In this document: piece after piece, positions 1 through 64,000 of the stretch | How positions within the stretch are numbered: position 1 is the stretch's first letter | How the letters are laid out: each line of letters starts with the position of its first letter | Assembly (NCBI GenBank): GCA_017307375.1 | Contig: JAFKFH010000006.1 | Span: 310,001-374,000, forward strand | Source of the DNA: Alphaproteobacteria bacterium | GTDB lineage: Bacteria; Pseudomonadota; Alphaproteobacteria; Ferrovibrionales; Ferrovibrionaceae | Direction of reading: 5' to 3' | DNA length: 64,000 nucleotides | Program-made: the position numbers and the translations under genes | The notes under the pieces: model-generated | What the model saw: the letters and a program-made list of their open reading frames with translations, nothing else | Databases searched by the model: none | Told to the model about the DNA's origin: nothing

Positions 1-910
1 GCTCACGCGTCTTCAGCTTGCCCTGCGCCAGCCAGCCGGCCATCTCGCGCACCGCCTCGGGGAAGCGGTCGACATAGTCGAAGATCACCATGCCTTCCAT
101 GCGCGCCCGGTTGACCAGCAGCGACAGGTATTTCGACGGTCCCTTGACCTCGGCCGTCGCGTTGTACTGCGAGATCGCGCCGCAGATGACGATGCGGCCG
201 CGGAAGGCCAGCGCACCGAGCGCGGCATCCAGGATGTCGCCGCCGACATTGTCGAAATAGACGTCGATGCCCTTCGGGCAGTGCTGGCGCAGTGCCTTGC
301 CGACCGGCTCGGCCTTGTAGTCGATCGCGGCATCGAAGCCGAGGTCGTCGACTACCCAGCGGCATTTGTCGGCCCCGCCGGCGATGCCGACGACACGGCA
401 GCCCTTCAGCTTGGCGATCTGGCCGACCACCTGGCCGACCGCGCCCGCCGCGCCGGAGACCACGACGGTCTCGCCGGCTTTCGGCTGGCCGACGTCGAGC
501 AGGCCGAAATAGGCGGTCAGGCCGGGCATGCCCAGGACCGACAGGTAGTTGGTCAGCGGTGCCAGGCCGAGATCGAGCCGGACCAGGTCCTTGGCCCGGG
601 CCAGCGCATATTGCTGGACGTTCAGCGTGCCCGAGACATGGTCGCCGGGCTTGAAGCCTTCCGCCTTGCTTGCCACCACCTCGCCGACGCCGCCGGCGCG
701 CATCACCTCGCCCAGCCCGACCGGCTTGATGTAGGAACGGACGTCGTTCATCCATCCGCGCATCGCGGGATCGAGCGAGAGGTAGAGCACGCGGACCAGG
801 ACTTCGCCCTCGCCCGGTTCCTGGACGGGGACCGTCTGCAATGTCCAGTCGGTGGCCTTGGGCATGCCCATCGGCCGGGCGGCGAGCAGGATCTGCTGGT
901 TGTCGGTCAT
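1..910 (-). CDS. NADP-dependent medium-chain reductase (CurA/PTGR-like), 3' end outside window
   Basis: Partial gene whose C-terminus runs off the left edge; about 303 codons are visible. The product begins MTDNQQILLAARP and resembles NADP-dependent enone/prostaglandin reductases of the MDR superfamily (YncB/CurA group). It has an N-terminal GroES-like part with LSLDPAMRGWM, then a Rossmann domain with the GAAGAVGQVVGQIAKLKG nucleotide-binding loop and GADKC further on. The family reduces the C=C bond of alpha,beta-unsaturated carbonyls with NADPH and lacks the zinc of alcohol dehydrogenases. The ATG is preceded by AGGAGGCAACG, which fixes the start. It lies 19 bp downstream of an SDR gene on the same strand, so the two are probably co-transcribed. 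The substrate is unknown. Confidence 0.85.
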   Translation of the reverse strand, partial: MTDNQQILLAARPMGMPKATDWTLQTVPVQEPGEGEVLVRVLYLSLDPAMRGWMNDVRSYIKPVGLGEVMRAGGVGEVVASKAEGFKPGDHVSGTLNVQQYALARAKDLVRLDLGLAPLTNYLSVLGMPGLTAYFGLLDVGQPKAGETVVVSGAAGAVGQVVGQIAKLKGCRVVGIAGGADKCRWVVDDLGFDAAIDYKAEPVGKALRQHCPKGIDVYFDNVGGDILDAALGALAFRGRIVICGAISQYNATAEVKGPSKYLSLLVNRARMEGMVIFDYVDRFPEAVREMAGWLAQGKLKTRE

Positions 911-929
911 CGTTGCCTCCTGTCTTTCG

Positions 930-1688
930 TTATTGTGCGGTGAAGCCGCCGTCGACCGTCATCAGATGCCCGGTGACGAAGCCCGCCTGGTCCGAGCAAA
1001 GCCACATCACGGCGGCCGCCACCTCCTCGGGTTCGCCGATCCGGCGCATCGGATGGATGCGGTCCATCGCCTCCTTGCGGCGCGGATCGGCCGCGACGGC
1101 GCGCTCGTACATGGCCGTTCGGATCACGCCGGGGCAGACCGCGTTGATGCGGATGCCCTTGGAGGCATATTCGACCGCCGCCGTCCGGGTCAGCCCGACC
1201 ACGCCGTGCTTGGAGGCGGCATAGGAAGGCATCGTCGCCGCGGCGCCGAGGCCCGCGACCGAGGCGGTATTGACGATCGCGCCCCCGCCCCCCTGCGCCA
1301 GCATCTGGCGGATCTGGTATTTCAGGCAGAGGAAGACTCCCTTCAGGTTGACCGCGATGATCCGGTCGAAGGCGTCTTCCTCGGCGTCGGCCATCCGCGC
1401 GGCCTCGAGTTCGATGCCGGCATTGTTGAAGGCATGATCGAGCCGGCCATGACGGCGCACGCACTCGGCCACCAGCGTCTCGACCGAGGCCGACGAGGTC
1501 ACGTCGGCCTCGATGAAAGTCGCAGCGCCGCCGCCGTCGACGATGCTGCGTGCCAGATGCCGTCCGGCCTCACCGGCGATATCCGAAATCACGACGGTCG
1601 CGCCGGCCTGCGCGAAGGCCAGGGAGGTAGCGCGGCCGATGCCGCCCGCCCCGCCGGTGACCAGGACGGTCTTGCCCACAAATGACAC
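930..1688 (-). CDS. SDR family oxidoreductase (glucose 1-dehydrogenase-like)
   Basis: Classical short-chain dehydrogenase of 252 aa. It shows the cofactor loop TGGAGGIGRA near the N-terminus, the NNAG motif, the catalytic S-Y-K set (SVAGLG...YAASKHGV) and the C-terminal MTVDGGFTAQ typical of the family. An open frame extends further upstream, but the GTG at 1688 (MSFVGKTVLV) has a GGGGGAAAC ribosome-binding site and matches the usual family start, so I chose it. It is followed after 19 bp by the medium-chain reductase; together they look like a small two-step redox operon. Substrate not deducible. Confidence 0.88.
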   Translation of the reverse strand: MSFVGKTVLVTGGAGGIGRATSLAFAQAGATVVISDIAGEAGRHLARSIVDGGGAATFIEADVTSSASVETLVAECVRRHGRLDHAFNNAGIELEAARMADAEEDAFDRIIAVNLKGVFLCLKYQIRQMLAQGGGGAIVNTASVAGLGAAATMPSYAASKHGVVGLTRTAAVEYASKGIRINAVCPGVIRTAMYERAVAADPRRKEAMDRIHPMRRIGEPEEVAAAVMWLCSDQAGFVTGHLMTVDGGFTAQ

Positions 1689-1809
1689 TTTGACGTTTCC
1701 CCCATTTGATTGCGCCCGGGTCGCGGGCGGGCCGATGATCGGCCGGGCCGTCACGTTGGTCAATTGGGCCCGGAACATCATAGGGCGGGCATTTCTTCGG
1801 CGACCGGCT

Positions 1810-1823
1810 TATGATATATCATA
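1810..1823. promoter_or_regulatory. Perfect 14-bp palindrome in a divergent SDR promoter
   Basis: TATGATATATCATA is an exact palindrome in an AT-rich patch between the divergent SDR genes (gap 1689-1853). It sits 30 bp upstream of the right-hand SDR start and is a plausible operator for a dimeric repressor (GntR- or TetR-type). No regulator gene is adjacent. Confidence 0.45.
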
Positions 1824-1853
1824 TATCCATATTGATCGATGAAGGAGGTTCCG

Positions 1854-2603
1854 ATGTCGCTGCTGCAGGGCAAGACGGCGGTGGTGACCGGCGGGTCGAA
1901 GGGGATCGGGGCCGAGATCGCCCTCGACCTGGCCCTGGCCGGCGCGGCCGTGGCGGTCAACTACCGGTCCGACGAAGCCGGCGCCCGCCGCGTCGTCGAC
2001 CAGATCGGCGCGCGCGGCGGCCAGGCCGTGGCGATTCGCGCCGATGTCGGCATCGAGACCGAGCGGCGGGGCCTCTTCGAGGCGGCAAGCGGACGCTTCG
2101 GCCCGATCGACATCCTCGTCAACAATGCCGGGGTGTTCCGCTACTTCCCGCTGGCCGAGACCCGCGAGACCGATCTGCAATGGATGTTCCAGACCAACGT
2201 GTTCGGCCTGTTGCTGTCGATAAGGGACGTGGTCGCGCTGATGCCGGCGTCCGGCGGCAGCATCATCAACATCAGTTCGCTGGCCAGCACGTCCTCGCCC
2301 GTGCATGGCACCGTCTACAGCGCGACCAAGGCCGCGGTCGATTCGATCACCCGCTCGCTGGCCAGGGAACTCGGGCCACGCGGGATCCGGGTGAACGCGG
2401 TCCGCCCGGGTGCGGTCGAGACCGAAGGCACGATCGAGCAGGGGCTGATCACCGGCGACCGGCTGCGCGCCTTCATCGAGACCACCCCGCTCGGGCGTGT
2501 CGGGCTTCCCGCCGACATTGCGCCGGCGGTGACCTTCCTTGCGTCCGACCGGGCATCCTGGATAACCGGCGAGACCTTCCTGATCGCCGGCGGCAGGTAC
2601 TGA
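1854..2603 (+). CDS. SDR family oxidoreductase (3-oxoacyl-ACP reductase-like)
   Basis: SDR of 249 aa beginning MSLLQGKTAVVTGG. The cofactor motif is TGGSKGIGAEIA, followed by NNAGVF, INISSLAS, the active-site YSATKAAVDS and a C-terminal FLIAGGRY. The ATG at 1854 has a strong AAGGAGG six bases upstream; an in-frame ATG at 1839 overlaps that ribosome-binding site and is unlikely to be used. It stands alone, divergent from the SDR/MDR pair and convergent with the SRPBCC gene. The AT-rich palindrome at 1810-1823 lies in its promoter region. Specific substrate unknown. Confidence 0.87.
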   Translation: MSLLQGKTAVVTGGSKGIGAEIALDLALAGAAVAVNYRSDEAGARRVVDQIGARGGQAVAIRADVGIETERRGLFEAASGRFGPIDILVNNAGVFRYFPLAETRETDLQWMFQTNVFGLLLSIRDVVALMPASGGSIINISSLASTSSPVHGTVYSATKAAVDSITRSLARELGPRGIRVNAVRPGAVETEGTIEQGLITGDRLRAFIETTPLGRVGLPADIAPAVTFLASDRASWITGETFLIAGGRY

Positions 2604-2610
2604 AGCCCTT

Positions 2611-3111
2611 CTAGGCCCCGCCGGCCGCGACGTGGCGGGCCAGCTTGTCCAGCGTCTGGCCGCCGTATTCCACGGCGCCGAAGCCGATCGTGGCCTCACG
2701 CTGCGCCTTCGACGGATGCATCTGGCGCAGGGTTATGACGGTCTTGCCGTTGCCTTGTTCGTCGAAGGTGACGAGCATCCGGAACCTGCCGGGATCGTCG
2801 TCCTGATCCGAACCGTGCTCGACCTCGATCAGCGACGGCGCCTCCATCCGCAGGAAGACCATGCGGTTGCTGTAGCGGAAACCGTCGGGGGCAACCATGT
2901 CGAAGCGCCACGTCCCGCCGGGCCTGACATCGATCTCCCTGGTTTCGATCGTCATGCCCTCGGGGCCGAACCACTTCTGGATCTGGTCGGGATCCGCCCA
3001 GGCGGCGTAGGCGCGGCTACGCGGCGCATCGATGACCCGGGCCAGAACGATTTCCCGATCGATCGGCCAGCCGGCCCAGGCGGAATTGGCGCTGCTCGGT
3101 GGCATGCTCAT
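2611..3111 (-). CDS. SRPBCC (AHSA1-like) domain protein
   Basis: 166 aa START/Bet v1-type protein of the AHSA1 subgroup. It begins its fold with IDREIVLARVIDAPRSRAYAAW, followed by WFGPEGM and the RPGGTWRF...MVAPDG signature characteristic of the group, and ends in the long C-terminal helix GGQTLDKLARHVA. These proteins have a hydrophobic cavity and bind small hydrophobic ligands; bacterial members are very often encoded directly after an ArsR repressor, as here (4 bp gap, same operon). No catalytic role can be read from the sequence. Confidence 0.87.
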   Translation of the reverse strand: MSMPPSSANSAWAGWPIDREIVLARVIDAPRSRAYAAWADPDQIQKWFGPEGMTIETREIDVRPGGTWRFDMVAPDGFRYSNRMVFLRMEAPSLIEVEHGSDQDDDPGRFRMLVTFDEQGNGKTVITLRQMHPSKAQREATIGFGAVEYGGQTLDKLARHVAAGGA

Positions 3112-3115
3112 GCTG

Positions 3116-3451
3116 CTACGACGTCCTCTTCATCTGTTCTATATGGGCTTCCAGGCGATCGAGGCGGCTTTCCCAGGCAGCGATATGGGCGCTGAGCCAG
3201 GCCCGCGTCGCCTGCAGGGCGTCCGGCTCGATCCGGCATGTCCGGACACGGCCGATCTTTTCAGAACTGACCAGGCCGCTCTGCTCGAGGACACGGACGT
3301 GCTTGAGCAGCGACGGCAGCGCCAGGGCGAACGGCCGGGAAAGCTCGGTTACCGATGTCGGTCCCTCGCACAGACGGGCAACGATGGCCCGCCGTGTCGG
3401 GTCGGCCAGGGCGGAAAACGTGCTGTCGAGGTCGGATAAAAACTTAGCCAT
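3116..3451 (-). CDS. ArsR-family transcriptional repressor
   Basis: 111 aa winged-helix regulator: FSALADPTRRAIVARLCEGP is the usual ArsR opening and SVTELSRPFALALPSLLKHVRVLEQSGLV is the helix-turn-helix. No CxC metal site is visible, so it belongs to the non-metal ArsR group linked to SRPBCC proteins. It is the first gene of a two-gene operon with the AHSA1-like protein. Its start codon lies inside one arm of a long inverted repeat (3439-3461 and 3492-3514), which points to autorepression. Confidence 0.9.
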   Translation of the reverse strand: MAKFLSDLDSTFSALADPTRRAIVARLCEGPTSVTELSRPFALALPSLLKHVRVLEQSGLVSSEKIGRVRTCRIEPDALQATRAWLSAHIAAWESRLDRLEAHIEQMKRTS

Positions 3452-3514
3452 GGCGGAAAGTATTTACCTGGATCAGGGTTTGGTCAAGGAAACTTTCCGC
3501 ATCGGCTAAGTTTT
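3439..3514. promoter_or_regulatory. Long inverted repeat at the arsR promoter (probable double operator)
   Basis: The arm AAAACTTAGCC-ATG-GCGGAAAGT (3439-3461) is matched by the reverse complement of 3492-3514 (AAAACTTAGCC-GAT-GCGGAAAGT): 20 of 23 positions, with only the central three differing, separated by 30 bp. Each arm is itself roughly an ACTT...AAGT dyad, as ArsR operators often are. The proximal arm covers the arsR start codon. Confidence 0.6.
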
Positions 3515-3649
3515 GAGCCGGTGAACAATCTTCAGCCGGTGCGGCCCGGGCGCTGTCGGCGCGATAATCTACGGCGAATTCGGTTCGTTTCTTTTCTCAG
3601 TAGGGATTTTTGGCTTCGTACGCCGAATGTAGTGCGGATATTTCACCTC

Positions 3650-4807
3650 ATGTCCGAACGCTATCCATCGCATTCCACCCCCTTTGTCGCCGTGCTGGCC
3701 CTGGCGCTCGGCATCGCCGCGATCGGTTCGAACTCGCTGCTGCTCAGCCCGCTGCTGCCCCAGGTCGCGACAAGCCTCGGCACGACACCGCTACGCGTCT
3801 CCTGGGCGTCGGCGGCCTATGGCGGGGCGACCGCGCTGTCGGCCTTCTTCCTGGCACCGCGCATCGACGGTCTGGGGCTGCGCCGGGCCGTCATGCTGGG
3901 TCTGGCCGCGCTGATCGCGGCGACCGCGGGCGCGGCCCTGTCACCGCATTGGCTGTGGCTGGTCGCCGCCCAGGCGCTGGCCGGGCTTGGTGCCGGCATC
4001 GCACTTCCCGCCACCTACGCGCTGGCGAGCGTCGTGGCGCTGCCGGGGCAGGAGGCCAAGACCGTCGGCCGCGTGCTCTCCGGCTGGGCGGTCTCGCTGG
4101 TTGCCGGCATTCCGATCGCGGCCTTCATCGCCGACCGGCTCGGCTGGCGTGCCGCCTTCGTCGCCGTCGCCCTGGCCGCGGCCCTGGCCGTCGCCGGGAT
4201 CGCCAGCCTGTCGTCCCGGCCGCCCGCGACGTCCGCGGGCCGGCCCGGCGTACTGGCGCCGCTGCGCTATGCCGGCGTGCCGCGGCTGCTGCTGATCTGC
4301 TTCGGCTTCATGGCCGCGTTCTACGGCGTCTATGCCTTCCTGGGCGACCATGTTGCCGGCCAGCTCGGACTTTCCACCGCGCAGACCGGGTTGCTGGTGC
4401 TGAGCTACGGCGTCGGTTTCGGCCTGGCCAGCCTGGGCGACGGGCTGGTCGACCGTTTCGGGCCGCGGCGGATCTTCCCGCTGGCGATGCTGAGCGTGGC
4501 GCTGCTTTACACCGCGATGCTGCCCGGCGCCCGGCACATCGCCATCATCGCCGCGCTGGGCGGGCTATGGGGGTTCTGCAACCACTTCGCGCTGAACATC
4601 CTGGTGCTCTTGCTGGTGCAGGCACGGCCGGACGAGCGCGGCGCCGTTCTCGGCCTGAACAGCGCGGTGACCTATCTCGCGTCGTTGATCGGCGTCGCCG
4701 TCGCCGGCCCGGTCTACGACCAGGCCGGCTTCGGTCCGCTTGCCCTGGGGGCGGGCGCGGTCATGCTGGGCGTGACCGCCCTGGCGTTCAGCGCGTCAGC
4801 GAGGTGA
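3650..4807 (+). CDS. MFS transporter (drug:H+ antiporter-1-like)
   Basis: 385 aa, hydrophobic throughout, with about twelve membrane segments in two halves. Helix 1 carries FVAVLALALGIAAIGSNSLLLSPLL, and the first cytoplasmic loop has DGLGLRRAVMLGL, the DHA1 motif-A region in a weakened form; the repeat LVDRFGPRRIFPLAML follows in the second half. Such proteins export small molecules using the proton gradient. The frame is open upstream, but ATG 3650 (MSERYPSH) is the best start although no good Shine-Dalgarno is seen. The 3' end overlaps the convergent aminotransferase gene by 20 bp. Confidence 0.85.
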   Translation: MSERYPSHSTPFVAVLALALGIAAIGSNSLLLSPLLPQVATSLGTTPLRVSWASAAYGGATALSAFFLAPRIDGLGLRRAVMLGLAALIAATAGAALSPHWLWLVAAQALAGLGAGIALPATYALASVVALPGQEAKTVGRVLSGWAVSLVAGIPIAAFIADRLGWRAAFVAVALAAALAVAGIASLSSRPPATSAGRPGVLAPLRYAGVPRLLLICFGFMAAFYGVYAFLGDHVAGQLGLSTAQTGLLVLSYGVGFGLASLGDGLVDRFGPRRIFPLAMLSVALLYTAMLPGARHIAIIAALGGLWGFCNHFALNILVLLLVQARPDERGAVLGLNSAVTYLASLIGVAVAGPVYDQAGFGPLALGAGAVMLGVTALAFSASAR

Positions 4808-5993
4808 CCATGCTGCGCGCGACGCGGGCCACGTTTTCCGGGTTCAGTCCGCCGACGCACATGCGCCCGCTGCCGACCAGGAACACGCCGTCCTCCTCGC
4901 GCATCCGCCGCACTTCGTCGGCGGTGATGCCGGTATAGGAGAACATCCCGAGCTGTTCGGTCAGGAAGGCGGTCGGCGCATTCGGGCTGATCTTGCGAAT
5001 CTCGGCTGCCAGGGCCTGGCGCATGGCGTTCATGCGGTCGCGCATCTCGGCCACTTCCTCGACCCACCGGGCCTTCAGCTCAGGGTCGTTCAAGACGGTC
5101 GAGACCAGCAGGCCGCCGGTGAACGGCGGGTTCGAATAGCTGCGCCGGATGGCGAGCTTGAGCTGGCCCAGCACCCGCTCGGCCTCGTCGGCGTCGGTGC
5201 ACAGGATCGACAGCGCGCCGCAGCGCTCGCCGTAGAGCGACAGGTTCTTGGAGAACGAGGTCGCAACCAGCATCACCGCGCCGGTGCGTGCGTAGTTGCG
5301 CACGAAGGCCGCATCCTCGTCCAGGCCGCGGCCGAACCCCTGGTAGGCCATGTCGAAGACGACGATATGGCCCTTGGTGGCGCAAGCCTCGGTCACCTTC
5401 GCCTGCTGCTCGGGATTGAGGTCGACGCCGGTCGGGTTGTGGCAGACCGGCTGGATCACGAAGATGCTGCCGGGCGCGGCCGCCTCGATGGCACCCAGCA
5501 TGCCGGCGAAGTCGAGCCCGCGGCGCGAGGCGTCCCAATAGGGATAGGTCTGCGTCTTGAAGCCGGCGCGCTGGAACAGGCCATGGTGATTGTCCCAGGT
5601 CGGGTCGCTGATATAGACCGCGCGGCCGGGGGTGTGCTTGGCCAGGAAATCGGCCGCGACGGCCACCGCGCCGGTGCCGCCGACCGACTGGACGGTGGCG
5701 ATGCGGCGCGCCGCCAGCGCCGGATGGTCGGCCCCGAACACCAGCGCCTGGACCGCGCTGCGATAGCCGGCGTCGCCTTCCATCGGCAGATAGGGACGGG
5801 TGCGGTCGGTGATGCGGTTTTGCGCCTCGCGCACGGTGGCAAGCAGCGGCAGCTTGCCGGCGGCGTCGGTATAGACGCCGATGCTCAGATTCACCTTCTC
5901 GGGCCGCGGATCGGCCTGGAACTGCTGGTTGAGCGACAGGATGGGATCGCCGGCAAAGGCTTCGACGGTGCCGAACGGCGAGGTGGTGGACAT
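4788..5993 (-). CDS. Aromatic amino acid aminotransferase (class I, PLP-dependent)
   Basis: 401 aa enzyme of the aspartate/aromatic aminotransferase I-alpha group. Evidence: VNLSIGVYTDAAGKLP near the N-terminus, the QSVGGTGAVAVAADFL segment, CHNPTGVDL, VVFDMAYQGFGRG and the PLP-lysine motif TSFSKNLSLYGERCG around residue 250. It transfers the amino group from aromatic or acidic amino acids to 2-oxoglutarate. The frame continues far upstream, but ATG 5993 has AAGGAGAA in front and begins just like the family (MSTTSPFGTVEAFAGDPILS). It is the second gene after the DUF2000 gene (14 bp gap). The divergent Lrp regulator beyond DUF2000 probably controls both. Confidence 0.9.
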   Translation of the reverse strand: MSTTSPFGTVEAFAGDPILSLNQQFQADPRPEKVNLSIGVYTDAAGKLPLLATVREAQNRITDRTRPYLPMEGDAGYRSAVQALVFGADHPALAARRIATVQSVGGTGAVAVAADFLAKHTPGRAVYISDPTWDNHHGLFQRAGFKTQTYPYWDASRRGLDFAGMLGAIEAAAPGSIFVIQPVCHNPTGVDLNPEQQAKVTEACATKGHIVVFDMAYQGFGRGLDEDAAFVRNYARTGAVMLVATSFSKNLSLYGERCGALSILCTDADEAERVLGQLKLAIRRSYSNPPFTGGLLVSTVLNDPELKARWVEEVAEMRDRMNAMRQALAAEIRKISPNAPTAFLTEQLGMFSYTGITADEVRRMREEDGVFLVGSGRMCVGGLNPENVARVARSMVTSLTR

Positions 5994-6007
5994 CAGCTGA
6001 TTCTCCT

Positions 6008-6439
6008 TCAACGCAGCAGCTTCAGGCTTCCGGTCAATGAACGTACCCATCTCTCCGGCCCGGCCAGACCGATACCGTCGATGATTTCGGCCGAAAGGTC
6101 GCGGGATGGAAACAGCGCAAGATAATCGGCGAACCGGTGGATGGCACGGGCGAATTGCGGGAAAGCGACGACGGTCGCGCCGTCGGGCGCCGGCAGGGCT
6201 TTCAGCAATACCGCGCGGATCGCCTCCGGCGTGGCCTGCAGGATCGGGGCGGGCAGGGCGGCACTGTTGTGCACCGAGCGCCCGGCGGCGTCGGTCAGCA
6301 TCGTGCCCCCCAGCGCGGGGATGACGGCGCCGAGCCCGGCCCCGATGGTCGCCACGGTATTCGCCAGCAGGCCGACCGGAAGGGTGGGGTCGATGACGAT
6401 CGCCAGCCGCTCGACGGCGGTTGCAGTATTTTTTTCCAT
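6008..6439 (-). CDS. DUF2000 family protein
   Basis: 143 aa cytoplasmic protein matching the DUF2000 pattern: RLAIVIDPTLPVGLLANTVATIGAG, then GGTMLTDAAG and a central VVAFPQFARAIHRFADYLALF. The biochemical role of the family is not established; structures resemble peptidyl-tRNA hydrolase II-like folds. It precedes the aminotransferase on the same strand and is divergent from the Lrp-type regulator. In many bacteria DUF2000 genes sit beside AsnC/Lrp regulators, so a role in amino acid metabolism is likely but unproven. Confidence 0.75.
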   Translation of the reverse strand: MEKNTATAVERLAIVIDPTLPVGLLANTVATIGAGLGAVIPALGGTMLTDAAGRSVHNSAALPAPILQATPEAIRAVLLKALPAPDGATVVAFPQFARAIHRFADYLALFPSRDLSAEIIDGIGLAGPERWVRSLTGSLKLLR

Positions 6440-6471
6440 TCGCCGACGATAGCGGGCCGGCCGCGGGCAAT

Positions 6472-6510
6472 CTTGCCTTTGTGCCCACGTTTGACTGATA
6501 TCCAGGCAAG
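6472..6510. promoter_or_regulatory. Inverted repeat in lrp/DUF2000 divergent promoter
   Basis: CTTGCCT (6472-6478) and AGGCAAG (6504-6510) form a 7-bp inverted repeat in the 104-bp divergent region between the DUF2000 and Lrp genes. It is a candidate site for the adjacent Lrp/AsnC protein, which usually binds spaced dyads. Confidence 0.4.
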
Positions 6511-6543
6511 AGTTTTTGCTTTTCCGATATAGAGAGGAATGAA

Positions 6544-7020
6544 ATGCCCGGCATCGCGTTGGACATCATCGATCGCAAGCTGCTGCGGCTGCTCGAGCAG
6601 GATGCGCGCGCGACCATCGCCCAGCTGGCCGAGGCGGTGAACCTGTCGACCTCGCCCTGCTGGCGGCGAGTCAAGCGGCTGGAGGAGGCGGGGCTGATCG
6701 AGGGCTACCAGGCCCGGCTCAACCGGCGCGCCCTCGGCTGGGGTGTGCTGGCGTTCGTCACCGTGACGATCGGCGATCACGAGCATGACACCGCCACCGC
6801 CTTCGAGCACGCGGTTGCCGCGCACCCCGAGATCGTCGCCTGCTGGAGCGTCGCGGGGTCGAGCGACTTTGTCATGCAGGTCGTCGCCGCCGACCTCGAC
6901 ACCTATGCCGATTTCGCGATGACCACGATCCGGCGGTTCCCCGGGATCAAGGCAATGCAGACGACCTTCACCCTGAAGGAGATCAAGGCGCCCGGGCCAT
7001 GGCCCGTGACGCCGGGCTGA
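6544..7020 (+). CDS. Lrp/AsnC-family transcriptional regulator
   Basis: 158 aa: N-terminal helix-turn-helix (LDIIDRKLLRLLEQDARATIAQLAEAVNLSTSPCWRRVKRLEEAGLI) followed by a RAM (ACT-like) ligand-binding domain with CWSVAGSSDFVMQVVAADL. These proteins form octamers and respond to amino acids. ATG 6544 is preceded by AGAGAGGAATGAA. It is divergent from the DUF2000-aminotransferase pair and convergent with the threonine dehydratase-like gene; the stops abut. It likely regulates the aminotransferase unit. Confidence 0.93.
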   Translation: MPGIALDIIDRKLLRLLEQDARATIAQLAEAVNLSTSPCWRRVKRLEEAGLIEGYQARLNRRALGWGVLAFVTVTIGDHEHDTATAFEHAVAAHPEIVACWSVAGSSDFVMQVVAADLDTYADFAMTTIRRFPGIKAMQTTFTLKEIKAPGPWPVTPG

Positions 7021-7968
7021 TCAGCGGCTGACGGCCGCATCGAAGTCGACGGCGACGGTATTGCCGCCCGAGACCACGACGCCGACCCGCTCGCCGGGGG
7101 TGGGCCGGTAGCGGCCCGACAGCAGCGCGGCGAAGGCCGCGGCGGCGCCCGGTTCGGCGACGATGCGCGCCACTCGCCACAGGGTTTTTTGCGCCTCCAG
7201 GATCGCATCGTCGCTGACCAGCGCGACACTGGCCACGTAGTCGCGTGCAATCGGGAACACCTGCTCGCCGATGCGCAGCGGCGACAGCGAATCGGCGGCG
7301 ATCCCACCGGTCGGGGCATCGACCGGCCGGCCGGCTGCCAGCGCGTGGGCCAGTGTCGGCGATGCCTCGGGCTCGACCCCGACGACGCGGACGCGGTTGT
7401 GGTACCAGGCGGCGATGCCGCCGATCAGCCCGCCCCCGCCGACCCCGACCAGCACGGTGTCGAGATCGGGTGCCTGTTCTTCGAACTCCAGCGCCAGCGT
7501 GCCCTGGCCCAGCATGGTCTCGGCCTGGTCGAAGGCGTGGACGGACAAGGCTCCGTTGGTCTCGGTCCAGGCGTTGCAGGCCGACAGCGCATCGGCATAG
7601 CGTTCGCCGCCGATCTCGAGCGTGGCGCCGTAGCTGCGGATCCGCTCGATCTTGGCGGGCGAGGAGATGCGCGGCACGAAGATCCGGGCGGGCAGGCCCA
7701 GCCGCATCGCGGCATAGGCCACCGCCGCCCCGTGATTGCCGCCGGATGCCGCGGCGACGCCGGCGGCCGGTGCCCGGCGGGTCAGCAGATTGGCGAAGGC
7801 GCCGCGGGTCTTGAACGATCCGGCATGCTGGGTCAGTTCGAGCTTCAGGATGACGGCCGCGGCCTCGATCCCGCAATCCCGGCCGTCGATGGCCAGGGTC
7901 GGCGTGCGGCGGATATGCGGGCGGATCAGGGGCTCGGTCGCGGCGATACGATCGGGGGTCACGGTCAT
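7021..7968 (-). CDS. Threonine/serine dehydratase family enzyme (PLP)
   Basis: 315 aa fold-type II PLP enzyme. SFKTRGA carries the PLP lysine (K53); ASGGNHGAAVAYAA is the phosphate/carboxylate-binding loop; LVGVGGGGLIGGIAAW is the glycine-rich PLP-phosphate loop; VVSGGNT is near the C-terminus. No C-terminal ACT regulatory domain is present, so this is a short catabolic-type enzyme deaminating threonine or serine (or hydroxy-amino acids) to 2-oxo acids. It ends directly against the Lrp gene and is divergent from the small ArsR gene at 8028. Confidence 0.88.
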   Translation of the reverse strand: MTVTPDRIAATEPLIRPHIRRTPTLAIDGRDCGIEAAAVILKLELTQHAGSFKTRGAFANLLTRRAPAAGVAAASGGNHGAAVAYAAMRLGLPARIFVPRISSPAKIERIRSYGATLEIGGERYADALSACNAWTETNGALSVHAFDQAETMLGQGTLALEFEEQAPDLDTVLVGVGGGGLIGGIAAWYHNRVRVVGVEPEASPTLAHALAAGRPVDAPTGGIAADSLSPLRIGEQVFPIARDYVASVALVSDDAILEAQKTLWRVARIVAEPGAAAAFAALLSGRYRPTPGERVGVVVSGGNTVAVDFDAAVSR

Positions 7969-7993
7969 CGGTCAGGCCTTTCCGGGTGCGGTC

Positions 7994-8022
7994 TTGACTA
8001 TAATTAGGAAATTAGCTAATTA
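7994..8022 (+). promoter_or_regulatory. Promoter with palindromic -10 for the arsR-like gene
   Basis: TTGACT (7994-7999), 17-bp spacer, TAATTA (8017-8022). The -10 region lies in the 12-bp perfect palindrome AATTAGCTAATT (8010-8021), a likely operator. The predicted transcript start falls almost exactly on the ATG at 8028, and no Shine-Dalgarno is visible, so the mRNA may be leaderless. Confidence 0.45.
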
Positions 8023-8027
8023 GCAAT

Positions 8028-8330
8028 ATGCCTAATATCGATGCGCTGCGTGCCCTTGCCAATGACCGCCGCCTTCAGATCCTCGAATGGCTGAAGGATC
8101 CGGTCGCGCATTTCCCGCCCCAGGTCGATGGCGACCTTGTCGCCGACGGGGTTTGCGGCGCGCTGATCGCCGACAAGCTCGGGGTCAGCCCGCCCACCGC
8201 CAGCGAGCATCTGAAGCTGCTGACCCAGGCCGGGTTCCTGTGCGCCAGGCGGATCAAGCAATGGACGTTCTATCGGCGCGACGAGCCGCGCATTGCCGCC
8301 TTCAAGCGGGAAATGACCGAAGGGCTCTGA
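8028..8330 (+). CDS. Small ArsR-family winged-helix regulator
   Basis: 100 aa DNA-binding protein: MPNIDALRALANDRRLQILEWLKDP is the ArsR start, followed by an insertion (HFPPQVDGDLVADGVCG), the recognition region LGVSPPTASEHLKLLTQAGF and the wing RRIKQWTFYRRDEPRI. No metal-binding cysteine pair is seen. It is probably autoregulated through the palindrome overlapping its -10. Its 3' end overlaps the convergent APH-fold gene by 29 bp. It is divergent from the dehydratase gene. Confidence 0.87.
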   Translation: MPNIDALRALANDRRLQILEWLKDPVAHFPPQVDGDLVADGVCGALIADKLGVSPPTASEHLKLLTQAGFLCARRIKQWTFYRRDEPRIAAFKREMTEGL

Positions 8331-9243
8331 CGATCATCATCCGCGCATCGGCCACCAGCGCCGCGTCCGCGACCGGCCGGTTCAGGAAATCGGCCCAGGA
8401 AAGCAGATCGACCAGCCGGCTCAGCGCCTGCCAGTCGTCCGGCAGCCTGCCCCCGGCGTCGCGATAGCCACCCGCGATCGCGGCCGCGACGCCGGGCAGG
8501 TCGCCCCACGGCGGGCGCAGGATATTGCCGAAATCAAAGAACGGCGAACCGGCGAAGGCGAACTCCCAGTCGAGCACAGTCAGGTCCCCGCGGCTGCCGA
8601 CCAGGATGTTGGAGCCGTTGAAATCGCCATGGCTCAGTACCGGCGGCCCGTCCCAGCGGTCGAGCGATCCGGCCCGGCGATCGGCGCAGGCAAGCAGGCT
8701 GGCCGTCAGTTCGGCGCCCAGCCGGGCGCCGCCGCGCCCGTCGACCAGGCAGTGCCTCAGATAGCCGATCAGTCCCTCGCCGCCGCCGACGAGCGTGGTC
8801 GCGATCGCCAGGTCGGGTCCGAAGAATCCGGCGATGGAGAAGCGGTGGGCATGAATTCCTGCAAGGGTACGGCCAAGGCTGCCGGCCAGGGCGGCTTGCC
8901 GGTCCAGCGGTAGGCTGTCCAGGCGTTGGCCGTCGACCCAGCCGGTCACGGCGTAGGGCCCGTATCGCCCGTCCAGGCCGACATGCAGCACGCGCGGGCA
9001 GACCGGGATCAGGGACGCGATCGCCGCCTCGCGCGGGCCGGCGGATGGATCGCGCTGGTAGAAGCGCAGCACCAGCGGCGCGTGTCCGGCGATGTCGATC
9101 CGGACGTTGCTGTTGGCGAGGCCGCCGGCCAGACCGGTGCAGGCCAGTATTCTCGCGGCCGGCACCACCGGCCGCACCAGCCGGGCCGCCTCGTCGGGCG
9201 GCGGCAGGATGGCGGGCAGGGTGCGTTGCCAGCGGTGCCGCAT
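8302..9243 (-). CDS. Aminoglycoside phosphotransferase-fold kinase
   Basis: 313 aa APH/choline-kinase superfamily protein. The kinase core is visible: N-lobe GLAGGLANSNVRIDI and LVLRFYQRD, catalytic loop LSHGDFNGSNILVG (Brenner-like H-G-D...N) and the metal-binding VLDWEFAFAGSPFFDFGNILR. Members phosphorylate hydroxylated small molecules; the presence of this fold does not imply antibiotic resistance. The start at 9243 (MRHRWQRTL) is chosen because GGAGGG lies seven bases upstream; an ATG at 9258 is also in frame. It is divergent from the amidase. Confidence 0.8.
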   Translation of the reverse strand: MRHRWQRTLPAILPPPDEAARLVRPVVPAARILACTGLAGGLANSNVRIDIAGHAPLVLRFYQRDPSAGPREAAIASLIPVCPRVLHVGLDGRYGPYAVTGWVDGQRLDSLPLDRQAALAGSLGRTLAGIHAHRFSIAGFFGPDLAIATTLVGGGEGLIGYLRHCLVDGRGGARLGAELTASLLACADRRAGSLDRWDGPPVLSHGDFNGSNILVGSRGDLTVLDWEFAFAGSPFFDFGNILRPPWGDLPGVAAAIAGGYRDAGGRLPDDWQALSRLVDLLSWADFLNRPVADAALVADARMMIVRALRSFPA

Positions 9244-9320
9244 GCTCAGCCCTCCCACGGGTTGACGGCGTGGCCGGTTGGGTTAGGGTCGGCCGGATCG
9301 TTTTCGGGAGGGAGTATCCG

Positions 9321-10676
9321 ATGCCTGTCGCCCTGACGCCGCTCGAGCAGCTGGCCGCCCAACTCGCCGCCGGCGAGACCACCTCGATGGCGCTTACGCA
9401 AGCCTGTCTCGCCCGTATCGACGACCCCGCGGGCCAGGGGGCCAAGGCCTTCACCCGCGTCTACCGGCAGCAGGCGCTGGCCCAGGCGGCCGCGGCGGAT
9501 GCGCTGCGTGCGGCCGGCGTCGCCGGCGGGCCGCTTGCCGGCATCCCGGTCTCGGTCAAGGATCTGTTCGACGTGGCCGGCGAGCCGACGAAGGCCGGAT
9601 CGGTCGTGCTGGCCGATGCCCCGCCGGCCGTGGCCGACGCGCCGGTCGTCGAGCGGCTGAAAGCCGCGGGTGCCGTCATCGTCGGCAAGACCAACATGAC
9701 CGAGTTCGCCTATTCCGGCGTCGGCATCAACCCGCATTACGGCACGCCGGGCAATGCGCATGATGTCGAGCGGATTCCCGGCGGGTCCTCGGCCGGGGCT
9801 GGGGTTGCCGTGCCCTATGGTTTCTCGGCCGCCTCGATCGGGTCGGATACCGGCGGTTCGGTGCGCATTCCCGCCGCCTTCAACGGCATCGCCGGCTTCA
9901 AGCCGAGTCAGGTGCGGGTGCCGCGCGACGGCGTGGTCCCGCTGTCTCGGTCGCAGGATTGCATCGGTCCGCTGGCGCCGACGATCGCCTGCTGCGCGCG
10001 GCTCGATGCGGTAATGTCGGGCGAGGCGCCGCGGGTGCTGCCCGATCTGCCGCTGGCGGGGCTGCGTTTCGCCGTGCCGACCCGGCTTCTGGTCGACGAC
10101 CTCGACCGAAACGTCGCCGGCGCCTTCGCCCGCACGTTGACGGTGCTGTCGGCCGCGGGCGCCCATGTCGTCGATGTCGATCTGCCGGTGCTGGCCATGC
10201 TGCCGGGCTTTGCCAAGCTGGGCGGACTGGTCGGGCCAGAGGCCTATGCCTGGCATCGCGATCTGCTGGCGATCGGTGCGGCACGCTACGACCACCGGGT
10301 GCTCGCCCGCATCATGCCGATGGGCCAGCATCTGGCAGCCGACTACGTCGCGGCGCTTGAACTGCGCCAGGCGATGATGGCATCCGCCGACCGTTCGACC
10401 GCCGCCTTCGACGCGCTGCTCTGCCCGACCGTCGCCGTCGTGCCGCCACGTTTCGACGAGGTCGCGGCGGACGACGATTTCCACCGCCTGAACGGCCTCA
10501 TCCTGCGCAATACCTCGGTTTTCAACATCCTCGACCGCCCCGCCGCCACCGTGCCCTGCCAGGCGGCCGGCGAATTGCCGGTCGGGCTGATGGTGGTGGG
10601 CGAGCGGCTGGCCGACCGTCAGGCGCTGACCGTCGCCCTCGCCGTCGAGCGGGCATTGCAGGCCGCGTTGCGCTGA
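9321..10676 (+). CDS. Amidase signature family hydrolase
   Basis: 451 aa amidase. The Ser-cisSer-Lys triad can be placed: Lys80 in GIPVSVKDLFD, Ser156 in GGSSAGAG and the nucleophile Ser180 in GSDTGGSVRIPA, with the 24-residue spacing of the family. Length is typical for stand-alone amidases that hydrolyse aliphatic or aromatic amides. ATG 9321 has GGGAGGGAG ahead of it. It is monocistronic, between the divergent kinase gene and the convergent flavoprotein gene. The substrate cannot be told; the GatA role is unlikely because no gatC or gatB is nearby. Confidence 0.9.
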   Translation: MPVALTPLEQLAAQLAAGETTSMALTQACLARIDDPAGQGAKAFTRVYRQQALAQAAAADALRAAGVAGGPLAGIPVSVKDLFDVAGEPTKAGSVVLADAPPAVADAPVVERLKAAGAVIVGKTNMTEFAYSGVGINPHYGTPGNAHDVERIPGGSSAGAGVAVPYGFSAASIGSDTGGSVRIPAAFNGIAGFKPSQVRVPRDGVVPLSRSQDCIGPLAPTIACCARLDAVMSGEAPRVLPDLPLAGLRFAVPTRLLVDDLDRNVAGAFARTLTVLSAAGAHVVDVDLPVLAMLPGFAKLGGLVGPEAYAWHRDLLAIGAARYDHRVLARIMPMGQHLAADYVAALELRQAMMASADRSTAAFDALLCPTVAVVPPRFDEVAADDDFHRLNGLILRNTSVFNILDRPAATVPCQAAGELPVGLMVVGERLADRQALTVALAVERALQAALR

Positions 10677-10680
10677 CCGG

Positions 10681-12090
10681 TCAGCCACGGGGCACGAAGA
10701 ACGGCGTACCGGCCAGTTCCGGTTCGTCGAAATCGTCAAGCGCCGCGCGGATTTCCGCCTGATCTTCGCGGAAGAAGGCCTGGGCAATGGCGTCGGCCAG
10801 CCGTGCGGCACCGACACTGGTGCCGGGTATGTCGCTTGCCAGCATGCCGTGGCTGAGCTGGGCGCCGTGATTGAACAGGTGGATCCGGTCCAGCCCCGGC
10901 ATCATGCCGGGCACCCGTTCCAACAGCTCGAATCCCGGGCCGAGGTAAGGATGGCGGCCCAGCGCCGGCCTCGACCGGGCCGGCGCATGGCGGTCGGCCC
11001 AGGTGGCGATGGCGGGGGCGATTGCAGCCAGTTCGGGCCGCTGTGGCAGATCGACTGCAAAGCCGGTGCCGAGGATCAGGAAGTCGTGGATGCGACGGCC
11101 GCCGTCGGCCAGCCGCAGCGCCACCCGCTCGCCATCGCGCGCCGCCGCCGCAACAGGTGTCCCGAGGTGGATGCGGAAGCCGCGATGGCGCAGCGTGCGG
11201 TTTACCGTCTCGTGCGGCGGCGGGGCGGGATTGTCCTCCATGTAGGCGGCAAGGTTCCAGCGGGCGTCGTCGTCGAGCGCCTGCCAGCCGAGGAAATAAC
11301 CCGGCCCGGCCGAGCCGCGCCCCTTGTTGATCTGCGGCAGGGCCGGCCGCCTGACATACATGTCGACCGTCGCCGCGCCGTGTTCGAGGGCCGTCGCGGC
11401 ATTGTCCCAGGCTGACGCGCTGCCGCCCAGCACCGCTACCGAACGGCTGGCCAGCGCCGGGAAATCGATCGCCTCGGTGCTGTGGGCGCATCGTCCGGGC
11501 CACAGTTCGCGGTCGACGAAGTCGGGGATATGCGGGCCGCCGGCGCCGGCCCGGCCGGTGGCAAGCACCACGCGCCGCGCCCCGGTGATCCGGCCATCGC
11601 GCCGATGCACGGCGACGGCATCGGCCGATGGCTCGATCCCGGCCACGGCCGCGTCGTTCTCGATGCTCAGGCCCAGCACCCGGCCGAACCAGCCCAGGTA
11701 GTCCTGCCAGGTCGCGTTGGGAATCTTGTAGAGCGCTTGCCACGCGGCGTTGCCGAACGTCGCCTCGTACCAGGCGCGGAAGGTCAATGACGGTATCCCG
11801 AGCGCGGGACCGGCGAGCGTCTTGGGCGAGCGCAGCGTGTCCATCCGGGCGTAAGTCACCCAGGGGCCTTCTCGGCCCTGCGGGCTGGCGTCGACCAGCC
11901 TGACGTCCCGGATCCCGCGCAGGGCCAGCGCCCCGGCCGCGGCCAGGCCGCACATGCCCGCACCGATCACGAGCACGTCGACGAGGGGGGCGCCGTCCGT
12001 CGCCCGGCGCGGCGTGGTCCACGCTGCGGGGGGCAGCCCCAGCAAGCTCAGGTCGCGAGCGACCGCTTCGTCGGCAAGGGATGTCATCAT
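10681..12090 (-). CDS. FAD/NAD(P)-binding monooxygenase-like flavoprotein
   Basis: 469 aa protein with an N-terminal FAD Rossmann motif (DVLVIGAGMCGLAAAGALALRG) and a second dinucleotide motif (RSVAVLGGSASAWDNAATAL) in the middle, the layout of flavin-containing/Baeyer-Villiger-like monooxygenases. An ATG fingerprint-like strand LGTGFAVDLP follows. The exact BVMO fingerprint is not obvious, so I assign it only to the broad class (COG2072-like). A flavin reductase gene is divergent from it, 102 bp away, which would make sense if the two form a redox couple. A second ATG lies one codon in. Confidence 0.78.
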   Translation of the reverse strand: MMTSLADEAVARDLSLLGLPPAAWTTPRRATDGAPLVDVLVIGAGMCGLAAAGALALRGIRDVRLVDASPQGREGPWVTYARMDTLRSPKTLAGPALGIPSLTFRAWYEATFGNAAWQALYKIPNATWQDYLGWFGRVLGLSIENDAAVAGIEPSADAVAVHRRDGRITGARRVVLATGRAGAGGPHIPDFVDRELWPGRCAHSTEAIDFPALASRSVAVLGGSASAWDNAATALEHGAATVDMYVRRPALPQINKGRGSAGPGYFLGWQALDDDARWNLAAYMEDNPAPPPHETVNRTLRHRGFRIHLGTPVAAAARDGERVALRLADGGRRIHDFLILGTGFAVDLPQRPELAAIAPAIATWADRHAPARSRPALGRHPYLGPGFELLERVPGMMPGLDRIHLFNHGAQLSHGMLASDIPGTSVGAARLADAIAQAFFREDQAEIRAALDDFDEPELAGTPFFVPRG

Positions 12091-12112
12091 GAAAGAACTT
12101 TGTCTATGGAAT

Positions 12113-12125
12113 TAATATGATATTA
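12113..12125. promoter_or_regulatory. AT-rich dyad between flavoprotein and flavin reductase genes
   Basis: TAATAT-g-ATATTA is a 13-bp odd-length dyad in the 102-bp divergent gap. It stands out in GC-rich DNA and may be the shared operator or overlapping -10 region of both genes. Confidence 0.35.
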
Positions 12126-12192
12126 TCCGGCGATGCCAGGTCGGTCGAGCGATCATGGCAGATTTCCACCCGCAGGCAGGAGGCGTTCATTC

Positions 12193-12747
12193 ATGAGCAG
12201 CACGGTCGAACCCGGCGCCGCTACCGATCGGGCGGCTGCATTCCGCGACGCCATGCGGCACCTGGCCGGCGGCGTTGCCATCATCGCGGCGGGGCAGGGC
12301 GAAGCGCGGCAAGGCATGACCGCGACATCGGTCACCTCGCTCGCGGCCGATCCGCCCAGCGTCCTCGTCTGCATCAATCGCACCGCCAGCCTGCGGCCGC
12401 TGCTCGACCGTACCGGGCATTTCGCCGTGAACCTGCTGGGCGACCGCCACCAGGCTCTGGCCGACCGGTTCGCCGGCCGGCACGGCGTGGCTGGGCACGA
12501 ACGCTTCGCCCGTGGCGCCTGGACGACGCTCGCCACCGGCGCGCCGGTGCTGGCCGATGCGCTCGCTGCCATCGACTGTGCGATCGATGACATCATCGAG
12601 CGGCATACCCATGCGATCGTCATCGGCCGAGTCGAGGCGGTGCGGATCCGCAGCGCGCCGGCGCTGGTCTACTGGCATGGCGACTACACCCATCTGGCGC
12701 GCGGCACCATCGACCGCAGCCTGGCGGAGACTTGCGTCGGCGGCTGA
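12193..12747 (+). CDS. Flavin reductase (HpaC/FMN-binding split barrel)
   Basis: 184 aa protein of the flavin reductase-like family: FRDAMRHLAGGVAIIAAG, GMTATSVTSLAADPPSVLVCINRTAS, GHFAVNLLGDRHQALADRFAG and the terminal LVYWHGDYTHLA. These enzymes reduce FMN or FAD with NAD(P)H for two-component monooxygenases. The ATG at 12193 follows AGGAGG by about a dozen bases; the frame is open upstream but the extra residues are non-conserved. It could serve the divergent flavoprotein or the FMNH2-dependent sulfonate monooxygenase at 41.8 kb, which has no reductase gene beside it. Confidence 0.88.
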   Translation: MSSTVEPGAATDRAAAFRDAMRHLAGGVAIIAAGQGEARQGMTATSVTSLAADPPSVLVCINRTASLRPLLDRTGHFAVNLLGDRHQALADRFAGRHGVAGHERFARGAWTTLATGAPVLADALAAIDCAIDDIIERHTHAIVIGRVEAVRIRSAPALVYWHGDYTHLARGTIDRSLAETCVGG

Positions 12748-12802
12748 TGTCCGGGTTCTTCCGGCCAGGAACCGGGGCTCAGATGCCCGCGTTCTGTGGC
12801 CC

Positions 12803-13885
12803 ATGGGTGCCATCGCACACGTCACCGCCGAAACCCCGCAGGCCAGGACCCGCGAACGCCGCGCGCTGGCTCTCACCATCCGTGCCGCCGGCCTGGTCAG
12901 GATAGAGCCGGAGGCGCTGACGATCAGTCGGCATCGAACCCCGACCGGCTTCTTCTACACGGACGCGGAAGGACGCCGCATCAGCGATCCGGCGGTACTC
13001 GACCGAATCCGGCTGCTTGCCATCCCGCCCGCCTACGAAGACGTGCGCATCGCCGACGATCCGCGCGCCCATATCCAGGCGCTGGGCCGCGACGAGGCCG
13101 GTCGTCTGCAGCATCGTTATCACACGGATTGGGAACGGGTGCGCGAAGTGCGCAAAGGCTCGCGCCTGGCGCGACTGGCCGAGGCACTGCCGCGCCTGCG
13201 CGCGGCGGTCGCCCGCGACATCGCCGCCCGCGCGCTGAGCCGGGAGAAGGCGATCGCCTGCGCCGTGGCTCTGATCGACGAAACGCATATCCGGGTCGGC
13301 TGCGAGGCCTATGCCCGCCAGGATGGCGGGCGCGGGGCGGCGACACTGCTGAAGCGGAATGTCAGGCTGCAGGGCAGCCGCATCGAACTGGAGTTCCGTG
13401 GCAAGGGCGGCAAGAACATCGTCTGCGGCCTCGACTCGCCGACGCTGGCGCGCGCTTTCGCCCGGCTGATGAAGCTGCCCGGTCCGCGCCTGTTCCAATA
13501 CCGCCAAGCCGGCGGGCCGCCGCTGCCGATCACCGCCGCCGACATAAATGCCTATCTGCGCCAGGCCACCGGCGCGAAGGTCAGTGCCAAGGATCTGCGG
13601 ACCCTTGCCGCCTCGGTCGCGGCGGCCGAGCAGCTTCTGGAGATCGAGCCCGCCGCGAGCGAGGCCGAACGTCGCCGCCAACTCGCCTCGGTGATGCGCT
13701 CGGTGTCGGAGGAACTGATCAACACCCCGGCGGTGGCCCGGCGCAGCTATGTGCACGCGGTGATCGTCGAAGCCTTCGAGACCGGGGCATTGCAGCGGAT
13801 GCACGACAAGGCGCGCGGGGGCCGCTATCTGCGGCGGATCGAGAAAACCGTGGGCCTGCTGGTGCGCAGCCGGCGGCGCCGCTGA
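12803..13885 (+). CDS. DNA topoisomerase IB
   Basis: 360 aa type IB topoisomerase of the poxvirus/bacterial group. N-terminal domain: GFFYTDAEGRRISDPAVLDRIRLLAIPPAY; catalytic domain: GAATLLKRNVRLQG, LEFRGKGGKNIV, LFQYRQAGG, NAYLRQATGAKVSAKDLRTL and the active-site tyrosine Tyr316 in ARRSYVHAVIVEAF. The enzyme relaxes positive and negative supercoils through a 3'-phosphotyrosyl intermediate. The usual FRTW motif is LRTL here. The start at ATG 12803 is the best fit to family length; the open frame extends much further upstream. Confidence 0.92.
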   Translation: MGAIAHVTAETPQARTRERRALALTIRAAGLVRIEPEALTISRHRTPTGFFYTDAEGRRISDPAVLDRIRLLAIPPAYEDVRIADDPRAHIQALGRDEAGRLQHRYHTDWERVREVRKGSRLARLAEALPRLRAAVARDIAARALSREKAIACAVALIDETHIRVGCEAYARQDGGRGAATLLKRNVRLQGSRIELEFRGKGGKNIVCGLDSPTLARAFARLMKLPGPRLFQYRQAGGPPLPITAADINAYLRQATGAKVSAKDLRTLAASVAAAEQLLEIEPAASEAERRRQLASVMRSVSEELINTPAVARRSYVHAVIVEAFETGALQRMHDKARGGRYLRRIEKTVGLLVRSRRRR

Positions 13886-13906
13886 CCTTAAGCGCGCCCC
13901 CCGTGG

Positions 13907-14494
13907 TCAGAGAGCTTGCCCAGTCGCCGAGTCCAGCGGCGAGATGCCCTTCTTCAGCATCTCCTCGTGGCGGCGCACGACCTTCAGCGCCGCGCCGGCG
14001 AAGGCAACGAGATCTTGATCGTTGCCGGTGGTATAGTACGCCTCGTGCATCCGCCGCGCTTCCTGGAGGGCGGCGACCTGGGCCTGCGCGAACAGCCGGT
14101 CGAAGTCGGCCCCCCCGGTCTGTTCAAGCCGCTCCAGCATCTGCATGTGCGGCGCATCGAGCCGTGAGGGCAACAAGGCGTCGTGGCCCCCCTCGGCCAG
14201 AACCTCGTGCAACCGTGCCTGCAGCCTGGTGTAGTCGGTGATCAGGGTGGTCGCAAAGGCGCGGACCGTCGGTTCCTGCGAGCGCGCCGCGACCAGCCCG
14301 GCGGATTCGATGGCGAACATGTCGGCGGTGGCTATGGCCTGCACGTAGGTCTCCAGATCGAGCGCGCCGGCATCGCTGCCCGGTCGGGCGGCAGCAGGCT
14401 GCGTCGTCGCCTGCGGCCAGGCGGGCGCTCCGGCCGTCAGCACGGCCGCGACAGCCATGGCCAGAATGGGCGTCGGGACGCGATATCTTGGCAT
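13907..14494 (-). CDS. DUF4142 secreted protein
   Basis: 195 aa with a signal peptide (MPRYRVPTPILAMAVAAVLTAG...AWPQA) and a helical, ferritin-like DUF4142 domain: YVQAIATADMFAIESAGLVAARS, VRAFATTLITDYTRLQARL and FDRLFAQAQVAALQEARRMHEAYY. Family members are periplasmic or outer-membrane associated proteins often induced under stress, of unknown activity. The longer open frame has no ribosome-binding site; ATG 14494 has one (GGAGGACATC). It is convergent with the topoisomerase gene and divergent from the PRC-barrel gene. Confidence 0.85.
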   Translation of the reverse strand: MPRYRVPTPILAMAVAAVLTAGAPAWPQATTQPAAARPGSDAGALDLETYVQAIATADMFAIESAGLVAARSQEPTVRAFATTLITDYTRLQARLHEVLAEGGHDALLPSRLDAPHMQMLERLEQTGGADFDRLFAQAQVAALQEARRMHEAYYTTGNDQDLVAFAGAALKVVRRHEEMLKKGISPLDSATGQAL

Positions 14495-14635
14495 GTGATG
14501 TCCTCCGCGGGCGGGATGCCCGCCATAGCCGGTCAACGGGATGCGCGCGGGCCGGTTCCGCCGCCAGCAATTCTGGAACCGATGTGCCGCAAGCAGCGTT
14601 GAAGAGGCAGAGTTCCTCCCTGATGAAGACCAACT

Positions 14636-14660
14636 AGGCGGCCGCCCGGCCGCCTTTTTT
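14636..14660 (+). terminator. Rho-independent terminator with no obvious upstream gene
   Basis: 8-bp stem AGGCGGCC/GGCCGCCT with a GCCC loop, followed by six T's and a further T-rich stretch. It is oriented for rightward transcription. The gene to its left points leftward, so the transcript it ends is unknown (see findings). Confidence 0.7.
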
Positions 14661-14727
14661 CTTTTCCGGAACCCCGGCGTGGTACCCACGTTCTGTCTGG
14701 GAACCACGTCATCGAAGGAGTTGCCAG

Positions 14728-15093
14728 ATGAACGATTTCTCCAAGATCACCAGCGCCACGCTGATTGCCGCCGACAAGGTCACCGGCACCGATGTCTACA
14801 ACACCGACGGCGAACGCATCGGCGAGGTCGACGACATCATGATCGACAAGGTCTCGGGCCGCGCGATCTACGCCATCATGTCGTTCGGCGGCTTCCTCGG
14901 CCTCGGCGAGAAGTATCACCCGCTGCCCTGGTCGACCCTGAAATACGACACCACGCTCGGCGGCTATGTCGTCGCCCTCGACAAGGACTATCTGGAGCGG
15001 GCCCCCTCCTACGAGAAGGCCGACAGCTTCGACTGGACCCCTGCCTATGGCCGTTCGGTCGACGACTACTACAAGATTCCGACGGTCTGGTAA
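14728..15093 (+). CDS. PRC-barrel domain protein (cytoplasmic)
   Basis: 121 aa with a single PRC-barrel: GTDVYNTDGERIGEVDDIMIDKVSGRAIYAIMSFGGFLGLGEKYHPLPWSTL, no signal peptide, and an acidic/aromatic C-terminus. PRC-barrels occur in RimM and photosynthetic reaction centre H subunits and in many stress-induced alphaproteobacterial proteins. ATG 14728 follows GAAGGAGTTGCC. A strong terminator follows. It is likely part of a general stress group with the neighbouring DUF4142, secreted PRC and trehalose genes. Confidence 0.88.
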   Translation: MNDFSKITSATLIAADKVTGTDVYNTDGERIGEVDDIMIDKVSGRAIYAIMSFGGFLGLGEKYHPLPWSTLKYDTTLGGYVVALDKDYLERAPSYEKADSFDWTPAYGRSVDDYYKIPTVW

Positions 15094-15118
15094 CCGGTCC
15101 GCCCGGTTACGACCACGG

Positions 15119-15148
15119 CGCCCGGGCTCGTCCCGGGCGTTTTCTTTT
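15119..15148 (+). terminator. Rho-independent terminator of the PRC-barrel gene
   Basis: 8-bp GC stem CGCCCGGG/CCCGGGCG with a five-base loop followed by TTTTCTTTT, 26 bp after the stop codon of the gene at 14728-15093. Confidence 0.88.
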
Positions 15149-15187
15149 GTGCTTCCCCGACTGCATGGCCTCGGCTTCAAAAGCAGA

Positions 15188-15215
15188 AAGGCGGCCCGAT
15201 CACTCGGGCCGCCTT
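15188..15215 (-). terminator. Rho-independent terminator of the secreted PRC-barrel gene
   Basis: 12-bp perfect stem (AAGGCGGCCCGA and its complement, four-base loop). Read leftward it runs into TTTCTGCTTTT, so it terminates the gene at 15269-15790; it lies 54 bp after that stop. Confidence 0.82.
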
Positions 15216-15268
15216 ACCGCCGCCGGACCGCCGACCGTCACGCCACGGCCGGGATCCTTTGCGGCCGG

Positions 15269-15790
15269 TTAGCCGGTGGTGTCGCTGAACACCGTCCCGC
15301 GATACTTCGGATCGCGGTACTTGTATTCGGGCAGGCCCTTCAGCTGGTCCTTGGTCATGTTGACCATGACCTGCTCGCCATTGTTGGAGACCTGCAGGTC
15401 GCTCCAGGCCAAGGCGACTTCGTGCTCGCCCATGCCGAGGAACCCGCCGACGCCGACGATCACGGTCTGGACCTTGCCGTCCTTGTCGAGATAGACCGAC
15501 TTGATCTCGCCGATGGTGTCGTTGTTGGCGTTCTTGATGTTGCGGCCGATCAGCTTCTTGGCGTCGGCCTGGCCGGCCGGAGCCATTGCCGCCGGGTCGG
15601 TAGCCGAGGTGGCCGGAGCCTTGGTGGCGCCCGGCGTGCCCACGCTCGGCGCGGCCGGGGCGGGCGACGGGGTCGTGGTCGCAGCCGGCGGGTTGGTCGG
15701 ATTGGTGGTGGTCTGGGCCATCGCAACGGGGGCGGCGGCCAGCAGGCCGACCACGGCGCCCGACATCAGCAGGGTGGAAAGCTTGGTCAT
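15269..15790 (-). CDS. Secreted PRC-barrel domain protein
   Basis: 173 aa: signal peptide (MTKLSTLLMSGAVVGLLAAAPVAMAQ), a low-complexity Thr/Pro/Ala linker of about 50 residues, then a PRC-barrel (LIGRNIKNANNDTIGEIKSVYLDKDGKVQTVIVGVGGFLGMGEHEVALAWSDL). It is probably a periplasmic protein with an unstructured tether. It shares the GGFLG(L/M)GE core with the cytoplasmic PRC protein next door, so the two may be distant paralogues. Function unknown; such genes are common in alphaproteobacterial stress regions. Confidence 0.87.
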   Translation of the reverse strand: MTKLSTLLMSGAVVGLLAAAPVAMAQTTTNPTNPPAATTTPSPAPAAPSVGTPGATKAPATSATDPAAMAPAGQADAKKLIGRNIKNANNDTIGEIKSVYLDKDGKVQTVIVGVGGFLGMGEHEVALAWSDLQVSNNGEQVMVNMTKDQLKGLPEYKYRDPKYRGTVFSDTTG

Positions 15791-15904
15791 TTCTTTAGAC
15801 CTCCAAAGGTTTTTGACATCGCCCTGGGCGGGACGGTGAGTGAACGGTGAGGCCGCCCGAATGTTCCTGCGGAGCGTGGAAGAAATCTCGGAAAAATCGA
15901 GCCT

Positions 15905-15942
15905 GAAACGAAAACAGCAGGCAAAATGGAATGCCTGCTGTT
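15905..15942 (-). terminator. Rho-independent terminator of the trehalose-phosphate synthase gene
   Basis: 11-bp stem AACAGCAGGCA/TGCCTGCTGTT with an eight-base loop; leftward it is followed by TTTTCGTTT. It lies 26 bp beyond the otsA stop. The remainder of the 15791-15968 gap is the upstream region of the secreted PRC gene. Confidence 0.82.
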
Positions 15943-15968
15943 CATAAGAATAAAATCCGATTCAGGCG

Positions 15969-17633
15969 TCAGGCGATACGGCTGTGTCGTCGCAGTTTCG
16001 CTGCATCAAGCAGCATCCGGCCGGCCCAGCGATAGACATTGTGCTCGGCGACCAGACCGCGCATCAGCGCCATGCGGTGACGTTGCTCTGATTTCGGCAT
16101 CCGCAGCGCGAAATCGATTCCATCGGCGGTGCCCGCGGTGTCGTAGGGATTGATGGCGACGGCATCGATCAGTTCGGCCGCCGCGCCGGCGAAGCTCGAC
16201 AGGATCAGCACGCCTTCCTCGTCGTCGCGCGCGGCGATGAATTCCTTGGCGACCAGGTTCATGCCGTCGTGCAGGCTGGAGACGACGCAGGCATCGGCGG
16301 CGCGGAACAGCGTGAAGACCTCGTCAGGCTCGTGGTGGCGCGCCAGCAGGACGATGGGTTGCCAGCTCGCTGTGCCGAAGCGCCGGTTGACCGCGTCGAC
16401 CAGGGCGCGCGTCTCGGCCTCGAGCTGCTGATAGGCGGCAAGCTTGGTCCGCGTGGGTGCCGCCACCTGCACGAAGACGAACCGCTCGCGCCAGCCGGGG
16501 TGGCGCTCCAGCAGATCCTCGACCGCGCGGAAGCGCTCGACGATTCCCTTGGTGAAGTCGAAGCGCTCGACGCCGACCGCCATCACGATGTCTCCCGGCA
16601 GGTTCAGCTGCTCGCGCACCAGCCGCCGGCACTCGGCGATCGTCGGCTGCTGCCGCAGGGCGCGCGGCGGCCATTCGATCGAGATCGGATAGGGGCGGAT
16701 GCAGGTGGTAGCGCCGCCGCGGGTGATCGTCGACTGCTCGCGGTCGATCCGGCTTTCCAGATAGCGATCGACGCAATCGATGAAGTTGTGGCAATGGGCC
16801 GGCGTGTGGAACGCCATCACGGTCGACCCCAGCAGGCCGTCGAGGATTTCGTCGCGCCACGGGCAGATGCCGAAGACTTCGGGGTTGGGCCAGGGAATAT
16901 GCCAGAACGTGATGATGGTGGCGTTGGGCAGCCGCTCGCGGATCATCCGCGGCAACAGGGCGAAGTGATAGTCCTGGACCAGCACGACCGGTGATTCAGA
17001 GCGTGCCTCGGCGACCACCGCGTCGGCGAATTTGCGGTTCACCGCGACATACTGCACCCAGTCTTCCTGCCGGAATTCCGGACGGACATAGGCAAGATGG
17101 CAGAGCGGCCACAGCCCCTCGTTGGCCAGGCCATAGTAGTAGCCGTCCTGCTCGGCATCCGACAGCCAGATGCGGCGCAGCGCATAGGACGGGTCGTCCG
17201 GCGGCACCGCGATGCGGTCCTGTCCGTCGACGACATCGGCATCGGCGCTGCCCGAGCCGTGCGCGATCCAGGTGCCGCCGCAGGCGCGCGTGATCGGCTC
17301 CAGCGCCGATACGAGGCCGGAGGCCGGCATCTGCAGGGTTATCCCGCCATCGGGATTGCGGTTGTGGATGTAGGGTTCGCGGTTGGAGACGACGATGACG
17401 TCGGCGCCCGGCAACTCTTCTTCCAGCAACCGGCGCAACGCGGCGGGCGACCACTTGACCTTGATGTCGTTTGCGGGAGCGTCGGGTTCGGCTTCCAACG
17501 GCGCGCGGCTCGGCGGGGCGGGGCGGCGCCAGGCGGCGGGCGAGAGCAGGCGGTTCAGCGTCTGCAGCCAGTTCGGTGCCTCGAACGGCACGGCGCCACG
17601 CGCCAGCAGTGAGCTGTCGAGCTTGTTCAGCAT
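15969..17633 (-). CDS. otsA: Trehalose-6-phosphate synthase (GT20)
   Basis: 554 aa retaining glycosyltransferase of family GT20 that makes trehalose-6-phosphate from UDP-glucose and glucose-6-phosphate. Visible motifs: VSNREPY near the start, [17 protein letters not shown] with [18 protein letters not shown] in the N-lobe, [22 protein letters not shown], and the nucleotide-sugar site [14 protein letters not shown]...[11 protein letters not shown]...INPYD. An N-terminal extension of about 90 residues is unusual for bacterial OtsA. No otsB phosphatase gene is adjacent. Some members of this group make glucosylglycerol phosphate instead. The start is ATG 17633; the frame continues to a TTG at 17678. 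Confidence 0.87.
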
Positions 17634-17725
17634 ATCGGTATTGATCCTTGTCGCTTGGGGCGTGTCCAAGTGCGGCAAGGAGGCAACCCGCCCTGATCCT
17701 TAAAGTTCCCGGTCTAGCCGAAAGG

Positions 17726-18720
<995 letters not shown>

Positions 18721-18724
<4 letters not shown>

Positions 18725-19686
18725 GCGCGCACCAGCGGGTGATGGCACAGCACTTCGCGGTCGAACCCGGCTGCGACGGCCGGGGGATCGGCGGTGCAGG
18801 CGGCGTCGGCGCGCGTGCAACGGTCGCGAAAGCGGCAGCCGGCCGGCAGACGCCCCAGCGACGGAGCCGAGCCGGGAATCTGCGGCAATGGCGTGCCGGG
18901 TTCATGCAGGCTCGGCACCGAGGCCAGCAGGCCGGCGGTGTAGGGATGGGCCGGCTCGGCAATCACCGCCGCGGCGGGGCCGCGCTCGACCACCCGGCCT
19001 GCGTACATCACGCAGAGATCGTCGGCCAGGCTGGAGATCACCGCGAGGTCATGGGTGATCCAGACGAAGGCGGTGCCGGTTTCATCGGCCAGCCGGCGGA
19101 CCTCGGCCAGGATCTGGCCCTGGATCGAGACGTCGAGCGCCGTGGTCGGCTCATCGGCGATGATCACCGCCGGCCGGTGCAACAGCGCGGTCGCGATCGC
19201 CACGCGCTGGCGCATGCCGCCCGACAGCTGGTGCGGATAGGCTTCCAGCCGTTCCGCCGGCGAGGGGATGCCGACCACTGCCAGCGCGTCGCGGGCACGG
19301 GCCAGGGCGGCACGCTGCGAAACCTTGTCGTGGGCGCGCACCGCCATCGCCATCTGGCTGCCGACGGTCAGCACCGGGTTCAGGGTCATCATCGGATCCT
19401 GGAACACCATGGCGACGCGCGCGCCGCGCATGCGGCGCAGTTCGCCGGGCTTCAGCGCGATCAGGTCGACGCCGTCGAGCAGCACCCGGCCGCCGGCGAT
19501 GCGCCCCGGCGGCTCGATCAGCCCGAGGATGGAATAGCCGGTGACCGACTTGCCCGATCCGCTTTCCCCGACGAGGCCGAGGATGCGGCCCTTTTCGACC
19601 GAAAACGAGACGCCGTCGACCGCGCGCAACGTGCCGGCGCGGGTGACGAACTCGGTCTGCAGATTTTCGACGACCAGCGCGCTCAT
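18721..19686 (-). CDS. Peptide ABC transporter ATPase (DppD/OppD type)
   Basis: 321 aa. Walker A GESGSGKSV, Q-loop VFQDPMMTLNPVLTVG, signature [15 protein letters not shown], Walker B VIIADEPTTALDVS, H-loop WITHDLAVI, and the oligopeptide C-terminus with HPYTAGLLASVP and CRFRDRCTRADAAC. It is translationally coupled on both sides by 4-bp overlaps, so DppC, DppD and DppF are made in near-equal amounts. Confidence 0.92.
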
Positions 19687-20570
19687 CGGCTGCGCCTCGG
19701 GTTCAGCACGTGGCGCACCTGATCGCCGACCAGGTTGATCGCGACCACGACGATCATCAGCGCGATCCCGGGATAGATCGAGATCCAGTAGCGCCCGGAC
19801 AGCAGATACTGGAAGCCGTTCGAGATCAGCGAGCCGAGCGACGGCGTCGTCACCGGCAGGCCCAGGCCGAGGAAGGACAGCGTCGCCTCCAGCGCGATCG
19901 CATTGGCGACCTGCACCGTCGCGACGACGATCAGCGGCGGCAGGGCGTTCGGCAGCAGATGGCGGAACAGGACGCGACCGGCGGGCAGCGGCGTCGACAG
20001 CGCCGCCTCGATATAGTCCTTGCGCCGTTCGGCGGAGGCCGCGCCATGGGTGGTGCGGGCGAAATAGGCGTATTGCGCCGCGACCAGCGCGGCGACGAGT
20101 TGGCCCAGCCCCTGGCCGAGCAGCGCGACCAGGACCAGCGCCAGCAGGATGGCGGGCAGCGACAGCTGCAGGTCGACGATGCGCATGATCAACGCCTCGA
20201 TCCGGCCGCCGTAATAGGCGGCGACCAGGCCGATCGTGGCGCCGATCACCAGCGCGAACGCGCCGGCGAGCACGCCGATCAGGAACGAAATGCGCAAGCC
20301 GTAGAGGATCGCCGAAAAGAGGTCGCGGCCGGCGCTGTCGGTGCCGAGCCAGTGGACATAACCCGCCGAGCCGGTCTCGCCGGGCGGCAGCCGCGCATCG
20401 CCGAGATCGAGGGCCTGGAGGTCGTAGGGGTTCTGCGGTGCCACCAGCGGGGCGGCGAAGGCGAGTCCGAGGGTGAGCACGACGACGGCGAGCGCGGCGA
20501 CCGCGATCCAGGATTGGCGATAGTCGTCCCAGAAGGCGGCGAAACGGGCCAAGCGGCCCTCGCCGGTCAC
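19683..20570 (-). CDS. Peptide ABC transporter permease (DppC type)
   Basis: 295 aa inner-membrane permease with an N-terminal membrane segment, the OppC_N region (FAAPLVAPQNPYDLQALDLGDARLPPG), DSAGRDLFSAILYGLRISF, several membrane helices and the EAA loop EAALSTPLPAGRVLFRHLLPNALPP contacting the ATPases. Length and order are normal for the family. Start and stop overlap its neighbours. Confidence 0.92.
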   Translation of the reverse strand: MTGEGRLARFAAFWDDYRQSWIAVAALAVVVLTLGLAFAAPLVAPQNPYDLQALDLGDARLPPGETGSAGYVHWLGTDSAGRDLFSAILYGLRISFLIGVLAGAFALVIGATIGLVAAYYGGRIEALIMRIVDLQLSLPAILLALVLVALLGQGLGQLVAALVAAQYAYFARTTHGAASAERRKDYIEAALSTPLPAGRVLFRHLLPNALPPLIVVATVQVANAIALEATLSFLGLGLPVTTPSLGSLISNGFQYLLSGRYWISIYPGIALMIVVVAINLVGDQVRHVLNPRRSR

Positions 20571-21541
20571 GATGCCCCCCGGGTACGGATGCGGGGATCG
20601 AGCTGGCCGTAGGCGAGGTCGACGACCAGGTTGATGACGACGAACAGGAAGACGACGAGGATCAGATAGGCGACCATCACCGGGCGGTCGAGGGTGATGA
20701 TGCTGTCGATGATCAGCTTGCCCATGCCGGGCCAGTTGAAGATCGTCTCGGTGACGACGGCGAAGGCCAGCGTCGAGCCGAATTCGAGGCCGAACACGGT
20801 GACGATCGGAATGGCGATGTTCTTCAGTACGTGACGGAAGATCACCTCGCCGTCGCCCAGGCCCTGCGCGCGGGCGAAGCGGACATAATCGGCGCTCATC
20901 GCCTCCTGCATGCCGGCGCGCGTCAGACGGATCAACAGTCCCATCTTGAACAGCGACAGGTTCAGCGCCGGCAGGATCAGATGCTGGATGCCGTCCCAGG
21001 TGGCAAGCGACGTCGGTATGCCGAAAAGGGTGCCGACCGTGCCGCGCCCGCCCGAAGGCAGGATGCCGATCTCGACCGCGAAGGCCAGGATCAGCAGCAG
21101 CCCGACCCAGAAAGTCGGCACCGAGAAGCCCAGCACGGACAGCCCCATGATCACTTTCGACGACATCGCGTCCGGGCGGTAGCCGGCCCAGATGCCCAGC
21201 GGGATGCCGACGACGGTCGCGATGACCATCGCCGACAGCGCCAGTTCCAGCGTCGCCGGAAAGCGCGACAGGATCAGCTGCATGACCGGCAGGCGATAGA
21301 CCATGCTTTCGCCGAGGTCGCCGGACAGGACGTTCTTGGCGAAGTAGAAATACTGCACCACCAGCGGCTGATCGAGGCCGTAGCGCGCGATCAGCGCCGC
21401 GCGCAGCTTCTGGTCGGCGGCCGGATCGATCATCACATCGATCGGGTTGCCGATGGCATAGACGCCGATGAAGACGACCACCGACATCACGACGATGACG
21501 GCGGCCGCCTGCAGGACACGCTGAAAGAGAAAGCCGAGCAC
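20567..21541 (-). CDS. Peptide ABC transporter permease (DppB type)
   Basis: 324 aa inner-membrane permease: N-terminal helix LQAAAVIVVMSVVVFIGVYAIGNP, the family segment LIARYGLDQPLVVQYFYFAKNVLSGDLGESM, five further helices and the EAA-like loop YVRFARAQGLGDGEVIFRHVLKNIAIPIVTVFG. Located 23 bp after the binding-protein gene; its end overlaps the DppC start. Confidence 0.92.
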   Translation of the reverse strand: MLGFLFQRVLQAAAVIVVMSVVVFIGVYAIGNPIDVMIDPAADQKLRAALIARYGLDQPLVVQYFYFAKNVLSGDLGESMVYRLPVMQLILSRFPATLELALSAMVIATVVGIPLGIWAGYRPDAMSSKVIMGLSVLGFSVPTFWVGLLLILAFAVEIGILPSGGRGTVGTLFGIPTSLATWDGIQHLILPALNLSLFKMGLLIRLTRAGMQEAMSADYVRFARAQGLGDGEVIFRHVLKNIAIPIVTVFGLEFGSTLAFAVVTETIFNWPGMGKLIIDSIITLDRPVMVAYLILVVFLFVVINLVVDLAYGQLDPRIRTRGAS

Positions 21542-21564
21542 GCTACGGATAAATCAGGTCGAGG

Positions 21565-23148
21565 TTACTTCTTCGGCGTGATCAGGTGGGCCAGTGTTTC
21601 CTGGTCGACGCGGGGTACGAAGGTCACGCTGTCCTTCTTCGAGGCCCACACGGTCTGCAGGATGACCGTCGGGATCAGCGCCCGGTCGTTCATCGAGATT
21701 TCCGTGGTCTTCTCGAACAGGGCGCGGCGCTTCGGATCGTCCAGCGTCTTCTGGCCTTCCTGGAACAGCTTGTCGAACTCGGGGTTCGAATAGCCGGACT
21801 TGTTGAAGGCGCCGAGGCCCAGTTCGGCATCGGGCGTATGAACCAGCGAGCCGTAGGTGTAGGACGCCTCGCCGGTCAGCGTGCCCCAGCCCGACATCCA
21901 CAGGCTGAACTCGCCCTTCTGCTGGGCGGGGAAGAAGACCGTGCCGTTCAGGGCCTGGGCGTTGATCTTCAACCCGGCGCGCGACCACATCTGTGCCACC
22001 GCCTCGCAGACCGCGGCATCGCCGGGCAGGCGGTTGTTGGTGCAGGCGAAGTCGAGCTCGAAGCCCTTCGGGTAGCCCGCCTCGGCCAGCATCTGCTTGG
22101 CCTTGTTCAGGTTGTACTCACGCTCGGGCAACGCCTTCGAGGCACCGAAGAACGTCACCGGCATCAACTGGTTGGCCGGCTTGCCCAGGCCTTCCAGCAC
22201 CACGCGCACCAGGGTCTTGCGATCGATGGCGAGGTCCATCGCCTCGCGCACCTTCAGGTCGCGCATCGGGTTCTGGTCGATTTCCTTGCCGTCGACCTTG
22301 GCCTTTTTCGGCAGGGTTTCCTTGACGTTCGGGGTGATGTTCAGGATGTAGACGGAATCGGCGATGAAGGTGTCGACCGACTTGTCCTTCTGCATCGAGG
22401 CGTAGTCGGTGGCCGGCACGTAGTTGACCAGGTCGACCTGGCCCGACTTCAGCGCGGCGATGCGCGCGGCGTCGTTGGGGATTTCCTTGCGCACGACCTT
22501 GGCCCAGGCCGGTCTCTGGCCCCAGTAGCCGTCGAAGCGCTCGACGACGAGGTCGCCCTTCGGTTCCCACGAGACGAACTTGAACGGGCCGGTGCCGATC
22601 GCGGCCGCACCCGAATTGAACTGGTCGTTGCGCGCCTCCATCCCGATCTTCTTGGGCACGACGAACAGGCGGATGAAGTCGTTGGGCAGCGTCGCGGCGG
22701 TGCCGTTGGTCTTGACCTGCAGCGTGTACTTGTCGACGACGATCGCTTCCTTGACCCGCTTGGTATAGATCGTCATCGACATCGGGCCGGTGACGGCGGG
22801 GATACGCTCGATCGAGAACTTGACGTCCTCCGCGGTCAGTTCCGAGCCGTCGTGGAACTTGACCCCCTCGCGCAGCTTGAATTCCCAGGTGGTGTCGTCG
22901 ATCGGCTTCCAGGAGACGGCCAGCGCCGGCTGCAGCTGCAGGTTTTCGTCGACGCCGACCAGCGTGTCGAAGATATGGCGCAGCGCTTCGGCCTGGCTGC
23001 CCAGCGTCGACCAGTGCGGGTCGATCGAATCGGGGCCGGCGCGTACGCCGATCGTCAGGTTCTGTGCCAGTGCGCCGGTGGCGAAGGCGGTCCCGATCAC
23101 AAGCGCCGCAGCCGCGACGCCGGTCTTGAAGTATCCCAGTTTCATCAT
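21565..23148 (-). CDS. Peptide ABC transporter substrate-binding protein (SBP family 5)
   Basis: About 527 aa with a signal peptide (LGYFKTGVAAAALVIGTAFATGALA) and the family-5 fold: PDSIDPHWSTLGSQAEALRHIFDTLV, EFKLREGVKFHDGSELTAEDVKFSIER, a lobe-2 domain with REAMDLAIDRKTLV, and TYGSLVHTPDAELG. It delivers di- or oligopeptides or related amides to the DppBCDF-type permease. Two tandem ATGs (23148 and 23145) follow AAGGGGG; the second has the better spacing. It is divergent from the GntR gene that begins the amide/peptide catabolic operon. Confidence 0.9.
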   Translation of the reverse strand: MMKLGYFKTGVAAAALVIGTAFATGALAQNLTIGVRAGPDSIDPHWSTLGSQAEALRHIFDTLVGVDENLQLQPALAVSWKPIDDTTWEFKLREGVKFHDGSELTAEDVKFSIERIPAVTGPMSMTIYTKRVKEAIVVDKYTLQVKTNGTAATLPNDFIRLFVVPKKIGMEARNDQFNSGAAAIGTGPFKFVSWEPKGDLVVERFDGYWGQRPAWAKVVRKEIPNDAARIAALKSGQVDLVNYVPATDYASMQKDKSVDTFIADSVYILNITPNVKETLPKKAKVDGKEIDQNPMRDLKVREAMDLAIDRKTLVRVVLEGLGKPANQLMPVTFFGASKALPEREYNLNKAKQMLAEAGYPKGFELDFACTNNRLPGDAAVCEAVAQMWSRAGLKINAQALNGTVFFPAQQKGEFSLWMSGWGTLTGEASYTYGSLVHTPDAELGLGAFNKSGYSNPEFDKLFQEGQKTLDDPKRRALFEKTTEISMNDRALIPTVILQTVWASKKDSVTFVPRVDQETLAHLITPKK

Positions 23149-23187
23149 GATCCCCCTTGCTGCCGGTGTGGTTTTACAGGCAAGCTG

Positions 23188-23238
23188 TTCTTGTCGCTTA
23201 TGACGGTAGGCTACAATTTCCGGGAGCGTCAACAAGAA
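23188..23238. promoter_or_regulatory. Divergent promoter with inverted repeat (peptide transporter / gntR)
   Basis: TTCTTGT (23188-23194) and ACAAGAA (23232-23238) form a 7-bp inverted repeat in the 121-bp divergent gap, flanking a possible rightward -10 TACAAT (23212-23217). It is a likely target of the GntR protein encoded at 23270, which would then control both arms. Confidence 0.45.
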
Positions 23239-23269
23239 TGAAGTCAGAAACACACGCGTTCCGGTGTCA

Positions 23270-24316
23270 ATGTATCAATTCGATGGAACAGTCGACGTGA
23301 CGACCGGGGGCGTGGCCGAACCGATGATCGATGGGCTGGTCGGGCGGCTGGACCGCGACCTGCCGGTGCCGGTCGGGGTGCAGCTGCGCGGCCTGCTCGA
23401 ATACGGCATCGCGCTGGGCGAACTGCCGGTCGGCCAGCGCCTGCCGTCGGTCCGCGCGCTGGCGCAGCGCATGGGCATTGCCCCGATGACCGTCGCCTCG
23501 GTCTATGCCGAATTGCGCGACTGCGGCTTGCTGGAAGGCCGGCAGGGCGCGGGCACCTACATTGCCGATCGCGGCGGCCAGGATCGCGGCCGCATGCTGG
23601 CGCTGCGCCGCATCCAGCGCAAGATCGACGCACTGCTCGCCGAGGCCGAGGCGCTCGGCCTGGCGCCCAACGACGTCGCCGCGCAGCTCAATGCGCGGCT
23701 GGCGCGCGGGCGGGGCGGGGCCGTCCGGCCGCTGGCGCTGGTGATGGTCGGGCTGTTTCCGGATGCGACGCAGGTCTATGCCGACTGCATTGCCGCCCAG
23801 CTCGGCCCGCAGGACCGCATCATGGCGACGACCATCGCCGCGCTGCAGGCCGGCGATTATCCGCCCCGTGCCGATCTCGTCGTCACGCTGGCCAATCGCC
23901 GGGCCGAGGTCGAGGCGCTGTTTCCGCCGGGCATGCCGGTCATCGGCATCAGCTTCATCCCGTCGGAGGAGACGCGGGGGCGGCTGGCGGCGATCGATCC
24001 GGGTGCCAAGCTTGCCATCGTCTCGATGTTTCCCGAATTCCTGGCGCTGATGAAACCGGGCGTGCTGCGCTTCACCCCGCATGTCGCCGATGTCGAGGTC
24101 GGCATGTACAACGATCCCGATCTCGACGACCTGCTGGCCCGCTGCGACGTGCTGGTCTATGCGACCGGCGCCGAATCGCTGCTGGCCCGCCTGCCGCCCG
24201 GTCGCCAGGCCCTCGAATATCGCCATGTTCCCGATCCCAACGCCATCCGCGCCGAACTGCTGCCGGCGGTCGAGCGCGTGCGGGCCACCTTGCCTGTCCA
24301 GGAGGAAAAACCTTGA
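23270..24316 (+). CDS. GntR-family regulator with periplasmic-binding-like sensor region
   Basis: About 348 aa. A GntR winged helix occupies residues ~25-100 (PVPVGVQLRGLLEYGIALGELPVGQRLPSVRALAQRMGIAPMTVASVYAELRDCGLLEGRQGAGTYIAD). It is followed by a helical linker and an alpha/beta domain (PLALVMVGLFPDATQVYADCIAAQLG...DVLVYATGAESLLARLPPG) that looks like a small-molecule sensor rather than a classical FCD, UTRA or aminotransferase domain. GTG 23264 and ATG 23270 are both possible starts; no clear Shine-Dalgarno. It heads a seven-gene operon; the next gene starts within its stop codon (TTGA). Confidence 0.85.
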   Translation: MYQFDGTVDVTTGGVAEPMIDGLVGRLDRDLPVPVGVQLRGLLEYGIALGELPVGQRLPSVRALAQRMGIAPMTVASVYAELRDCGLLEGRQGAGTYIADRGGQDRGRMLALRRIQRKIDALLAEAEALGLAPNDVAAQLNARLARGRGGAVRPLALVMVGLFPDATQVYADCIAAQLGPQDRIMATTIAALQAGDYPPRADLVVTLANRRAEVEALFPPGMPVIGISFIPSEETRGRLAAIDPGAKLAIVSMFPEFLALMKPGVLRFTPHVADVEVGMYNDPDLDDLLARCDVLVYATGAESLLARLPPGRQALEYRHVPDPNAIRAELLPAVERVRATLPVQEEKP

Positions 24317-25014
24317 GAATTTCGGCTGCCAACTGGTCGATGGTCGAAGACTACCTGAAACACGACGACCGTGCCGTCCTGCCGCTCGGCTCGACCGAGC
24401 AGCATGCGCATCTGAGCCTGTCGGTCGATTCGATCCTGTCGGAGAAGGTCGCGGCCGACGCGGCCGAGCCGCTGGGCGTGCCGGTCTTCCCGGCGCTGGC
24501 CTACGGCATCACGCCCTACTACATGGCCTTTCCCGGCACGCTGTCGCTGCGCGCCGCGACCTACATGGCGGTGGTGCGCGATCTGCTGGACAGCCTCCAT
24601 CGCACCGGTTTCCGCCGGGTGCTGATCGTCAACGGCCATGGCGGCAACAGCCCGGTCCAGCCGGTGACGATGGAATGGATGACCGACCATCCCGGCACCC
24701 GCGTGCGTTTCCACAACTGGTGGAATGCCCCGCGGACCTGGGAAAAGGTCAAGTCGATCGACCCGGTCGCCAGCCACGCCTCGTGGATGGAGAACTTCCC
24801 CTGGACCCGCCTGCCCGGCGTGGTGCAGCCGACCCAGCGCAAGCCCTACGTGCCGTTCGACAAGATCAAGGACCGCGGGCCGGAAGGCGTGCGCGAACTG
24901 GTCGGCGACGGCAATTACGGCGGCCTGTACGAACGTCCCGACGACGAGATGCTGGCGTTGTGGCAGGTCGCCGTCGAGGAAACGCGCGAGCTGATCGCGG
25001 GAGAGTGGGAATGA
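24313..25014 (+). CDS. Creatininase-family amidohydrolase
   Basis: 233 aa metal hydrolase of the creatininase superfamily. Metal-binding positions are seen in LPLGSTEQHAHLSLSVDS (Glu, His, Asp) and in NGHGGN; GNYGG follows near the end. Creatininases open cyclic amides; relatives act on N-formyl or other small amides. The TTG start at 24313 overlaps the gntR stop and has GGAGGAAAAACC upstream, indicating translational coupling. With the later peptidases it suggests degradation of an amide- or lactam-containing compound. Confidence 0.86.
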   Translation: MRISAANWSMVEDYLKHDDRAVLPLGSTEQHAHLSLSVDSILSEKVAADAAEPLGVPVFPALAYGITPYYMAFPGTLSLRAATYMAVVRDLLDSLHRTGFRRVLIVNGHGGNSPVQPVTMEWMTDHPGTRVRFHNWWNAPRTWEKVKSIDPVASHASWMENFPWTRLPGVVQPTQRKPYVPFDKIKDRGPEGVRELVGDGNYGGLYERPDDEMLALWQVAVEETRELIAGEWE

Positions 25015-26054
25015 GCGACCGGCCGATCCTGATCTGGGGTGCCGGGGCGATCGGCGCCACGCTGGGCGCCTATTTCGCCCGGGCCGGCGAGGATGTGCTG
25101 CTGGTCGATATCGTGGCCGAGCATGTGGCGGCGATGAACGAGGGTGGCATTGCCATCGAAGGCCCGGTCGAGGCCTTCACCCAGGCCGTCCGCGCGATGA
25201 CGCCCGACCAGGTCGAGGGGCTCTACGACCGGGTCATCCTGGCGGTCAAGGCCCATCATACCGAAGGCGCGATGCGCAGCCTGATGCCGCATCTGGCGCC
25301 CGGCGGGTTCGTGCTGTCGGCCCAGAACGGCCTGAACGAAATCACCATCGGCGAGATGATCGGGCCGGAGCGCACGATCGGCTGCTTCGTCAATTTCGGC
25401 GCCGACTGGCTGGCCCCGGGGCGCATCCTGTTCGGCAATCGCGCGGCGGTCGCCGTCGGCGAACTCGACGGCCGCACGACGCCGCGGGTGGCCGAGATGC
25501 ATCGCCTGCTGTCGATCTTCGAGCCGAAGGCGGTGCTGACCGACAACATCTGGGGCTATCTCTGGGGCAAGCTCGGCTATGGCGCGATCCTGTTCGCCAC
25601 CGCGCTGACCAACGGGTCGATGACCGAGAACCTGGAAAGCGCCCGCCATTTCCCGGTGTTCGACCGGTTGGGGCGCGAGGTGATGGCGGTGGCGGCGGCG
25701 CGCGGCATGCGCCCGCTGGGGTTCAACGGCTTCGATCCCCAGGCCTTCATGCCCGGCGCGCCCGAGGCCGCGTCGCGCCGCTCGGTCGCCGACATGGCCG
25801 AGCACAACCGCCATACCGCCAAGACCCATTCCGGCATCTGGCGCGACCTGGCGGTGCGCAAGCGCAAGACCGAGGTCGATGCCCAGATTGCGCCGATCTC
25901 GACGCTGGGCGCGGCCGTCGGCATCCCGACGCCGGTCATCGACCGGCTGGTCGCCCTGATCCACGACATCGAGGACGGGCGCCGGCCGCAATCCTGGGAA
26001 ACCCTCGACCTTCTGTTGGACGCATGCAGCACGATTTCACCGACCGCCGCGTAA
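25011..26054 (+). CDS. Ketopantoate reductase-family dehydrogenase (ApbA/PanE-like)
   Basis: 347 aa NADP-dependent 2-hydroxyacid-type dehydrogenase: PILIWGAGAIGATLGAYFARAGEDV is the cofactor Rossmann motif, VILAVKAHHTEGAMRSLMPHL and SAQNGLNE follow, and the C-terminal helical domain carries the family lysine region WGYLWGKLGYGA. Location in a catabolic operon argues for oxidising or reducing a catabolic intermediate rather than for pantothenate synthesis. ATGA overlap with the creatininase gene; its 3' end overlaps the next SDR gene by 31 bp. Confidence 0.87.
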   Translation: MSDRPILIWGAGAIGATLGAYFARAGEDVLLVDIVAEHVAAMNEGGIAIEGPVEAFTQAVRAMTPDQVEGLYDRVILAVKAHHTEGAMRSLMPHLAPGGFVLSAQNGLNEITIGEMIGPERTIGCFVNFGADWLAPGRILFGNRAAVAVGELDGRTTPRVAEMHRLLSIFEPKAVLTDNIWGYLWGKLGYGAILFATALTNGSMTENLESARHFPVFDRLGREVMAVAAARGMRPLGFNGFDPQAFMPGAPEAASRRSVADMAEHNRHTAKTHSGIWRDLAVRKRKTEVDAQIAPISTLGAAVGIPTPVIDRLVALIHDIEDGRRPQSWETLDLLLDACSTISPTAA

Positions 26055-26761
26055 TCGTCACCGGGGCGGCCCAGGGCATCGGCCGGGCGATCGTCGCCCG
26101 CTTCGCCGCCGCCGGGGCCCGCGTCCATGCCCTGGATCGCGATGCCGAGGGGCTGCGCGAGGCCGCGGGGGCGGCGGACACGGCGGCGCTGGACCTGGCC
26201 GACCGCGCGGCGGTGCAGGCGGCAATCGCCGCGATCGGCCCCGTCGATATTCTCGTGACCGCGGCGGGCGGCGTGCGCGGGCAGCAGCCCCGGCCGATCG
26301 AGGACATCGACGAGTCGGCATGGCACCAGCTGTTCCAGGCCAACGCCGACAGCGCCTTCTGGTGCGCCCAGGCCGTGGCCCCCGGCATGAAGGCGCAAGG
26401 CCGCGGCCGCATCGTCACCATCTCGTCCGGGGCGGGGCTGCGCCCCAGCCTGACCGGGATCCAGGCCTATGCCGCGTCCAAGCACGCCCTGGTCGGGCTG
26501 ACCCGGCAACTGGCCTGGGAACTCGGGCCCCACGGCATCACGGTGAATTCGGTCGCCCCCGGTTTCGTCCTGTCGAACCCGGCGACCGAACGCCAGTGGC
26601 AGGGTTATGGCCCCGAGGGTCAGGCACGGCTGGTGGAATCGATCCATACCCGGCGGCTCGGCACCCCCGACGATATCGCCCATGCCGTGCTTTTCCTGGC
26701 CGCCGACGAGTCGTCGTGGATTTCGGGCCAGGTACTTTCCGTCGATGGCGGCCGCAGCTGA
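26024..26761 (+). CDS. SDR family oxidoreductase
   Basis: 245 aa short-chain dehydrogenase: VTGAAQGIGRAIVARFAAAGA, the NNAG-equivalent VTAAGGVRG (altered), TISSGAGLRPSLTGIQAYAASKHALV with the catalytic Ser, Tyr and Lys, and a C-terminal VLSVDGGRS. The unusual long overlap with the preceding gene shows tight packing of the operon. Likely acts on the same catabolic intermediate as the PanE-like enzyme. Confidence 0.88.
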   Translation: MQHDFTDRRVIVTGAAQGIGRAIVARFAAAGARVHALDRDAEGLREAAGAADTAALDLADRAAVQAAIAAIGPVDILVTAAGGVRGQQPRPIEDIDESAWHQLFQANADSAFWCAQAVAPGMKAQGRGRIVTISSGAGLRPSLTGIQAYAASKHALVGLTRQLAWELGPHGITVNSVAPGFVLSNPATERQWQGYGPEGQARLVESIHTRRLGTPDDIAHAVLFLAADESSWISGQVLSVDGGRS

Positions 26762-26773
26762 GAGGACTGTGAC

Positions 26774-27670
26774 ATGAACGCTGATCTGCCCCCGCATGAA
26801 TGGCCCGAGGCGCGCTGGCGCGCGGCCGTCGATCAGGTCCGGGCCGGCCGCAACCTGAAGCCGGCGCAGTGGAAGAACGGCGCCCGCTGCGCCATGGCCC
26901 TGTCGTTCGACAGCGACCATGAAACCAACGAACTGCGCGACGGCGGCAAGTCGATCGGCCGCATGTCCTGGGGGCAGTACGGGCCACGCCAGGGCATTCC
27001 CCGCATCCTCAAGGCGCTCGACCGCTACGGTGCCAAGGCCAGCTTCTACGTGCCCGCCGTTTCCGCGCTGCTCTACCCCGACGAACAGCGGCGGCTGGTT
27101 GCCGAAGGGCACGAGATCGGCATCCATGGCTGGATCCACGAGCTGAACAGCCAGCTGCCTTACGAGATCGAGCGCGACCTGATGTTCCGTGCGGCCGACA
27201 CGCTGGAACAGGTCTCGGGCCAGCGCCCGGTCGGGCTGCGCACCCCGTCATGGGATTTCAGCCCGTCGACGCTGCGGATCGAGCGCGAGCTGGGCCTGCT
27301 CTACGATTCCTCGCTGATGGCCGACGACGATCCCTACGAGCTGGTCGAGGCGGGCACGCCTACCGGCATCGTCGAGCTGCCGGTCGAATGGATCCGCGAC
27401 GATGCGGTCTATTTCAACATGAACCGCTTCGCCGCGCTGCGCCCCTACACCCCGCCCGAAGCCGTCTTCGACATCTTCCGGCGCGAATTCGAGGCGGCCT
27501 ACGAGGAAGGTGGCCTGTTCCTGCTGACCATGCACCCGCATGTCATCGGCTATCGCAGCCGCATCTGGATCCTGGAGGCGCTGCTCGACCTCGCCGCGAA
27601 CCTGCCCGATGTCTGGATCGCGACCCATGCCGAGATCGCGGCCTTCGTGAAGGCGGAAGCCGGGCTGTGA
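26774..27670 (+). CDS. Polysaccharide deacetylase-family (NodB-like) hydrolase
   Basis: 298 aa carbohydrate-esterase-4 fold protein without a signal peptide. The motif set is that of the cytoplasmic PuuE/HpPgdA branch: LSFDSDHETN (Asp-Asp), ASFYVPAVSALLYPDEQRRLVAEGHEIGIHGWIHE (His...His), RTPSWDFSP and FLLTMHPHVIGYRS. The branch includes enzymes acting on cyclic imides and allantoin-like compounds, not only on sugar polymers, which fits its place in an amide-catabolic operon. The GTGA overlap couples it to the next gene. Confidence 0.85.
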   Translation: MNADLPPHEWPEARWRAAVDQVRAGRNLKPAQWKNGARCAMALSFDSDHETNELRDGGKSIGRMSWGQYGPRQGIPRILKALDRYGAKASFYVPAVSALLYPDEQRRLVAEGHEIGIHGWIHELNSQLPYEIERDLMFRAADTLEQVSGQRPVGLRTPSWDFSPSTLRIERELGLLYDSSLMADDDPYELVEAGTPTGIVELPVEWIRDDAVYFNMNRFAALRPYTPPEAVFDIFRREFEAAYEEGGLFLLTMHPHVIGYRSRIWILEALLDLAANLPDVWIATHAEIAAFVKAEAGL

Positions 27671-28692
27671 TCCGGGCCCGCCAGGCAGGCCTGGCCTGCG
27701 GCCGGCTGAAACCCGGCCCCGGCAACCGGATCACCGACGTGCCGGGGGTGGCCGTCGGCCATCTGACCCGCGCTGCCGGCGCGATCCAGACCGGTGTGAC
27801 GGCCATCCTGCCGCATGGCGGCAATCTCTATCGCGACAAGCCGGTCGCGGCCGCGGCGGTAATCAACGGTTTCGGGAAGAGCGTCGGTCTGCTGCAGATC
27901 GACGAACTCGGGACGCTGGAAACGCCGATCCTGTTGACCAACACGCTGTCGGTCGCGACCTGCGCCACCGCGCTGATCCGCCGGGCGATCGCCGCCAATC
28001 CGGATATCGGCCGCGCCACCGCAACGGTCAATCCGGTCGTCCTGGAATGCAATGACGGGCATCTGAACGATATCCAGGCGCTGGCCCTGACCGAGGCCGA
28101 TGCCGTCGCCGCGTTGGAGGCGGCAAGCCCGGACTTTGCCGTGGGCGCGATCGGTGCGGGCCGGGGGATGAGCGCCTTCGGCTTCAAGGGCGGCATCGGC
28201 TCGGCGTCGCGCCGGCTGAAGCTCGACGGCGCGGCCTGCCATCTCGGGGTGTTGGTGCTTGCCAATTTCGGCCGGGCCGGCGACCTCACTCTGCCGGACG
28301 GCCGGCGGCTGGCGCCGCCTTCGGCGGCCGAGGCCGAACGCGGCTCGGTCATCGTCGTCGCGGCGACCGATGCGCCGCTCGATCATCGCCAGCTTTCCCG
28401 CGTGCTGCGGCGCGCCGGTGTCGGCCTCGCCCGTCTCGGCGCCTTCTGGGGGCACGGCAGCGGCGACATCGCCATCGGCTTCACCACCGCCAACCGCGTC
28501 GACCACGACGAGCGCCGCGACATCGTGCCGATGGCCGCGCTGAACGAGCGACGCATCGACCTCCTGTTCGAGGCGATGGCCGAGGCGACGCAGGAAGCCG
28601 TGCTCGACGCGCTGGTCGCCGCAACCCCGGTCGTCGGCCGCGACGGCCATATCCGCCCCTGTCTTGTCGATTGTCTGGAGGTCGCGACATGA
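27667..28692 (+). CDS. P1-family (DmpA/BapA-type) aminopeptidase, MEROPS S58
   Basis: 341 aa Ntn-like serine peptidase that self-cleaves before its nucleophile. The autoprocessing site is visible as Gly226-Ser227 in the conserved RGSVIVVAATDAPL. Other family marks: NRITDVPGVAVGH near the N-terminus, VNPVVLECNDGHLND and IGFTTANRV. Members release N-terminal D-, L- or beta-amino acids from small peptides and amides. The start is the GTG at 27667, overlapping the upstream stop. The adjacent isoaspartyl peptidase and divergent peptide transporter suggest uptake and hydrolysis of unusual (beta-linked) peptides. Confidence 0.9.
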   Translation: MIRARQAGLACGRLKPGPGNRITDVPGVAVGHLTRAAGAIQTGVTAILPHGGNLYRDKPVAAAAVINGFGKSVGLLQIDELGTLETPILLTNTLSVATCATALIRRAIAANPDIGRATATVNPVVLECNDGHLNDIQALALTEADAVAALEAASPDFAVGAIGAGRGMSAFGFKGGIGSASRRLKLDGAACHLGVLVLANFGRAGDLTLPDGRRLAPPSAAEAERGSVIVVAATDAPLDHRQLSRVLRRAGVGLARLGAFWGHGSGDIAIGFTTANRVDHDERRDIVPMAALNERRIDLLFEAMAEATQEAVLDALVAATPVVGRDGHIRPCLVDCLEVAT

Positions 28693-29630
28693 GCGACAAA
28701 TTCACCCTTGCCGTCCATGGCGGCGCCGGCACCATCGATCCCGCGGCGCTGACGCCCGAGCGCCGCGCCGCCTACCGCGCCGGGCTCGCCCGTGCCCTGA
28801 CGGCCGGCCATGCGGTGCTGGCCGACGGCGGTGCCGCGCTCGACGCGGTGACGGCGGCGGTCTGCGCGCTGGAGGACGAACCCTTGTTCAACGCCGGACG
28901 CGGCGCGGTCTACACCTCGGCCGGCCGGCAGGAGATGGATGCCGCCATCATGGACGGCCGCGATCGCCGCGCCGGGGCCGTGGCCGGCATCTTCGGGCCG
29001 AAGAACCCGATCCGTGCCGCCCGGGCGGTGATGGAGCTGAGCGAGCATGTGCTGCTGCTGGGCGATGGGGCGCTGGCGATCGCCCGCCAGGCCGGGCTCG
29101 AGTTCGCCGACCGCGACTACTTCTTCACCGAGGCGCGCTGGCAGGCATTGCAGGAAACGCTGAAGCAGCGCGCCTCGGGCGCTGACGATGGCGATCCGGC
29201 GCGCAAGCACGGCACGGTAGGCGCCGTCGCACGCGACCGGGCCGGCCACCTCGCCGCCGCGACCTCGACCGGCGGGATGACCGCCAAGGCGCCGGGCCGC
29301 GTCGGCGACAGCCCGCTGATCGGTGCCGGCACCTTCGCCGACGATGCGACCTGCGCCGTATCCTGCACCGGCCATGGCGAGATCTTCATCCGCTGGAACG
29401 CGGCTGCCGAGATCGCGGCGCGGATGCGCCATCGCGGTGAACCCCTCGCCGTCGCGGCCGAGCATGTGGTGATGGCCGAACTGCTGCCGGCTGGCGGGTC
29501 CGGCGGCCTCGTTGCCGTCGCGGCCGACGGAAGCGTGGCGCTGCCGTTCAACTCGACCGGCATGTATCGCGGGGTGATCGGCGCCGACGGCATCGCCCGG
29601 ACGGCCATCCACCGCGAGGACCTGGCCTAG
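28689..29630 (+). CDS. Isoaspartyl peptidase/L-asparaginase (Ntn hydrolase, T2)
   Basis: 313 aa plant-type asparaginase. Starts LAVHGGAGTID; LFNAGRGAVYTSAGRQEMDAAIMDG is the alpha-subunit signature; the autocleavage site is Gly175-Thr176 in KHGTVGAVARD, making Thr176 the nucleophile; downstream STGGMTAKAPGRVGDSPLIGAGTFADD and SCTGHGE complete the site. It removes beta-aspartyl residues from isopeptides or hydrolyses asparagine. The ATG overlaps the previous stop (ATGA). It is the last gene of the operon: its stop abuts the stop of the convergent EamA gene. Confidence 0.92.
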   Translation: MSDKFTLAVHGGAGTIDPAALTPERRAAYRAGLARALTAGHAVLADGGAALDAVTAAVCALEDEPLFNAGRGAVYTSAGRQEMDAAIMDGRDRRAGAVAGIFGPKNPIRAARAVMELSEHVLLLGDGALAIARQAGLEFADRDYFFTEARWQALQETLKQRASGADDGDPARKHGTVGAVARDRAGHLAAATSTGGMTAKAPGRVGDSPLIGAGTFADDATCAVSCTGHGEIFIRWNAAAEIAARMRHRGEPLAVAAEHVVMAELLPAGGSGGLVAVAADGSVALPFNSTGMYRGVIGADGIARTAIHREDLA

Positions 29631-30491
29631 CTAGGCATATTTCTTGGCGCCGGCGACGCAGAGGGCGACGCCGGCCGCCATCGCCACCAGGGTCCAGCCG
29701 ACCGGCTCGTGCACCACGGCCGCGGCCAGGGCCAGCGCGAAGAACGGCTGCAGCAGTTGCAGCTGGCCGACCGCGGCGATGCCGCCCTGGGCCAACCCCG
29801 CATACCAGAAGACGAAACCGATCAGCATCGAGAACAGCGAGACATAGGCCAGGCCGGCCCATGCCTGGAGGCCGATGCCGGCGAAACTCGGCGGCGCGAA
29901 GGCAAGGCCGAGCGGCAGCGACAGCGGCAGGCACAGGACCAGCGCCCAGGAAATGACCTGCCAGCCGCCCAGCCGGCGGGACAGCCGGGCACCCTCGGCA
30001 TAGCCCAGCCCGCAGATCGCGACCGCGGCGATCATCAGCCCGTCGCCGGTCAGCGAGCCGCCGGCACCCTGGGCCAGCGCGAAGCCGCCCACGATGGCCG
30101 CGCCGATGCAGGCGAAGATCCAGAACGCCGGCTGCGGCCGCTCGGCGCCGCGCAGTACTGCGAAGATCGCCGTCGCGAGCGGCAACAGGCCGATGAAGAT
30201 CGTGGCATGGGCCGACGTGACATGCTGCAGCGCCAGGGCAGTCAGCAGCGGAAACCCGACGACGACGCCCAGTGCCGTCACTGCCAGGGCGACGAGATCG
30301 GCCCGGCCGGGCACACGCTGGCGCGTGGTCAGCAGCAGGCCGAGGCCGAGCAGTCCGGCGATGGCGGCGCGCGCGACGGTCAGGAACAACGGATCGAAAT
30401 CGATCACCGCCAGTCGGGTCGCCGGCAGCGAGCCGGAAAAGATCAGGACACCAAGAAAGCCGTTCAGCCAGCCGAGCGTGCTGCGATCCAT
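29631..30491 (-). CDS. EamA/DMT-family permease
   Basis: 286 aa with ten predicted membrane helices in two EamA repeats (residues ~10-135 and ~150-280), for example PLLTALALQHVTSAHATIFIGLLPLATAIFAVLRG. Members export amino acids, metabolites or drugs. It is divergent from a MocR-type regulator gene 108 bp away, a very common pairing in which the regulator controls the exporter. Confidence 0.9.
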   Translation of the reverse strand: MDRSTLGWLNGFLGVLIFSGSLPATRLAVIDFDPLFLTVARAAIAGLLGLGLLLTTRQRVPGRADLVALAVTALGVVVGFPLLTALALQHVTSAHATIFIGLLPLATAIFAVLRGAERPQPAFWIFACIGAAIVGGFALAQGAGGSLTGDGLMIAAVAICGLGYAEGARLSRRLGGWQVISWALVLCLPLSLPLGLAFAPPSFAGIGLQAWAGLAYVSLFSMLIGFVFWYAGLAQGGIAAVGQLQLLQPFFALALAAAVVHEPVGWTLVAMAAGVALCVAGAKKYA

Positions 30492-30572
30492 CGGGCTACC
30501 TCCATCGACCGGCGCAATCTCGCAAGGTCGAGGCTGGTGCGGCCAGGGTCGGTTCGGGTATGATCCGGATGG

Positions 30573-30588
30573 ACTGTACTGCTACTGT
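30573..30588. promoter_or_regulatory. ACTG repeat array in eamA-mocR intergenic region
   Basis: ACTGTACTGCTACTGT holds three ACTG units at 30573, 30578 and 30584, just upstream of the mocR start at 30600. MocR proteins typically bind short repeats in the divergent promoter, so this is the best candidate operator. Confidence 0.4.
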
Positions 30589-30599
30589 CTCCGGTACAC

Positions 30600-32000
30600 A
30601 TGCTCGACATCGACCTGCCGCCTGTGGGGGGCCCGACCCTCGTTTCCCGCGTGATGGAGGCCCTGCGCCGGCGCATCGCGACGCGCGAGCTGGGGCCGGG
30701 TGCGCGCCTGCCCTCGATCCGCCGGGCGGCGGAAAGCTTCGGCGTCTCCAAGTCGACCATCGTCGAGGCGTTCGACCGGCTGGTCGCCGAGGGCGCGATC
30801 CTGTCGCGGCCAGGATCCGGGTTCTATGTGGCCGGCGGTGGACGGGCCCTGACCCTGGCCGAGGTCGGGCCGCGTCTCGACCGGGCGATCGATCCGCTGT
30901 GGATCATGCGCCAGTCGCTCGACGTCGGGCCGACGACGCTGGTGCCCGGCTGTGGCTGGCTGCCGGAAAGCTGGTTGCCGGTCGACGGCATTCGCAAGGC
31001 GTTGCGCAGCCTGGCGCGGGACGAGGCGGCCGGCCTGGTCGGCTACGGCCATCCCCGGGGCTTCGCGGCGCTGCGCCTGCAACTGGCCCGCCGGCTGGCC
31101 GAACGTGGCATCGAGGCACCGGCCGACCAGGTCCTGCTGACCGACAGCGGCAGCCAGGCGATCGACCTGATCTGCCGCTTCCTGCTCGAACCCGGCGACA
31201 AGGTGCTGGTCGACGATCCCGGCTACTTCAACTTCCAGGCGGTGCTGCGCGCCCATCGCGTCGAGGCGATCGGGGTGCCCTACACACCATCGGGTCCCGA
31301 TCTCGCCGCCTTCGCCCAGGCGGCGGCGACCCATCGTCCGCGCCTCTATTTGACCAACGCGGCGCTGCATAACCCGACTGGCGCGAGCCTGGCCCCGGCC
31401 ACGGCCCATCGGCTGCTGAAACTGGCCGAGGCCCACGACCTCATCATCGTCGAGGACGACATCTTCGCGGATTTCGAGCTGGAGCCGGGGCCGCGTCTGG
31501 CCGCCTTCGACGGCCTGGATCGCGTTCTGCATATCGGCAGTTTTTCGAAGACCCTGTCGGCGGCGGTGCGCTGCGGCTTTATCGCGGCCCGACCCGACTG
31601 GATCGAAGGCCTGACCGACCTGAAGCTCGCGACCACCTTCGGCAACGGCGATCTGTCGGCGCAACTGGTCCACCGGCTGCTGACCGACGGCAGCTATCGC
31701 CGCCACGTCGAAGGGCTTCGTGCCCGGCTGGGCCAGACGATGGGGGTGGTCGGGCGCCGGCTGAAGGCGATGGGGCTGGAGCCGTGGATCGAACCGCGCG
31801 GCGGCATGTTCCTGTGGATGCGCCTGCCCGACGGGCTGGATTCGGCGGTGGTCTCGCAGCGCGCGCTGGAGCGCGGCGTGGTGCTGGCGCCCGGCAACGT
31901 CTTCAGCGTGTCGCGTGGCGCCGCGTCCTTTCTGCGCTTCAACGTTGCCCAGACCAACCTGCCGCCGGTCTACGAGGCGCTGCGCGCCAGCCTCACATGA
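30600..32000 (+). CDS. MocR-type regulator (GntR HTH + class I aminotransferase domain)
   Basis: 466 aa. A GntR winged helix (VMEALRRRIATRELGPGARLPSIRRAAESFGVSKSTIVEAFDRLVAEG, residues ~15-75) is joined by a linker to a fold-type I aminotransferase domain (~110-465) with YGHPRG, NPTGAS, EDDIFADFE and the PLP lysine Lys317 in GSFSKTLSAAVR. MocR proteins are PLP-responsive regulators that often act on their divergent neighbour, here the EamA exporter. The 3' end overlaps the convergent quiC-like gene by 8 bp. Confidence 0.92.
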   Translation: MLDIDLPPVGGPTLVSRVMEALRRRIATRELGPGARLPSIRRAAESFGVSKSTIVEAFDRLVAEGAILSRPGSGFYVAGGGRALTLAEVGPRLDRAIDPLWIMRQSLDVGPTTLVPGCGWLPESWLPVDGIRKALRSLARDEAAGLVGYGHPRGFAALRLQLARRLAERGIEAPADQVLLTDSGSQAIDLICRFLLEPGDKVLVDDPGYFNFQAVLRAHRVEAIGVPYTPSGPDLAAFAQAAATHRPRLYLTNAALHNPTGASLAPATAHRLLKLAEAHDLIIVEDDIFADFELEPGPRLAAFDGLDRVLHIGSFSKTLSAAVRCGFIAARPDWIEGLTDLKLATTFGNGDLSAQLVHRLLTDGSYRRHVEGLRARLGQTMGVVGRRLKAMGLEPWIEPRGGMFLWMRLPDGLDSAVVSQRALERGVVLAPGNVFSVSRGAASFLRFNVAQTNLPPVYEALRASLT

Positions 32001-33897
32001 GGTCGGCGGGCGGCCGCTGGCGCGCCCGCAGCCGGGCCAACGCGGCCATGCGCGCGGGCGCGTTGACCGCGCCGTACTGGTCGTAGCCGCCGACCCGCTG
32101 CACCAGCTCGAAGAAGAAGCGATCCTCGAACGGCTGGGTGTAGAGGTGGAAGAATTCGCCGTCGCCCTGGCGGTCGTAGAGGATGCCGAGGCGGGCCATG
32201 CGCGCGACGAGGTCGCCGTCCAGCGCATAGCGGGCGATGAGGTCGTCATAGTAGTTGGCGGGAATGTCGAGCAGCGGCAGGCTGCCGGCGCGCAGGGCTG
32301 CGGCCGCGGCGAAGATGTCGGGCGTCGAGAAGGCGATATGGTGGACGCCGGCGCCGGCGAAGGTCGAAACCGAGCGAGCGGTCGCCGTGTTCCGCTTGTC
32401 GGAAATATTGAGCGGGATGCGCAGGCTGCCGTCCGGTGCTCGGACCACCCGGCTGTGCACGATGCCGTAGGGGTCGGCCAGTTCCCAGCGTGCCTCGGGC
32501 GTCAGCCCCAGCACCGCGCGATAGAACAGGACCCAGGAGTCGAGCTGGCCGGCCGGCAGCGCCTGGGCGAGATGGTCGATGCGATCAAGGCCGAGGGTGG
32601 GGCGGGACGCGCCTGATTCGTCATTGTCGTCGCGCAGGAAATCCTGGTCGAGCGCCGAGCCGCCAGCGGTCGCGCCGACGAAATAGAGCAGGCTGCCGTC
32701 GAGCGAGCGCACGGCTGGAATCGCCCGTTCGTTGGGTCCGATCCGTCCCTCGAAGCGGGTGGCGCCGAACGCGGTGGCGCGGGCCAGCGCCGCGCGCTCG
32801 TCAGTGGTCGCAAGGCCCAGCGCGCAGATCGCCGGGCCGTGGACGCGATAGTAGGACTGGGCGAACGAGCCGGGCTCGGCGTTCAGGACCAGGTTGATGT
32901 CGCCTTGCGCAAACAGCGTCACCTGCTTGGAGCGGTGCCGGCCGGCGCGACGGAAGCCGAGCGCCTCGAACCACTGGCCGAGCTTGCGTTCGTCGGCCCC
33001 CTCGACCGCGAACTCGACGAAGGCAAGGCCCGACAATGCCGGGGCCGGCGGCGGGTCGAACAGCCCGGGGTGGCGGCCACCGAGGCGGATCCGCACCTGT
33101 TCCTCCAGGAAGGCCAAAGCCCGCATGCCGTCCTGCGCGGTGGCGCGCGTCGGCGAGGCGCGGAATTCGTCGTTGAAGATTTCAAGCGACAGCGGCCCGG
33201 TATAACCCGCCTCGACCACCGCGGCGGTCATGCCGGCGAGGTCGAGATCGCCCTGGCCGGGCAGGCAGCGGTAATGTCGGCTCCAGGACAGAAGGTCCAG
33301 GTTCATCAGCGGCGCGTCGGCGATCTGGACGAAGAAGATGCGGTCGCCGGGGATGTCGCGGATCGCGGCGGGGTCGTCGCCGCGAGCCAGGATGTGGAAC
33401 GAGTCGAGGATGATGCCGAGATGCGGATGGCCGGCGCGTTCGACCAGCCGCCAGGAATGGGCATAGCGGTTGACCCGGGCGCCCCAGGCCAGCGCCTCGT
33501 AGCCGACGCGCAGGCCGCGCCGGGCGGCGCGCTCGGCCAGCATCGCCAGCTGGTCGGCGGCGCGGGCATCGTCGTCGATGGTGGCCGGCGAGACGTTCGA
33601 GCAGACCAGTACCAGCGGCGCCCCCAGTTCCTGCATGACGTCGAACTTGCGTTCGGCGCGGTCGAGGTTGCGGCGCAACTGGTCGTCGGTCACCCCCTCG
33701 AAATCGCGAAACGGCTGATACAGGGGGATTTCGAGGCCGAGATCCGCTGCCATCCGCCTGACGTCGCGCGGCGAGCCGTCGAAGAACAGCAGGTCGTTCT
33801 CGAAGATTTCCACGGCATCGAACCGCGCGACGGCAGCCGCTTCCAGCTTTTCTTCCAGCGTGCCGCTCAGCGAAACCGTCGCGATCGATCGCCGCAT
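31993..33897 (-). CDS. quiC: 3-dehydroshikimate dehydratase, two-domain QuiC type
   Basis: 634 aa fusion. Residues ~1-280 are a TIM-barrel of the sugar-phosphate isomerase/AP endonuclease 2 fold (FDAVEIFENDLLFFDGSPRDVRRMAADLGLEIPLYQPFRDFEG, IILDSFHILARGDDP, LSLEIFNDEFRAS); residues ~300-620 are a 4-hydroxyphenylpyruvate dioxygenase-like VOC domain (FVEFAVEGADERKLGQWFEALGF, VHHIAFSTPDIFAAAAAL, FFFELVQRVGGYDQYGAVNAPAR). This is the domain order of Pseudomonas QuiC1, which converts dehydroshikimate to protocatechuate. ATG 33897 has GGAGGAAACG upstream; the ATG at 33909 lacks one. It is divergent from a GntR regulator and Liv-type transporter, suggesting quinate/shikimate-type compounds. Confidence 0.86.
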   Translation of the reverse strand: MRRSIATVSLSGTLEEKLEAAAVARFDAVEIFENDLLFFDGSPRDVRRMAADLGLEIPLYQPFRDFEGVTDDQLRRNLDRAERKFDVMQELGAPLVLVCSNVSPATIDDDARAADQLAMLAERAARRGLRVGYEALAWGARVNRYAHSWRLVERAGHPHLGIILDSFHILARGDDPAAIRDIPGDRIFFVQIADAPLMNLDLLSWSRHYRCLPGQGDLDLAGMTAAVVEAGYTGPLSLEIFNDEFRASPTRATAQDGMRALAFLEEQVRIRLGGRHPGLFDPPPAPALSGLAFVEFAVEGADERKLGQWFEALGFRRAGRHRSKQVTLFAQGDINLVLNAEPGSFAQSYYRVHGPAICALGLATTDERAALARATAFGATRFEGRIGPNERAIPAVRSLDGSLLYFVGATAGGSALDQDFLRDDNDESGASRPTLGLDRIDHLAQALPAGQLDSWVLFYRAVLGLTPEARWELADPYGIVHSRVVRAPDGSLRIPLNISDKRNTATARSVSTFAGAGVHHIAFSTPDIFAAAAALRAGSLPLLDIPANYYDDLIARYALDGDLVARMARLGILYDRQGDGEFFHLYTQPFEDRFFFELVQRVGGYDQYGAVNAPARMAALARLRARQRPPADLM

Positions 33898-33909
33898 CGT
33901 TTCCTCCAT

Positions 33910-33937
33910 AATAGGTTATTTGTGAAAATATCCTATT
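33910..33937. promoter_or_regulatory. Inverted repeat operator between quiC and gntR
   Basis: AATAGG (33910-33915) and CCTATT (33932-33937) form a dyad, and CCTA-TTAAT-TAGG (33932-33944) overlaps it. The AT-rich block lies immediately upstream of the quiC-like start and is a likely site for the divergent GntR protein. Confidence 0.45.
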
Positions 33938-34016
33938 AATTAGGTTTTGCGAAGTCCTTGCGTTGATATGGGATAAGGCTGCAGAATTCCGGCAATCGGG
34001 GAGGAACCGCAGCGGC

Positions 34017-34748
34017 ATGACGGAACGTTCGCAGCCGGGTGAAGATGGCCTGTCGGCGCCGACGCTGGCCGAAGCGACCCATGCGCGGCTGCGGTCGGAT
34101 ATCCTGACGGGGGCCTTGCGCCCCGGTGAACGGCTGAAGCTCGAGGCGCTGCGCGACCGCTACGACGTCTCGGTTAACACGCTGCGCGAAACGCTGTCGC
34201 GCCTGGTCTCGGAAGGCCTCGTCGCCAATCAGGGGCAGCGCGGCTTCATGGTGGTCGCGGCCTCGCTGGCCGATCTGCGCGACATCACGGAGATGCGCAA
34301 GCTGCTGGAATGCCGGGCGGTTCGCCTGTCGGTCGAACATGCCGACCTCGAATGGGAATCGCGCGTGGTCGCCGCCTATCACAAGCTGTCGCGGATCGAG
34401 GAGGTGGTCGAGCAGGATCCCGGGCACTGGGGCACCCAGCTCGAACTCTACAATCGTCAGTTCCACAACGCGCTGATCTCGGCCTGCGGTTCGCGCTGGC
34501 TGATGACCTTTCATGGGGTGATGTACGACCAGAGCCTGCGCTACCGCATGCTGGCCTTCCGCGTGCGCGACTTTCCGCGCGAACAGTCGCGGGCCGAGCA
34601 TCGGGCGCTGCTGGACGCCGCGTTGGCTCGGGACGCCGAGCGGTTGGCCGCGATCGTCGCGGCCCATATCACCAAGGGGGCGGAACTGTATCAGGAGGAA
34701 AATCTGTCGCCGAGGCCCGCGCGCCGCGGGCCGAAGCCGAAGAAATGA
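34017..34748 (+). CDS. GntR-family (FadR/FCD) regulator
   Basis: 243 aa: winged helix (THARLRSDILTGALRPGERLKLEALRDRYDVSVNTLRETLSRLVSEGLVANQGQRGFMV) then an all-helical FCD domain with LELYNRQFHNALISACGSRWLM and EHRALLDAALARDAERLAAIVAAHI, whose Asp/His residues usually bind a metal and an organic acid. Start ATG 34017 lies after GGGGAGGAA. It is divergent from quiC and followed after 94 bp by the transporter operon, so it probably controls both in response to a hydroaromatic or aromatic acid. Confidence 0.9.
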   Translation: MTERSQPGEDGLSAPTLAEATHARLRSDILTGALRPGERLKLEALRDRYDVSVNTLRETLSRLVSEGLVANQGQRGFMVVAASLADLRDITEMRKLLECRAVRLSVEHADLEWESRVVAAYHKLSRIEEVVEQDPGHWGTQLELYNRQFHNALISACGSRWLMTFHGVMYDQSLRYRMLAFRVRDFPREQSRAEHRALLDAALARDAERLAAIVAAHITKGAELYQEENLSPRPARRGPKPKK

Positions 34749-34842
34749 CATGCGCCGCGGCGCGGACTCTCGTAAGGGGATCGCTGCTGTACGGACCGCC
34801 GGAATGATGTAGACCTTTAGGATAGTCTTGGGAGGAAAACCA

Positions 34843-35976
34843 ATGAACCGACTGACGATCGCCACCGCGATGGCCGTGGCGCTGGGGATGAGCGCGCCGA
34901 CCATGGCCCAGATCAAGCTGGCCGATGTCGCCGAACTTTCCGGTCCCGGCGCCACCGTGGGCACCAACTGGAAGAACGGGATCGATCTCGCCGTCGCCGA
35001 GATCAACGAGAAGGGCGGCATCCTCGGCCAGAAGATCGAGGTGACGCATGCCGATTCGCAGTCCAACCCGGGCATCGCCCGCGCCCAGGTGCAGAAGGCG
35101 TTGGACGGCAATCCCTATGTGCTGCTCGGCCCGGGCTATTCCGGCTCGGTCAAGGTGACGGCGTCGCTGGCCCAGCAGGCCGAGATTGCGCAGATCATGG
35201 GTGGCGAGGCGGCGGAACTGACCCAGGCCGGCAATCCCTATCTGTTCCGCACCTCGTTCGGCCAGCAGTCGTCGATGCCCAAGGTGGCCCGCTACATCGC
35301 CGAGGAGGTCAAGGCCAAGTCCGTCGCCGTCGTCTGGGTCAACAACGACTTCGGCAAGGGCGGCCGCGACATGATCACCAAGGAACTGGCCAAGCGTAAC
35401 GTCAAGGTCGTCGCCGACCTGTCGACCGAAGCCGGCCAGGCCGACTTCGCCGCCGACGCGGTCAAGGTCAAGAACGCCAATCCGGATGCGGTGTTCATCT
35501 ACCTGAACGAGGAGGAGAGCGCGCGGGCGCTGAAGGAATTCCGCCGCCAGAACATCCAGGCGCCGCTGATCGGCGAGACCACGCTGATCGGCCAGAAAGT
35601 GATCGAGTTGGCCGGGGATGCCGCCAACGGCGCCAAGGGCCATGTCGGCCTGACCACCGATGCTCCGGTGCCGGCGGTGGCCGCTTTCCGCGACCGCTTC
35701 GCCAAGAAGTACAACTACGTGCCCGACCACAACGGCATCAAGGGCTACCTCTCGATCTACGTGATCAAGGCGGTGACCGAGAAGATGGGCAAGGTCGACC
35801 CGAAAGGTTTCGCCAAGACGCTGCACGGCATGACGATCAAGCCCGAGCAGGAGCCGGGCATCCTGATGGAAGTCACCTACGACGCCAACGGCGACATCGA
35901 CCGGCAAAGCTTCATGGCCGAGGTCGTCGGCGGCAAGCAGGTCGTCAAGGAAATCCTGCCCAAGATGGGGAACTGA
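34843..35976 (+). CDS. Branched-chain-type ABC transporter substrate-binding protein
   Basis: 377 aa periplasmic protein: signal peptide MNRLTIATAMAVALGMSAPTMA, then the type I binding-protein fold (SGPGATVGTNWKNGIDLAVAEINEKGGILGQKIEV, VLLGPGYSGSVKVTASLAQQ, YLFRTSFGQQSSMPKVARYI). LivK homologues bind amino acids, aromatic acids or amides. ATG 34843 follows GGGAGGAAAACC. It is the first gene of the livKHMGF-like operon; the nearby QuiC enzyme points to a hydroaromatic or aromatic ligand, but this is inference. Confidence 0.9.
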   Translation: MNRLTIATAMAVALGMSAPTMAQIKLADVAELSGPGATVGTNWKNGIDLAVAEINEKGGILGQKIEVTHADSQSNPGIARAQVQKALDGNPYVLLGPGYSGSVKVTASLAQQAEIAQIMGGEAAELTQAGNPYLFRTSFGQQSSMPKVARYIAEEVKAKSVAVVWVNNDFGKGGRDMITKELAKRNVKVVADLSTEAGQADFAADAVKVKNANPDAVFIYLNEEESARALKEFRRQNIQAPLIGETTLIGQKVIELAGDAANGAKGHVGLTTDAPVPAVAAFRDRFAKKYNYVPDHNGIKGYLSIYVIKAVTEKMGKVDPKGFAKTLHGMTIKPEQEPGILMEVTYDANGDIDRQSFMAEVVGGKQVVKEILPKMGN

Positions 35977-35982
35977 CCGGCG

Positions 35983-36014
35983 GTCGTCGCCCCGGTGAAT
36001 GCCGGGGCGACGAC
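35983..36014 (+). other. Intercistronic hairpin between binding-protein and permease genes
   Basis: 13-bp perfect stem GTCGTCGCCCCGG with a six-base loop, no T-run. It lies 7 bp after the binding-protein stop in the 87-bp gap. Such structures usually stabilise the upstream mRNA segment so that the binding protein is made in excess over the membrane subunits. Confidence 0.6.
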
Positions 36015-36063
36015 GGGGTCTTGCGGTCGCCGCCGGGGGTGACGGACAAGTGGGCTTCGAATC

Positions 36064-36939
36064 ATGCTGAATCTGCTTAACCTGGTCGTCTCGGGGCTGG
36101 CCACCGGCGCGATCTACGCGCTGGTGGCGATCGGCTTCACGCTGCTCTGGCAGACGTCCCAGACGATCAATTTTGCCCAGGGCGAATTCGTCATGCTGCC
36201 GGCGTTCTTCGTGCTGGCCGCCCTCAACGTCGGTCTGCCGTTCTGGGCGGCCGTCGTCGTCGGCATGATCGCGGCGCTGGTGCTGCTCGGCGTCACCTTC
36301 AAGCTGGTGCTGGTCGATCCGATGCTGCGGCATGGGGTGCTGCCGCTGGCCATCGCCACCATGGCGCTGTCGATCTTCCTGAAGGATTCGGTCAAGGAAT
36401 TCTATTCGGCGGAGGCGCAGGCCTTCCCCTCGATCGTGCCGGAAGGCAGCCTGGCGCTGTTCGGCACGCAGATCCCGCTCCAGTCGATCGGCGTCTTCGT
36501 GCTGGCGGTGGCCGCGGTCGTCGTGTTGCAGCAGTTCCTGGCGCGCAGCTCGACTGGCCGGCAGATGCAGGCCGCGGCCCAGAATCCGACGGTCGCCCGC
36601 ATCCTCGGCATCCCGGTCGAGCGGATGATCCTCTATACCTTCCTGATCAACGCGGCGCTGGTGGCCCTGGCCTCGCTGCTGATCACCCCGATCTACCTGG
36701 CCAAGTTCACCTCGGGCGAGACGCTGGGCCTTGCCGCCTTCATCGCCGCGATCGTCGGCGGCTTCAACCAGGTGCGCGGCGCCATTGTCGGCGGCGTGGT
36801 CCTCGGCCTGGTCGACAACCTCGCGGCCACCTACGTCTCGACGCAATATCGCGGCGCCATCCCGCTGTTCCTGCTGATCGCCGTCATCCTGTGGCGGCCG
36901 CAGGGGCTGGTCGGCCGCGCCGAGGAGCGGACGGTATGA
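36064..36939 (+). CDS. livH: Branched-chain-type ABC permease (LivH)
   Basis: 291 aa inner-membrane permease of the LivH family, about eight helices. Characteristic segments: GLATGAIYALVAIGFTLLWQTSQTINFAQGEFVML at the N-terminus, the EAA-like loop AAAQNPTVARILGIPVERMILYTFLINAAL, and GGFNQVRGAIVGGVVLGLVDNLAA. Forms the translocation pore with LivM. Confidence 0.92.
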   Translation: MLNLLNLVVSGLATGAIYALVAIGFTLLWQTSQTINFAQGEFVMLPAFFVLAALNVGLPFWAAVVVGMIAALVLLGVTFKLVLVDPMLRHGVLPLAIATMALSIFLKDSVKEFYSAEAQAFPSIVPEGSLALFGTQIPLQSIGVFVLAVAAVVVLQQFLARSSTGRQMQAAAQNPTVARILGIPVERMILYTFLINAALVALASLLITPIYLAKFTSGETLGLAAFIAAIVGGFNQVRGAIVGGVVLGLVDNLAATYVSTQYRGAIPLFLLIAVILWRPQGLVGRAEERTV

Positions 36940-37931
36940 CCGGGCGCACCAAGACGATGCTTGCCGCCCTGGCGCTTGCCGCCGGGATCGCCGCGCTTGT
37001 CCTTGTGCCGCTGCTGCTCAACCGCTACGGCCTCTACATCCTGTCGATGTGGGCGATCATGAGCATCGCGGCGATCGGGCTGAACCTGACGCTCGGCTAT
37101 GCCGGCCAGGTGTCGCTGGCCCAGGGCGCCTTCGTCGGTATCGGCGCCTATGCGGCGGCGATCATCACCACCCAGGGATGGCCGCTGGTCGCGGCACTGG
37201 TCGTGGCCGTGGCGCTGTGCTTCGTCATCGGCTGGCTGCTCGGCTATCCGGCGCTTCGCGTCCAGCATCACTATCTCGCCTTCGTCACGCTCGCCTTCTC
37301 GACGCTTGCCTATCTGGTGTTCCGCAACGAGGAATGGCTGACCAAGGGCATCTACGGCATCACCGGCGTGCCGCGGCCGACGCTGTTCGGCTGGCCGCTG
37401 GCGGCGCCGCTGCGCTTCTACTATTTCTGCCTCGCCGCGCTGGGCATCGTCTTCGCGGGGGCATGGTGGCTGGTCCGCTCGCCCTGGGGCCGCGCCTTCA
37501 TGGCGCTGCGCGAGAACCCGATGCGCGCGATGTCGCTCGGCGTCGATACCCGGCGCTACACCCTGATGGCCTTTGCGATCGGCTCAAGTCTCGGCGGCGT
37601 CGCCGGCGTGCTCTACGCGCCGCTCGTCGAATTCATCGATCCGACGCCGTTCACGCTCGGCCTGTCGCTCAACCTGCTGATGATGGTGATCGTCGGCGGC
37701 TCGGGCTTTCTGTTCGGACCGCTGCTCGGCGCGCTGATCTCGGTGCTGCTGCCCGAATGGCTGCGCTTCTCGGAAGGGCTCTACCTCATCGTCTACGCCC
37801 TGTTCGTGATGATCCTGCTGGCCTGGTCGCCGACCGGCATTCTCGGCATCGTCGATCGCTACCTCGCCCGGCGCCGCGCCCGTGCCGCCTCGGCCGCGCG
37901 GTCGGCCGCGATGCCGGAGGCGCTGCCATGA
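36936..37931 (+). CDS. livM: Branched-chain-type ABC permease (LivM)
   Basis: 331 aa permease with roughly ten helices. IAAIGLNLTLGYAGQVSLAQGAFVGIGAYAAAI is the LivM signature, and RAFMALRENPMRAMSLGVDTRRYTLMAFAIGSSLGGVAG is the ATPase-contact region. The ATG overlaps the livH stop (ATGA), and its own stop overlaps livG. Confidence 0.92.
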   Translation: MTGRTKTMLAALALAAGIAALVLVPLLLNRYGLYILSMWAIMSIAAIGLNLTLGYAGQVSLAQGAFVGIGAYAAAIITTQGWPLVAALVVAVALCFVIGWLLGYPALRVQHHYLAFVTLAFSTLAYLVFRNEEWLTKGIYGITGVPRPTLFGWPLAAPLRFYYFCLAALGIVFAGAWWLVRSPWGRAFMALRENPMRAMSLGVDTRRYTLMAFAIGSSLGGVAGVLYAPLVEFIDPTPFTLGLSLNLLMMVIVGGSGFLFGPLLGALISVLLPEWLRFSEGLYLIVYALFVMILLAWSPTGILGIVDRYLARRRARAASAARSAAMPEALP

Positions 37932-38671
37932 AGACGGTTCTGGAGGTCGAGAACCTCGGCAAGCACTTCGGTGGCATCACCGCGGTCGACGGCGTGTCGT
38001 TCCAGGTCCGCGAGGGCGAGATCCTTGGGATCATCGGGCCGAACGGCTGCGGCAAGTCGACGCTGTTCAATTGCGTGCTGGGCCAGTTGCAGCCGAGCCA
38101 GGGCGAGGTCCGCCTCGATGGCCGCGTCGTCACCGGCATGCGGCCCTGCGACCTCAATCGCCTGGGGGTGAGCCGCACCTTCCAGCTGTTGCAGGTCTTT
38201 CCCCAGTTGACGGTGCGCGAGAACCTGATCCTGGCGGGGCAGGAGCACCAGGGCAGCATGACCCGCCGGCTGTTCGGCCGGCGCGACGCCGGGCTGACCG
38301 AGGCGGCCGAACGCATGATCGCCTTCTTCAAGCTGGGCCACCTCGCCGGCGAGAAGGCCGGGGGGCTGTCTTACGGCCAGCAGAAGCTGCTCGACGCTGC
38401 GATGGCCTTCATGGCCGGGCCGCGCCTGGTCCTGCTCGACGAGCCGGCCGGCGGCGTCAACCTGACGATGCTGGCGCTCCTCAAGGAACGGCTGCAGGCG
38501 ATCAATGCCGAGCAGGGCGCGACCTTCGTCGTCATCGAGCACAACATGGACTTCGTCATGTCGCTGTGTACCCGTGTGCTGGTCCTGGCGGAAGGCCGCG
38601 TGCTTGCCGAAGGCACGCCCGACGAGGTCCGCGCCAACCCGAAAGTGATCGAGGCCTATCTTGGGCATTGA
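37928..38671 (+). CDS. livG: Branched-chain-type ABC transporter ATPase (LivG)
   Basis: 247 aa. Walker A GPNGCGKST, Q-loop RTFQLLQVFPQLTVRENL, signature LSYGQQKLLDAAMAFM (the Liv-type variant of LSGGQ), Walker B LVLLDEPAGGVN and H-loop IEHNMDFV; C-terminal VLAEGRVLAEGTPDEVRANPKVIEAYLG is diagnostic for LivG. Start coupled to livM; the 3' end overlaps livF by 11 bp. Confidence 0.93.
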   Translation: MKTVLEVENLGKHFGGITAVDGVSFQVREGEILGIIGPNGCGKSTLFNCVLGQLQPSQGEVRLDGRVVTGMRPCDLNRLGVSRTFQLLQVFPQLTVRENLILAGQEHQGSMTRRLFGRRDAGLTEAAERMIAFFKLGHLAGEKAGGLSYGQQKLLDAAMAFMAGPRLVLLDEPAGGVNLTMLALLKERLQAINAEQGATFVVIEHNMDFVMSLCTRVLVLAEGRVLAEGTPDEVRANPKVIEAYLGH

Positions 38672-39392
38672 TGCGATCCTGGAACTGCGCGATGTCGTTG
38701 CCGGCTACGGCGAGATGACGATCCTGAACGGCACCACATTCGACGTACCCCGTGGCGCCATCACCACGATCATCGGCCCCAACGGTGCCGGCAAGTCGAC
38801 GGTGTTCAAGACCGTCTTCGGCCTGCTGAAGGCCCGCCAGGGCACGATCCGGCTGGGCGGGCGCGACATCACCAACGCATCCCCGCGCCGCCTGCTCGAG
38901 GCGGGCATCTGCTATATTCCGCAGGGCCGGAACATTTTCCCCGAGCTCAGCGTGCGCCACAACATCGAGCTCGGCGGCGTCGCCGCCGGTGCCGGCGTCA
39001 AGGACCTGGCCCGGCGGATCGAAGCGGCACTCGACCGCTTCCCGGTGCTGCGCCGCAAGGCCGACGCCCAGGCCTCGACCCTGTCGGGCGGCGAGCAGAA
39101 GCAGCTCGAGATCGTGCGCGGCCTGCTGCTCGATCCGGCGCTGATCCTGATCGACGAGCCATCGATCGGCCTGTCGCCGCTGATGGTGCAGGAGACCTTC
39201 GGCATCCTGACCGAGTTGCGCGCCCGGGGCGTTTCGGTGCTGATGGTCGAGCAGAATGCCCGATCGGCCCTGGAAATGTCCGATTACGGCATCGTGCTGG
39301 AACTGGGCCAGACCCGGATCGTCGATCGCGCCGATGCCATCCTGGCCGATCCGCGCATCGGCCAGCTGTTCCTGGGCGGTTCGGCGGCATGA
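38661..39392 (+). CDS. livF: Branched-chain-type ABC transporter ATPase (LivF)
   Basis: 243 aa. LELRDVVAGYGEMTILNGTTFDV is the LivF opening; Walker A GPNGAGKST, signature LSGGEQKQLEIVRGL, Walker B LILIDEPSIGLSP, H-loop VEQNARSAL; ends DPRIGQLFLGGSAA. No ATG is available in frame near the start; the TTG at 38661 inside the livG end has GAGG seven bases upstream and gives the expected N-terminus. Confidence 0.9.
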   Translation: MGIDAILELRDVVAGYGEMTILNGTTFDVPRGAITTIIGPNGAGKSTVFKTVFGLLKARQGTIRLGGRDITNASPRRLLEAGICYIPQGRNIFPELSVRHNIELGGVAAGAGVKDLARRIEAALDRFPVLRRKADAQASTLSGGEQKQLEIVRGLLLDPALILIDEPSIGLSPLMVQETFGILTELRARGVSVLMVEQNARSALEMSDYGIVLELGQTRIVDRADAILADPRIGQLFLGGSAA

Positions 39393-40414
39393 AGCTCGCG
39401 GTTGTCGGGGCCGGGCTGATAGGACGGCGGCATGCCGAGATCATCGCCGGCCTGCCGGGCGCGACGCTTGCCGCCATCGTCGATCCGGCGCCCGAAGCCG
39501 AGGTGTTCGCAAGCAGCCTTGGCGCCGCATGGTTTGCCGACCTCGCGCCGCTGCTCGACGCGGGTGTCGACGGGGTGGTGATCGCCACGCCCAACCGGCT
39601 GCATGCGGCAGGCGCCATCGCCTGTCTTGCGCGGCGTTTGCCGGTGCTGGTGGAGAAACCCGTGGCCGACACGGCCGAGGCTGCCGCGCGGATCGCCAGG
39701 GCGGCCGGCGCGACGCCGACGCTGGTCGGACATCACCGGCGCCATTCGGCCAGCCTGAAGGCGGCGCGGGCGGCGATCGCCGAGGGCCGCGTCGGCGCGG
39801 TCACCGCGGTGACCGCGCTGAGCCATCTGCTGAAGCCGGACGATTATTTCGACGTCGCCTGGCGCCGCCAGCCGGGCGGCGGGCCGATCCTCATCAACCT
39901 GATCCATGTGGTCGACGACCTGCGCTATCTCTGCGGCGAGATCGTCGCGGTACAGGCGATGGCGTCGTCGGCGACACGCGGCTTCGCCGTCGAGGATACC
40001 GCCGTGGTCACCCTGCGCTTCGCCTCCGGCGCGCTCGGCACGCTGGGCGTCTCGGACGTCGCGGCGGGACCGTGGAGCTGGGAGCTGACCTCGGGCGAGA
40101 ACCCGTTCTACCCGCGCCAGGACGGCGACTGCTATCTCGTAGCCGGCCGCGACGGCGCGCTGGCGGTGCCGACCCTTGATCTCTGGCGCTATGACGGCCC
40201 GCCCCATTGGGGCACGCCGATGACCCGCACGCGGCTGCCGGCGCCGGCGGTCGATCCGCTGATCCAGCAGATGCGGCATTTTCGCGACGTGGTCCGCGGC
40301 GAGGCCGAGCCGTTGGTGACTGTCGCCGACGCGGCGCGCAGCCTCGTCGTCGTCGAAGCGATCGCCGAGGCGGCGCACACCGGCCGCATAATACACTGCA
40401 ATTCCGGCGATTAA
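39389..40414 (+). CDS. Gfo/Idh/MocA-family oxidoreductase
   Basis: 341 aa NAD(P)-dependent dehydrogenase. N-terminal Rossmann domain KLAVVGAGLIGRRHAEIIAGLPGATLAAIVDP, the catalytic EKPV motif (VLVEKPVADTAEAA), then the alpha/beta C-terminal domain (INLIHVVDDLRYLCGEIVAVQA, with the usual His). Family members oxidise sugars, inositols or, in some cases, quinate/shikimate-like polyols. The ATGA overlap with livF puts it in the transporter operon, so it probably performs the first catabolic step on the imported compound and could feed the divergent QuiC step. Confidence 0.87.
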   Translation: MKLAVVGAGLIGRRHAEIIAGLPGATLAAIVDPAPEAEVFASSLGAAWFADLAPLLDAGVDGVVIATPNRLHAAGAIACLARRLPVLVEKPVADTAEAAARIARAAGATPTLVGHHRRHSASLKAARAAIAEGRVGAVTAVTALSHLLKPDDYFDVAWRRQPGGGPILINLIHVVDDLRYLCGEIVAVQAMASSATRGFAVEDTAVVTLRFASGALGTLGVSDVAAGPWSWELTSGENPFYPRQDGDCYLVAGRDGALAVPTLDLWRYDGPPHWGTPMTRTRLPAPAVDPLIQQMRHFRDVVRGEAEPLVTVADAARSLVVVEAIAEAAHTGRIIHCNSGD

Positions 40415-40432
40415 CCGATCAAACTTTTCGGC

Positions 40433-40460
40433 TTGATGAAATCTATTTATCCAGTAGATT
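40433..40460 (+). promoter_or_regulatory. Putative promoter of the organosulfur operon
   Basis: TTGATG (40433-40438), 16-bp spacer, TAGATT (40455-40460). ATCTA (40441-40445) and TAGAT (40455-40459) form a dyad inside it, and ATCAA (40418-40422) with TTGAT (40433-40437) a second one overlapping the -35. The transcript would start near 40467, leaving a 34-nt leader before the Cys peptide. Confidence 0.45.
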
Positions 40461-40500
40461 AATTCTCGCGGGCTTGTTGCTGACCGTGGGGAGATCGTCC

Positions 40501-40539
40501 GTGACGCCATTCTGTCGCTGCTGCCGGCCCTTCGCCTGA
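40501..40539 (+). CDS. Cysteine-rich leader peptide MTPFCRCCRPFA
   Basis: 12-codon open frame starting with GTG, preceded by GGGGAG at a good distance. Three of its codons are Cys (TGT, TGC, TGC) within four positions, followed by Arg-Pro. The CxCCRP core is shared with the leader at 47517. It precedes an organosulfur-degradation operon, as expected of a leader whose translation rate reports cysteinyl-tRNA levels. Eleven bases of it (TGACGCCATTC) recur at 40562 in a degenerate copy that would read TTG-start MTPFPIA without cysteines. Too short for ordinary gene finders. Expression is not proven. Confidence 0.65.
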   Translation: MTPFCRCCRPFA

Positions 40540-40595
40540 ACGACCGGCGCTGACGCGCCCTTGACGCCATTCCCGATCGCCTGAGGTGACGGACG

Positions 40596-40634
40596 ATGTC
40601 CGAACGCTATCGCCTTGCCATGAGCATTCGATGA
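40596..40634 (+). CDS. Short upstream ORF MSERYRLAMSIR coupled to the desulfurisation gene
   Basis: A 12-codon frame whose TGA overlaps the ATG of the next gene (ATGA), giving translational coupling. Its beginning copies the start region of tauA at 47655: both have ACGGACGATGTCCGAACGC followed by codons for Arg-(Phe/Leu)-Ala. It therefore looks like the residue of a binding-protein signal-peptide start carried along with the leader when the cassette was duplicated, now used as an upstream ORF. Confidence 0.5.
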   Translation: MSERYRLAMSIR

Positions 40635-41770
40635 ACAAGCCGCTGCCGCTGTCGGAGACGGTCGCCGCGGTCGCGGCGGATCTGCGCCTGACCGCCGGCC
40701 ATCACGATGCCACCGGCGAGTTTCCCTTCGCCAATTTCGCCCGGCTGCACGAAGCCGGGTTGCTCGCTCTGACCGTTGGCAAACGGTTCGGGGGCAGGGG
40801 CGGGCGGCTGGCCGAGGCGACGGCGGTGATCGGGGCGATCGCGGCCGCCGAGCCGTCGACGGCGCTGGTGCTGGCGATGCAGTACATCCATCACGCGACG
40901 ATGGAAGGTCGCGCCTGGCCGGTCGAATTGGCAGAGCGGCTGGGGCGCGAGGCCGTGGCCGACGGCGCGTTGATCAATTCGCTGCGGGTCGAGCCCGAGC
41001 TGGGTACGCCGGCCCGCGGCGGTCTGCCGGCGACGACCGCGCGGCGTGTGCCCGGCGGCTTCCGCCTGTCCGGCCACAAGATCTACGCGACCGGCATCCC
41101 GATCCTGACCTGGGCGGTGGTCTGGGCGCGCACAGATGATGCCGAACCGCTGGTCGGGCCGGTGCTGGTACGGACCGGCCAGCCCGGCATCACGGTCGTC
41201 GAGACCTGGAATCACCTGGGCATGCGCGCCACCGGCAGTCACGACATGGTCTTCGACGACGTCTTCGTGCCGTCCGATCAGGCGCCGGCCTTGCGGCCGC
41301 CGGGGGAATGGGGCGGTCCCGACCCGTCGCATCAGGCCTGGAACGCATTGCTGATCGCAGCCCTCTACGATGGTGTCGCCAGGGCGGCGCGCGACTGGCT
41401 GGTCGGATTTCTGCAGGCGCGGCGACCGGCAAACCTGGGGGCCCCGCTGGCGACCGTGCCGCGGATCCAGCAGGCCCTGGGCGAGATCGATGGCCTGCTG
41501 GCCGCCAATGCCCGCCTGATCCGCAGCGCGGCGCGCGATACCGACGAGACCGAGCCGCCCGCGGTGGCCGAATCCGCCTTGCTCAAGTCGACCGTGACCG
41601 GCAACGCGATCGCGGCCGTCGAGGCGGCGGTCCGGCTGGCCGGCAATCCCGGTCTGTCGCGCGACAATCCGCTGGAACGCCATTACCGCGACGTGCTCTG
41701 CGCCCGCATCCACACCCCGCAGGACGACATGGCCTGGACCGCCGCCGGCCGCGCGGCTCTCGGGCTCTGA
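40631..41770 (+). CDS. SfnB/DszC-like acyl-CoA dehydrogenase-fold oxidoreductase for sulfur acquisition
   Basis: 379 aa flavoprotein of the acyl-CoA dehydrogenase fold: N-terminal helical domain (FPFANFARLHEAGLLALTVGKRFGG), central beta domain (RRVPGGFRLSGHKIYATGIPILTWAVVWAR, WNHLGMRATGSHDMVFDDVFVP) and C-terminal helices with AVRLAGNPGLSRDNPLERHYRDVLCARIHTP. This branch contains SfnB and DszC-type enzymes, which use reduced flavin in sulfone or thiophene sulfur release, rather than true acyl-CoA dehydrogenases. The following SsuD-like gene and the Cys leader support a sulfur role. ATG 40631 is coupled to the upstream ORF; an in-frame GTG at 40586 is less likely. Confidence 0.83.
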   Translation: MNKPLPLSETVAAVAADLRLTAGHHDATGEFPFANFARLHEAGLLALTVGKRFGGRGGRLAEATAVIGAIAAAEPSTALVLAMQYIHHATMEGRAWPVELAERLGREAVADGALINSLRVEPELGTPARGGLPATTARRVPGGFRLSGHKIYATGIPILTWAVVWARTDDAEPLVGPVLVRTGQPGITVVETWNHLGMRATGSHDMVFDDVFVPSDQAPALRPPGEWGGPDPSHQAWNALLIAALYDGVARAARDWLVGFLQARRPANLGAPLATVPRIQQALGEIDGLLAANARLIRSAARDTDETEPPAVAESALLKSTVTGNAIAAVEAAVRLAGNPGLSRDNPLERHYRDVLCARIHTPQDDMAWTAAGRAALGL

Positions 41771-41785
41771 TCGAAGGAGGATTTC

Positions 41786-42877
41786 ATGTCCGTCGAATTC
41801 ATCGGCTTCATCGGTACGCGCGACTTTTCCGAAACCCGGCCGGCGCGCGGGCCGGTCATCGATGTCGGTTATGTCGAGGCGGTCGCGCGCGCCCACCAGG
41901 CAGCCGGTTTCGACCGCGCGCTGGTCGCGTTCCACTCGACCTCGCCGGAAAGCATCCTGATCGCGGGGCACGCCGCGTCGGTCGCCCCGCGGCTGGGGCT
42001 GATGATCGCGCACCGCCCGGGTTTCACCGCCCCGACCCTCGCGGCCCGGCAGTTCGCGACGCTGGACCAACTGACCGGCGGGCGGGTCGCGGTCCACATC
42101 ATCACCGGTGGCGACGATGCCGAGCAGCGCCAGGACGGGGACTTCCTGACCAAGGACGAGCGCTACGCCCGCACCGACGAATATCTCGGCATCCTGCGGC
42201 GCATCTGGACGGCGAGCGAGCCATTCGACCATCACGGCACCTATTATCGCTTCGAGCGCGGCTTCTCGGCCGTCAAGGCGATCCAGGCGCCGCATGTCCC
42301 GGTCTATTTCGGCGGCGCGTCGGACGCGGCGATCGCCGTGGCGGCAAAGCACGCCGACATCTACGCGCTGTGGGGCGAGACCCATGACCAGGTGCGCGAG
42401 ATCATCGGCCGTGTCCGGGCCGAAGCGGCGAAACACGGCCGGCGGCCGCGATTCAGCCTGTCGCTGCGGCCGATCCTGGCCGACACCGAGGAAGCCGCCT
42501 GGGCCCGCGCCGACGCGATCCTGGAGCGGGCACGCGCCTTGCAGGACAAGACCGGGTACAAGCGCACGGGCGAACCCGCCAATACCGGTTCGCAACGCCT
42601 GCTCGCCGCTGCGGCCAAGGGCCTGCGGCTGGACAAGCGGCTATGGACCGGCATCGCCGCGCTGACCGGGGCGAAGGGCAACTCGACCGCGCTGGTCGGC
42701 ACGCCCGAGCAGGTCGCCGACGCGCTGCTCGACTATTACGACCTCGGCGTCACCACGTTCCTGATCCGCGGCTTCGATCCGCTCGATGACGCCATCGATT
42801 ACGGCCGCGAGCTGATTCCGCTGACCCGCCGCCTGGTGGCGCAGCGCGCCGCGGCGGTCGCGTCAGCCGCCGAATAG
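41786..42877 (+). CDS. ssuD: FMNH2-dependent alkanesulfonate monooxygenase-like (LLM class)
   Basis: 363 aa bacterial-luciferase-like TIM-barrel enzyme of the SsuD type: FIGFIGTRDFSETRPARGPVIDVGYVEAVARAHQAAGFDRALVAFHSTSPES, LMIAHRPGFTAPTLAARQFATLDQLTGGRVAVHIITGG, RTDEYLGILRRIW, and a C-terminal ALVGTPEQVADALLDYYDLGVTTFLIRGFDPLDDA. It cleaves C1+ sulfonates to aldehyde and sulfite with FMNH2 and O2; related enzymes act on dimethylsulfone or methanesulfinate. No flavin reductase is adjacent. AAGGAGG precedes the ATG. Confidence 0.9.
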   Translation: MSVEFIGFIGTRDFSETRPARGPVIDVGYVEAVARAHQAAGFDRALVAFHSTSPESILIAGHAASVAPRLGLMIAHRPGFTAPTLAARQFATLDQLTGGRVAVHIITGGDDAEQRQDGDFLTKDERYARTDEYLGILRRIWTASEPFDHHGTYYRFERGFSAVKAIQAPHVPVYFGGASDAAIAVAAKHADIYALWGETHDQVREIIGRVRAEAAKHGRRPRFSLSLRPILADTEEAAWARADAILERARALQDKTGYKRTGEPANTGSQRLLAAAAKGLRLDKRLWTGIAALTGAKGNSTALVGTPEQVADALLDYYDLGVTTFLIRGFDPLDDAIDYGRELIPLTRRLVAQRAAAVASAAE

Positions 42878-42922
42878 GCCAGGGCCGCCCGTTCATTTCG
42901 CCAAGTGTCCCGGAGTATCGCT

Positions 42923-43618
42923 ATGTCCAAGTCAGTCCAGGCAGTTGCCGTCACGGCCCATGAAGAGGAGCGTCAGCGGCGCAAGCGGGCCCTGGCGGCC
43001 GCCTGGCGCCTCTTCGCCCGCCGCGGTTTCGTCGACGGGGTCATATCGGTGCGTGATCCGGAATGGCCCGATCACCTCTGGATCAAGCCGCCGGGGCGGC
43101 ATCCGGCGCTGCTGCGCGTTTCCGAGCTGGTGCTGGTGGATCCGCAGAAGGCGCCGCCGTTGCACGCGGCCATTCATCGCGCCCGGCCCGACGCGGCATC
43201 GGTGATCCAGGTTGCCACCACCCACGGGCTCGCCTGGTCGACGCTGGGCCGGCGGCTCGATCCGATCACGGCGGAAGCTTGCGTCTTCTATGACGACCAT
43301 ATCGTCCACGCCGAGTTCGACGAGGGCGAGGAGGCGCGAATCGCCGGCGCGCTGGGCCATCGCAAGGCGGCGATCCTGCGCGCCCGCGGTCTGCTGACGG
43401 TCGGGCAGGGCATCGAGGCCGCCGCCTGGTGGTTCCTGGCCTTCGATCATGCCATCGAGACCCAGATGGCCGCCGAGGCCGTCGCATGGCCGCAACCGCT
43501 GGACGATGCGACGGCGCGGGCGACCCATGCCCGGCTCGGCAGCGAGGCGGTGGGCAAGCAGTCGTTCGAGGCCCTGTTCGACTGGATCACCGCCGTCGAA
43601 CCCGATTTTATCACATAA
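42923..43618 (+). CDS. Class II aldolase/adducin-fold protein lacking the usual metal histidines
   Basis: 231 aa. The fold is recognisable from AWRLFARRGFVDGVISVRDPE, LHAAIHRARPDAASVI, LGRRLDPITAEACVFYDDHIVHAEF and LRARGLLTVGQGIEAAAWWFLAFDHAIETQMAAEA. In active class II aldolases zinc is held by an HxH pair after the rpd..vvH segment and by the His of a LxNHG motif. Here these read QVATTH and LRARG, so the three metal ligands seem to be missing. It is the third gene of the organosulfur operon (46 bp gap, CGGAG before the ATG). The role is unknown: a non-metal enzyme, a binding protein, or a decayed aldolase. Confidence 0.78.
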   Translation: MSKSVQAVAVTAHEEERQRRKRALAAAWRLFARRGFVDGVISVRDPEWPDHLWIKPPGRHPALLRVSELVLVDPQKAPPLHAAIHRARPDAASVIQVATTHGLAWSTLGRRLDPITAEACVFYDDHIVHAEFDEGEEARIAGALGHRKAAILRARGLLTVGQGIEAAAWWFLAFDHAIETQMAAEAVAWPQPLDDATARATHARLGSEAVGKQSFEALFDWITAVEPDFIT

Positions 43619-43691
43619 CAGTGTGAAATTTCAATTATCACAAAATAGCTGTGATCTGTCGGCTTGTTCAAATCTACAAGTTTGGTATTTT
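43611..43691 (+). promoter_or_regulatory. Operators and promoter of usp-cysPTW
   Basis: Two dyads, TCACA-N6-TGTGA (43611-43626) and TCACA-N7-TGTGA (43638-43654), lie upstream of TTGTTC (43664-43669), a 16-bp spacer and TATTTT (43686-43691). The second dyad with its flank TGTGATCT and the nine-base distance to the -35 is repeated exactly in spacing before tauA. Such a position, centred near -52, suits an activator. Confidence 0.6.
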
Positions 43692-43701
43692 TGTGCCATA
43701 A

Positions 43702-43722
43702 GTGGTCGGCATGCTCGACCAC
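43702..43722 (+). other. 5'-UTR hairpin before usp1
   Basis: GTGGTCG/CGACCAC 7-bp stem with a seven-base loop, ending nine bases before the GGAGG of the usp gene. GTGCC (43693) and GGCAC (43723) could lengthen it across an ATAA bulge, though the predicted transcript start may lie inside the first half. Confidence 0.4.
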
Positions 43723-43744
43723 GGCACAGCGGAGGCACTGTGAT

Positions 43745-44587
43745 ATGAGCGTCCACGCCATCCTCGTTCCCCTCTCCGGCCAGGCCAGCGACGACGCCGT
43801 CGTCCGCGTTGCCGGCGACCTCGCCACTTCGTTCTCGGCCGCCCTCGATTTCGTTCACATCGGCCGCGGCTACGAACAGGAGTTGGTCGCGGTCGGCGAT
43901 TCCGGTTTCGGCGCGATCGCCAACCGCCTGCTCGACGTCGCCGTGGCTGACCGTGAGGATCGCGCCAGCCGGGCCCGCGCGGCCTATGACCGCTGGGTCG
44001 CGCTGGCGCGCAATGCCGGGCTGCCGGCCGATCGCGCCCGCTGGCAGGACGGTGTCGGTCAACCCGGCGCGCAGATCGCCCGGCTCGGCCGGCTAGCGGA
44101 CATGCTGGTGATGGCGCGGATACCTGCCGACGATCCGACCGACATGTGCCCGGAGCAGGTTGCCGCGGAAAGCGGTCGCCCGGTGCTGGTGGTGCCGCAG
44201 TCGAGCCCCGGCGCCGACCGTCCGCGCCGCATTGCCATTGCCTGGGATGGCGGGCCCTCGGCGTCCCGTGCGGTGGCGGCCGCATTGCCGCTGCTGAAGG
44301 TTGCGGCCCGGGTCGTCGTGGTCACCGTCGAGGAGACGCGCAGCGCTGCCGATGCCCCCGATCTGCGCCCTTATCTCGAGCGGCACGGCATCGACGCCTC
44401 GGTGCTGCGGCCGCTGAGCCCGCGCGATCAGGTGGCCAGCCGTCTGGTCGCGGCCTGCGACGACATCGATGCCGACCTGCTGGTTCTCGGCGCCGGCGCG
44501 CGCCGCGGTCTCCACCGGCTGCTGCGCCGCCGGATCGCCCGCGACGTACTGGCCGAAATCGACCGGCCCGTACTCCTTTCGGCCTGA
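43745..44587 (+). CDS. Universal stress protein-like, tandem domain (first sulfur-linked copy)
   Basis: 280 aa with two Usp-type halves: ILVPLSGQASDDAVVRVAGDLATSFSAALDFVHI at the start and RRIAIAWDGGPSASRAVAAALPLLKVAARVVVVTVEE from about residue 160. The canonical ATP-binding G-2x-G-9x-G(S/T) motif at the C-terminus is replaced by GAGARRGLHRLLRRRIARDV, which lacks the final G-S, so nucleotide binding is doubtful. GCGGAGG precedes the ATG. First gene of the cysPTW operon, and paralogous to the protein encoded after tauD (51203-52027), so it probably has a role tied to sulfur transport. Confidence 0.85.
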   Translation: MSVHAILVPLSGQASDDAVVRVAGDLATSFSAALDFVHIGRGYEQELVAVGDSGFGAIANRLLDVAVADREDRASRARAAYDRWVALARNAGLPADRARWQDGVGQPGAQIARLGRLADMLVMARIPADDPTDMCPEQVAAESGRPVLVVPQSSPGADRPRRIAIAWDGGPSASRAVAAALPLLKVAARVVVVTVEETRSAADAPDLRPYLERHGIDASVLRPLSPRDQVASRLVAACDDIDADLLVLGAGARRGLHRLLRRRIARDVLAEIDRPVLLSA

Positions 44588-44613
44588 CCTGAAAAAAAGC
44601 AAGGATGCCTCAC

Positions 44614-45624
44614 ATGGATCGACGTTCATTCCTAATCGGGACCACGGCCGCTACCGGCGTGCTCGGCCTGGGCCTGGGGGCCGCCCGCGCGGCCACCGAT
44701 TTCCTCAACGTCTCCTATGACCCGACGCGCGAGCTCTATCAGGCCTATAACGAGGCCTTCGCCAAGTATTGGAAGGCGCAGGGCGGCGGCGATGTGACCT
44801 TCCAGCAGAGCCATGGTGGTTCGGGCAAGCAGGGCCGCTCGGTCATCGACGGCCTGGCCGCCGACGTCGTCACCCTGGCGCTGGCCTACGATATCGACGA
44901 GATCGCGCAGACCGGGCTGATCGCCGCCGACTGGCAGAAGCGCCTGCCCGACAATGCCTCGCCCTATACCTCGACGATCGTGTTCCTGGTGCGCAAGGGC
45001 AACCCGAAGAAGGTCAAGGACTGGGACGACCTGCTGCGCAAGGACATCAAGGTCATCACGCCGAACCCGAAGACCTCGGGCGGCGCGCGCTGGAACTACC
45101 TGGCGGCCTGGGCCTATGCGGTGAAGAAGCAGGGGGCGGACGAGGCCAAGGCCCGGGCCTTCCTGGGCGATCTGTTCAAGAATGTGCCGGTGCTGGATTC
45201 CGGCGCGCGCGGCTCGACCATCACCTTTGTCCAGCGCAATGTCGGCGACGTGCTGCTGGCCTGGGAGAACGAGGCGTTCCTGGCGATCAACGAACTCGGT
45301 CCCGACAAGTTCGACATCGTCGTGCCCAGCCTGTCGATCCTGGCCGAGCCGCCGGTGGCGGTGGTCGACAAGGTCGTCGACAAGAAGGGCACGCGCAAGC
45401 TGGCCGAGGCCTATCTGAAATACCTCTATTCGCCCGAGGGCCAGGAGATCGCGGCGAAGAACTACTATCGTCCGCGCCTGGCCGAGGTCGGCGCAAAATA
45501 TGCCGAACGGTTCCCCAAGGTCGAGCTGGTCACGATCGACAGCGATTTCGGCGGCTGGGGCGTGGCGCAGAAGAAGCATTTCGCCGACGGCGGCGTCTTC
45601 GACCAGATCTACAAGCCGGCCTGA
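44614..45624 (+). CDS. cysP: Sulfate ABC transporter substrate-binding protein
   Basis: 336 aa periplasmic protein of the Sbp/CysP family. It has a twin-arginine-like signal ([26 protein letters not shown]), then [80 protein letters not shown] and [14 protein letters not shown], all classic sulfate-binding motifs. AAGGA at 44601 sets the start at 44614 rather than at the ATG at 44605. It may equally be called sbp. Confidence 0.94.
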
Positions 45625-45629
45625 TCGGC

Positions 45630-46475
45630 ATGACTTTCGGTCGGGCCATCGGCCTGCGCCAGAGCGTGATCCCGGGTTTCGGGATCACCTTCGGGCTCAC
45701 CCTGTTCTGGCTCGGCCTGATCGTGCTGATCCCGCTGGCGGGACTCTTCCTCAAGTCGGCGACGCTGTCCTGGCCGGCGCTGGTCAACACGCTCGCCAGT
45801 CAGCGCGTCTGGGCGGCGTTTCAGCTGTCGTTCACGGCGTCGGCCGTGGCCGCCCTGGTCAACCTGCCGCTGGGGCTGATCGTCGCCTGGGTGCTGGTCC
45901 GCTACCGCTTTCCCGGCCGGCGCGTCCTCGACGCGCTGGTCGACGTCCCCTTCGCCTTGCCTACCGCGGTGGCCGGCATCGCACTCACCACGCTCTATGC
46001 CGAGAACGGTTGGATCGGCAGCCTGCTGGCACCGCTCGGCATCAAGGTGTCGTTCACGCCGCTCGGCGTCGTGGTGGCGCTGGTGTTCATCGGGCTGCCG
46101 TTCGTCGTACGTACGGTCCAGCCGGTGCTGGAGGATCTCGATCCCGAGGTCGAGGAGGTGGCGGCCAGCCTCGGCGCCAGCCGGTTGCAGACGGTGACGC
46201 GGGTCGTGCTCCCGGCGCTGATGCCGGCGCTGCTCACCGGATTCGCGCTGGCCTTTGCCCGCGCGCTCGGCGAATACGGTTCGGTCATCTTCATCGCCGG
46301 CAACCTGCCGATGGTCTCCGAGATCGTGCCGCTGCTGATCGTCATCAAGCTGGAAGAATATGCCTACGCCCAGGCAACGGCGCTGGCGGCGATGATGCTG
46401 GTCATCTCGTTCGCCATCCTGCTGACCATCAACCTGATCCAGCGCCAGGCGCGCCGGCACGAGGAGCGTGGCTGA
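45630..46475 (+). CDS. cysT: Sulfate ABC transporter permease CysT (CysU)
   Basis: 281 aa, six membrane helices; [54 protein letters not shown], and the EAA loop [51 protein letters not shown] are typical. Works with CysW as the membrane channel. Starts 5 bp after cysP. Confidence 0.94.
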
Positions 46476-47326
46476 TGGCGCGCCGACAACCGCTGTTCCT
46501 GGAATCCCGGCCGATTCGATTCGGACTCATCGCCATCGGGGTCGCCTTCGTGGCGCTGGTCATCGTCGTTCCCCTGATCGCCGTGTTCACCGAGGCGCTG
46601 GCCCGCGGCATCGGCCCCTACCTGAAGGCGTTGGAAGAGCCGGTGGCGCTGGCCGCCGTGCGCCTGACCCTGCTCGTCGCCGCGATCTCGGTGCCGCTGA
46701 ACCTCGTGTTCGGCATCGTTGCCGCCTGGGCGATCGCCAAGTTCGAGTTTCGCGGCAAGAGCCTGCTGATCAGTCTCATAGATCTGCCGTTCTCGGTCTC
46801 GCCGGTGATTTCCGGCCTGATCTACGTGCTGCTGTTCGGGCTACAGGGGTATTTCGGCCCCTGGCTGCAGGCCCACGACATCAAGATCATCTTCGCGGTA
46901 CCCGGTATCGTGCTGGCGACGATCTTCGTCACCTTCCCCTTCGTGGCACGGGAACTGATTCCGTTGATGCAGGAACAGGGTGCGCAGGAGGAGGAGGCGG
47001 CAGCACTGCTCGGGGCCTCCGGCTGGCAGATCCTGTGGCGCGTCACGTTGCCGAATGTCCGCTGGGGCCTGCTCTACGGCGTGCTGCTCTGCAATGCCCG
47101 GGCGATGGGCGAGTTCGGCGCGGTGTCGGTGGTCTCGGGCCATGTCCGCGGCCTGACCAACACGATCCCGCTGCATGTCGAGATTCTCTACAACGAATAC
47201 AACTTCGTCGCGGCCTTTGCCGTCGCCTCGCTGCTGACGCTGCTGGCGCTGGTCACGCTGGGCCTGAAGACGTTGATCGAGGCGCGGATGCGCAGCGGCA
47301 GCCGCACCTTGTTTCACAGCGCATGA
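46475..47326 (+). CDS. cysW: Sulfate ABC transporter permease CysW
   Basis: 283 aa permease: [112 protein letters not shown] and the CysW-specific [27 protein letters not shown] overlap with cysT. The expected cysA ATPase does not follow: the next gene is tauA, so the ATPase must be encoded elsewhere or be shared. Confidence 0.94.
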
Positions 47327-47343
47327 TGGGATGAATAAATTCT

Positions 47344-47397
47344 TCACAAACGCTGTGTGATCTAGAGTGTTGTTTTAGTCTATCGCTTATGTATGAT
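47344..47397 (+). promoter_or_regulatory. Operator and promoter of the tau operon
   Basis: TCACA-N7-TGTGA (47344-47360, continuing TCT), nine bases, TTGTTT (47370-47375), 16-bp spacer, TATGAT (47392-47397). The arrangement is the same as before usp-cysPTW, base for base in spacing. Transcript start expected near 47404, about 20 nt before the riboswitch-like element. This and the following entries account for the 328-bp gap after cysW. Confidence 0.62.
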
Positions 47398-47427
47398 TTT
47401 TATCGTGGTCGCGTTGAGGCGACCCAC

Positions 47428-47473
47428 CGCGGCAATTTCAAGGTTCGCTTGCGCCGCGTGACCAAACGCTAAG
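47428..47473 (+). promoter_or_regulatory. SAM-II/SAM-V-like riboswitch upstream of tauA
   Basis: CGCGGC (47428-47433) pairs with GCCGCG (47453-47458) as P1. The loop holds AATTT and the 3' part GCTTGC, and after P1 comes ACCAAACGCTAAG. These are the conserved parts of the H-type pseudoknot SAM-II aptamer (AATTTG, CTTGC, AAACGCTAAAG), in the same order and spacing. The element at 55697 is a second copy. One deviation: GCTAAG instead of GCTAAAG. I rely on memory of the family consensus; a covariance-model search would decide. Confidence 0.7.
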
Positions 47474-47474
47474 C

Positions 47475-47494
47475 GCCGCGGTTCATCCCGCGGC
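47475..47494 (+). other. Hairpin after the tauA riboswitch (possible expression platform)
   Basis: GCCGCGG/CCGCGGC 7-bp stem with a TTCATC loop. Both strands could also pair with the P1 strands of the riboswitch, so this stem and the aptamer are probably mutually exclusive or competing folds. It lies ahead of the GCAGGAG that serves the leader peptide. Confidence 0.5.
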
Positions 47495-47516
47495 TCCGCC
47501 CTGCAGGAGATACCGC

Positions 47517-47552
47517 ATGTCGAACCTCTGTTCGTGTTGTCGCCCGGCCTGA
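47517..47552 (+). CDS. Cysteine-rich leader peptide MSNLCSCCRPA
   Basis: 11 codons with ATG, preceded by GCAGGAG at normal spacing. Cys codons at positions 5, 7 and 8 (TGT, TGT, TGT), then Arg-Pro-Ala and stop. The CxCCRP core matches the leader at 40501. The stop codon lies in a small hairpin (GGCCT-GACC-AGGCC, 47546-47559), and a CCCGTGC/GCACGGG hairpin follows at 47602-47619, 36 bp before tauA. Slow decoding of the Cys codons would change these folds. Confidence 0.68.
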   Translation: MSNLCSCCRPA

Positions 47553-47601
47553 CCAGGCCCTCCGACTCCGCCATCGAGAATAATTTCCGCTGAAGCCCGG
47601 T

Positions 47602-47619
47602 CCCGTGCCGATGCACGGG
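47602..47619 (+). other. Leader hairpin upstream of tauA
   Basis: 7-bp stem CCCGTGC/GCACGGG with a CGAT loop, between the leader peptide and the AAGGA of tauA. No T-run, so not an intrinsic terminator; more likely part of a translational attenuation switch. Confidence 0.45.
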
Positions 47620-47654
47620 CGTGCCTTCGGCCAAACGACAAGGAACAACGGACG

Positions 47655-48674
47655 ATGTCCGAACGCAACCGCTTTGCCTTTTCGCGCCGCCTTGCAGCCC
47701 TTGCCCTGGGTACCGCAGCCCTTGCCCTGACCTTGCCGGCCCTGGCGGCCGACAAGGTGGCGATCGCCTACCAGACCGTGGTCGAGCCGGCCAAGGTCGC
47801 GCAGGCCGATGGCCTCTACGAGAAGGCCGGCGCCAGGGAGATCGACTGGCGCAAGTTCGATTCGGGCGCCGAGGTGATCGCCGCCGTCGCCTCCGGCGAC
47901 ATCAAGATCGGCTATGTCGGCTCGAGCCCGCTGGCTGCCGCCGCCAGCCGCAGCCTACCGATCAAGACGGTGCTGATCGCCGCCCTGATCGGCGATGCCG
48001 AACAGCTGGTGGTCCGCAACGGCGCCGGCATCGACAAGCCGGCGGATCTCGCCGGCAAGAAGGTCGCCGTACCCTTCGTCTCGACGACCCATTACAGCCT
48101 GCTCGCCGCGCTGAAGCATTGGCAGATCGCGCCGGGCTCGGTGCAGATCCTCAATCTGCGGCCGCCCGAGATCACCGCCGCCTGGACCCGGGGCGACATC
48201 GACGCCGCCTATGTCTGGGATCCGGCGCTGGGCCAGATCAAGGGATCGGGCAAGGTGCTGGTCTCGTCGTCGGAGGTGGCGAAGTGGGGCGCGCCGACCT
48301 TCGATGCCTGGATCGTCCGTGACGACTTCGCCGCCGCCAATCCCGATTTCGTGCAGGCCTTCGTCAAGGTGACGACCGATGCCTATGCCGCCTATCGCGC
48401 CAACCCGAAGGGCTGGGCCGACAAGGCGGCGACCGACAAGATCGTCCGCCTGACCGGCGCCAAGGCCGAGGATGTGCCGGAACTGTTGGCCGGCAGCGTC
48501 TTCCCGACCGCGGCCGAACAGGCCGCGCCGGCGCTGCTGGGCGGCGGCACGGTCGCGGCGATCGCCGAGACCTCGGCCTTCCTGAAGGAACAGAAGCGGA
48601 TCGACGCGGTGCTGCCCGATTACGGCCGCTTCGTCGATGCGCGCTACGTGAAGGCCGCGGCGCTGACCAACTGA
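47655..48674 (+). CDS. tauA: Taurine ABC transporter substrate-binding protein
   Basis: 339 aa with a signal peptide (SRRLAALALGTAALALTLPALAA). The mature part has VAIAYQTVVEPAKVAQADGLYEKAGAREIDWRKFDSGAEVIAAVASGDIKIGYVGSSPLAAAASRSLPI, the TauA hallmark, then VPFVSTTHYSLLAALKHW and WDPALGQIKGSGKVLVSS. It binds taurine or similar sulfonates in the periplasm. First structural gene of a nine-gene operon through 55581, controlled by the leader elements from 47344 onward. Confidence 0.94.
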   Translation: MSERNRFAFSRRLAALALGTAALALTLPALAADKVAIAYQTVVEPAKVAQADGLYEKAGAREIDWRKFDSGAEVIAAVASGDIKIGYVGSSPLAAAASRSLPIKTVLIAALIGDAEQLVVRNGAGIDKPADLAGKKVAVPFVSTTHYSLLAALKHWQIAPGSVQILNLRPPEITAAWTRGDIDAAYVWDPALGQIKGSGKVLVSSSEVAKWGAPTFDAWIVRDDFAAANPDFVQAFVKVTTDAYAAYRANPKGWADKAATDKIVRLTGAKAEDVPELLAGSVFPTAAEQAAPALLGGGTVAAIAETSAFLKEQKRIDAVLPDYGRFVDARYVKAAALTN

Positions 48675-48695
48675 GAGGGGGAGGCGCTCGCGGCC

Positions 48696-48725
48696 GGCCG
48701 GGGGTGTTCTCTCCCACCCCCGGCC
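48696..48725 (+). other. Intercistronic hairpin tauA-tauB
   Basis: 11-bp perfect stem GGCCGGGGGTG/CACCCCCGGCC with an eight-base loop and no T-run, in the 71-bp gap after tauA. Similar in position to the hairpin after the livK-like gene; likely protects the binding-protein mRNA and lowers read-through into the membrane subunits. Confidence 0.6.
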
Positions 48726-48745
48726 TTGGCCCCGGCGCGATACCG

Positions 48746-49519
48746 ATGACGGATCTTCGTTTCGACCAGGTGTCGGTCTACTACCCCGGCCAGGACGGGC
48801 CGGTCCTCGACCGCGTGTCGCTGGCGCTGGCGCCCGGCGAACTCGTCGCCGTGATCGGCGCGTCAGGCTGCGGCAAGACCACGATGCTCAATCTGGTGGC
48901 CGGCTTCCAGGCACCGGCCAGCGGCCGCGTGATGGTCGATGGCCGCGACGTGACCGGCCCGGGCGCCGATCGCGCCGTGGTGTTTCAGGACGATGCGTTG
49001 TTTCCCTGGCTCGACACGCTGGGCAACGCGACCTTCGCCGCGCGCATGCAGGGCGTGCGGCGGGTCGAGCGCGAGGCGCGTGCCCGCGCCGTGCTGGCCC
49101 AGGTCGGGCTGGCCGGTGCCGAGGGGCGCCGCATCTGGGAATTGTCCGGCGGCATGCGCCAGCGCCTGGGCCTTGCCCGCGCGCTGGTCGCCGATCCGGC
49201 GATCCTGCTGCTCGACGAACCCTTTGCCGCCCTCGACGCGCTGACGCGCGAGACGGTGCAGGAATTGCTGCTGACGCTTTGGGGCAAGAGCGGCAAGACC
49301 GTCATGCTCGTCACCCACGACATCGAGGAAGCCTTGTTCCTGGCCACCCGGGTGATCGTGATGGCGCCGCGCCCAGGCCGGATCGTCGACGCGATCAAGG
49401 CCGATTTCGGTCGCCGATTCCTCGCCGGCGAGGCGACCCGTGCACTGAAGTCGGATCCTGCCTTCATCCGCTTGCGCGAACAGGTGCTGGCCGGTGTCTT
49501 CGCCCGGGCGGCGGCATGA
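48746..49519 (+). CDS. tauB: Taurine ABC transporter ATPase
   Basis: 257 aa: [49 protein letters not shown] (Walker [10 protein letters not shown]), Q-loop [16 protein letters not shown], signature [16 protein letters not shown], Walker [14 protein letters not shown]-loop [26 protein letters not shown]. The frame is open upstream; ATG 48746 starts at the conserved beginning. Coupled to tauC by ATGA. Confidence 0.93.
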
Positions 49520-50358
49520 CGATGCATCCGTTCGACAGCCAGCTCGCGCTGCCCGGCGTCGCCGAGGCGACCGAACCCTCGCGCCTGCCGCGGATCGCAC
49601 GCGGCAAGCTTCTGCCCGTGGCGACGATCGCCGCGCTGCTGCTTGCCTGGTGGGGGGCGGCGCATGCCGGTCTGGTATCGCCGCTGTTCCTGCCGGCGCC
49701 CGAGGCGGTGTTCGCCAAGCTGGTCACCGTCGCCGGCGACGGGTTCGTCGATGCCACGCTGGGCCAGCATCTCGCCGCCAGCCTCGGCCGCATGCTCGGC
49801 GCCTTTGCCCTTGCCGTGGCCACCGGCGTGCCGCTGGGCTTGGCCGTCGGGGCAAGCCCCTTGGTGCGCGGCATCGTCGACCCGCTGATCGAACTCTATC
49901 GGCCGGTTCCGCCGCTTGCCTATCTGCCGCTGATGGTCATCTGGTTCGGGATCGGCGAGCTGTCGAAGGTCCTGCTGATCTATCTCGCGGTGCTGGCGCC
50001 GGTGGTGATCGCCACCGCGGCCGGCGTGCGCGGCGTGCCGCGCGACCGGCTCAACGCCGCCCGGGCCCTCGGCGCCTCGCGCTTTCAGCTCGGCCATGCC
50101 GTCATCCTGCCGAACGCTTTGCCCGACATCCTGACCGGGCTGCGCATCGGGCTGGGCGCCGGCTGGTCGACGCTGGTCGCCGCCGAACTGGTCGCCGCGA
50201 CGCGCGGCGTCGGCTTCATGATCCAGTCGGCCGCCCAGTTTCTCGTCACCGATGTCGTGCTGCTCGGCATCTTCGTCATCGCCGCGGTCGCCTTCGCGCT
50301 GGACGGGCTGATCCGCCTCGCCCAGCGCCGACTGGTGCCCTGGCAAGGGAAAGTCTGA
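49516..50358 (+). CDS. tauC: Taurine ABC transporter permease
   Basis: 280 aa permease with about six helices; [123 protein letters not shown] is the SsuC/TauC core with its EAA loop. Overlaps tauB by 4 bp; tauD follows after 2 bp. Confidence 0.93.
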
Positions 50359-50360
50359 AC

Positions 50361-51206
50361 ATGTCTCTTTCCGCCACGCCGCTTACCCCCGTCATCGGCG
50401 CGCTGGTCTCGGGCGTCGATCTCGCCCGGCCGCTCGACGATGCTGCCGTCACGGCGTTGACCGACCTGCTGCACCGCCATCTCGTGCTGTTCTTCGAAGG
50501 CCAGGCCTTGACCCCGGCGCGCCAGCGCGACTTGGCTGCGCATTTCGGCCACCTGCATATCCACCCGATCTATCCGCATGTCGCCGAGGTGCCCGAGATC
50601 ATCGTGCTCGACACCCATGCCGACAACCTGCCCGACAACGACAACTGGCATACCGACGTCACCTTCATCGAGACGCCGCCGCTGGGCGCGATCCTTTCCG
50701 CCCAGCGATTGCCGCCGACCGGCGGCGACACGCTCTGGGCCAGCGGGATTGCCGCCTTCGAGGCGTTGTCGGCGCCCTGGCGGCAATTCCTCGCCGGCCT
50801 CGATGCCGAGCATGATTTCGTCAAGTCCTTCCCGCTGGAACGCTATTCGGCGGCGGGCGAGCGCGAGCGCTGGTTCGAGGCGCGCGCCAAGCATCCGCCG
50901 GTGACCCACCCGGTCGTCCGCACCCATCCGGTGACCGGTCGACAGGCGCTGTTCGTCAACGAAGGGTTCACCACCCGCATCCTCGGCCTGACGCCGAAGG
51001 AGAGCGAGGCGACCCTGCGGTTCCTGTTCGAGCATGTCGCACGCCCGGAATTCACGCTGCGCTGGCGCTGGCGCCAGGGTGACGTGGCTTTCTGGGACAA
51101 CCGCGTGACCCAGCATTACGCGACCGCCGACTACCTGCCGGCGCGCCGGGTGATGCACCGCGCCACCATCCTGGGCGACCGCCCCTATCGAGGAGACCTG
51201 CGATGA
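50361..51206 (+). CDS. tauD: Taurine dioxygenase
   Basis: 281 aa Fe(II)/2-oxoglutarate dioxygenase. Iron ligands: His and Asp in NWHTDVTF and the distal His in [12 protein letters not shown]; the 2-oxoglutarate arginine is in [27 protein letters not shown] near the start and [12 protein letters not shown] are typical of TauD. It hydroxylates taurine at C1 so that sulfite is released. Cytoplasmic. Its stop overlaps the start of the second usp gene. Confidence 0.93.
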
Positions 51207-52027
51207 CCCTTGCCGCCATTCTCGTGCCGCTGCAGGGCGGCCAGGCCGATGCCGCTGTTCTCGCCGCCGGTGCCGGTCTCGCGCGCCGGTTCGATGCCGC
51301 CCTCGACGTGCTCCATGTCGAGGTCGGTGACCTGTCCGAGCCGCAATTGTTCGACGAGAGCGCCTGCGCCGGCTTCGCGCTCGGCAGTCTCGAGCGCGAT
51401 GCGGCCTGGCGCCGCGATCGCGCCGCCAATGCCCGCCGCGCCTATGACGCCTGGCAGGCCGACGCCGGCAAGCGGCTGCGCGCGGTCGCCTGGCGCAATG
51501 CGGTCGGCGAGCCCGCGGCCGAGATTTCCGTCCATGGCCGCCTCGCCGATCTCGTCGTGCTGCCCAAGCCCGACCTGACCGAGGACGGCGGCGCCTTGCT
51601 CGACCAGGTCCTCTTCGGGTCGGGCCGCCCGGTGCTGGCTGTGCCGGCGACGCCGATCGCCGAGCGACCGCGCCATGTCGCGATCGCCTGGAACGGCGGC
51701 GTGACCGTGTCGCGCGCGATGCAGGTGGCGTTGCCGCTGCTGCGCGACGCCGAGACGGTCACGGTGATCACCATTGCCGATTCCGAGGCCAAGATCGCCG
51801 ATCCGCGCCCCTATCTGTCGGCGCACGGCGTCGCTGCGGACTGGCGGCGGGTCACGGCCTCGCCGTCGGCCGAGCTGGGCGCCCTGCGGCAGGCGGTCAC
51901 CGCGGCACAACCCGATCTTCTCGTCCTCGGCGCCGGGCGTGGCGGCTGGCTGCGCCGGTTGATCGCGCCGCGCCGGCTGCAGGCCCTGCTCGACTCGAGC
52001 ATCGGTCCCGTCCTCCTGACTGCGTGA
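51203..52027 (+). CDS. Universal stress protein-like, tandem domain (second sulfur-linked copy)
   Basis: 274 aa paralogue of the protein at 43745: [37 protein letters not shown] and [35 protein letters not shown] align with it along both halves. The C-terminal nucleotide motif is again degenerate ([21 protein letters not shown], no G-S). ATGA overlap with tauD and 7 bp to the next binding-protein gene place it inside the sulfonate operon. Function unknown, but the repeated linkage suggests regulation or protection of sulfur uptake. Confidence 0.86.
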
Positions 52028-52034
52028 GGGAATG

Positions 52035-53036
52035 ATGTCCTGGCTCCGCCGGCTGATCCTGCCTTTCCTCGTCCTCGGCCTCGTCGCGTCGGCGCGAGCC
52101 GAGGTCTCGGAGGTTCGAATTGCCCAGCAATTCGGCTTGACCTACCTGCCGCTGATCGTGATTCGCGCCGAAGGGTTGATCGAAAAGCGGGCAGAGGCGC
52201 TGGGCATCGGGCCGTTGAAGGTCACCTGGGCCAGGTTCGGCGGCGGGGCGCCCTCGAACGACGCGCTGCTGTCCGGGTCGGTCGACTATATCTCGACCGG
52301 GCTCGGACCCTTCCTCATCCTTTGGGACCGCACGCGCGGCAATTTGGGCGTCAAGGGCGTCGGGGCGCTCGACGCATCTTCGGTCCTGCTCAATACCAAC
52401 AACCCGGACGTCAAGTCGATCGCCGACCTGACCGACCGGGACCGGATCGCCTTGCCGTCGGTCAAGGTGTCGCATCAGGCGGTGCTGCTGCAGATGGCGG
52501 CCGAGCAGAAATACGGGTTCGACCAGTATGCCCGCTTCGACAGGCTGACCGTCGGCCTGCCGCATCCCGAGGCGCTGGCGGCCCTGCTGTCGGGCAAGAC
52601 CGAGATCACCGGGCATTTCGGCAACGCGCCGTTCGTCTATCAGGAACTGCAGAAACCCGGCATCCGCACGATCCTCACCTCCGACGAGGTGCTGGGCGGC
52701 CCGTCGACGGTGACCTCGCTGTTCACCACCTCGAAGTTCCGCGACGCCAACCCGAAGGTCTATCGTGCCGTGTTCGAGGCGCTGGCCGAGGCGCAGGCGC
52801 TGATCGCCCGCGACAAGGCGCTGGCGGCCCGCCTCTATGTGGCCGAGGAGAAGTCGGCGCTGTCGGCGGCCGAGATCCAGGCCATTCTGGAAAGGCCCGA
52901 TACGCGCTACACGCTAACGCCGCTCGCGACGGGGAAGTTCGCCGACTTCATGCACCGCACCGGGGCACTGAAGACCCGGCCGGCTTCCTGGCGCGACTAC
53001 TACTTCCCCGAAATCCACGACCTGGAAGGCAGTTGA
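52035..53036 (+). CDS. Sulfonate-type ABC transporter substrate-binding protein (SsuA/NrtA-like)
   Basis: 333 aa with signal peptide (WLRRLILPFLVLGLVASARA) and the NMT1/SsuA-type fold: VRIAQQFGLTYLPLIVIRAEGLIEKRA, FGGGAPSNDALLSGSVDYISTGLGPFLILWD, LPSVKVSHQAVLLQMAAEQKYG. Ligand probably an alkanesulfonate, given the operon. Two tandem ATGs (52032, 52035); the second has better spacing from GAGGG. Confidence 0.88.
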   Translation: MSWLRRLILPFLVLGLVASARAEVSEVRIAQQFGLTYLPLIVIRAEGLIEKRAEALGIGPLKVTWARFGGGAPSNDALLSGSVDYISTGLGPFLILWDRTRGNLGVKGVGALDASSVLLNTNNPDVKSIADLTDRDRIALPSVKVSHQAVLLQMAAEQKYGFDQYARFDRLTVGLPHPEALAALLSGKTEITGHFGNAPFVYQELQKPGIRTILTSDEVLGGPSTVTSLFTTSKFRDANPKVYRAVFEALAEAQALIARDKALAARLYVAEEKSALSAAEIQAILERPDTRYTLTPLATGKFADFMHRTGALKTRPASWRDYYFPEIHDLEGS

Positions 53037-53037
53037 C

Positions 53038-53841
53038 GTGACCGCCGGCGCCGAAGTCACCGTGCTGCCCCAGCCGATCCTGTCGGTCAAGGGGGCCACG
53101 ATTCGCTACGAGACCGCCGACCACCGCGTGACGGCGGTGCAGCGGGCGAGTTTCGAGGTTCATCGCGGCGATCGTTTCGTCCTGCTGGGGCCGTCGGGTT
53201 GCGGCAAGTCGACCCTGTTGAAGGCGGTTGCGGGGTTCGTCGTGCCGGCGGCCGGCGAGATCGAGCTGAACGGCCGCGCGGTACGTGGCCCCGGTCCGGA
53301 TCGCATCATGGTCTTCCAGGAATTCGATCAGCTGCTGCCATGGAAGACCGTCCGCGACAACGTGATCTTTCCGCTGCGCCGGGCCGGTCTGGCACCGCGC
53401 GCCGCCGGGGCGCGGGCCGATGACTACATCGCCCGGGTCGGGCTGTCGGCTTTCGCCGGCCTCTATCCCCATATGCTGTCGGGCGGCATGAAGCAGCGCG
53501 TCGCGATCGCGCGCGCCATGGCGCTCGAACCGTCGATCCTGCTGATGGACGAACCCTTCGCGGCGCTGGACGCGCTGACTCGCCGGCGCATGCAGGAAGA
53601 ATTGCTGCGATTATGGGACGATGTCGGCTTCACGCTGCTGTTCGTTACCCATTCGATCGAGGAAGCGGTCACGATCGGCAGCCGCATCCTGCTGCTGACG
53701 CCGCATCCGGGCCGCGTCCGGGCCGAGCTCAATGTCCCGCGCGCGATCGCGCAGGGCGGCGATGCCGCGGCACTTGCCCGCCGTATCCACGGCCTCCTGT
53801 TCGACGAGGCGCCGATCGCGGCGCGCAGCGCCCATGGCTGA
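53038..53841 (+). CDS. Sulfonate-type ABC transporter ATPase (SsuB-like)
   Basis: 267 aa: ILSVKGATIRYETADHRVTAVQRASFEVHRGDRFVLLGPSGCGKSTLLKAVAGFV (Walker A), Q-loop VFQEFDQLLPWKTVRDNV, signature LSGGMKQRVAIARAMA, Walker [14 protein letters not shown]-loop VTHSIEEAVTIGSRILLLTPHPGRV. GTG start 1 bp after the stop of the binding protein; no ATG is available upstream in frame. Its end overlaps the permease gene by 8 bp. Confidence 0.9.
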   Translation: MTAGAEVTVLPQPILSVKGATIRYETADHRVTAVQRASFEVHRGDRFVLLGPSGCGKSTLLKAVAGFVVPAAGEIELNGRAVRGPGPDRIMVFQEFDQLLPWKTVRDNVIFPLRRAGLAPRAAGARADDYIARVGLSAFAGLYPHMLSGGMKQRVAIARAMALEPSILLMDEPFAALDALTRRRMQEELLRLWDDVGFTLLFVTHSIEEAVTIGSRILLLTPHPGRVRAELNVPRAIAQGGDAAALARRIHGLLFDEAPIAARSAHG

Positions 53842-54730
53842 GATCCTGCACGCCCATCCGTTCGAGCGTCCGGAATATGTGCGCGAGCCCGAGGCGGCCG
53901 ACCCCGGTTGGACCAGCCCGCGGCAGCGCGGGCTGGCCGCGCGGTTTGCCGGCATTCCGGCGGTGCGCCAGGCGACGCTGCTGGTCCTGCTCGGCCTGGC
54001 CTGGCAGGGCTATGCCATGCTGCTCGACAATTCGCTGATGCTGCCGACCGCCGCCCAGGCGCTGGCGGCATTCGCGCACGGCATCGCCGACGGCGTGCTG
54101 ATCGAACGCGGCTGGACCTCGGTCAAGGTACTGCTGGGCGGCTACGTCGTCGGTTTCGTTGCCGCACTGATCCTGACCGGCCTCGCCGTCGCGACCCGGA
54201 TCGGCTCGGACCTGCTGACCCTGCTGACCGCGATGTTCAACCCGTTGCCGGCGATCGCGCTGCTGCCGCTGGCGCTGCTCTGGTTCGGCCTCGGCACGGG
54301 AAGTCTCACCTTCGTGCTGGTCCACGCCGTGCTGTGGCCGATCGCGCTCAATACCCATGCCGGCTTCCTCGGCGTCAGCCCGACCCTGCGGATGGCCGGG
54401 GCATCCTTCGGGTTGCGCGGGGCGGGCCTGGTCTTCCGCCTGCTCATCCCGGCGGCCTTCCCGGCGATCCTGACCGGCCTCAAGGTCGGCTGGGCCTTTG
54501 CCTGGCGGACGCTGATCGCCGCGGAACTCGTCTTCGGTGTCTCGGCCGGGTCGGGCGGGCTGGGCTGGTACATCTTCGAGAATCGCAACCAGCTCGAAAC
54601 CGCCAACGTCTTTGCCGGGCTGTTGGCCGTCATCGTCATCGGGCTTGCGGTCGAGGGCGTCGTCTTTCGCTCGGTCGAGCGCCTGACCGTCCGCCGCTGG
54701 GGCATGCAACAGCAATGGAGGGCCGAATGA
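53834..54730 (+). CDS. Sulfonate-type ABC transporter permease (SsuC-like)
   Basis: 298 aa with an N-terminal cytoplasmic stretch of about 45 residues (MAEILHAHPFERPEYVREPE) and six helices. MFNPLPAIALLPLALLWFGLGTGSLTFVLVHAVLWPIALNTHAGFLGVSPTLRMAGASFGLRGAGLVFRLLIPAAFPAILTGLKVGWAFAWRTLIAAELVFG is the SsuC core. Ends in ATGA overlap with the second dioxygenase. Confidence 0.9.
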   Translation: MAEILHAHPFERPEYVREPEAADPGWTSPRQRGLAARFAGIPAVRQATLLVLLGLAWQGYAMLLDNSLMLPTAAQALAAFAHGIADGVLIERGWTSVKVLLGGYVVGFVAALILTGLAVATRIGSDLLTLLTAMFNPLPAIALLPLALLWFGLGTGSLTFVLVHAVLWPIALNTHAGFLGVSPTLRMAGASFGLRGAGLVFRLLIPAAFPAILTGLKVGWAFAWRTLIAAELVFGVSAGSGGLGWYIFENRNQLETANVFAGLLAVIVIGLAVEGVVFRSVERLTVRRWGMQQQWRAE

Positions 54731-55581
54731 GCCTCGCGATCCGCTCCTTCCCCGGCCCGCTCGGGGCCGAGATCACCGGCATCGACCTGAACGAGGAGAT
54801 CGACGAACGTGCCTTTTGGCGCATTCGCGGCGGCTTTCTCGATCATGGCGTCGTCGTCTTCCGCGACCAGGCGGCGTTGACCCCTGCGCGCCAGATCGAC
54901 TTTTCCCGGCGCTTCGGGCCGCTGCAGGTTCATGTGCTGCATCAGTTCCTGCTGCCCGGCCATCCGGAAATCCTGATCGTTTCCAACGTGGTCGAGGATG
55001 GCCAGCCGATCGGGTTGGGCGATGCCGGCCGCTATTGGCATTCCGACCTGTCCTACAAGCCGGTGCCCAGCCTGGGATCGCTCCTGCATGCCCGTGAATT
55101 GCCCGCCGAAGGCGGCGACACGCTGTTTGCCAACATGTATCGCGCCCATGCCACCCTGCCGGCGGCACTGGCCCGCGCGATCGAGGGACGGCAGGCAATC
55201 CATTCCTATCTGAAGCGCTACGACACGCTGCGCGAACAGAACGGGGTTCGGCCGGTCCTGTCGCAGAGCCAGCTGGACCAGGTGCAGGAAGTCGTCCATC
55301 CCGTCGTGCGCGTCCACCCGGATACGCGGCGCAAGGCGCTGTTCGTCAGCGAAGGGTTCACCACCCGCATCGTCGGCCTGCCCGAGGACGAGAGCGACGA
55401 GATCCTGGGCCAGCTTTTTGCCCATTCGACCGCGCCCGACAACCTCTACCGTCATCAGTGGCGGCCCCACGATCTGGTGTTCTGGGACAATCGCTGCACG
55501 GTCCATCTGGCTGTCGGCTGCCCGCCCGACCAGCGCCGCACGCTGTACCGCACCACCGTCCAGGGCGACGTGCCGCACTAA
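54727..55581 (+). CDS. TauD-family Fe/2-oxoglutarate dioxygenase (second copy)
   Basis: 284 aa: GAEITGIDLNEEIDERAFWRIRGGFLDHGVVVFRDQ, iron ligands in YWHSDLSY and NRCTVHLAVG, and RRTLYRTTVQGD with the 2-oxoglutarate arginine. It is clearly different from the tauD at 50361, having about a third of positions alike by eye, so it probably handles another sulfonate or sulfate ester brought in by the adjacent transporter. Last gene of the tau/ssu operon; the 321-bp gap that follows holds the next riboswitch and leader. Confidence 0.9.
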   Translation: MSLAIRSFPGPLGAEITGIDLNEEIDERAFWRIRGGFLDHGVVVFRDQAALTPARQIDFSRRFGPLQVHVLHQFLLPGHPEILIVSNVVEDGQPIGLGDAGRYWHSDLSYKPVPSLGSLLHARELPAEGGDTLFANMYRAHATLPAALARAIEGRQAIHSYLKRYDTLREQNGVRPVLSQSQLDQVQEVVHPVVRVHPDTRRKALFVSEGFTTRIVGLPEDESDEILGQLFAHSTAPDNLYRHQWRPHDLVFWDNRCTVHLAVGCPPDQRRTLYRTTVQGDVPH

Positions 55582-55635
55582 GAACAAAGAGAATTTGTGC
55601 AACAACAGGAAACCGCATCATGTGTCGAAAATAGT

Positions 55636-55663
55636 TTGGCCACTCCCGGAACCGGTGTATATT
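55636..55663 (+). promoter_or_regulatory. Putative promoter of the peroxiredoxin leader
   Basis: TTGGCC (55636-55641), 16-bp spacer, TATATT (55658-55663). Transcript start near 55670, about 25 nt before the riboswitch-like element. The TCACA-N7-TGTGA operator of the other two promoters is not found here. Confidence 0.45.
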
Positions 55664-55696
55664 TGGGTTCGGGCGTGATGGCCTTCCATCGGACCC

Positions 55697-55745
55697 CGCG
55701 GCAATTTGACCTGAGCAGCTTGCGCCGCGTCACCAAACGCTAAAG
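55697..55745 (+). promoter_or_regulatory. SAM-II/SAM-V-like riboswitch upstream of the Cys leader and peroxiredoxin
   Basis: P1 CGCGGC (55697-55702)/GCCGCG (55724-55729); loop begins AATTTGACC and ends AGCTTGC; then TCACCAAACGCTAAAG. All conserved SAM-II parts (AATTTG, CTTGC, AAACGCTAAAG) are present, better than in the tauA copy. GGAG, the ribosome-binding site of the leader peptide, starts 2 nt after the aptamer, the usual SAM-II arrangement in which ligand binding hides the Shine-Dalgarno. Confidence 0.78.
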
Positions 55746-55757
55746 CGGAGACCTCAT

Positions 55758-55820
55758 ATGACTGACCTTCGGTCCCTTCCTCTCCTCGATACTCGCGAAC
55801 GCTGTAGCGCCTGTTGTTGA
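55758..55820 (+). CDS. Cysteine-rich leader peptide ending RERCSACC
   Basis: 20 codons from ATG (eight bases after GGAG) to TGA: MTDLRSLPLL followed by DTRERCSACC. Cys codons at positions 16, 19 and 20, the last two being the final sense codons. Directly at the stop a hairpin begins (GATGCG/CGCATC, 55819-55835), so a ribosome paused on the Cys codons would cover it. The peptide has no similarity to the other two leaders except the Cx(x)CC cluster. Confidence 0.68.
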   Translation: MTDLRSLPLLDTRERCSACC

Positions 55821-55888
55821 TGCGCCTGTCGCATCGACCCCCCGGGATATCGCCATCATCGTTTGCAATTCCCCGGCCTGCGCCGGGG
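55819..55888 (+). other. Two leader hairpins between the Cys peptide and the 64-aa gene
   Basis: Hairpin 1: GATGCG/CGCATC (55819-55835), overlapping the leader stop. Hairpin 2: CCCCGGC/GCCGGGG with a CTGC loop (55871-55888), ending two bases before the AGGAG of the next gene. Neither has a T-run, which argues for control at translation initiation. Confidence 0.5.
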
Positions 55889-55902
55889 GCAGGAGAGTTG
55901 CC

Positions 55903-56097
55903 ATGCCGACCGCTCGCGCCAACGCCTTCGTCATAGAAATCACCGGCATCGCTGCCGGCCTCGCCGTACCCGAACGCGGCGGGTTTCGCTTCTACGCCGC
56001 CGACCAACGCTTTGCCGGGCTCGACGGCAGCCGCTTCGGCGCGCTGGACCAGATCGAGCGCGCGGGACGCCGCCAGGTGCGGCCGACCGCCGACTAG
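55903..56097 (+). CDS. Conserved-looking 64-aa protein of unknown function
   Basis: MPTARANAFVIEITGIAAGL... with a compact pattern of beta-strand-like segments (AFVIEITGIAAGLAVPERGGFRFYAADQRF, LDGSRFGALDQIERAGRRQ). A strong GGCAGGAGAG precedes the ATG, and codon use fits its neighbours, so it is very likely real. It has no cysteine, no signal peptide and no membrane segment. It lies 30 bp before the peroxiredoxin in the same operon, under riboswitch and Cys-leader control. I do not recognise the family. Confidence 0.75.
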   Translation: MPTARANAFVIEITGIAAGLAVPERGGFRFYAADQRFAGLDGSRFGALDQIERAGRRQVRPTAD

Positions 56098-56127
56098 CAT
56101 TCACAGGCCTTCAAGGAGGAACGCTGC

Positions 56128-56763
56128 ATGAGCATCCAACTCGGCCAGATCGCGCCGGACTTCACCCAGGTCTCGACCCAGGGCGAGATCAACTTCCATT
56201 CCTGGCTGGGCGACAGCTGGGGCATCCTGTTCTCGCACCCCAAGGACTACACGCCGGTCTGCACGACCGAGCTTGCCGCCGTCGCGCGGCTGAAGCCGGA
56301 GTTCGACAAGCGCAACGTCAAGCCGATCGGCCTGTCGGTCGATCCGCTCGGCTCGCATGAGGGCTGGTCGGCCGACATTCACGAGACGCAGGGCATCGCC
56401 CCGAACTTTCCCTTGCTGGCCGATGCCGACCGCAAGGTGGCGACGCTCTACGGCATGATCCATCCGCAGGCCGATCCGTCGATCACCGTGCGGTCGGTCT
56501 ATATCATCGACCCGAACAAGAAGGTCCGGCTGACCCTGACCTATCCGCCCTCGACCGGGCGCAACTTCGCCGAGATCCTGCGGGTGATCGACAGCCTGCA
56601 ACTGACCGACAAGCACAAGGTGGCGACGCCGGTCGACTGGAAGCCGGGCGACGACGTGATCATCGTCCCGTCGCTGTCGGACGAGGACGCCAAGAGCCGC
56701 TTCCCGGAAGGCTGGAAGACGTTGAAGCCGTACCTGCGCGTCGTCAAGCAGCCGGCGGCGTGA
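56128..56763 (+). CDS. 1-Cys peroxiredoxin (Prx6/AhpC-TSA family)
   Basis: 211 aa. The peroxidatic cysteine is Cys45 in the PKDYTPVCTTE motif (PxxxTxxC); WGILFSHPKD, LSVDPLGSHEGW and the Prx6-type C-terminal domain (DWKPGDDVIIVPSLSDEDAKSRFPEGWKTLKPYLR) follow. No other cysteine is seen, so this is a 1-Cys enzyme reducing peroxides with external thiols. Being under SAM and Cys leader control links thiol or sulfite stress to sulfur status. AAGGAGGAA precedes the ATG. Confidence 0.93.
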   Translation: MSIQLGQIAPDFTQVSTQGEINFHSWLGDSWGILFSHPKDYTPVCTTELAAVARLKPEFDKRNVKPIGLSVDPLGSHEGWSADIHETQGIAPNFPLLADADRKVATLYGMIHPQADPSITVRSVYIIDPNKKVRLTLTYPPSTGRNFAEILRVIDSLQLTDKHKVATPVDWKPGDDVIIVPSLSDEDAKSRFPEGWKTLKPYLRVVKQPAA

Positions 56764-56778
56764 TCGCCTGGCGGGCGG

Positions 56779-57228
56779 TCAGATCTCGTACATCGGGATG
56801 TACTGGCCGCCCGCCGCCTCGCGCGCATGCATGTCGGCGACCGAGGTCGAATCGAGCACCGCCGCGATCTGGTCGCGAACCTGCTGCATCACCTGGCGAA
56901 TGCCGCAGGACGCCTCGTCCTGGCAATCGTCGCAACGGCGATAGGCCGTGCGGCTGACGCAGGCGATCGGCGCCACCGGCCCATCCAGCAGGCGCACCAC
57001 GCGGCCGATGGTGATCGCCTCGGGCTGCTGGGCCAGGCGATAGCCGCCGCCCTTGCCCTTGCGCGACGTCAGCATGCCGTCGTTCTTGAGCTGCAGCAGG
57101 ATGGCGTCGAGGAATTTTTTCGGTATCCTCTGCTCCTCCGCAATCTCGGCTCCCTGCACCGCGCGATCGCGATAGGTGGTGAGGTAGAGCAGGGCCTTGA
57201 GCCCGTATTTCGCTTTGCTCGTTAACAT
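56779..57228 (-). CDS. Rrf2-family transcriptional regulator (IscR/CymR type)
   Basis: 149 aa: winged helix MLTSKAKYGLKALLYLTTYRDRAVQGAEIAEEQRIPKKFLDAILLQLKNDGMLTSRKGKGGGYRLAQ and a C-terminal part with cysteines at 90, 99, 102 and 108 (CVSRTAYRRCDDCQDEASC). Such clusters hold FeS in IscR/NsrR/RsrR, while CymR is a cysteine-metabolism regulator of the same family. Located at the edge of the sulfur island and convergent with the peroxiredoxin gene. A TCCAC-N7-GTGGA dyad immediately upstream of the start suggests autoregulation. Confidence 0.9.
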   Translation of the reverse strand: MLTSKAKYGLKALLYLTTYRDRAVQGAEIAEEQRIPKKFLDAILLQLKNDGMLTSRKGKGGGYRLAQQPEAITIGRVVRLLDGPVAPIACVSRTAYRRCDDCQDEASCGIRQVMQQVRDQIAAVLDSTSVADMHAREAAGGQYIPMYEI

Positions 57229-57230
57229 AG

Positions 57231-57313
57231 TCCACAGATTTGGTGGAATAAGGCAGCGGACTTTGCCGCCGTTCGGGCGGCAAAGTCAAGCCATCCGCCA
57301 CCAAATATTGTGG
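57231..57313. promoter_or_regulatory. Paired dyads and hairpin upstream of the Rrf2 gene
   Basis: TCCACAGATTTGGTGGA (57231-57247) and CCACCAAATATTGTGG (57298-57313) are inverted copies of one motif (CCACA..ATTTGGTGG). Between them lies a 12-bp perfect hairpin GACTTTGCCGCC/GGCGGCAAAGTC (57259-57287), which may also end the GST transcript although no T-run follows. The dyads are candidate Rrf2 sites. Confidence 0.5.
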
Positions 57314-57318
57314 CCGGG

Positions 57319-57981
57319 TCATGCTGCCGCGACCATTCGGCCGAGATGGGAGGGGCGAGCGGCCAGGAATTGCCGGAGGCGCCGGTCGAAATCCGGGACG
57401 ACGGCTGCCCGGACCGACGGCCGTTCGGCCAGCGCCCGGCGCCAGCGGGCAAGCTTGGGGCCGTCGACCAACGCCAGGTCCGGCAGGCGGTCGAAAGCGT
57501 CGAAGTAGCGGAAGACCGGCGCGAATACCGCGTCGACCAGCGAGAAGGCGGGGCCGTCGAACCACGGCCCCTCGCTGAGCCTTGCCTCGAGCCGGGCCAG
57601 TTTGTCGACGATGGCGGCGCGCCTGGCGGCGAAGCCGGCCCCTTCCGGCGCATTGTAGAAGCCCGCGATATCGGCCAGCAGGGTCGAGCCGAATTCGATC
57701 CAGCCGCGATGGTCGGCGCGGGCGAGAGCATTGGCCGGATGCAGGGCGGGGCTGGTGGTTTCCTCGAGATATTCGAGGATGACGGCGGATTCGAAGATCA
57801 CATGGCCATCGACCTGCAGCAGCGGCACGCGCCCGAGCGGCGAAAGCCTGAGGAACCAGTCGGGCTTGTCCGTCAGGTCGATCCAGACCCGCTCGAACGG
57901 CAGTTCGCGTTCGGCAAGCGCGATCGCCGCGCGTTGGACATAGGGGCAGAGATGGTGGCTGACCAGGGTGAGGGCGGGCAT
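57319..57981 (-). CDS. Glutathione S-transferase family protein
   Basis: 220 aa: thioredoxin-like N-domain with LVSHHLCPYVQRAAIALAERELPFERVWIDL (CPYV active-site region), LSPLGRVPLLQVDGHVIFESAVILEYLEE (cis-Pro and Glu-Ser glutathione-binding motif) and a helical C-domain. Resembles omega/beta-type or maleylacetoacetate isomerase-like GSTs. Divergent from marR, with three MarR-type operators in the gap, so it is probably induced by an electrophile or organic acid. Confidence 0.9.
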   Translation of the reverse strand: MPALTLVSHHLCPYVQRAAIALAERELPFERVWIDLTDKPDWFLRLSPLGRVPLLQVDGHVIFESAVILEYLEETTSPALHPANALARADHRGWIEFGSTLLADIAGFYNAPEGAGFAARRAAIVDKLARLEARLSEGPWFDGPAFSLVDAVFAPVFRYFDAFDRLPDLALVDGPKLARWRRALAERPSVRAAVVPDFDRRLRQFLAARPSHLGRMVAAA

Positions 57982-57999
57982 GTCGGCATCTCCAGATCA

Positions 58000-58061
58000 A
58001 TGCATTTGCATGAATAATTTGATGCAGGTGCATGTTTCCGTCAAGGTCCATGCAATTGCAT
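58000..58061. promoter_or_regulatory. Three ATGCAnnTGCAT operators between gst and marR
   Basis: ATGCATTTGCAT (58000-58011), ATGCAGGTGCAT (58022-58033) and the perfect palindrome ATGCAATTGCAT (58050-58061). The spacing is 22 and 28 bp. They fill the 93-bp divergent gap and the last ends 13 bp before the marR ATG. Highly likely to be bound by the adjacent MarR protein. Confidence 0.75.
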
Positions 58062-58074
58062 GTTTTGAGGCGTC

Positions 58075-58500
58075 ATGAGCGATCCCGTCTTCACCGCCTG
58101 GGCGCGCCTGCTGCGGGCCCAGACCCATCTGCTGGGCGTCGTCGAGCGCGAGCTGAAGCAGGCCGGCCTGCCGCCGCTCGGCTGGTACGATGTGCTGCTG
58201 GAACTGTCGCGGCCGGGATGCGACGGCCTGCGCCCGGTCGAGCTGGAGAAGCTGCTGCTGCTGGCCCAGTACAACCTGTCGCGGCTGCTCGACCGGCTGG
58301 AAAAAGCGGGGCTGGTCGAACGCCGGGCGGTGGCCGGCGACGGGCGAGCCCAGCGCGTCGTGATCACCGCGGCCGGCCGCGACCTGCGCGAGCGGATGTG
58401 GCCCGCGTACCGCGATGCGGTGCGGCGGCATTTTGCCGCGCAGCTGAGCGACCGGGAAATCGAGATGCTGGCCCAGATGCTCGGCAAAATCACCGCTTGA
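58075..58500 (+). CDS. MarR-family transcriptional regulator
   Basis: 141 aa with the MarR core WARLLRAQTHLLGVVERELKQAGLPPLGWYDVLLELSRPG, the recognition region LEKLLLLAQYNLSRLLDRLEKAGLVERRAVAGDGRAQRVVITAAGRDL (wing D-x-R-x...), and terminal dimerisation helices. The DxRA motif is intact as DGRAQ. Its stop codon overlaps the -35 of the following copper promoter. Likely represses gst and itself. Confidence 0.93.
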   Translation: MSDPVFTAWARLLRAQTHLLGVVERELKQAGLPPLGWYDVLLELSRPGCDGLRPVELEKLLLLAQYNLSRLLDRLEKAGLVERRAVAGDGRAQRVVITAAGRDLRERMWPAYRDAVRRHFAAQLSDREIEMLAQMLGKITA

Positions 58501-58527
58501 CCTTCCCATGATGTGAAGGTGGAGGCT
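58497..58527 (+). promoter_or_regulatory. CueR-like (MerR-family) promoter of copZ-copA
   Basis: TTGACC (58497-58502), a 19-bp spacer and GAGGCT (58522-58527). The spacer holds the dyad ACCTTCC-N7-TGAAGGT (58500-58520), differing from the canonical CueR site ACCTTCC-N7-GGAAGGT by one base. The 19-bp spacer is diagnostic for MerR-type activation. No cueR gene is in the window. Confidence 0.7.
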
Positions 58528-58565
58528 CCACCCCATATCAAGGCCGAGTTGAAGGAGTGCGTGGC

Positions 58566-58762
58566 ATGTTGCATCTCGAAGTTTCCGGCATGACCTGTGG
58601 CGGTTGCGCCCGATCGGTGACCCGCGCGGTGCAGGCGGTGCCAGGCGTCTCGCAGGTGGCCGTCGATCTGGCCGCCGCGACCGTCACGGTCGAGGGCGGC
58701 GCGCCGGATGCGATCCGCGCGGCGATCGAGCGTGCCGGCTATGCTGTCGTGCGGGCCGGGTC

Positions 58763-58766
<4 letters not shown>
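58566..58766 (+). CDS. copZ: Copper chaperone (heavy-metal-associated domain)
   Basis: 66 aa HMA domain: [27 protein letters not shown] with the copper-binding CxxC (Cys11, Cys14), then [15 protein letters not shown] and [10 protein letters not shown]. Soluble, cytoplasmic, delivers Cu(I) to the P-type ATPase. Start at ATG 58566 after AAGGAG. Coupled to copA by ATGA. Confidence 0.92.
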
Positions 58767-60877
<2,111 letters not shown>

Positions 60878-60916
60878 GAAGATCGTCTTGCCGTCGGCGG
60901 TCGCCGCGGCCGCGCG

Positions 60917-61669
60917 TCAGTTCGCCGGCATCATGCCCTTCCCCGACAGCACCGCCGCCGCGTCCGGGCCGGCCAGCATCTTCAGGAAGGCGCGGGCGGC
61001 CTCGGGCTGGCCGGTGGTGGCCGAGATGCCGCCGGCATAGACGGTGTAGTTCTGGATCTCGGCCGGCAGCGGGCCGACCAGGACGGCGCCCTTCACCGCC
61101 AGGATCTCGCTGACCTGGTGGATGGCGAGGTCGGCCTCGCCCGAAACCACGCGAGTGGCGACGAGGCCGCCCGGCACCAGTACGGCCTTGGCCTTGATCG
61201 CATCGGTGATGCCCCAACGGTCGAACAGGCCCATCAGGTAGATGCCGCTGGACCCGCCGGACGCCGGGTCGATCATCGCGACCCGGCGGGCGTCGAGCAG
61301 CGCCCGGCGGAAAGCGTCGGCCGTGGCGATATCGGGGGCCGGCGCGCCTTCCTTGACCGCGACGCCGATGCCGACCTTGGCGAGATTGACCGGCGCTTCG
61401 GCGGCGACCCGGCCCTTGCGGGCCAGATCGGCCAGCCCGGCCGGGGTCAGCGCCAGCACGTCGAAGGCTTCGCCGCCCTCGACGCGGCGGGCCACCCCGC
61501 CCGCGGTGTCGTTGTCGATCGCGACCTTGTGGCCCGTCGCCTTCTCGAACAGCGGGGCCAGCTCGACCACCACGGGCTTGTAGGCCCCCGTGGTCAGCAC
61601 CTTGATTTCGGCCGCCGCGGCCGGCCAGGCGAACAGGGCGAGGGCTAGGGCAAGGACGGGCTTCAGCAT
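60917..61669 (-). CDS. ModA-like periplasmic substrate-binding protein
   Basis: 250 aa: signal peptide MLKPVLALALALFAWPAAAA, then IKVLTTGAYKPVVVELAPLFEKATGHKVAIDNDTAGGVARRVEGGEAFDVLALTPAGLADLARKG, the ModA/type II fold. Molybdate-binding ModA proteins have conserved Ser and Tyr residues at other places, and no modBC genes are adjacent, so the ligand is open; orphan ModA-like proteins of this sort are common beside GntR regulators of organic-acid loci. Co-directional with the gntR gene, 8 bp downstream of it. Confidence 0.83.
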   Translation of the reverse strand: MLKPVLALALALFAWPAAAAEIKVLTTGAYKPVVVELAPLFEKATGHKVAIDNDTAGGVARRVEGGEAFDVLALTPAGLADLARKGRVAAEAPVNLAKVGIGVAVKEGAPAPDIATADAFRRALLDARRVAMIDPASGGSSGIYLMGLFDRWGITDAIKAKAVLVPGGLVATRVVSGEADLAIHQVSEILAVKGAVLVGPLPAEIQNYTVYAGGISATTGQPEAARAFLKMLAGPDAAAVLSGKGMMPAN

Positions 61670-61677
61670 ATGGGGTC

Positions 61678-62403
61678 CTAACGTCGGCTGCGTGGCTTGG
61701 TCACGGGTGCGTTGAGGTTCGACAGGTCGAGGCCCCGGACGATCGCCGCCGTGGCCTGGAAATGGGCATTCAACAGCGCGGTCGCCCGTTCTGTGTCGCG
61801 GGACAGGATCGCGTCGACGATACGCTGGTGCTCGCCATGCGTATCACGATGCGGCGCGGCCTTCGATGCCGAGAGATGGCGATAGCGATTGGCGTAGCTG
61901 CCGAGGGTGTCGGCAAACTCGATCAGGTGGCGCGACCGGCACGCCGCGATCAGCGAGCGGTGGAAGGCGGCATGCGCCTTTTCCCATTCCACCGGCACGA
62001 CATCTGGGGCGCGCGGGTCGCTGACCGGCGTCCGCACCAGGCGATGCATCGCCAGCACGATCCCTTCCTCCCAGGCCGCGTCGCCATGGGCGATCGCCTC
62101 GCGCAAGGCGATCTCGTTGATCCAGCAGCGGGTGCGGGTCAGTTCCTCCAGGTCGTCCAGGCTGACCGTCGGCATATAGAAGCCGCGCTGGTCGCGCTGT
62201 TCGACCATGCCTTCGGCGGCAAGACGATTGAGCGCCTCGCGCATCGGGCTGGAACCAACGTCATAGCGCTGCCGCAGCGTCTCGATGCGCAGCTTTTCGC
62301 CGGGCCGGAACCTGCCGGCGATGATGTCTAGCCGCAGCCGTTCATAGGCCGACGAGGCAAGCGTGTTGGGTGTCTCGCGCACCGGGCGGGCAAGGGTGGT
62401 CAT
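61678..62403 (-). CDS. GntR-family (FadR/FCD) regulator
   Basis: 241 aa: LASSAYERLRLDIIAGRFRPGEKLRIETLRQRYDVGSSPMREALNRLAAEGMVEQRDQRGFYMPTV is the winged helix, and WEKAHAAFHRSLIAACRSRHLIEFADTLGSYANRYRHLS the metal-binding FCD region. Divergent from the FAH-family gene across a 132-bp AT-rich region, so it probably represses the aromatic-acid-type operon to its right and itself. Confidence 0.9.
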   Translation of the reverse strand: MTTLARPVRETPNTLASSAYERLRLDIIAGRFRPGEKLRIETLRQRYDVGSSPMREALNRLAAEGMVEQRDQRGFYMPTVSLDDLEELTRTRCWINEIALREAIAHGDAAWEEGIVLAMHRLVRTPVSDPRAPDVVPVEWEKAHAAFHRSLIAACRSRHLIEFADTLGSYANRYRHLSASKAAPHRDTHGEHQRIVDAILSRDTERATALLNAHFQATAAIVRGLDLSNLNAPVTKPRSRR

Positions 62404-62468
62404 GGTCCTCCGGCGACCGGGGCTTATGGTCGCGAGAAATATGTATATCCCAGCACGCGTATTTTAAT

Positions 62469-62509
62469 TATCGATATTTCGTTGACTGAATGCAAAATCT
62501 CGATATTTT
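62469..62509 (+). promoter_or_regulatory. Promoter with CGATATTT direct repeats (gntR / FAH genes)
   Basis: CGATATTT occurs at 62472-62479 and 62501-62508, 29 bp apart; TATCGATA (62469-62476) is palindromic. TTGACT (62482-62487), 16-bp spacer and TATTTT (62504-62509) form a likely rightward promoter, with one repeat upstream of the -35 and the other over the -10. Probably the operator for the adjacent GntR. Confidence 0.5.
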
Positions 62510-62535
62510 TGACGCAAACATCGAGGGAGGAAGCG

Positions 62536-63384
62536 ATGCGCTTCGTAAGTTTCGCCGGGCCGGCCGGGCCCGCGCTCGGCCTGGTGCAGGATGAGGAGGT
62601 CGCCGATCTCGGCCAGACCAGCATCGAGACGCTGATCGCGCAGGGGTTCGACGGGGCCGCCGCGGCGGCCGCCAAGTCGTCGGTGCGTCATAAGCTGGCC
62701 GATCTCGACCTGCTGCCGCCGACGCGCGGCGCCGGGAAGATCATCTGTCTCGGGCTCAACTACATCGACCACGCCGCGGAATCCGGTCACAAGCGGCCGG
62801 AATACCCGGTGCTGTTCATGCGCGGCGCGACGTCGCTGGTCGCGCATGGCCAGCCGATCCTGCGCCCCGCCTGTTCGGACAAGCTCGACTACGAAGGCGA
62901 GCTGGTCGCCGTGGTGGGCAAGCGTGCCCGCCATGTGGCACGGGCCGACGCACTGTCCTTTATCGCCGGCTATTCGATCTTCAACGATGCCTCGATCCGC
63001 GACTACCAGCTGCGCACGCCGCAATGGACGATCGGCAAGAATTTCGACGCCACCGGTGGCTATGGCCCGGTGTTCGTCACGGCCGACGAACTGCCGCCCG
63101 GGGCGGCCGGCCTGAAGATCCAGACCCGGCTGAACGGCCAGGTGCTGCAGGAAGCCAACACCACGGACATGATCTTCGGCGTGGCCGAGACCGTCGCGCT
63201 ACTGACCGAATGCCTGACGCTCGAACCCGGCGACCTGCTGGTCATGGGCACGCCGTCCGGTGTCGGCGGCGCGCGCAACCCGCAGGTCTGGATGAAGCCC
63301 GGCGACGTCTGCGAGGTCGAAATCGAGGGCATCGGCATCCTGAGCAACCCGATCGCGCAGGAAGCGGCGGCCCGCGCCGCCTGA
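62536..63384 (+). CDS. Fumarylacetoacetate hydrolase-family protein
   Basis: 282 aa: N-terminal small domain, then IICLGLNYIDHAAESGHKRPEYPVLFMRGATSLVAHGQPI, LDYEGELVAVVGKRARHV with metal-binding Glu residues, GYSIFNDASIRDYQ, WTIGKNFDATGGYGPVFVTADELP and GDLLVMGTPSGVGGAR. The family hydrolyses or decarboxylates C-C bonds in aromatic ring-cleavage products. GGGAGGA precedes the ATG. The next gene (VOC, 16 bp on) could supply the ring-cleavage step. Confidence 0.9.
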   Translation: MRFVSFAGPAGPALGLVQDEEVADLGQTSIETLIAQGFDGAAAAAAKSSVRHKLADLDLLPPTRGAGKIICLGLNYIDHAAESGHKRPEYPVLFMRGATSLVAHGQPILRPACSDKLDYEGELVAVVGKRARHVARADALSFIAGYSIFNDASIRDYQLRTPQWTIGKNFDATGGYGPVFVTADELPPGAAGLKIQTRLNGQVLQEANTTDMIFGVAETVALLTECLTLEPGDLLVMGTPSGVGGARNPQVWMKPGDVCEVEIEGIGILSNPIAQEAAARAA

Positions 63385-63400
63385 AGGGGGGAGGACCCAG

Positions 63401-64000
63401 ATGATCAAGGTGGCGGATATCGCCTACGTGACCTATGCGGTCGCCGATCTCGACCGGACCGAGCAGTTCCTGACGGATTTCGGCCTGGTCCGCTCGGCCC
63501 GGACCGCAGATGCGCTCTACATGCGCGGAGCGAGCGGCGCCCATCACCAGCATGTCAGCCGCCAATACATCGGCGGCGACGGTGACGGGCCTGGCCTGGT
63601 CGGCATCGCGCTGGCCGTCAGCAGCCGCGACGAACTGGCCGCGGCGACGGCGATCCCCGGCGCCTCCGCGATCGCGGCAATCGACGAGCCCGGTGGCGGC
63701 GAGCGCGTGCGGCTCGCCGGGCCGGAAGGCTATGTCATCGACCTGGTGCACGGCATCGCCACATTGCCGGCGATGCCGGTGCGCGATGCGCTGACGCTCA
63801 ATTCGGGTATGGCCAAGCCGCGTCAGGGCGCGACCCAGCGCCCGGTGCGCGGGCCGGCCCAGGTGCTGCGCCTCGGCCATGTCGCGCTTCTGACCCGCGA
63901 CCCCGGGGCGGCGGCCGTCTGGTTTTCCCGCCATCTCGGCCTGATCGCCTCCGACTATCTCGACGATCCGGCGTCGGGCGGCACGGCTGGCGTCTTCATG
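63401..64000 (+). CDS. VOC-family (extradiol dioxygenase/glyoxalase-like) protein, 3' end outside window
   Basis: The first 200 codons are present and the gene continues past the edge. Two vicinal-oxygen-chelate repeats are visible: VADIAYVTYAVADLDRTEQFLTDFGLVRSARTADALYMRG and, from about residue 150, VLRLGHVALLTRDPGAAAVWFSRHLGLIASDYLDDP, with His in LGHV as a probable metal ligand of the second module. This is the layout of type I extradiol dioxygenases. GGGGGGAGGA precedes the ATG. Pairing with an FAH-family hydrolase fits meta-cleavage of an aromatic compound. Confidence 0.85.
   Translation, partial: MIKVADIAYVTYAVADLDRTEQFLTDFGLVRSARTADALYMRGASGAHHQHVSRQYIGGDGDGPGLVGIALAVSSRDELAAATAIPGASAIAAIDEPGGGERVRLAGPEGYVIDLVHGIATLPAMPVRDALTLNSGMAKPRQGATQRPVRGPAQVLRLGHVALLTRDPGAAAVWFSRHLGLIASDYLDDPASGGTAGVFM

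Follow-up and report, generated by a model that had tools for sequence, protein, structure and literature searches.

The window (the whole 64-kb stretch of DNA that was analysed) is a sulfur island. Genes for a sulfate-binding protein and two CysTW-type permeases lie at 44.6-47.3 kb, a variant aptamer with a leader encoding MSNLCSCCRPA and tauABCD at 47.4-51.2 kb, and an SsuA-like/ABC set with a TauD-type dioxygenase at 52.0-55.6 kb, followed by a further leader at 55696. CysT, CysW, SsuB, SsuC, TauC and the first TauD were named by position and from reading of their translations. The window contains two such leaders, and the parts of both, together with the tauA, 64-aa and peroxiredoxin genes, are on the + strand. 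The leader at 55696 is followed by a gene for a 64-aa protein (55903..56097) and one for a 1-Cys peroxiredoxin with AhpC-TSA and 1-cysPrx_C domains (56128..56763). A preliminary description of this locus had listed a SAM-II-type aptamer, a Cys leader ORF, hairpins, the 64-aa gene and the peroxiredoxin gene, and each of these parts was recovered in place. An Rrf2-family regulator is encoded at 56779-57228, convergent with the peroxiredoxin gene; its matches at subfamily level, CymR and IscR among them, all fall below cut-offs.

By alignment, the 64-aa protein belongs to a conserved small-protein family whose members follow 35 of 67 leaders. Neither Pfam nor NCBIfam gave a match for it. Its structure was confidently predicted as a beta-beta-beta-alpha-alpha fold, and this fold had no match in the PDB. 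Members of the family are about 60-70 aa long, carry the motif AY.IE..AGIVV..F.FFAS and stand right after many leaders.

The aptamer at 55696..55747 is of a SAM-II type with a short P2. P1 is formed by CGCGGC (55697-55702) and GCCGCG (55724-55729), and the pseudoknot P2 by GCTTGC (55718-55723) and GCTAAAGC (55739-55746); AATTTGA lies in the loop, 5′ of GCTTGC. The SAM-II core AUUUGA / GCUUGC / GCUAAAG is thus retained along with P1 and the pseudoknot. Just 5′ of the aptamer is a putative sigma-70-like promoter, TTGGCC-16-TATATT (55636..55663), recognised by consensus match (one found, 0.1 expected). When 1 kb was searched against all 4227 Rfam families, the SAM-II model RF00521 matched at 55688-55764 with 26.9 bits (E 8e-4), below its gathering score of 36 bits; the element is therefore classed as divergent SAM-II-type and not as a certified SAM-II member. 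A scan of the whole 64-kb window at the Rfam gathering score gave no match, so Rfam alone would miss this aptamer. SAM-V, the other family suggested for comparison, was absent among matches up to E 10 in 55400-56400 and is rejected.

R2, a covariance model made from 16 copies, scored the 55696 aptamer at 72.2 bits (E 1.5e-16 per genome), a value that is partly circular because the window copy is among the 16. Independently of R2, a blastn search of 60 relatives with 55640-55900 as query recovered the same stretch of about 50 nt from other genera, as well as from two further places in the same genome, one of them 47427. The 55696 aptamer is better than a chance match, and we regard it as a putative SAM sensor.

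Within the family, R2 separates the variant (at least 54 bits) from canonical SAM-II (28-34 bits). With an E-value limit of 1e-8, it matched 76 of the 386 alphaproteobacterial genomes sampled, representing 54 of 276 genera; counted with these is a related subtype that mostly occurs as the upstream member of a tandem. Scanning named genomes with a sequence pattern yielded at least 120 loci; Azospirillum, Bosea, Microvirga, Chelatococcus, Rhodopseudomonas and Niveispirillum are among the matches listed. In that pattern, one strand of P1 and the beginning of P3 are fixed, and copies like that at 55696 are undersampled. As such a scan is no test of those stems, P1 was examined on a model-chosen alignment of 49 distinct sequences, in which 99.6% of P1 cells were paired and three of the five pairs had changed on both sides. 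The covariation score for P1 and P2 together was 0.128, against 0.028 for shuffled sequences; P2 is near-invariant and hence uninformative by covariation. Most copies have a P3 hairpin downstream of the aptamer, with arms that vary with compensation, which is missing from the window copy at 55696.

Only two of 20 variant loci tested matched Rfam at the gathering score. The variant is a SAM-II subtype that the Rfam cut-off mostly misses. These absent matches at 18 of the 20 loci, scores well below those of canonical SAM-II and a copy at 47427 that is short of one A in GCUAAAG would also be compatible with a short-P2 element that binds some sulfur metabolite other than SAM, or no ligand. The core SAM-II nucleotides are, however, kept in nearly all copies, and we consider a different ligand, or none, distinctly improbable.

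Tandem SAM-II elements were seen at several loci (L023, L053, L069, L070, L071, L073 and others), with a subtype having a GCGCC P1 upstream of the variant. Several of these upstream copies are followed by a terminator-like stem and a T-run, and none of the seven tested was followed by a Cys ORF. Elsewhere the variant aptamer stands directly before a gene, without a leader ORF (L079, L135, L139 and L172); the genes, named from translations, include OsmC-like genes (L079, L135) and one for a sulfate-binding-type protein (L139).

All three variant copies in the genome of the window carry a Cys ORF, and they precede tauABCD, metNIQ and the 64-aa/peroxiredoxin pair. The second aptamer in the window, at 47427..47475 (R2 54.5 bits), has ATTTCA in place of the loop sequence ATTTGA, and GCTAAG for GCTAAAG; judged from these changes, its ligand binding may differ. 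Its leader ORF, MSNLCSCCRPA followed by a stop (47517..47552), lies ahead of tauA (47655-48674; TIGR01729). The third genomic copy precedes an ORF reading MLMCCCGRVL and stop, and then metN-metI-metQ, named from their translations. Among 65 proteins encoded downstream of homologous loci, 22 were MetQ/NlpA and 15 MetN (ABC-NIL), with sulfonate/taurine-type and sulfate-type binding proteins also present; NlpA/MetQ, MetN and sulfonate-type proteins dominate. The genes after these leaders are mostly those of sulfur-compound transporters. Sulfur or methionine genes, as expected for SAM-II, follow the homologues and the two other copies in the same genome; the copy at 55696 leads instead into the 64-aa gene and the peroxiredoxin gene.

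The leader ORF of the 55696 copy begins with ATG at 55758, preceded by a Shine-Dalgarno (SD) sequence GGAG (55747..55750) that abuts P2, and ends at a TGA stop (55818-55820). Its 20 codons (55758..55820) specify MTDLRSLPLLDTRERCSACC, ending CSACC, and the three Cys codons, at 55803, 55812 and 55815, are all TGT. There are 69 short ORFs with an SD and ATG in the 64-kb window. Just two have at least three Cys in their last 12 codons, and these two directly follow the two aptamers. The Cys content of the 55758 ORF is above chance.

Equivalent ORFs are present at homologous loci. After a typical aptamer comes an SD and then a short ORF ending CCR, CCCRR, CRCRR or alike. Of 87 dereplicated variant loci, 44 have an ORF with at least two Cys in its last 12 codons, as against none of 38 canonical SAM-II loci, so that the tandem of aptamer and Cys ORF, first described for the single locus, is a conserved pairing. 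Counting ORFs with ATG starts, 42 were observed where dinucleotide shuffles gave an expectation of 0.19. When loci were selected on the aptamer alone, 16 of 36 had a Cys ORF. An ORF with at least two Cys is missing at about half of the variant loci, where there is one Cys or the aptamer runs straight into the gene. These loci, together with aptamers directly before a gene and the existence of uORF-coupled riboswitches (PMC11260477), would fit a riboswitch that alone matters, with the short ORF serving only to couple translation to the next gene and its Cys codons incidental. Such a reading leaves the excess over 0.19 expected ORFs, and the absence of Cys ORFs from all 38 canonical loci, without an explanation. 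The codon bias described below also speaks against it, and we hold it to be very improbable.

Substitutions were counted in 20 disjoint pairs of related leaders. They fell on the three codon positions in the numbers 59/72/60, and 112 of 140 changed codons were non-synonymous and 28 synonymous; no peptide-level selection on the leader was detected in these pairs. At 47 of 55 Cys positions, however, the same Cys codon was kept. TGT is favoured over the other Cys codon by 162:82 in the leaders and occurs at 4:36 in neighbouring genes (Fisher p 9e-12, optimistic, like the other p-values here, because the loci are phylogenetically non-independent). The Cys cluster lies 3-6 codons before the leader stop. 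The leaders have a short ORF with an SD and candidate regulatory codons near its end, and a peptide free to vary while its Cys codons are kept is the signature expected of a codon-sensing attenuator.

A Cys-containing uORF that senses copper is known in Bordetella (PMC9426467), and in the window a peroxiredoxin gene lies downstream. The ORF could accordingly be imagined to sense metal or thiol stress through nascent Cys residues, like CruR, and not Cys-tRNA. In CruR, however, the CXXC is fixed and its 45-residue distance from RAPP is conserved (PMC9426467), whereas in the leaders both Cys spacing and peptide vary freely and it is the codons and the choice of TGT that are kept. As the downstream genes are also mostly for sulfur-compound transporters, we give metal or thiol sensing hardly any credence.

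The SD of the 64-aa gene is AGGAG at 55891-55895. In the minimum free energy (MFE) fold, CTCTCCT inside the leader ORF (55780..55786) is complementary to AGGAGAG (55891-55897) at this SD, and a hairpin covers the last Cys codon and the stop (55816..55838; arms 55816-55824 and 55830-55838). A second hairpin, CCCCGGC/GCCGGGG (55871..55888; arms 55871-55877 and 55882-55888), has no T-run and abuts the SD. For the window copy, folding put the probability that this SD is unpaired at 0.02 in the free leader. The value rose to 0.23 when a ribosome occupied the first Cys codon, and shuffled leaders gave 0.20 (sd 0.12). Across loci, the SD of the next gene was unpaired with a probability of 0.19 in the free leader; placing a ribosome on the Cys codons raised this to 0.36 (p 3e-4), and codon-shuffled leaders gave 0.30 (p 1e-4). 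Since accessibility tends to increase whenever sequence is removed, more weight belongs to the codon-shuffle control. Ribosomes placed on the Cys codons and at the stop were not distinguished by predicted accessibility (p 0.14), and the energy or complementarity of a direct leader:SD duplex was not significant overall (p 0.11). In these models, then, the SD of the next gene is predicted to be masked in free leader RNA and exposed by a ribosome on the leader.

In a Hyphomicrobiales subset (L078, L111, L116 and L177), the Ser-Cys-Arg-Arg codons of the leader are near-perfectly complementary to the SD region of the next gene, and the Cys wobble base differs together with its partner. The duplex is extreme in L111 and L116, where it spans 11-15 bp and takes in a Cys codon. 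At the upstream end of the leader, folding of the other copies gave an accessibility of the leader SD of 0.38, compared with 0.48 for shuffled spacers (p 4e-4). A switch between P3 and an anti-SD pairing is clear in Microvirga, is not general, and is absent from the window copy.

Intrinsic terminator-like stems between leader and gene were found at 4 of 35 loci against 2.1 in shuffles. This lack of enrichment tells against an attenuator terminator and points to translational or Rho control downstream; of these, masking of the SD at the level of translation looks the more likely. The same two sensors could instead act through Rho-dependent termination: an untranslated or vacated leader would expose a C-rich Rho site in the spacer, which a ribosome stalled at the terminal Cys codons would mask, as in tnaC. 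Between leader and gene, the spacer is rich in C and poor in G (C 0.40, G 0.27; C exceeds G at 33 of 34 loci) relative to leader ORF, main gene and upstream sequence, the regions with which it was compared. The Cys codons lie near the end of the ORF, and the Mtb Mbox provides a precedent (PMC12810186). Nevertheless, the SD-masking prediction works without Rho, and we judge the Rho version unlikely.

A SAM-II-type element directly before a tiny Cys-ending ORF, upstream of sulfur-uptake genes in many alphaproteobacteria, suggests that one leader responds to two sulfur signals. The best explanation, which we think probably correct, is a two-sensor sulfur leader that turns its genes on under a joint shortage of SAM and Cys-tRNA. 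The SAM-II-type aptamer with its short P2 would bind SAM. P2 of the window copy directly adjoins the leader SD, as it should in a SAM-II element that switches translation off, so bound SAM would stop translation of the leader. Without SAM, ribosomes would translate the short ORF with its mostly TGT Cys codons near the end, and low Cys-tRNA would stall them at the terminal Cys codons. Free leader RNA would fold onto the SD of the first structural gene and mask it; a ribosome held on the leader would keep that SD open. The output would be a NOR function: off at high SAM, when the leader is untranslated; off with ample Cys-tRNA, when the ribosome leaves; and on when both are short. Sequence comparison establishes the aptamer subtype, its link with Cys ORFs, the retained Cys codons, the TGT bias and the gene context; masking of the next SD is a folding prediction, and SAM as ligand, the stalling and the NOR output are inferences. 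We infer that SAM control of leader translation followed by Cys-tRNA control downstream, as originally proposed, is the best reading of the data. The wider claim, a new alphaproteobacterial leader family in which a SAM riboswitch gates a Cys-codon attenuator and a NOR of SAM and Cys-tRNA governs sulfur scavenging operons, seems to us evenly poised between true and false. If true, cysteine and SAM, two end products of sulfur assimilation, would be linked in one RNA without a protein regulator. This would explain how alphaproteobacteria associated with soil and plants, such as Azospirillum, Bosea, Microvirga, Chelatococcus and Rhodopseudomonas, control their importers of sulfonate, taurine, sulfate and methionine.

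The nearest two-input analogue is mgtA of Salmonella, which combines Mg2+ sensing with a proline-codon leader. The variant shares with SAM-II (SAM_alpha, RF00521) P1, the AUUUGA loop, the GCUUGC and GCUAAAG core and, as where SAM-II acts on translation, an SD beside P2. It differs in its CGCGG/CCGCG P1, its short P2, scores mostly below the Rfam cut-off, the Cys ORF that follows and downstream genes that are mostly for transporters; the published SAM_alpha regulon comprises metY, metA, metX and related genes (PMC4239095). Tandem SAM-II elements were already known (PMC9481103). In Sinorhizobium meliloti metA, SAM-II likewise controls an SD and reaches its gene at a distance, but a terminator lies between AUG1 and AUG2, and no Cys leader ORF was reported (PMC9373788).

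A riboswitch acting on a regulatory ORF, previously thought unusual here, is rare and yet not unprecedented: in Mtb, B12 riboswitches and the Mbox act on uORF translation, with other aptamers and, in the accessible parts of these reports, no amino-acid codon sensor described in the ORF (PMC11260477, PMC12810186). Cys codons also report cysteine supply in the mycobacterial polycysteine uORFs (Canestrari 2020, cited in PMC9031893), which are leaderless and for which the citing paper describes no riboswitch. In Rhodobacterales, uORFC-8-2 before cysS is likewise an alphaproteobacterial uORF with tandem Cys codons, but it has an intrinsic terminator, UGC codons dominate, there is no aptamer, and it is confined to cysS (PMC8632094). 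Riboswitches that control uORFs and Cys attenuators thus both have precedents. In the open-licence literature, we found no report of the two combined, with SAM-II or another SAM riboswitch acting as the gate of a Cys-codon leader.
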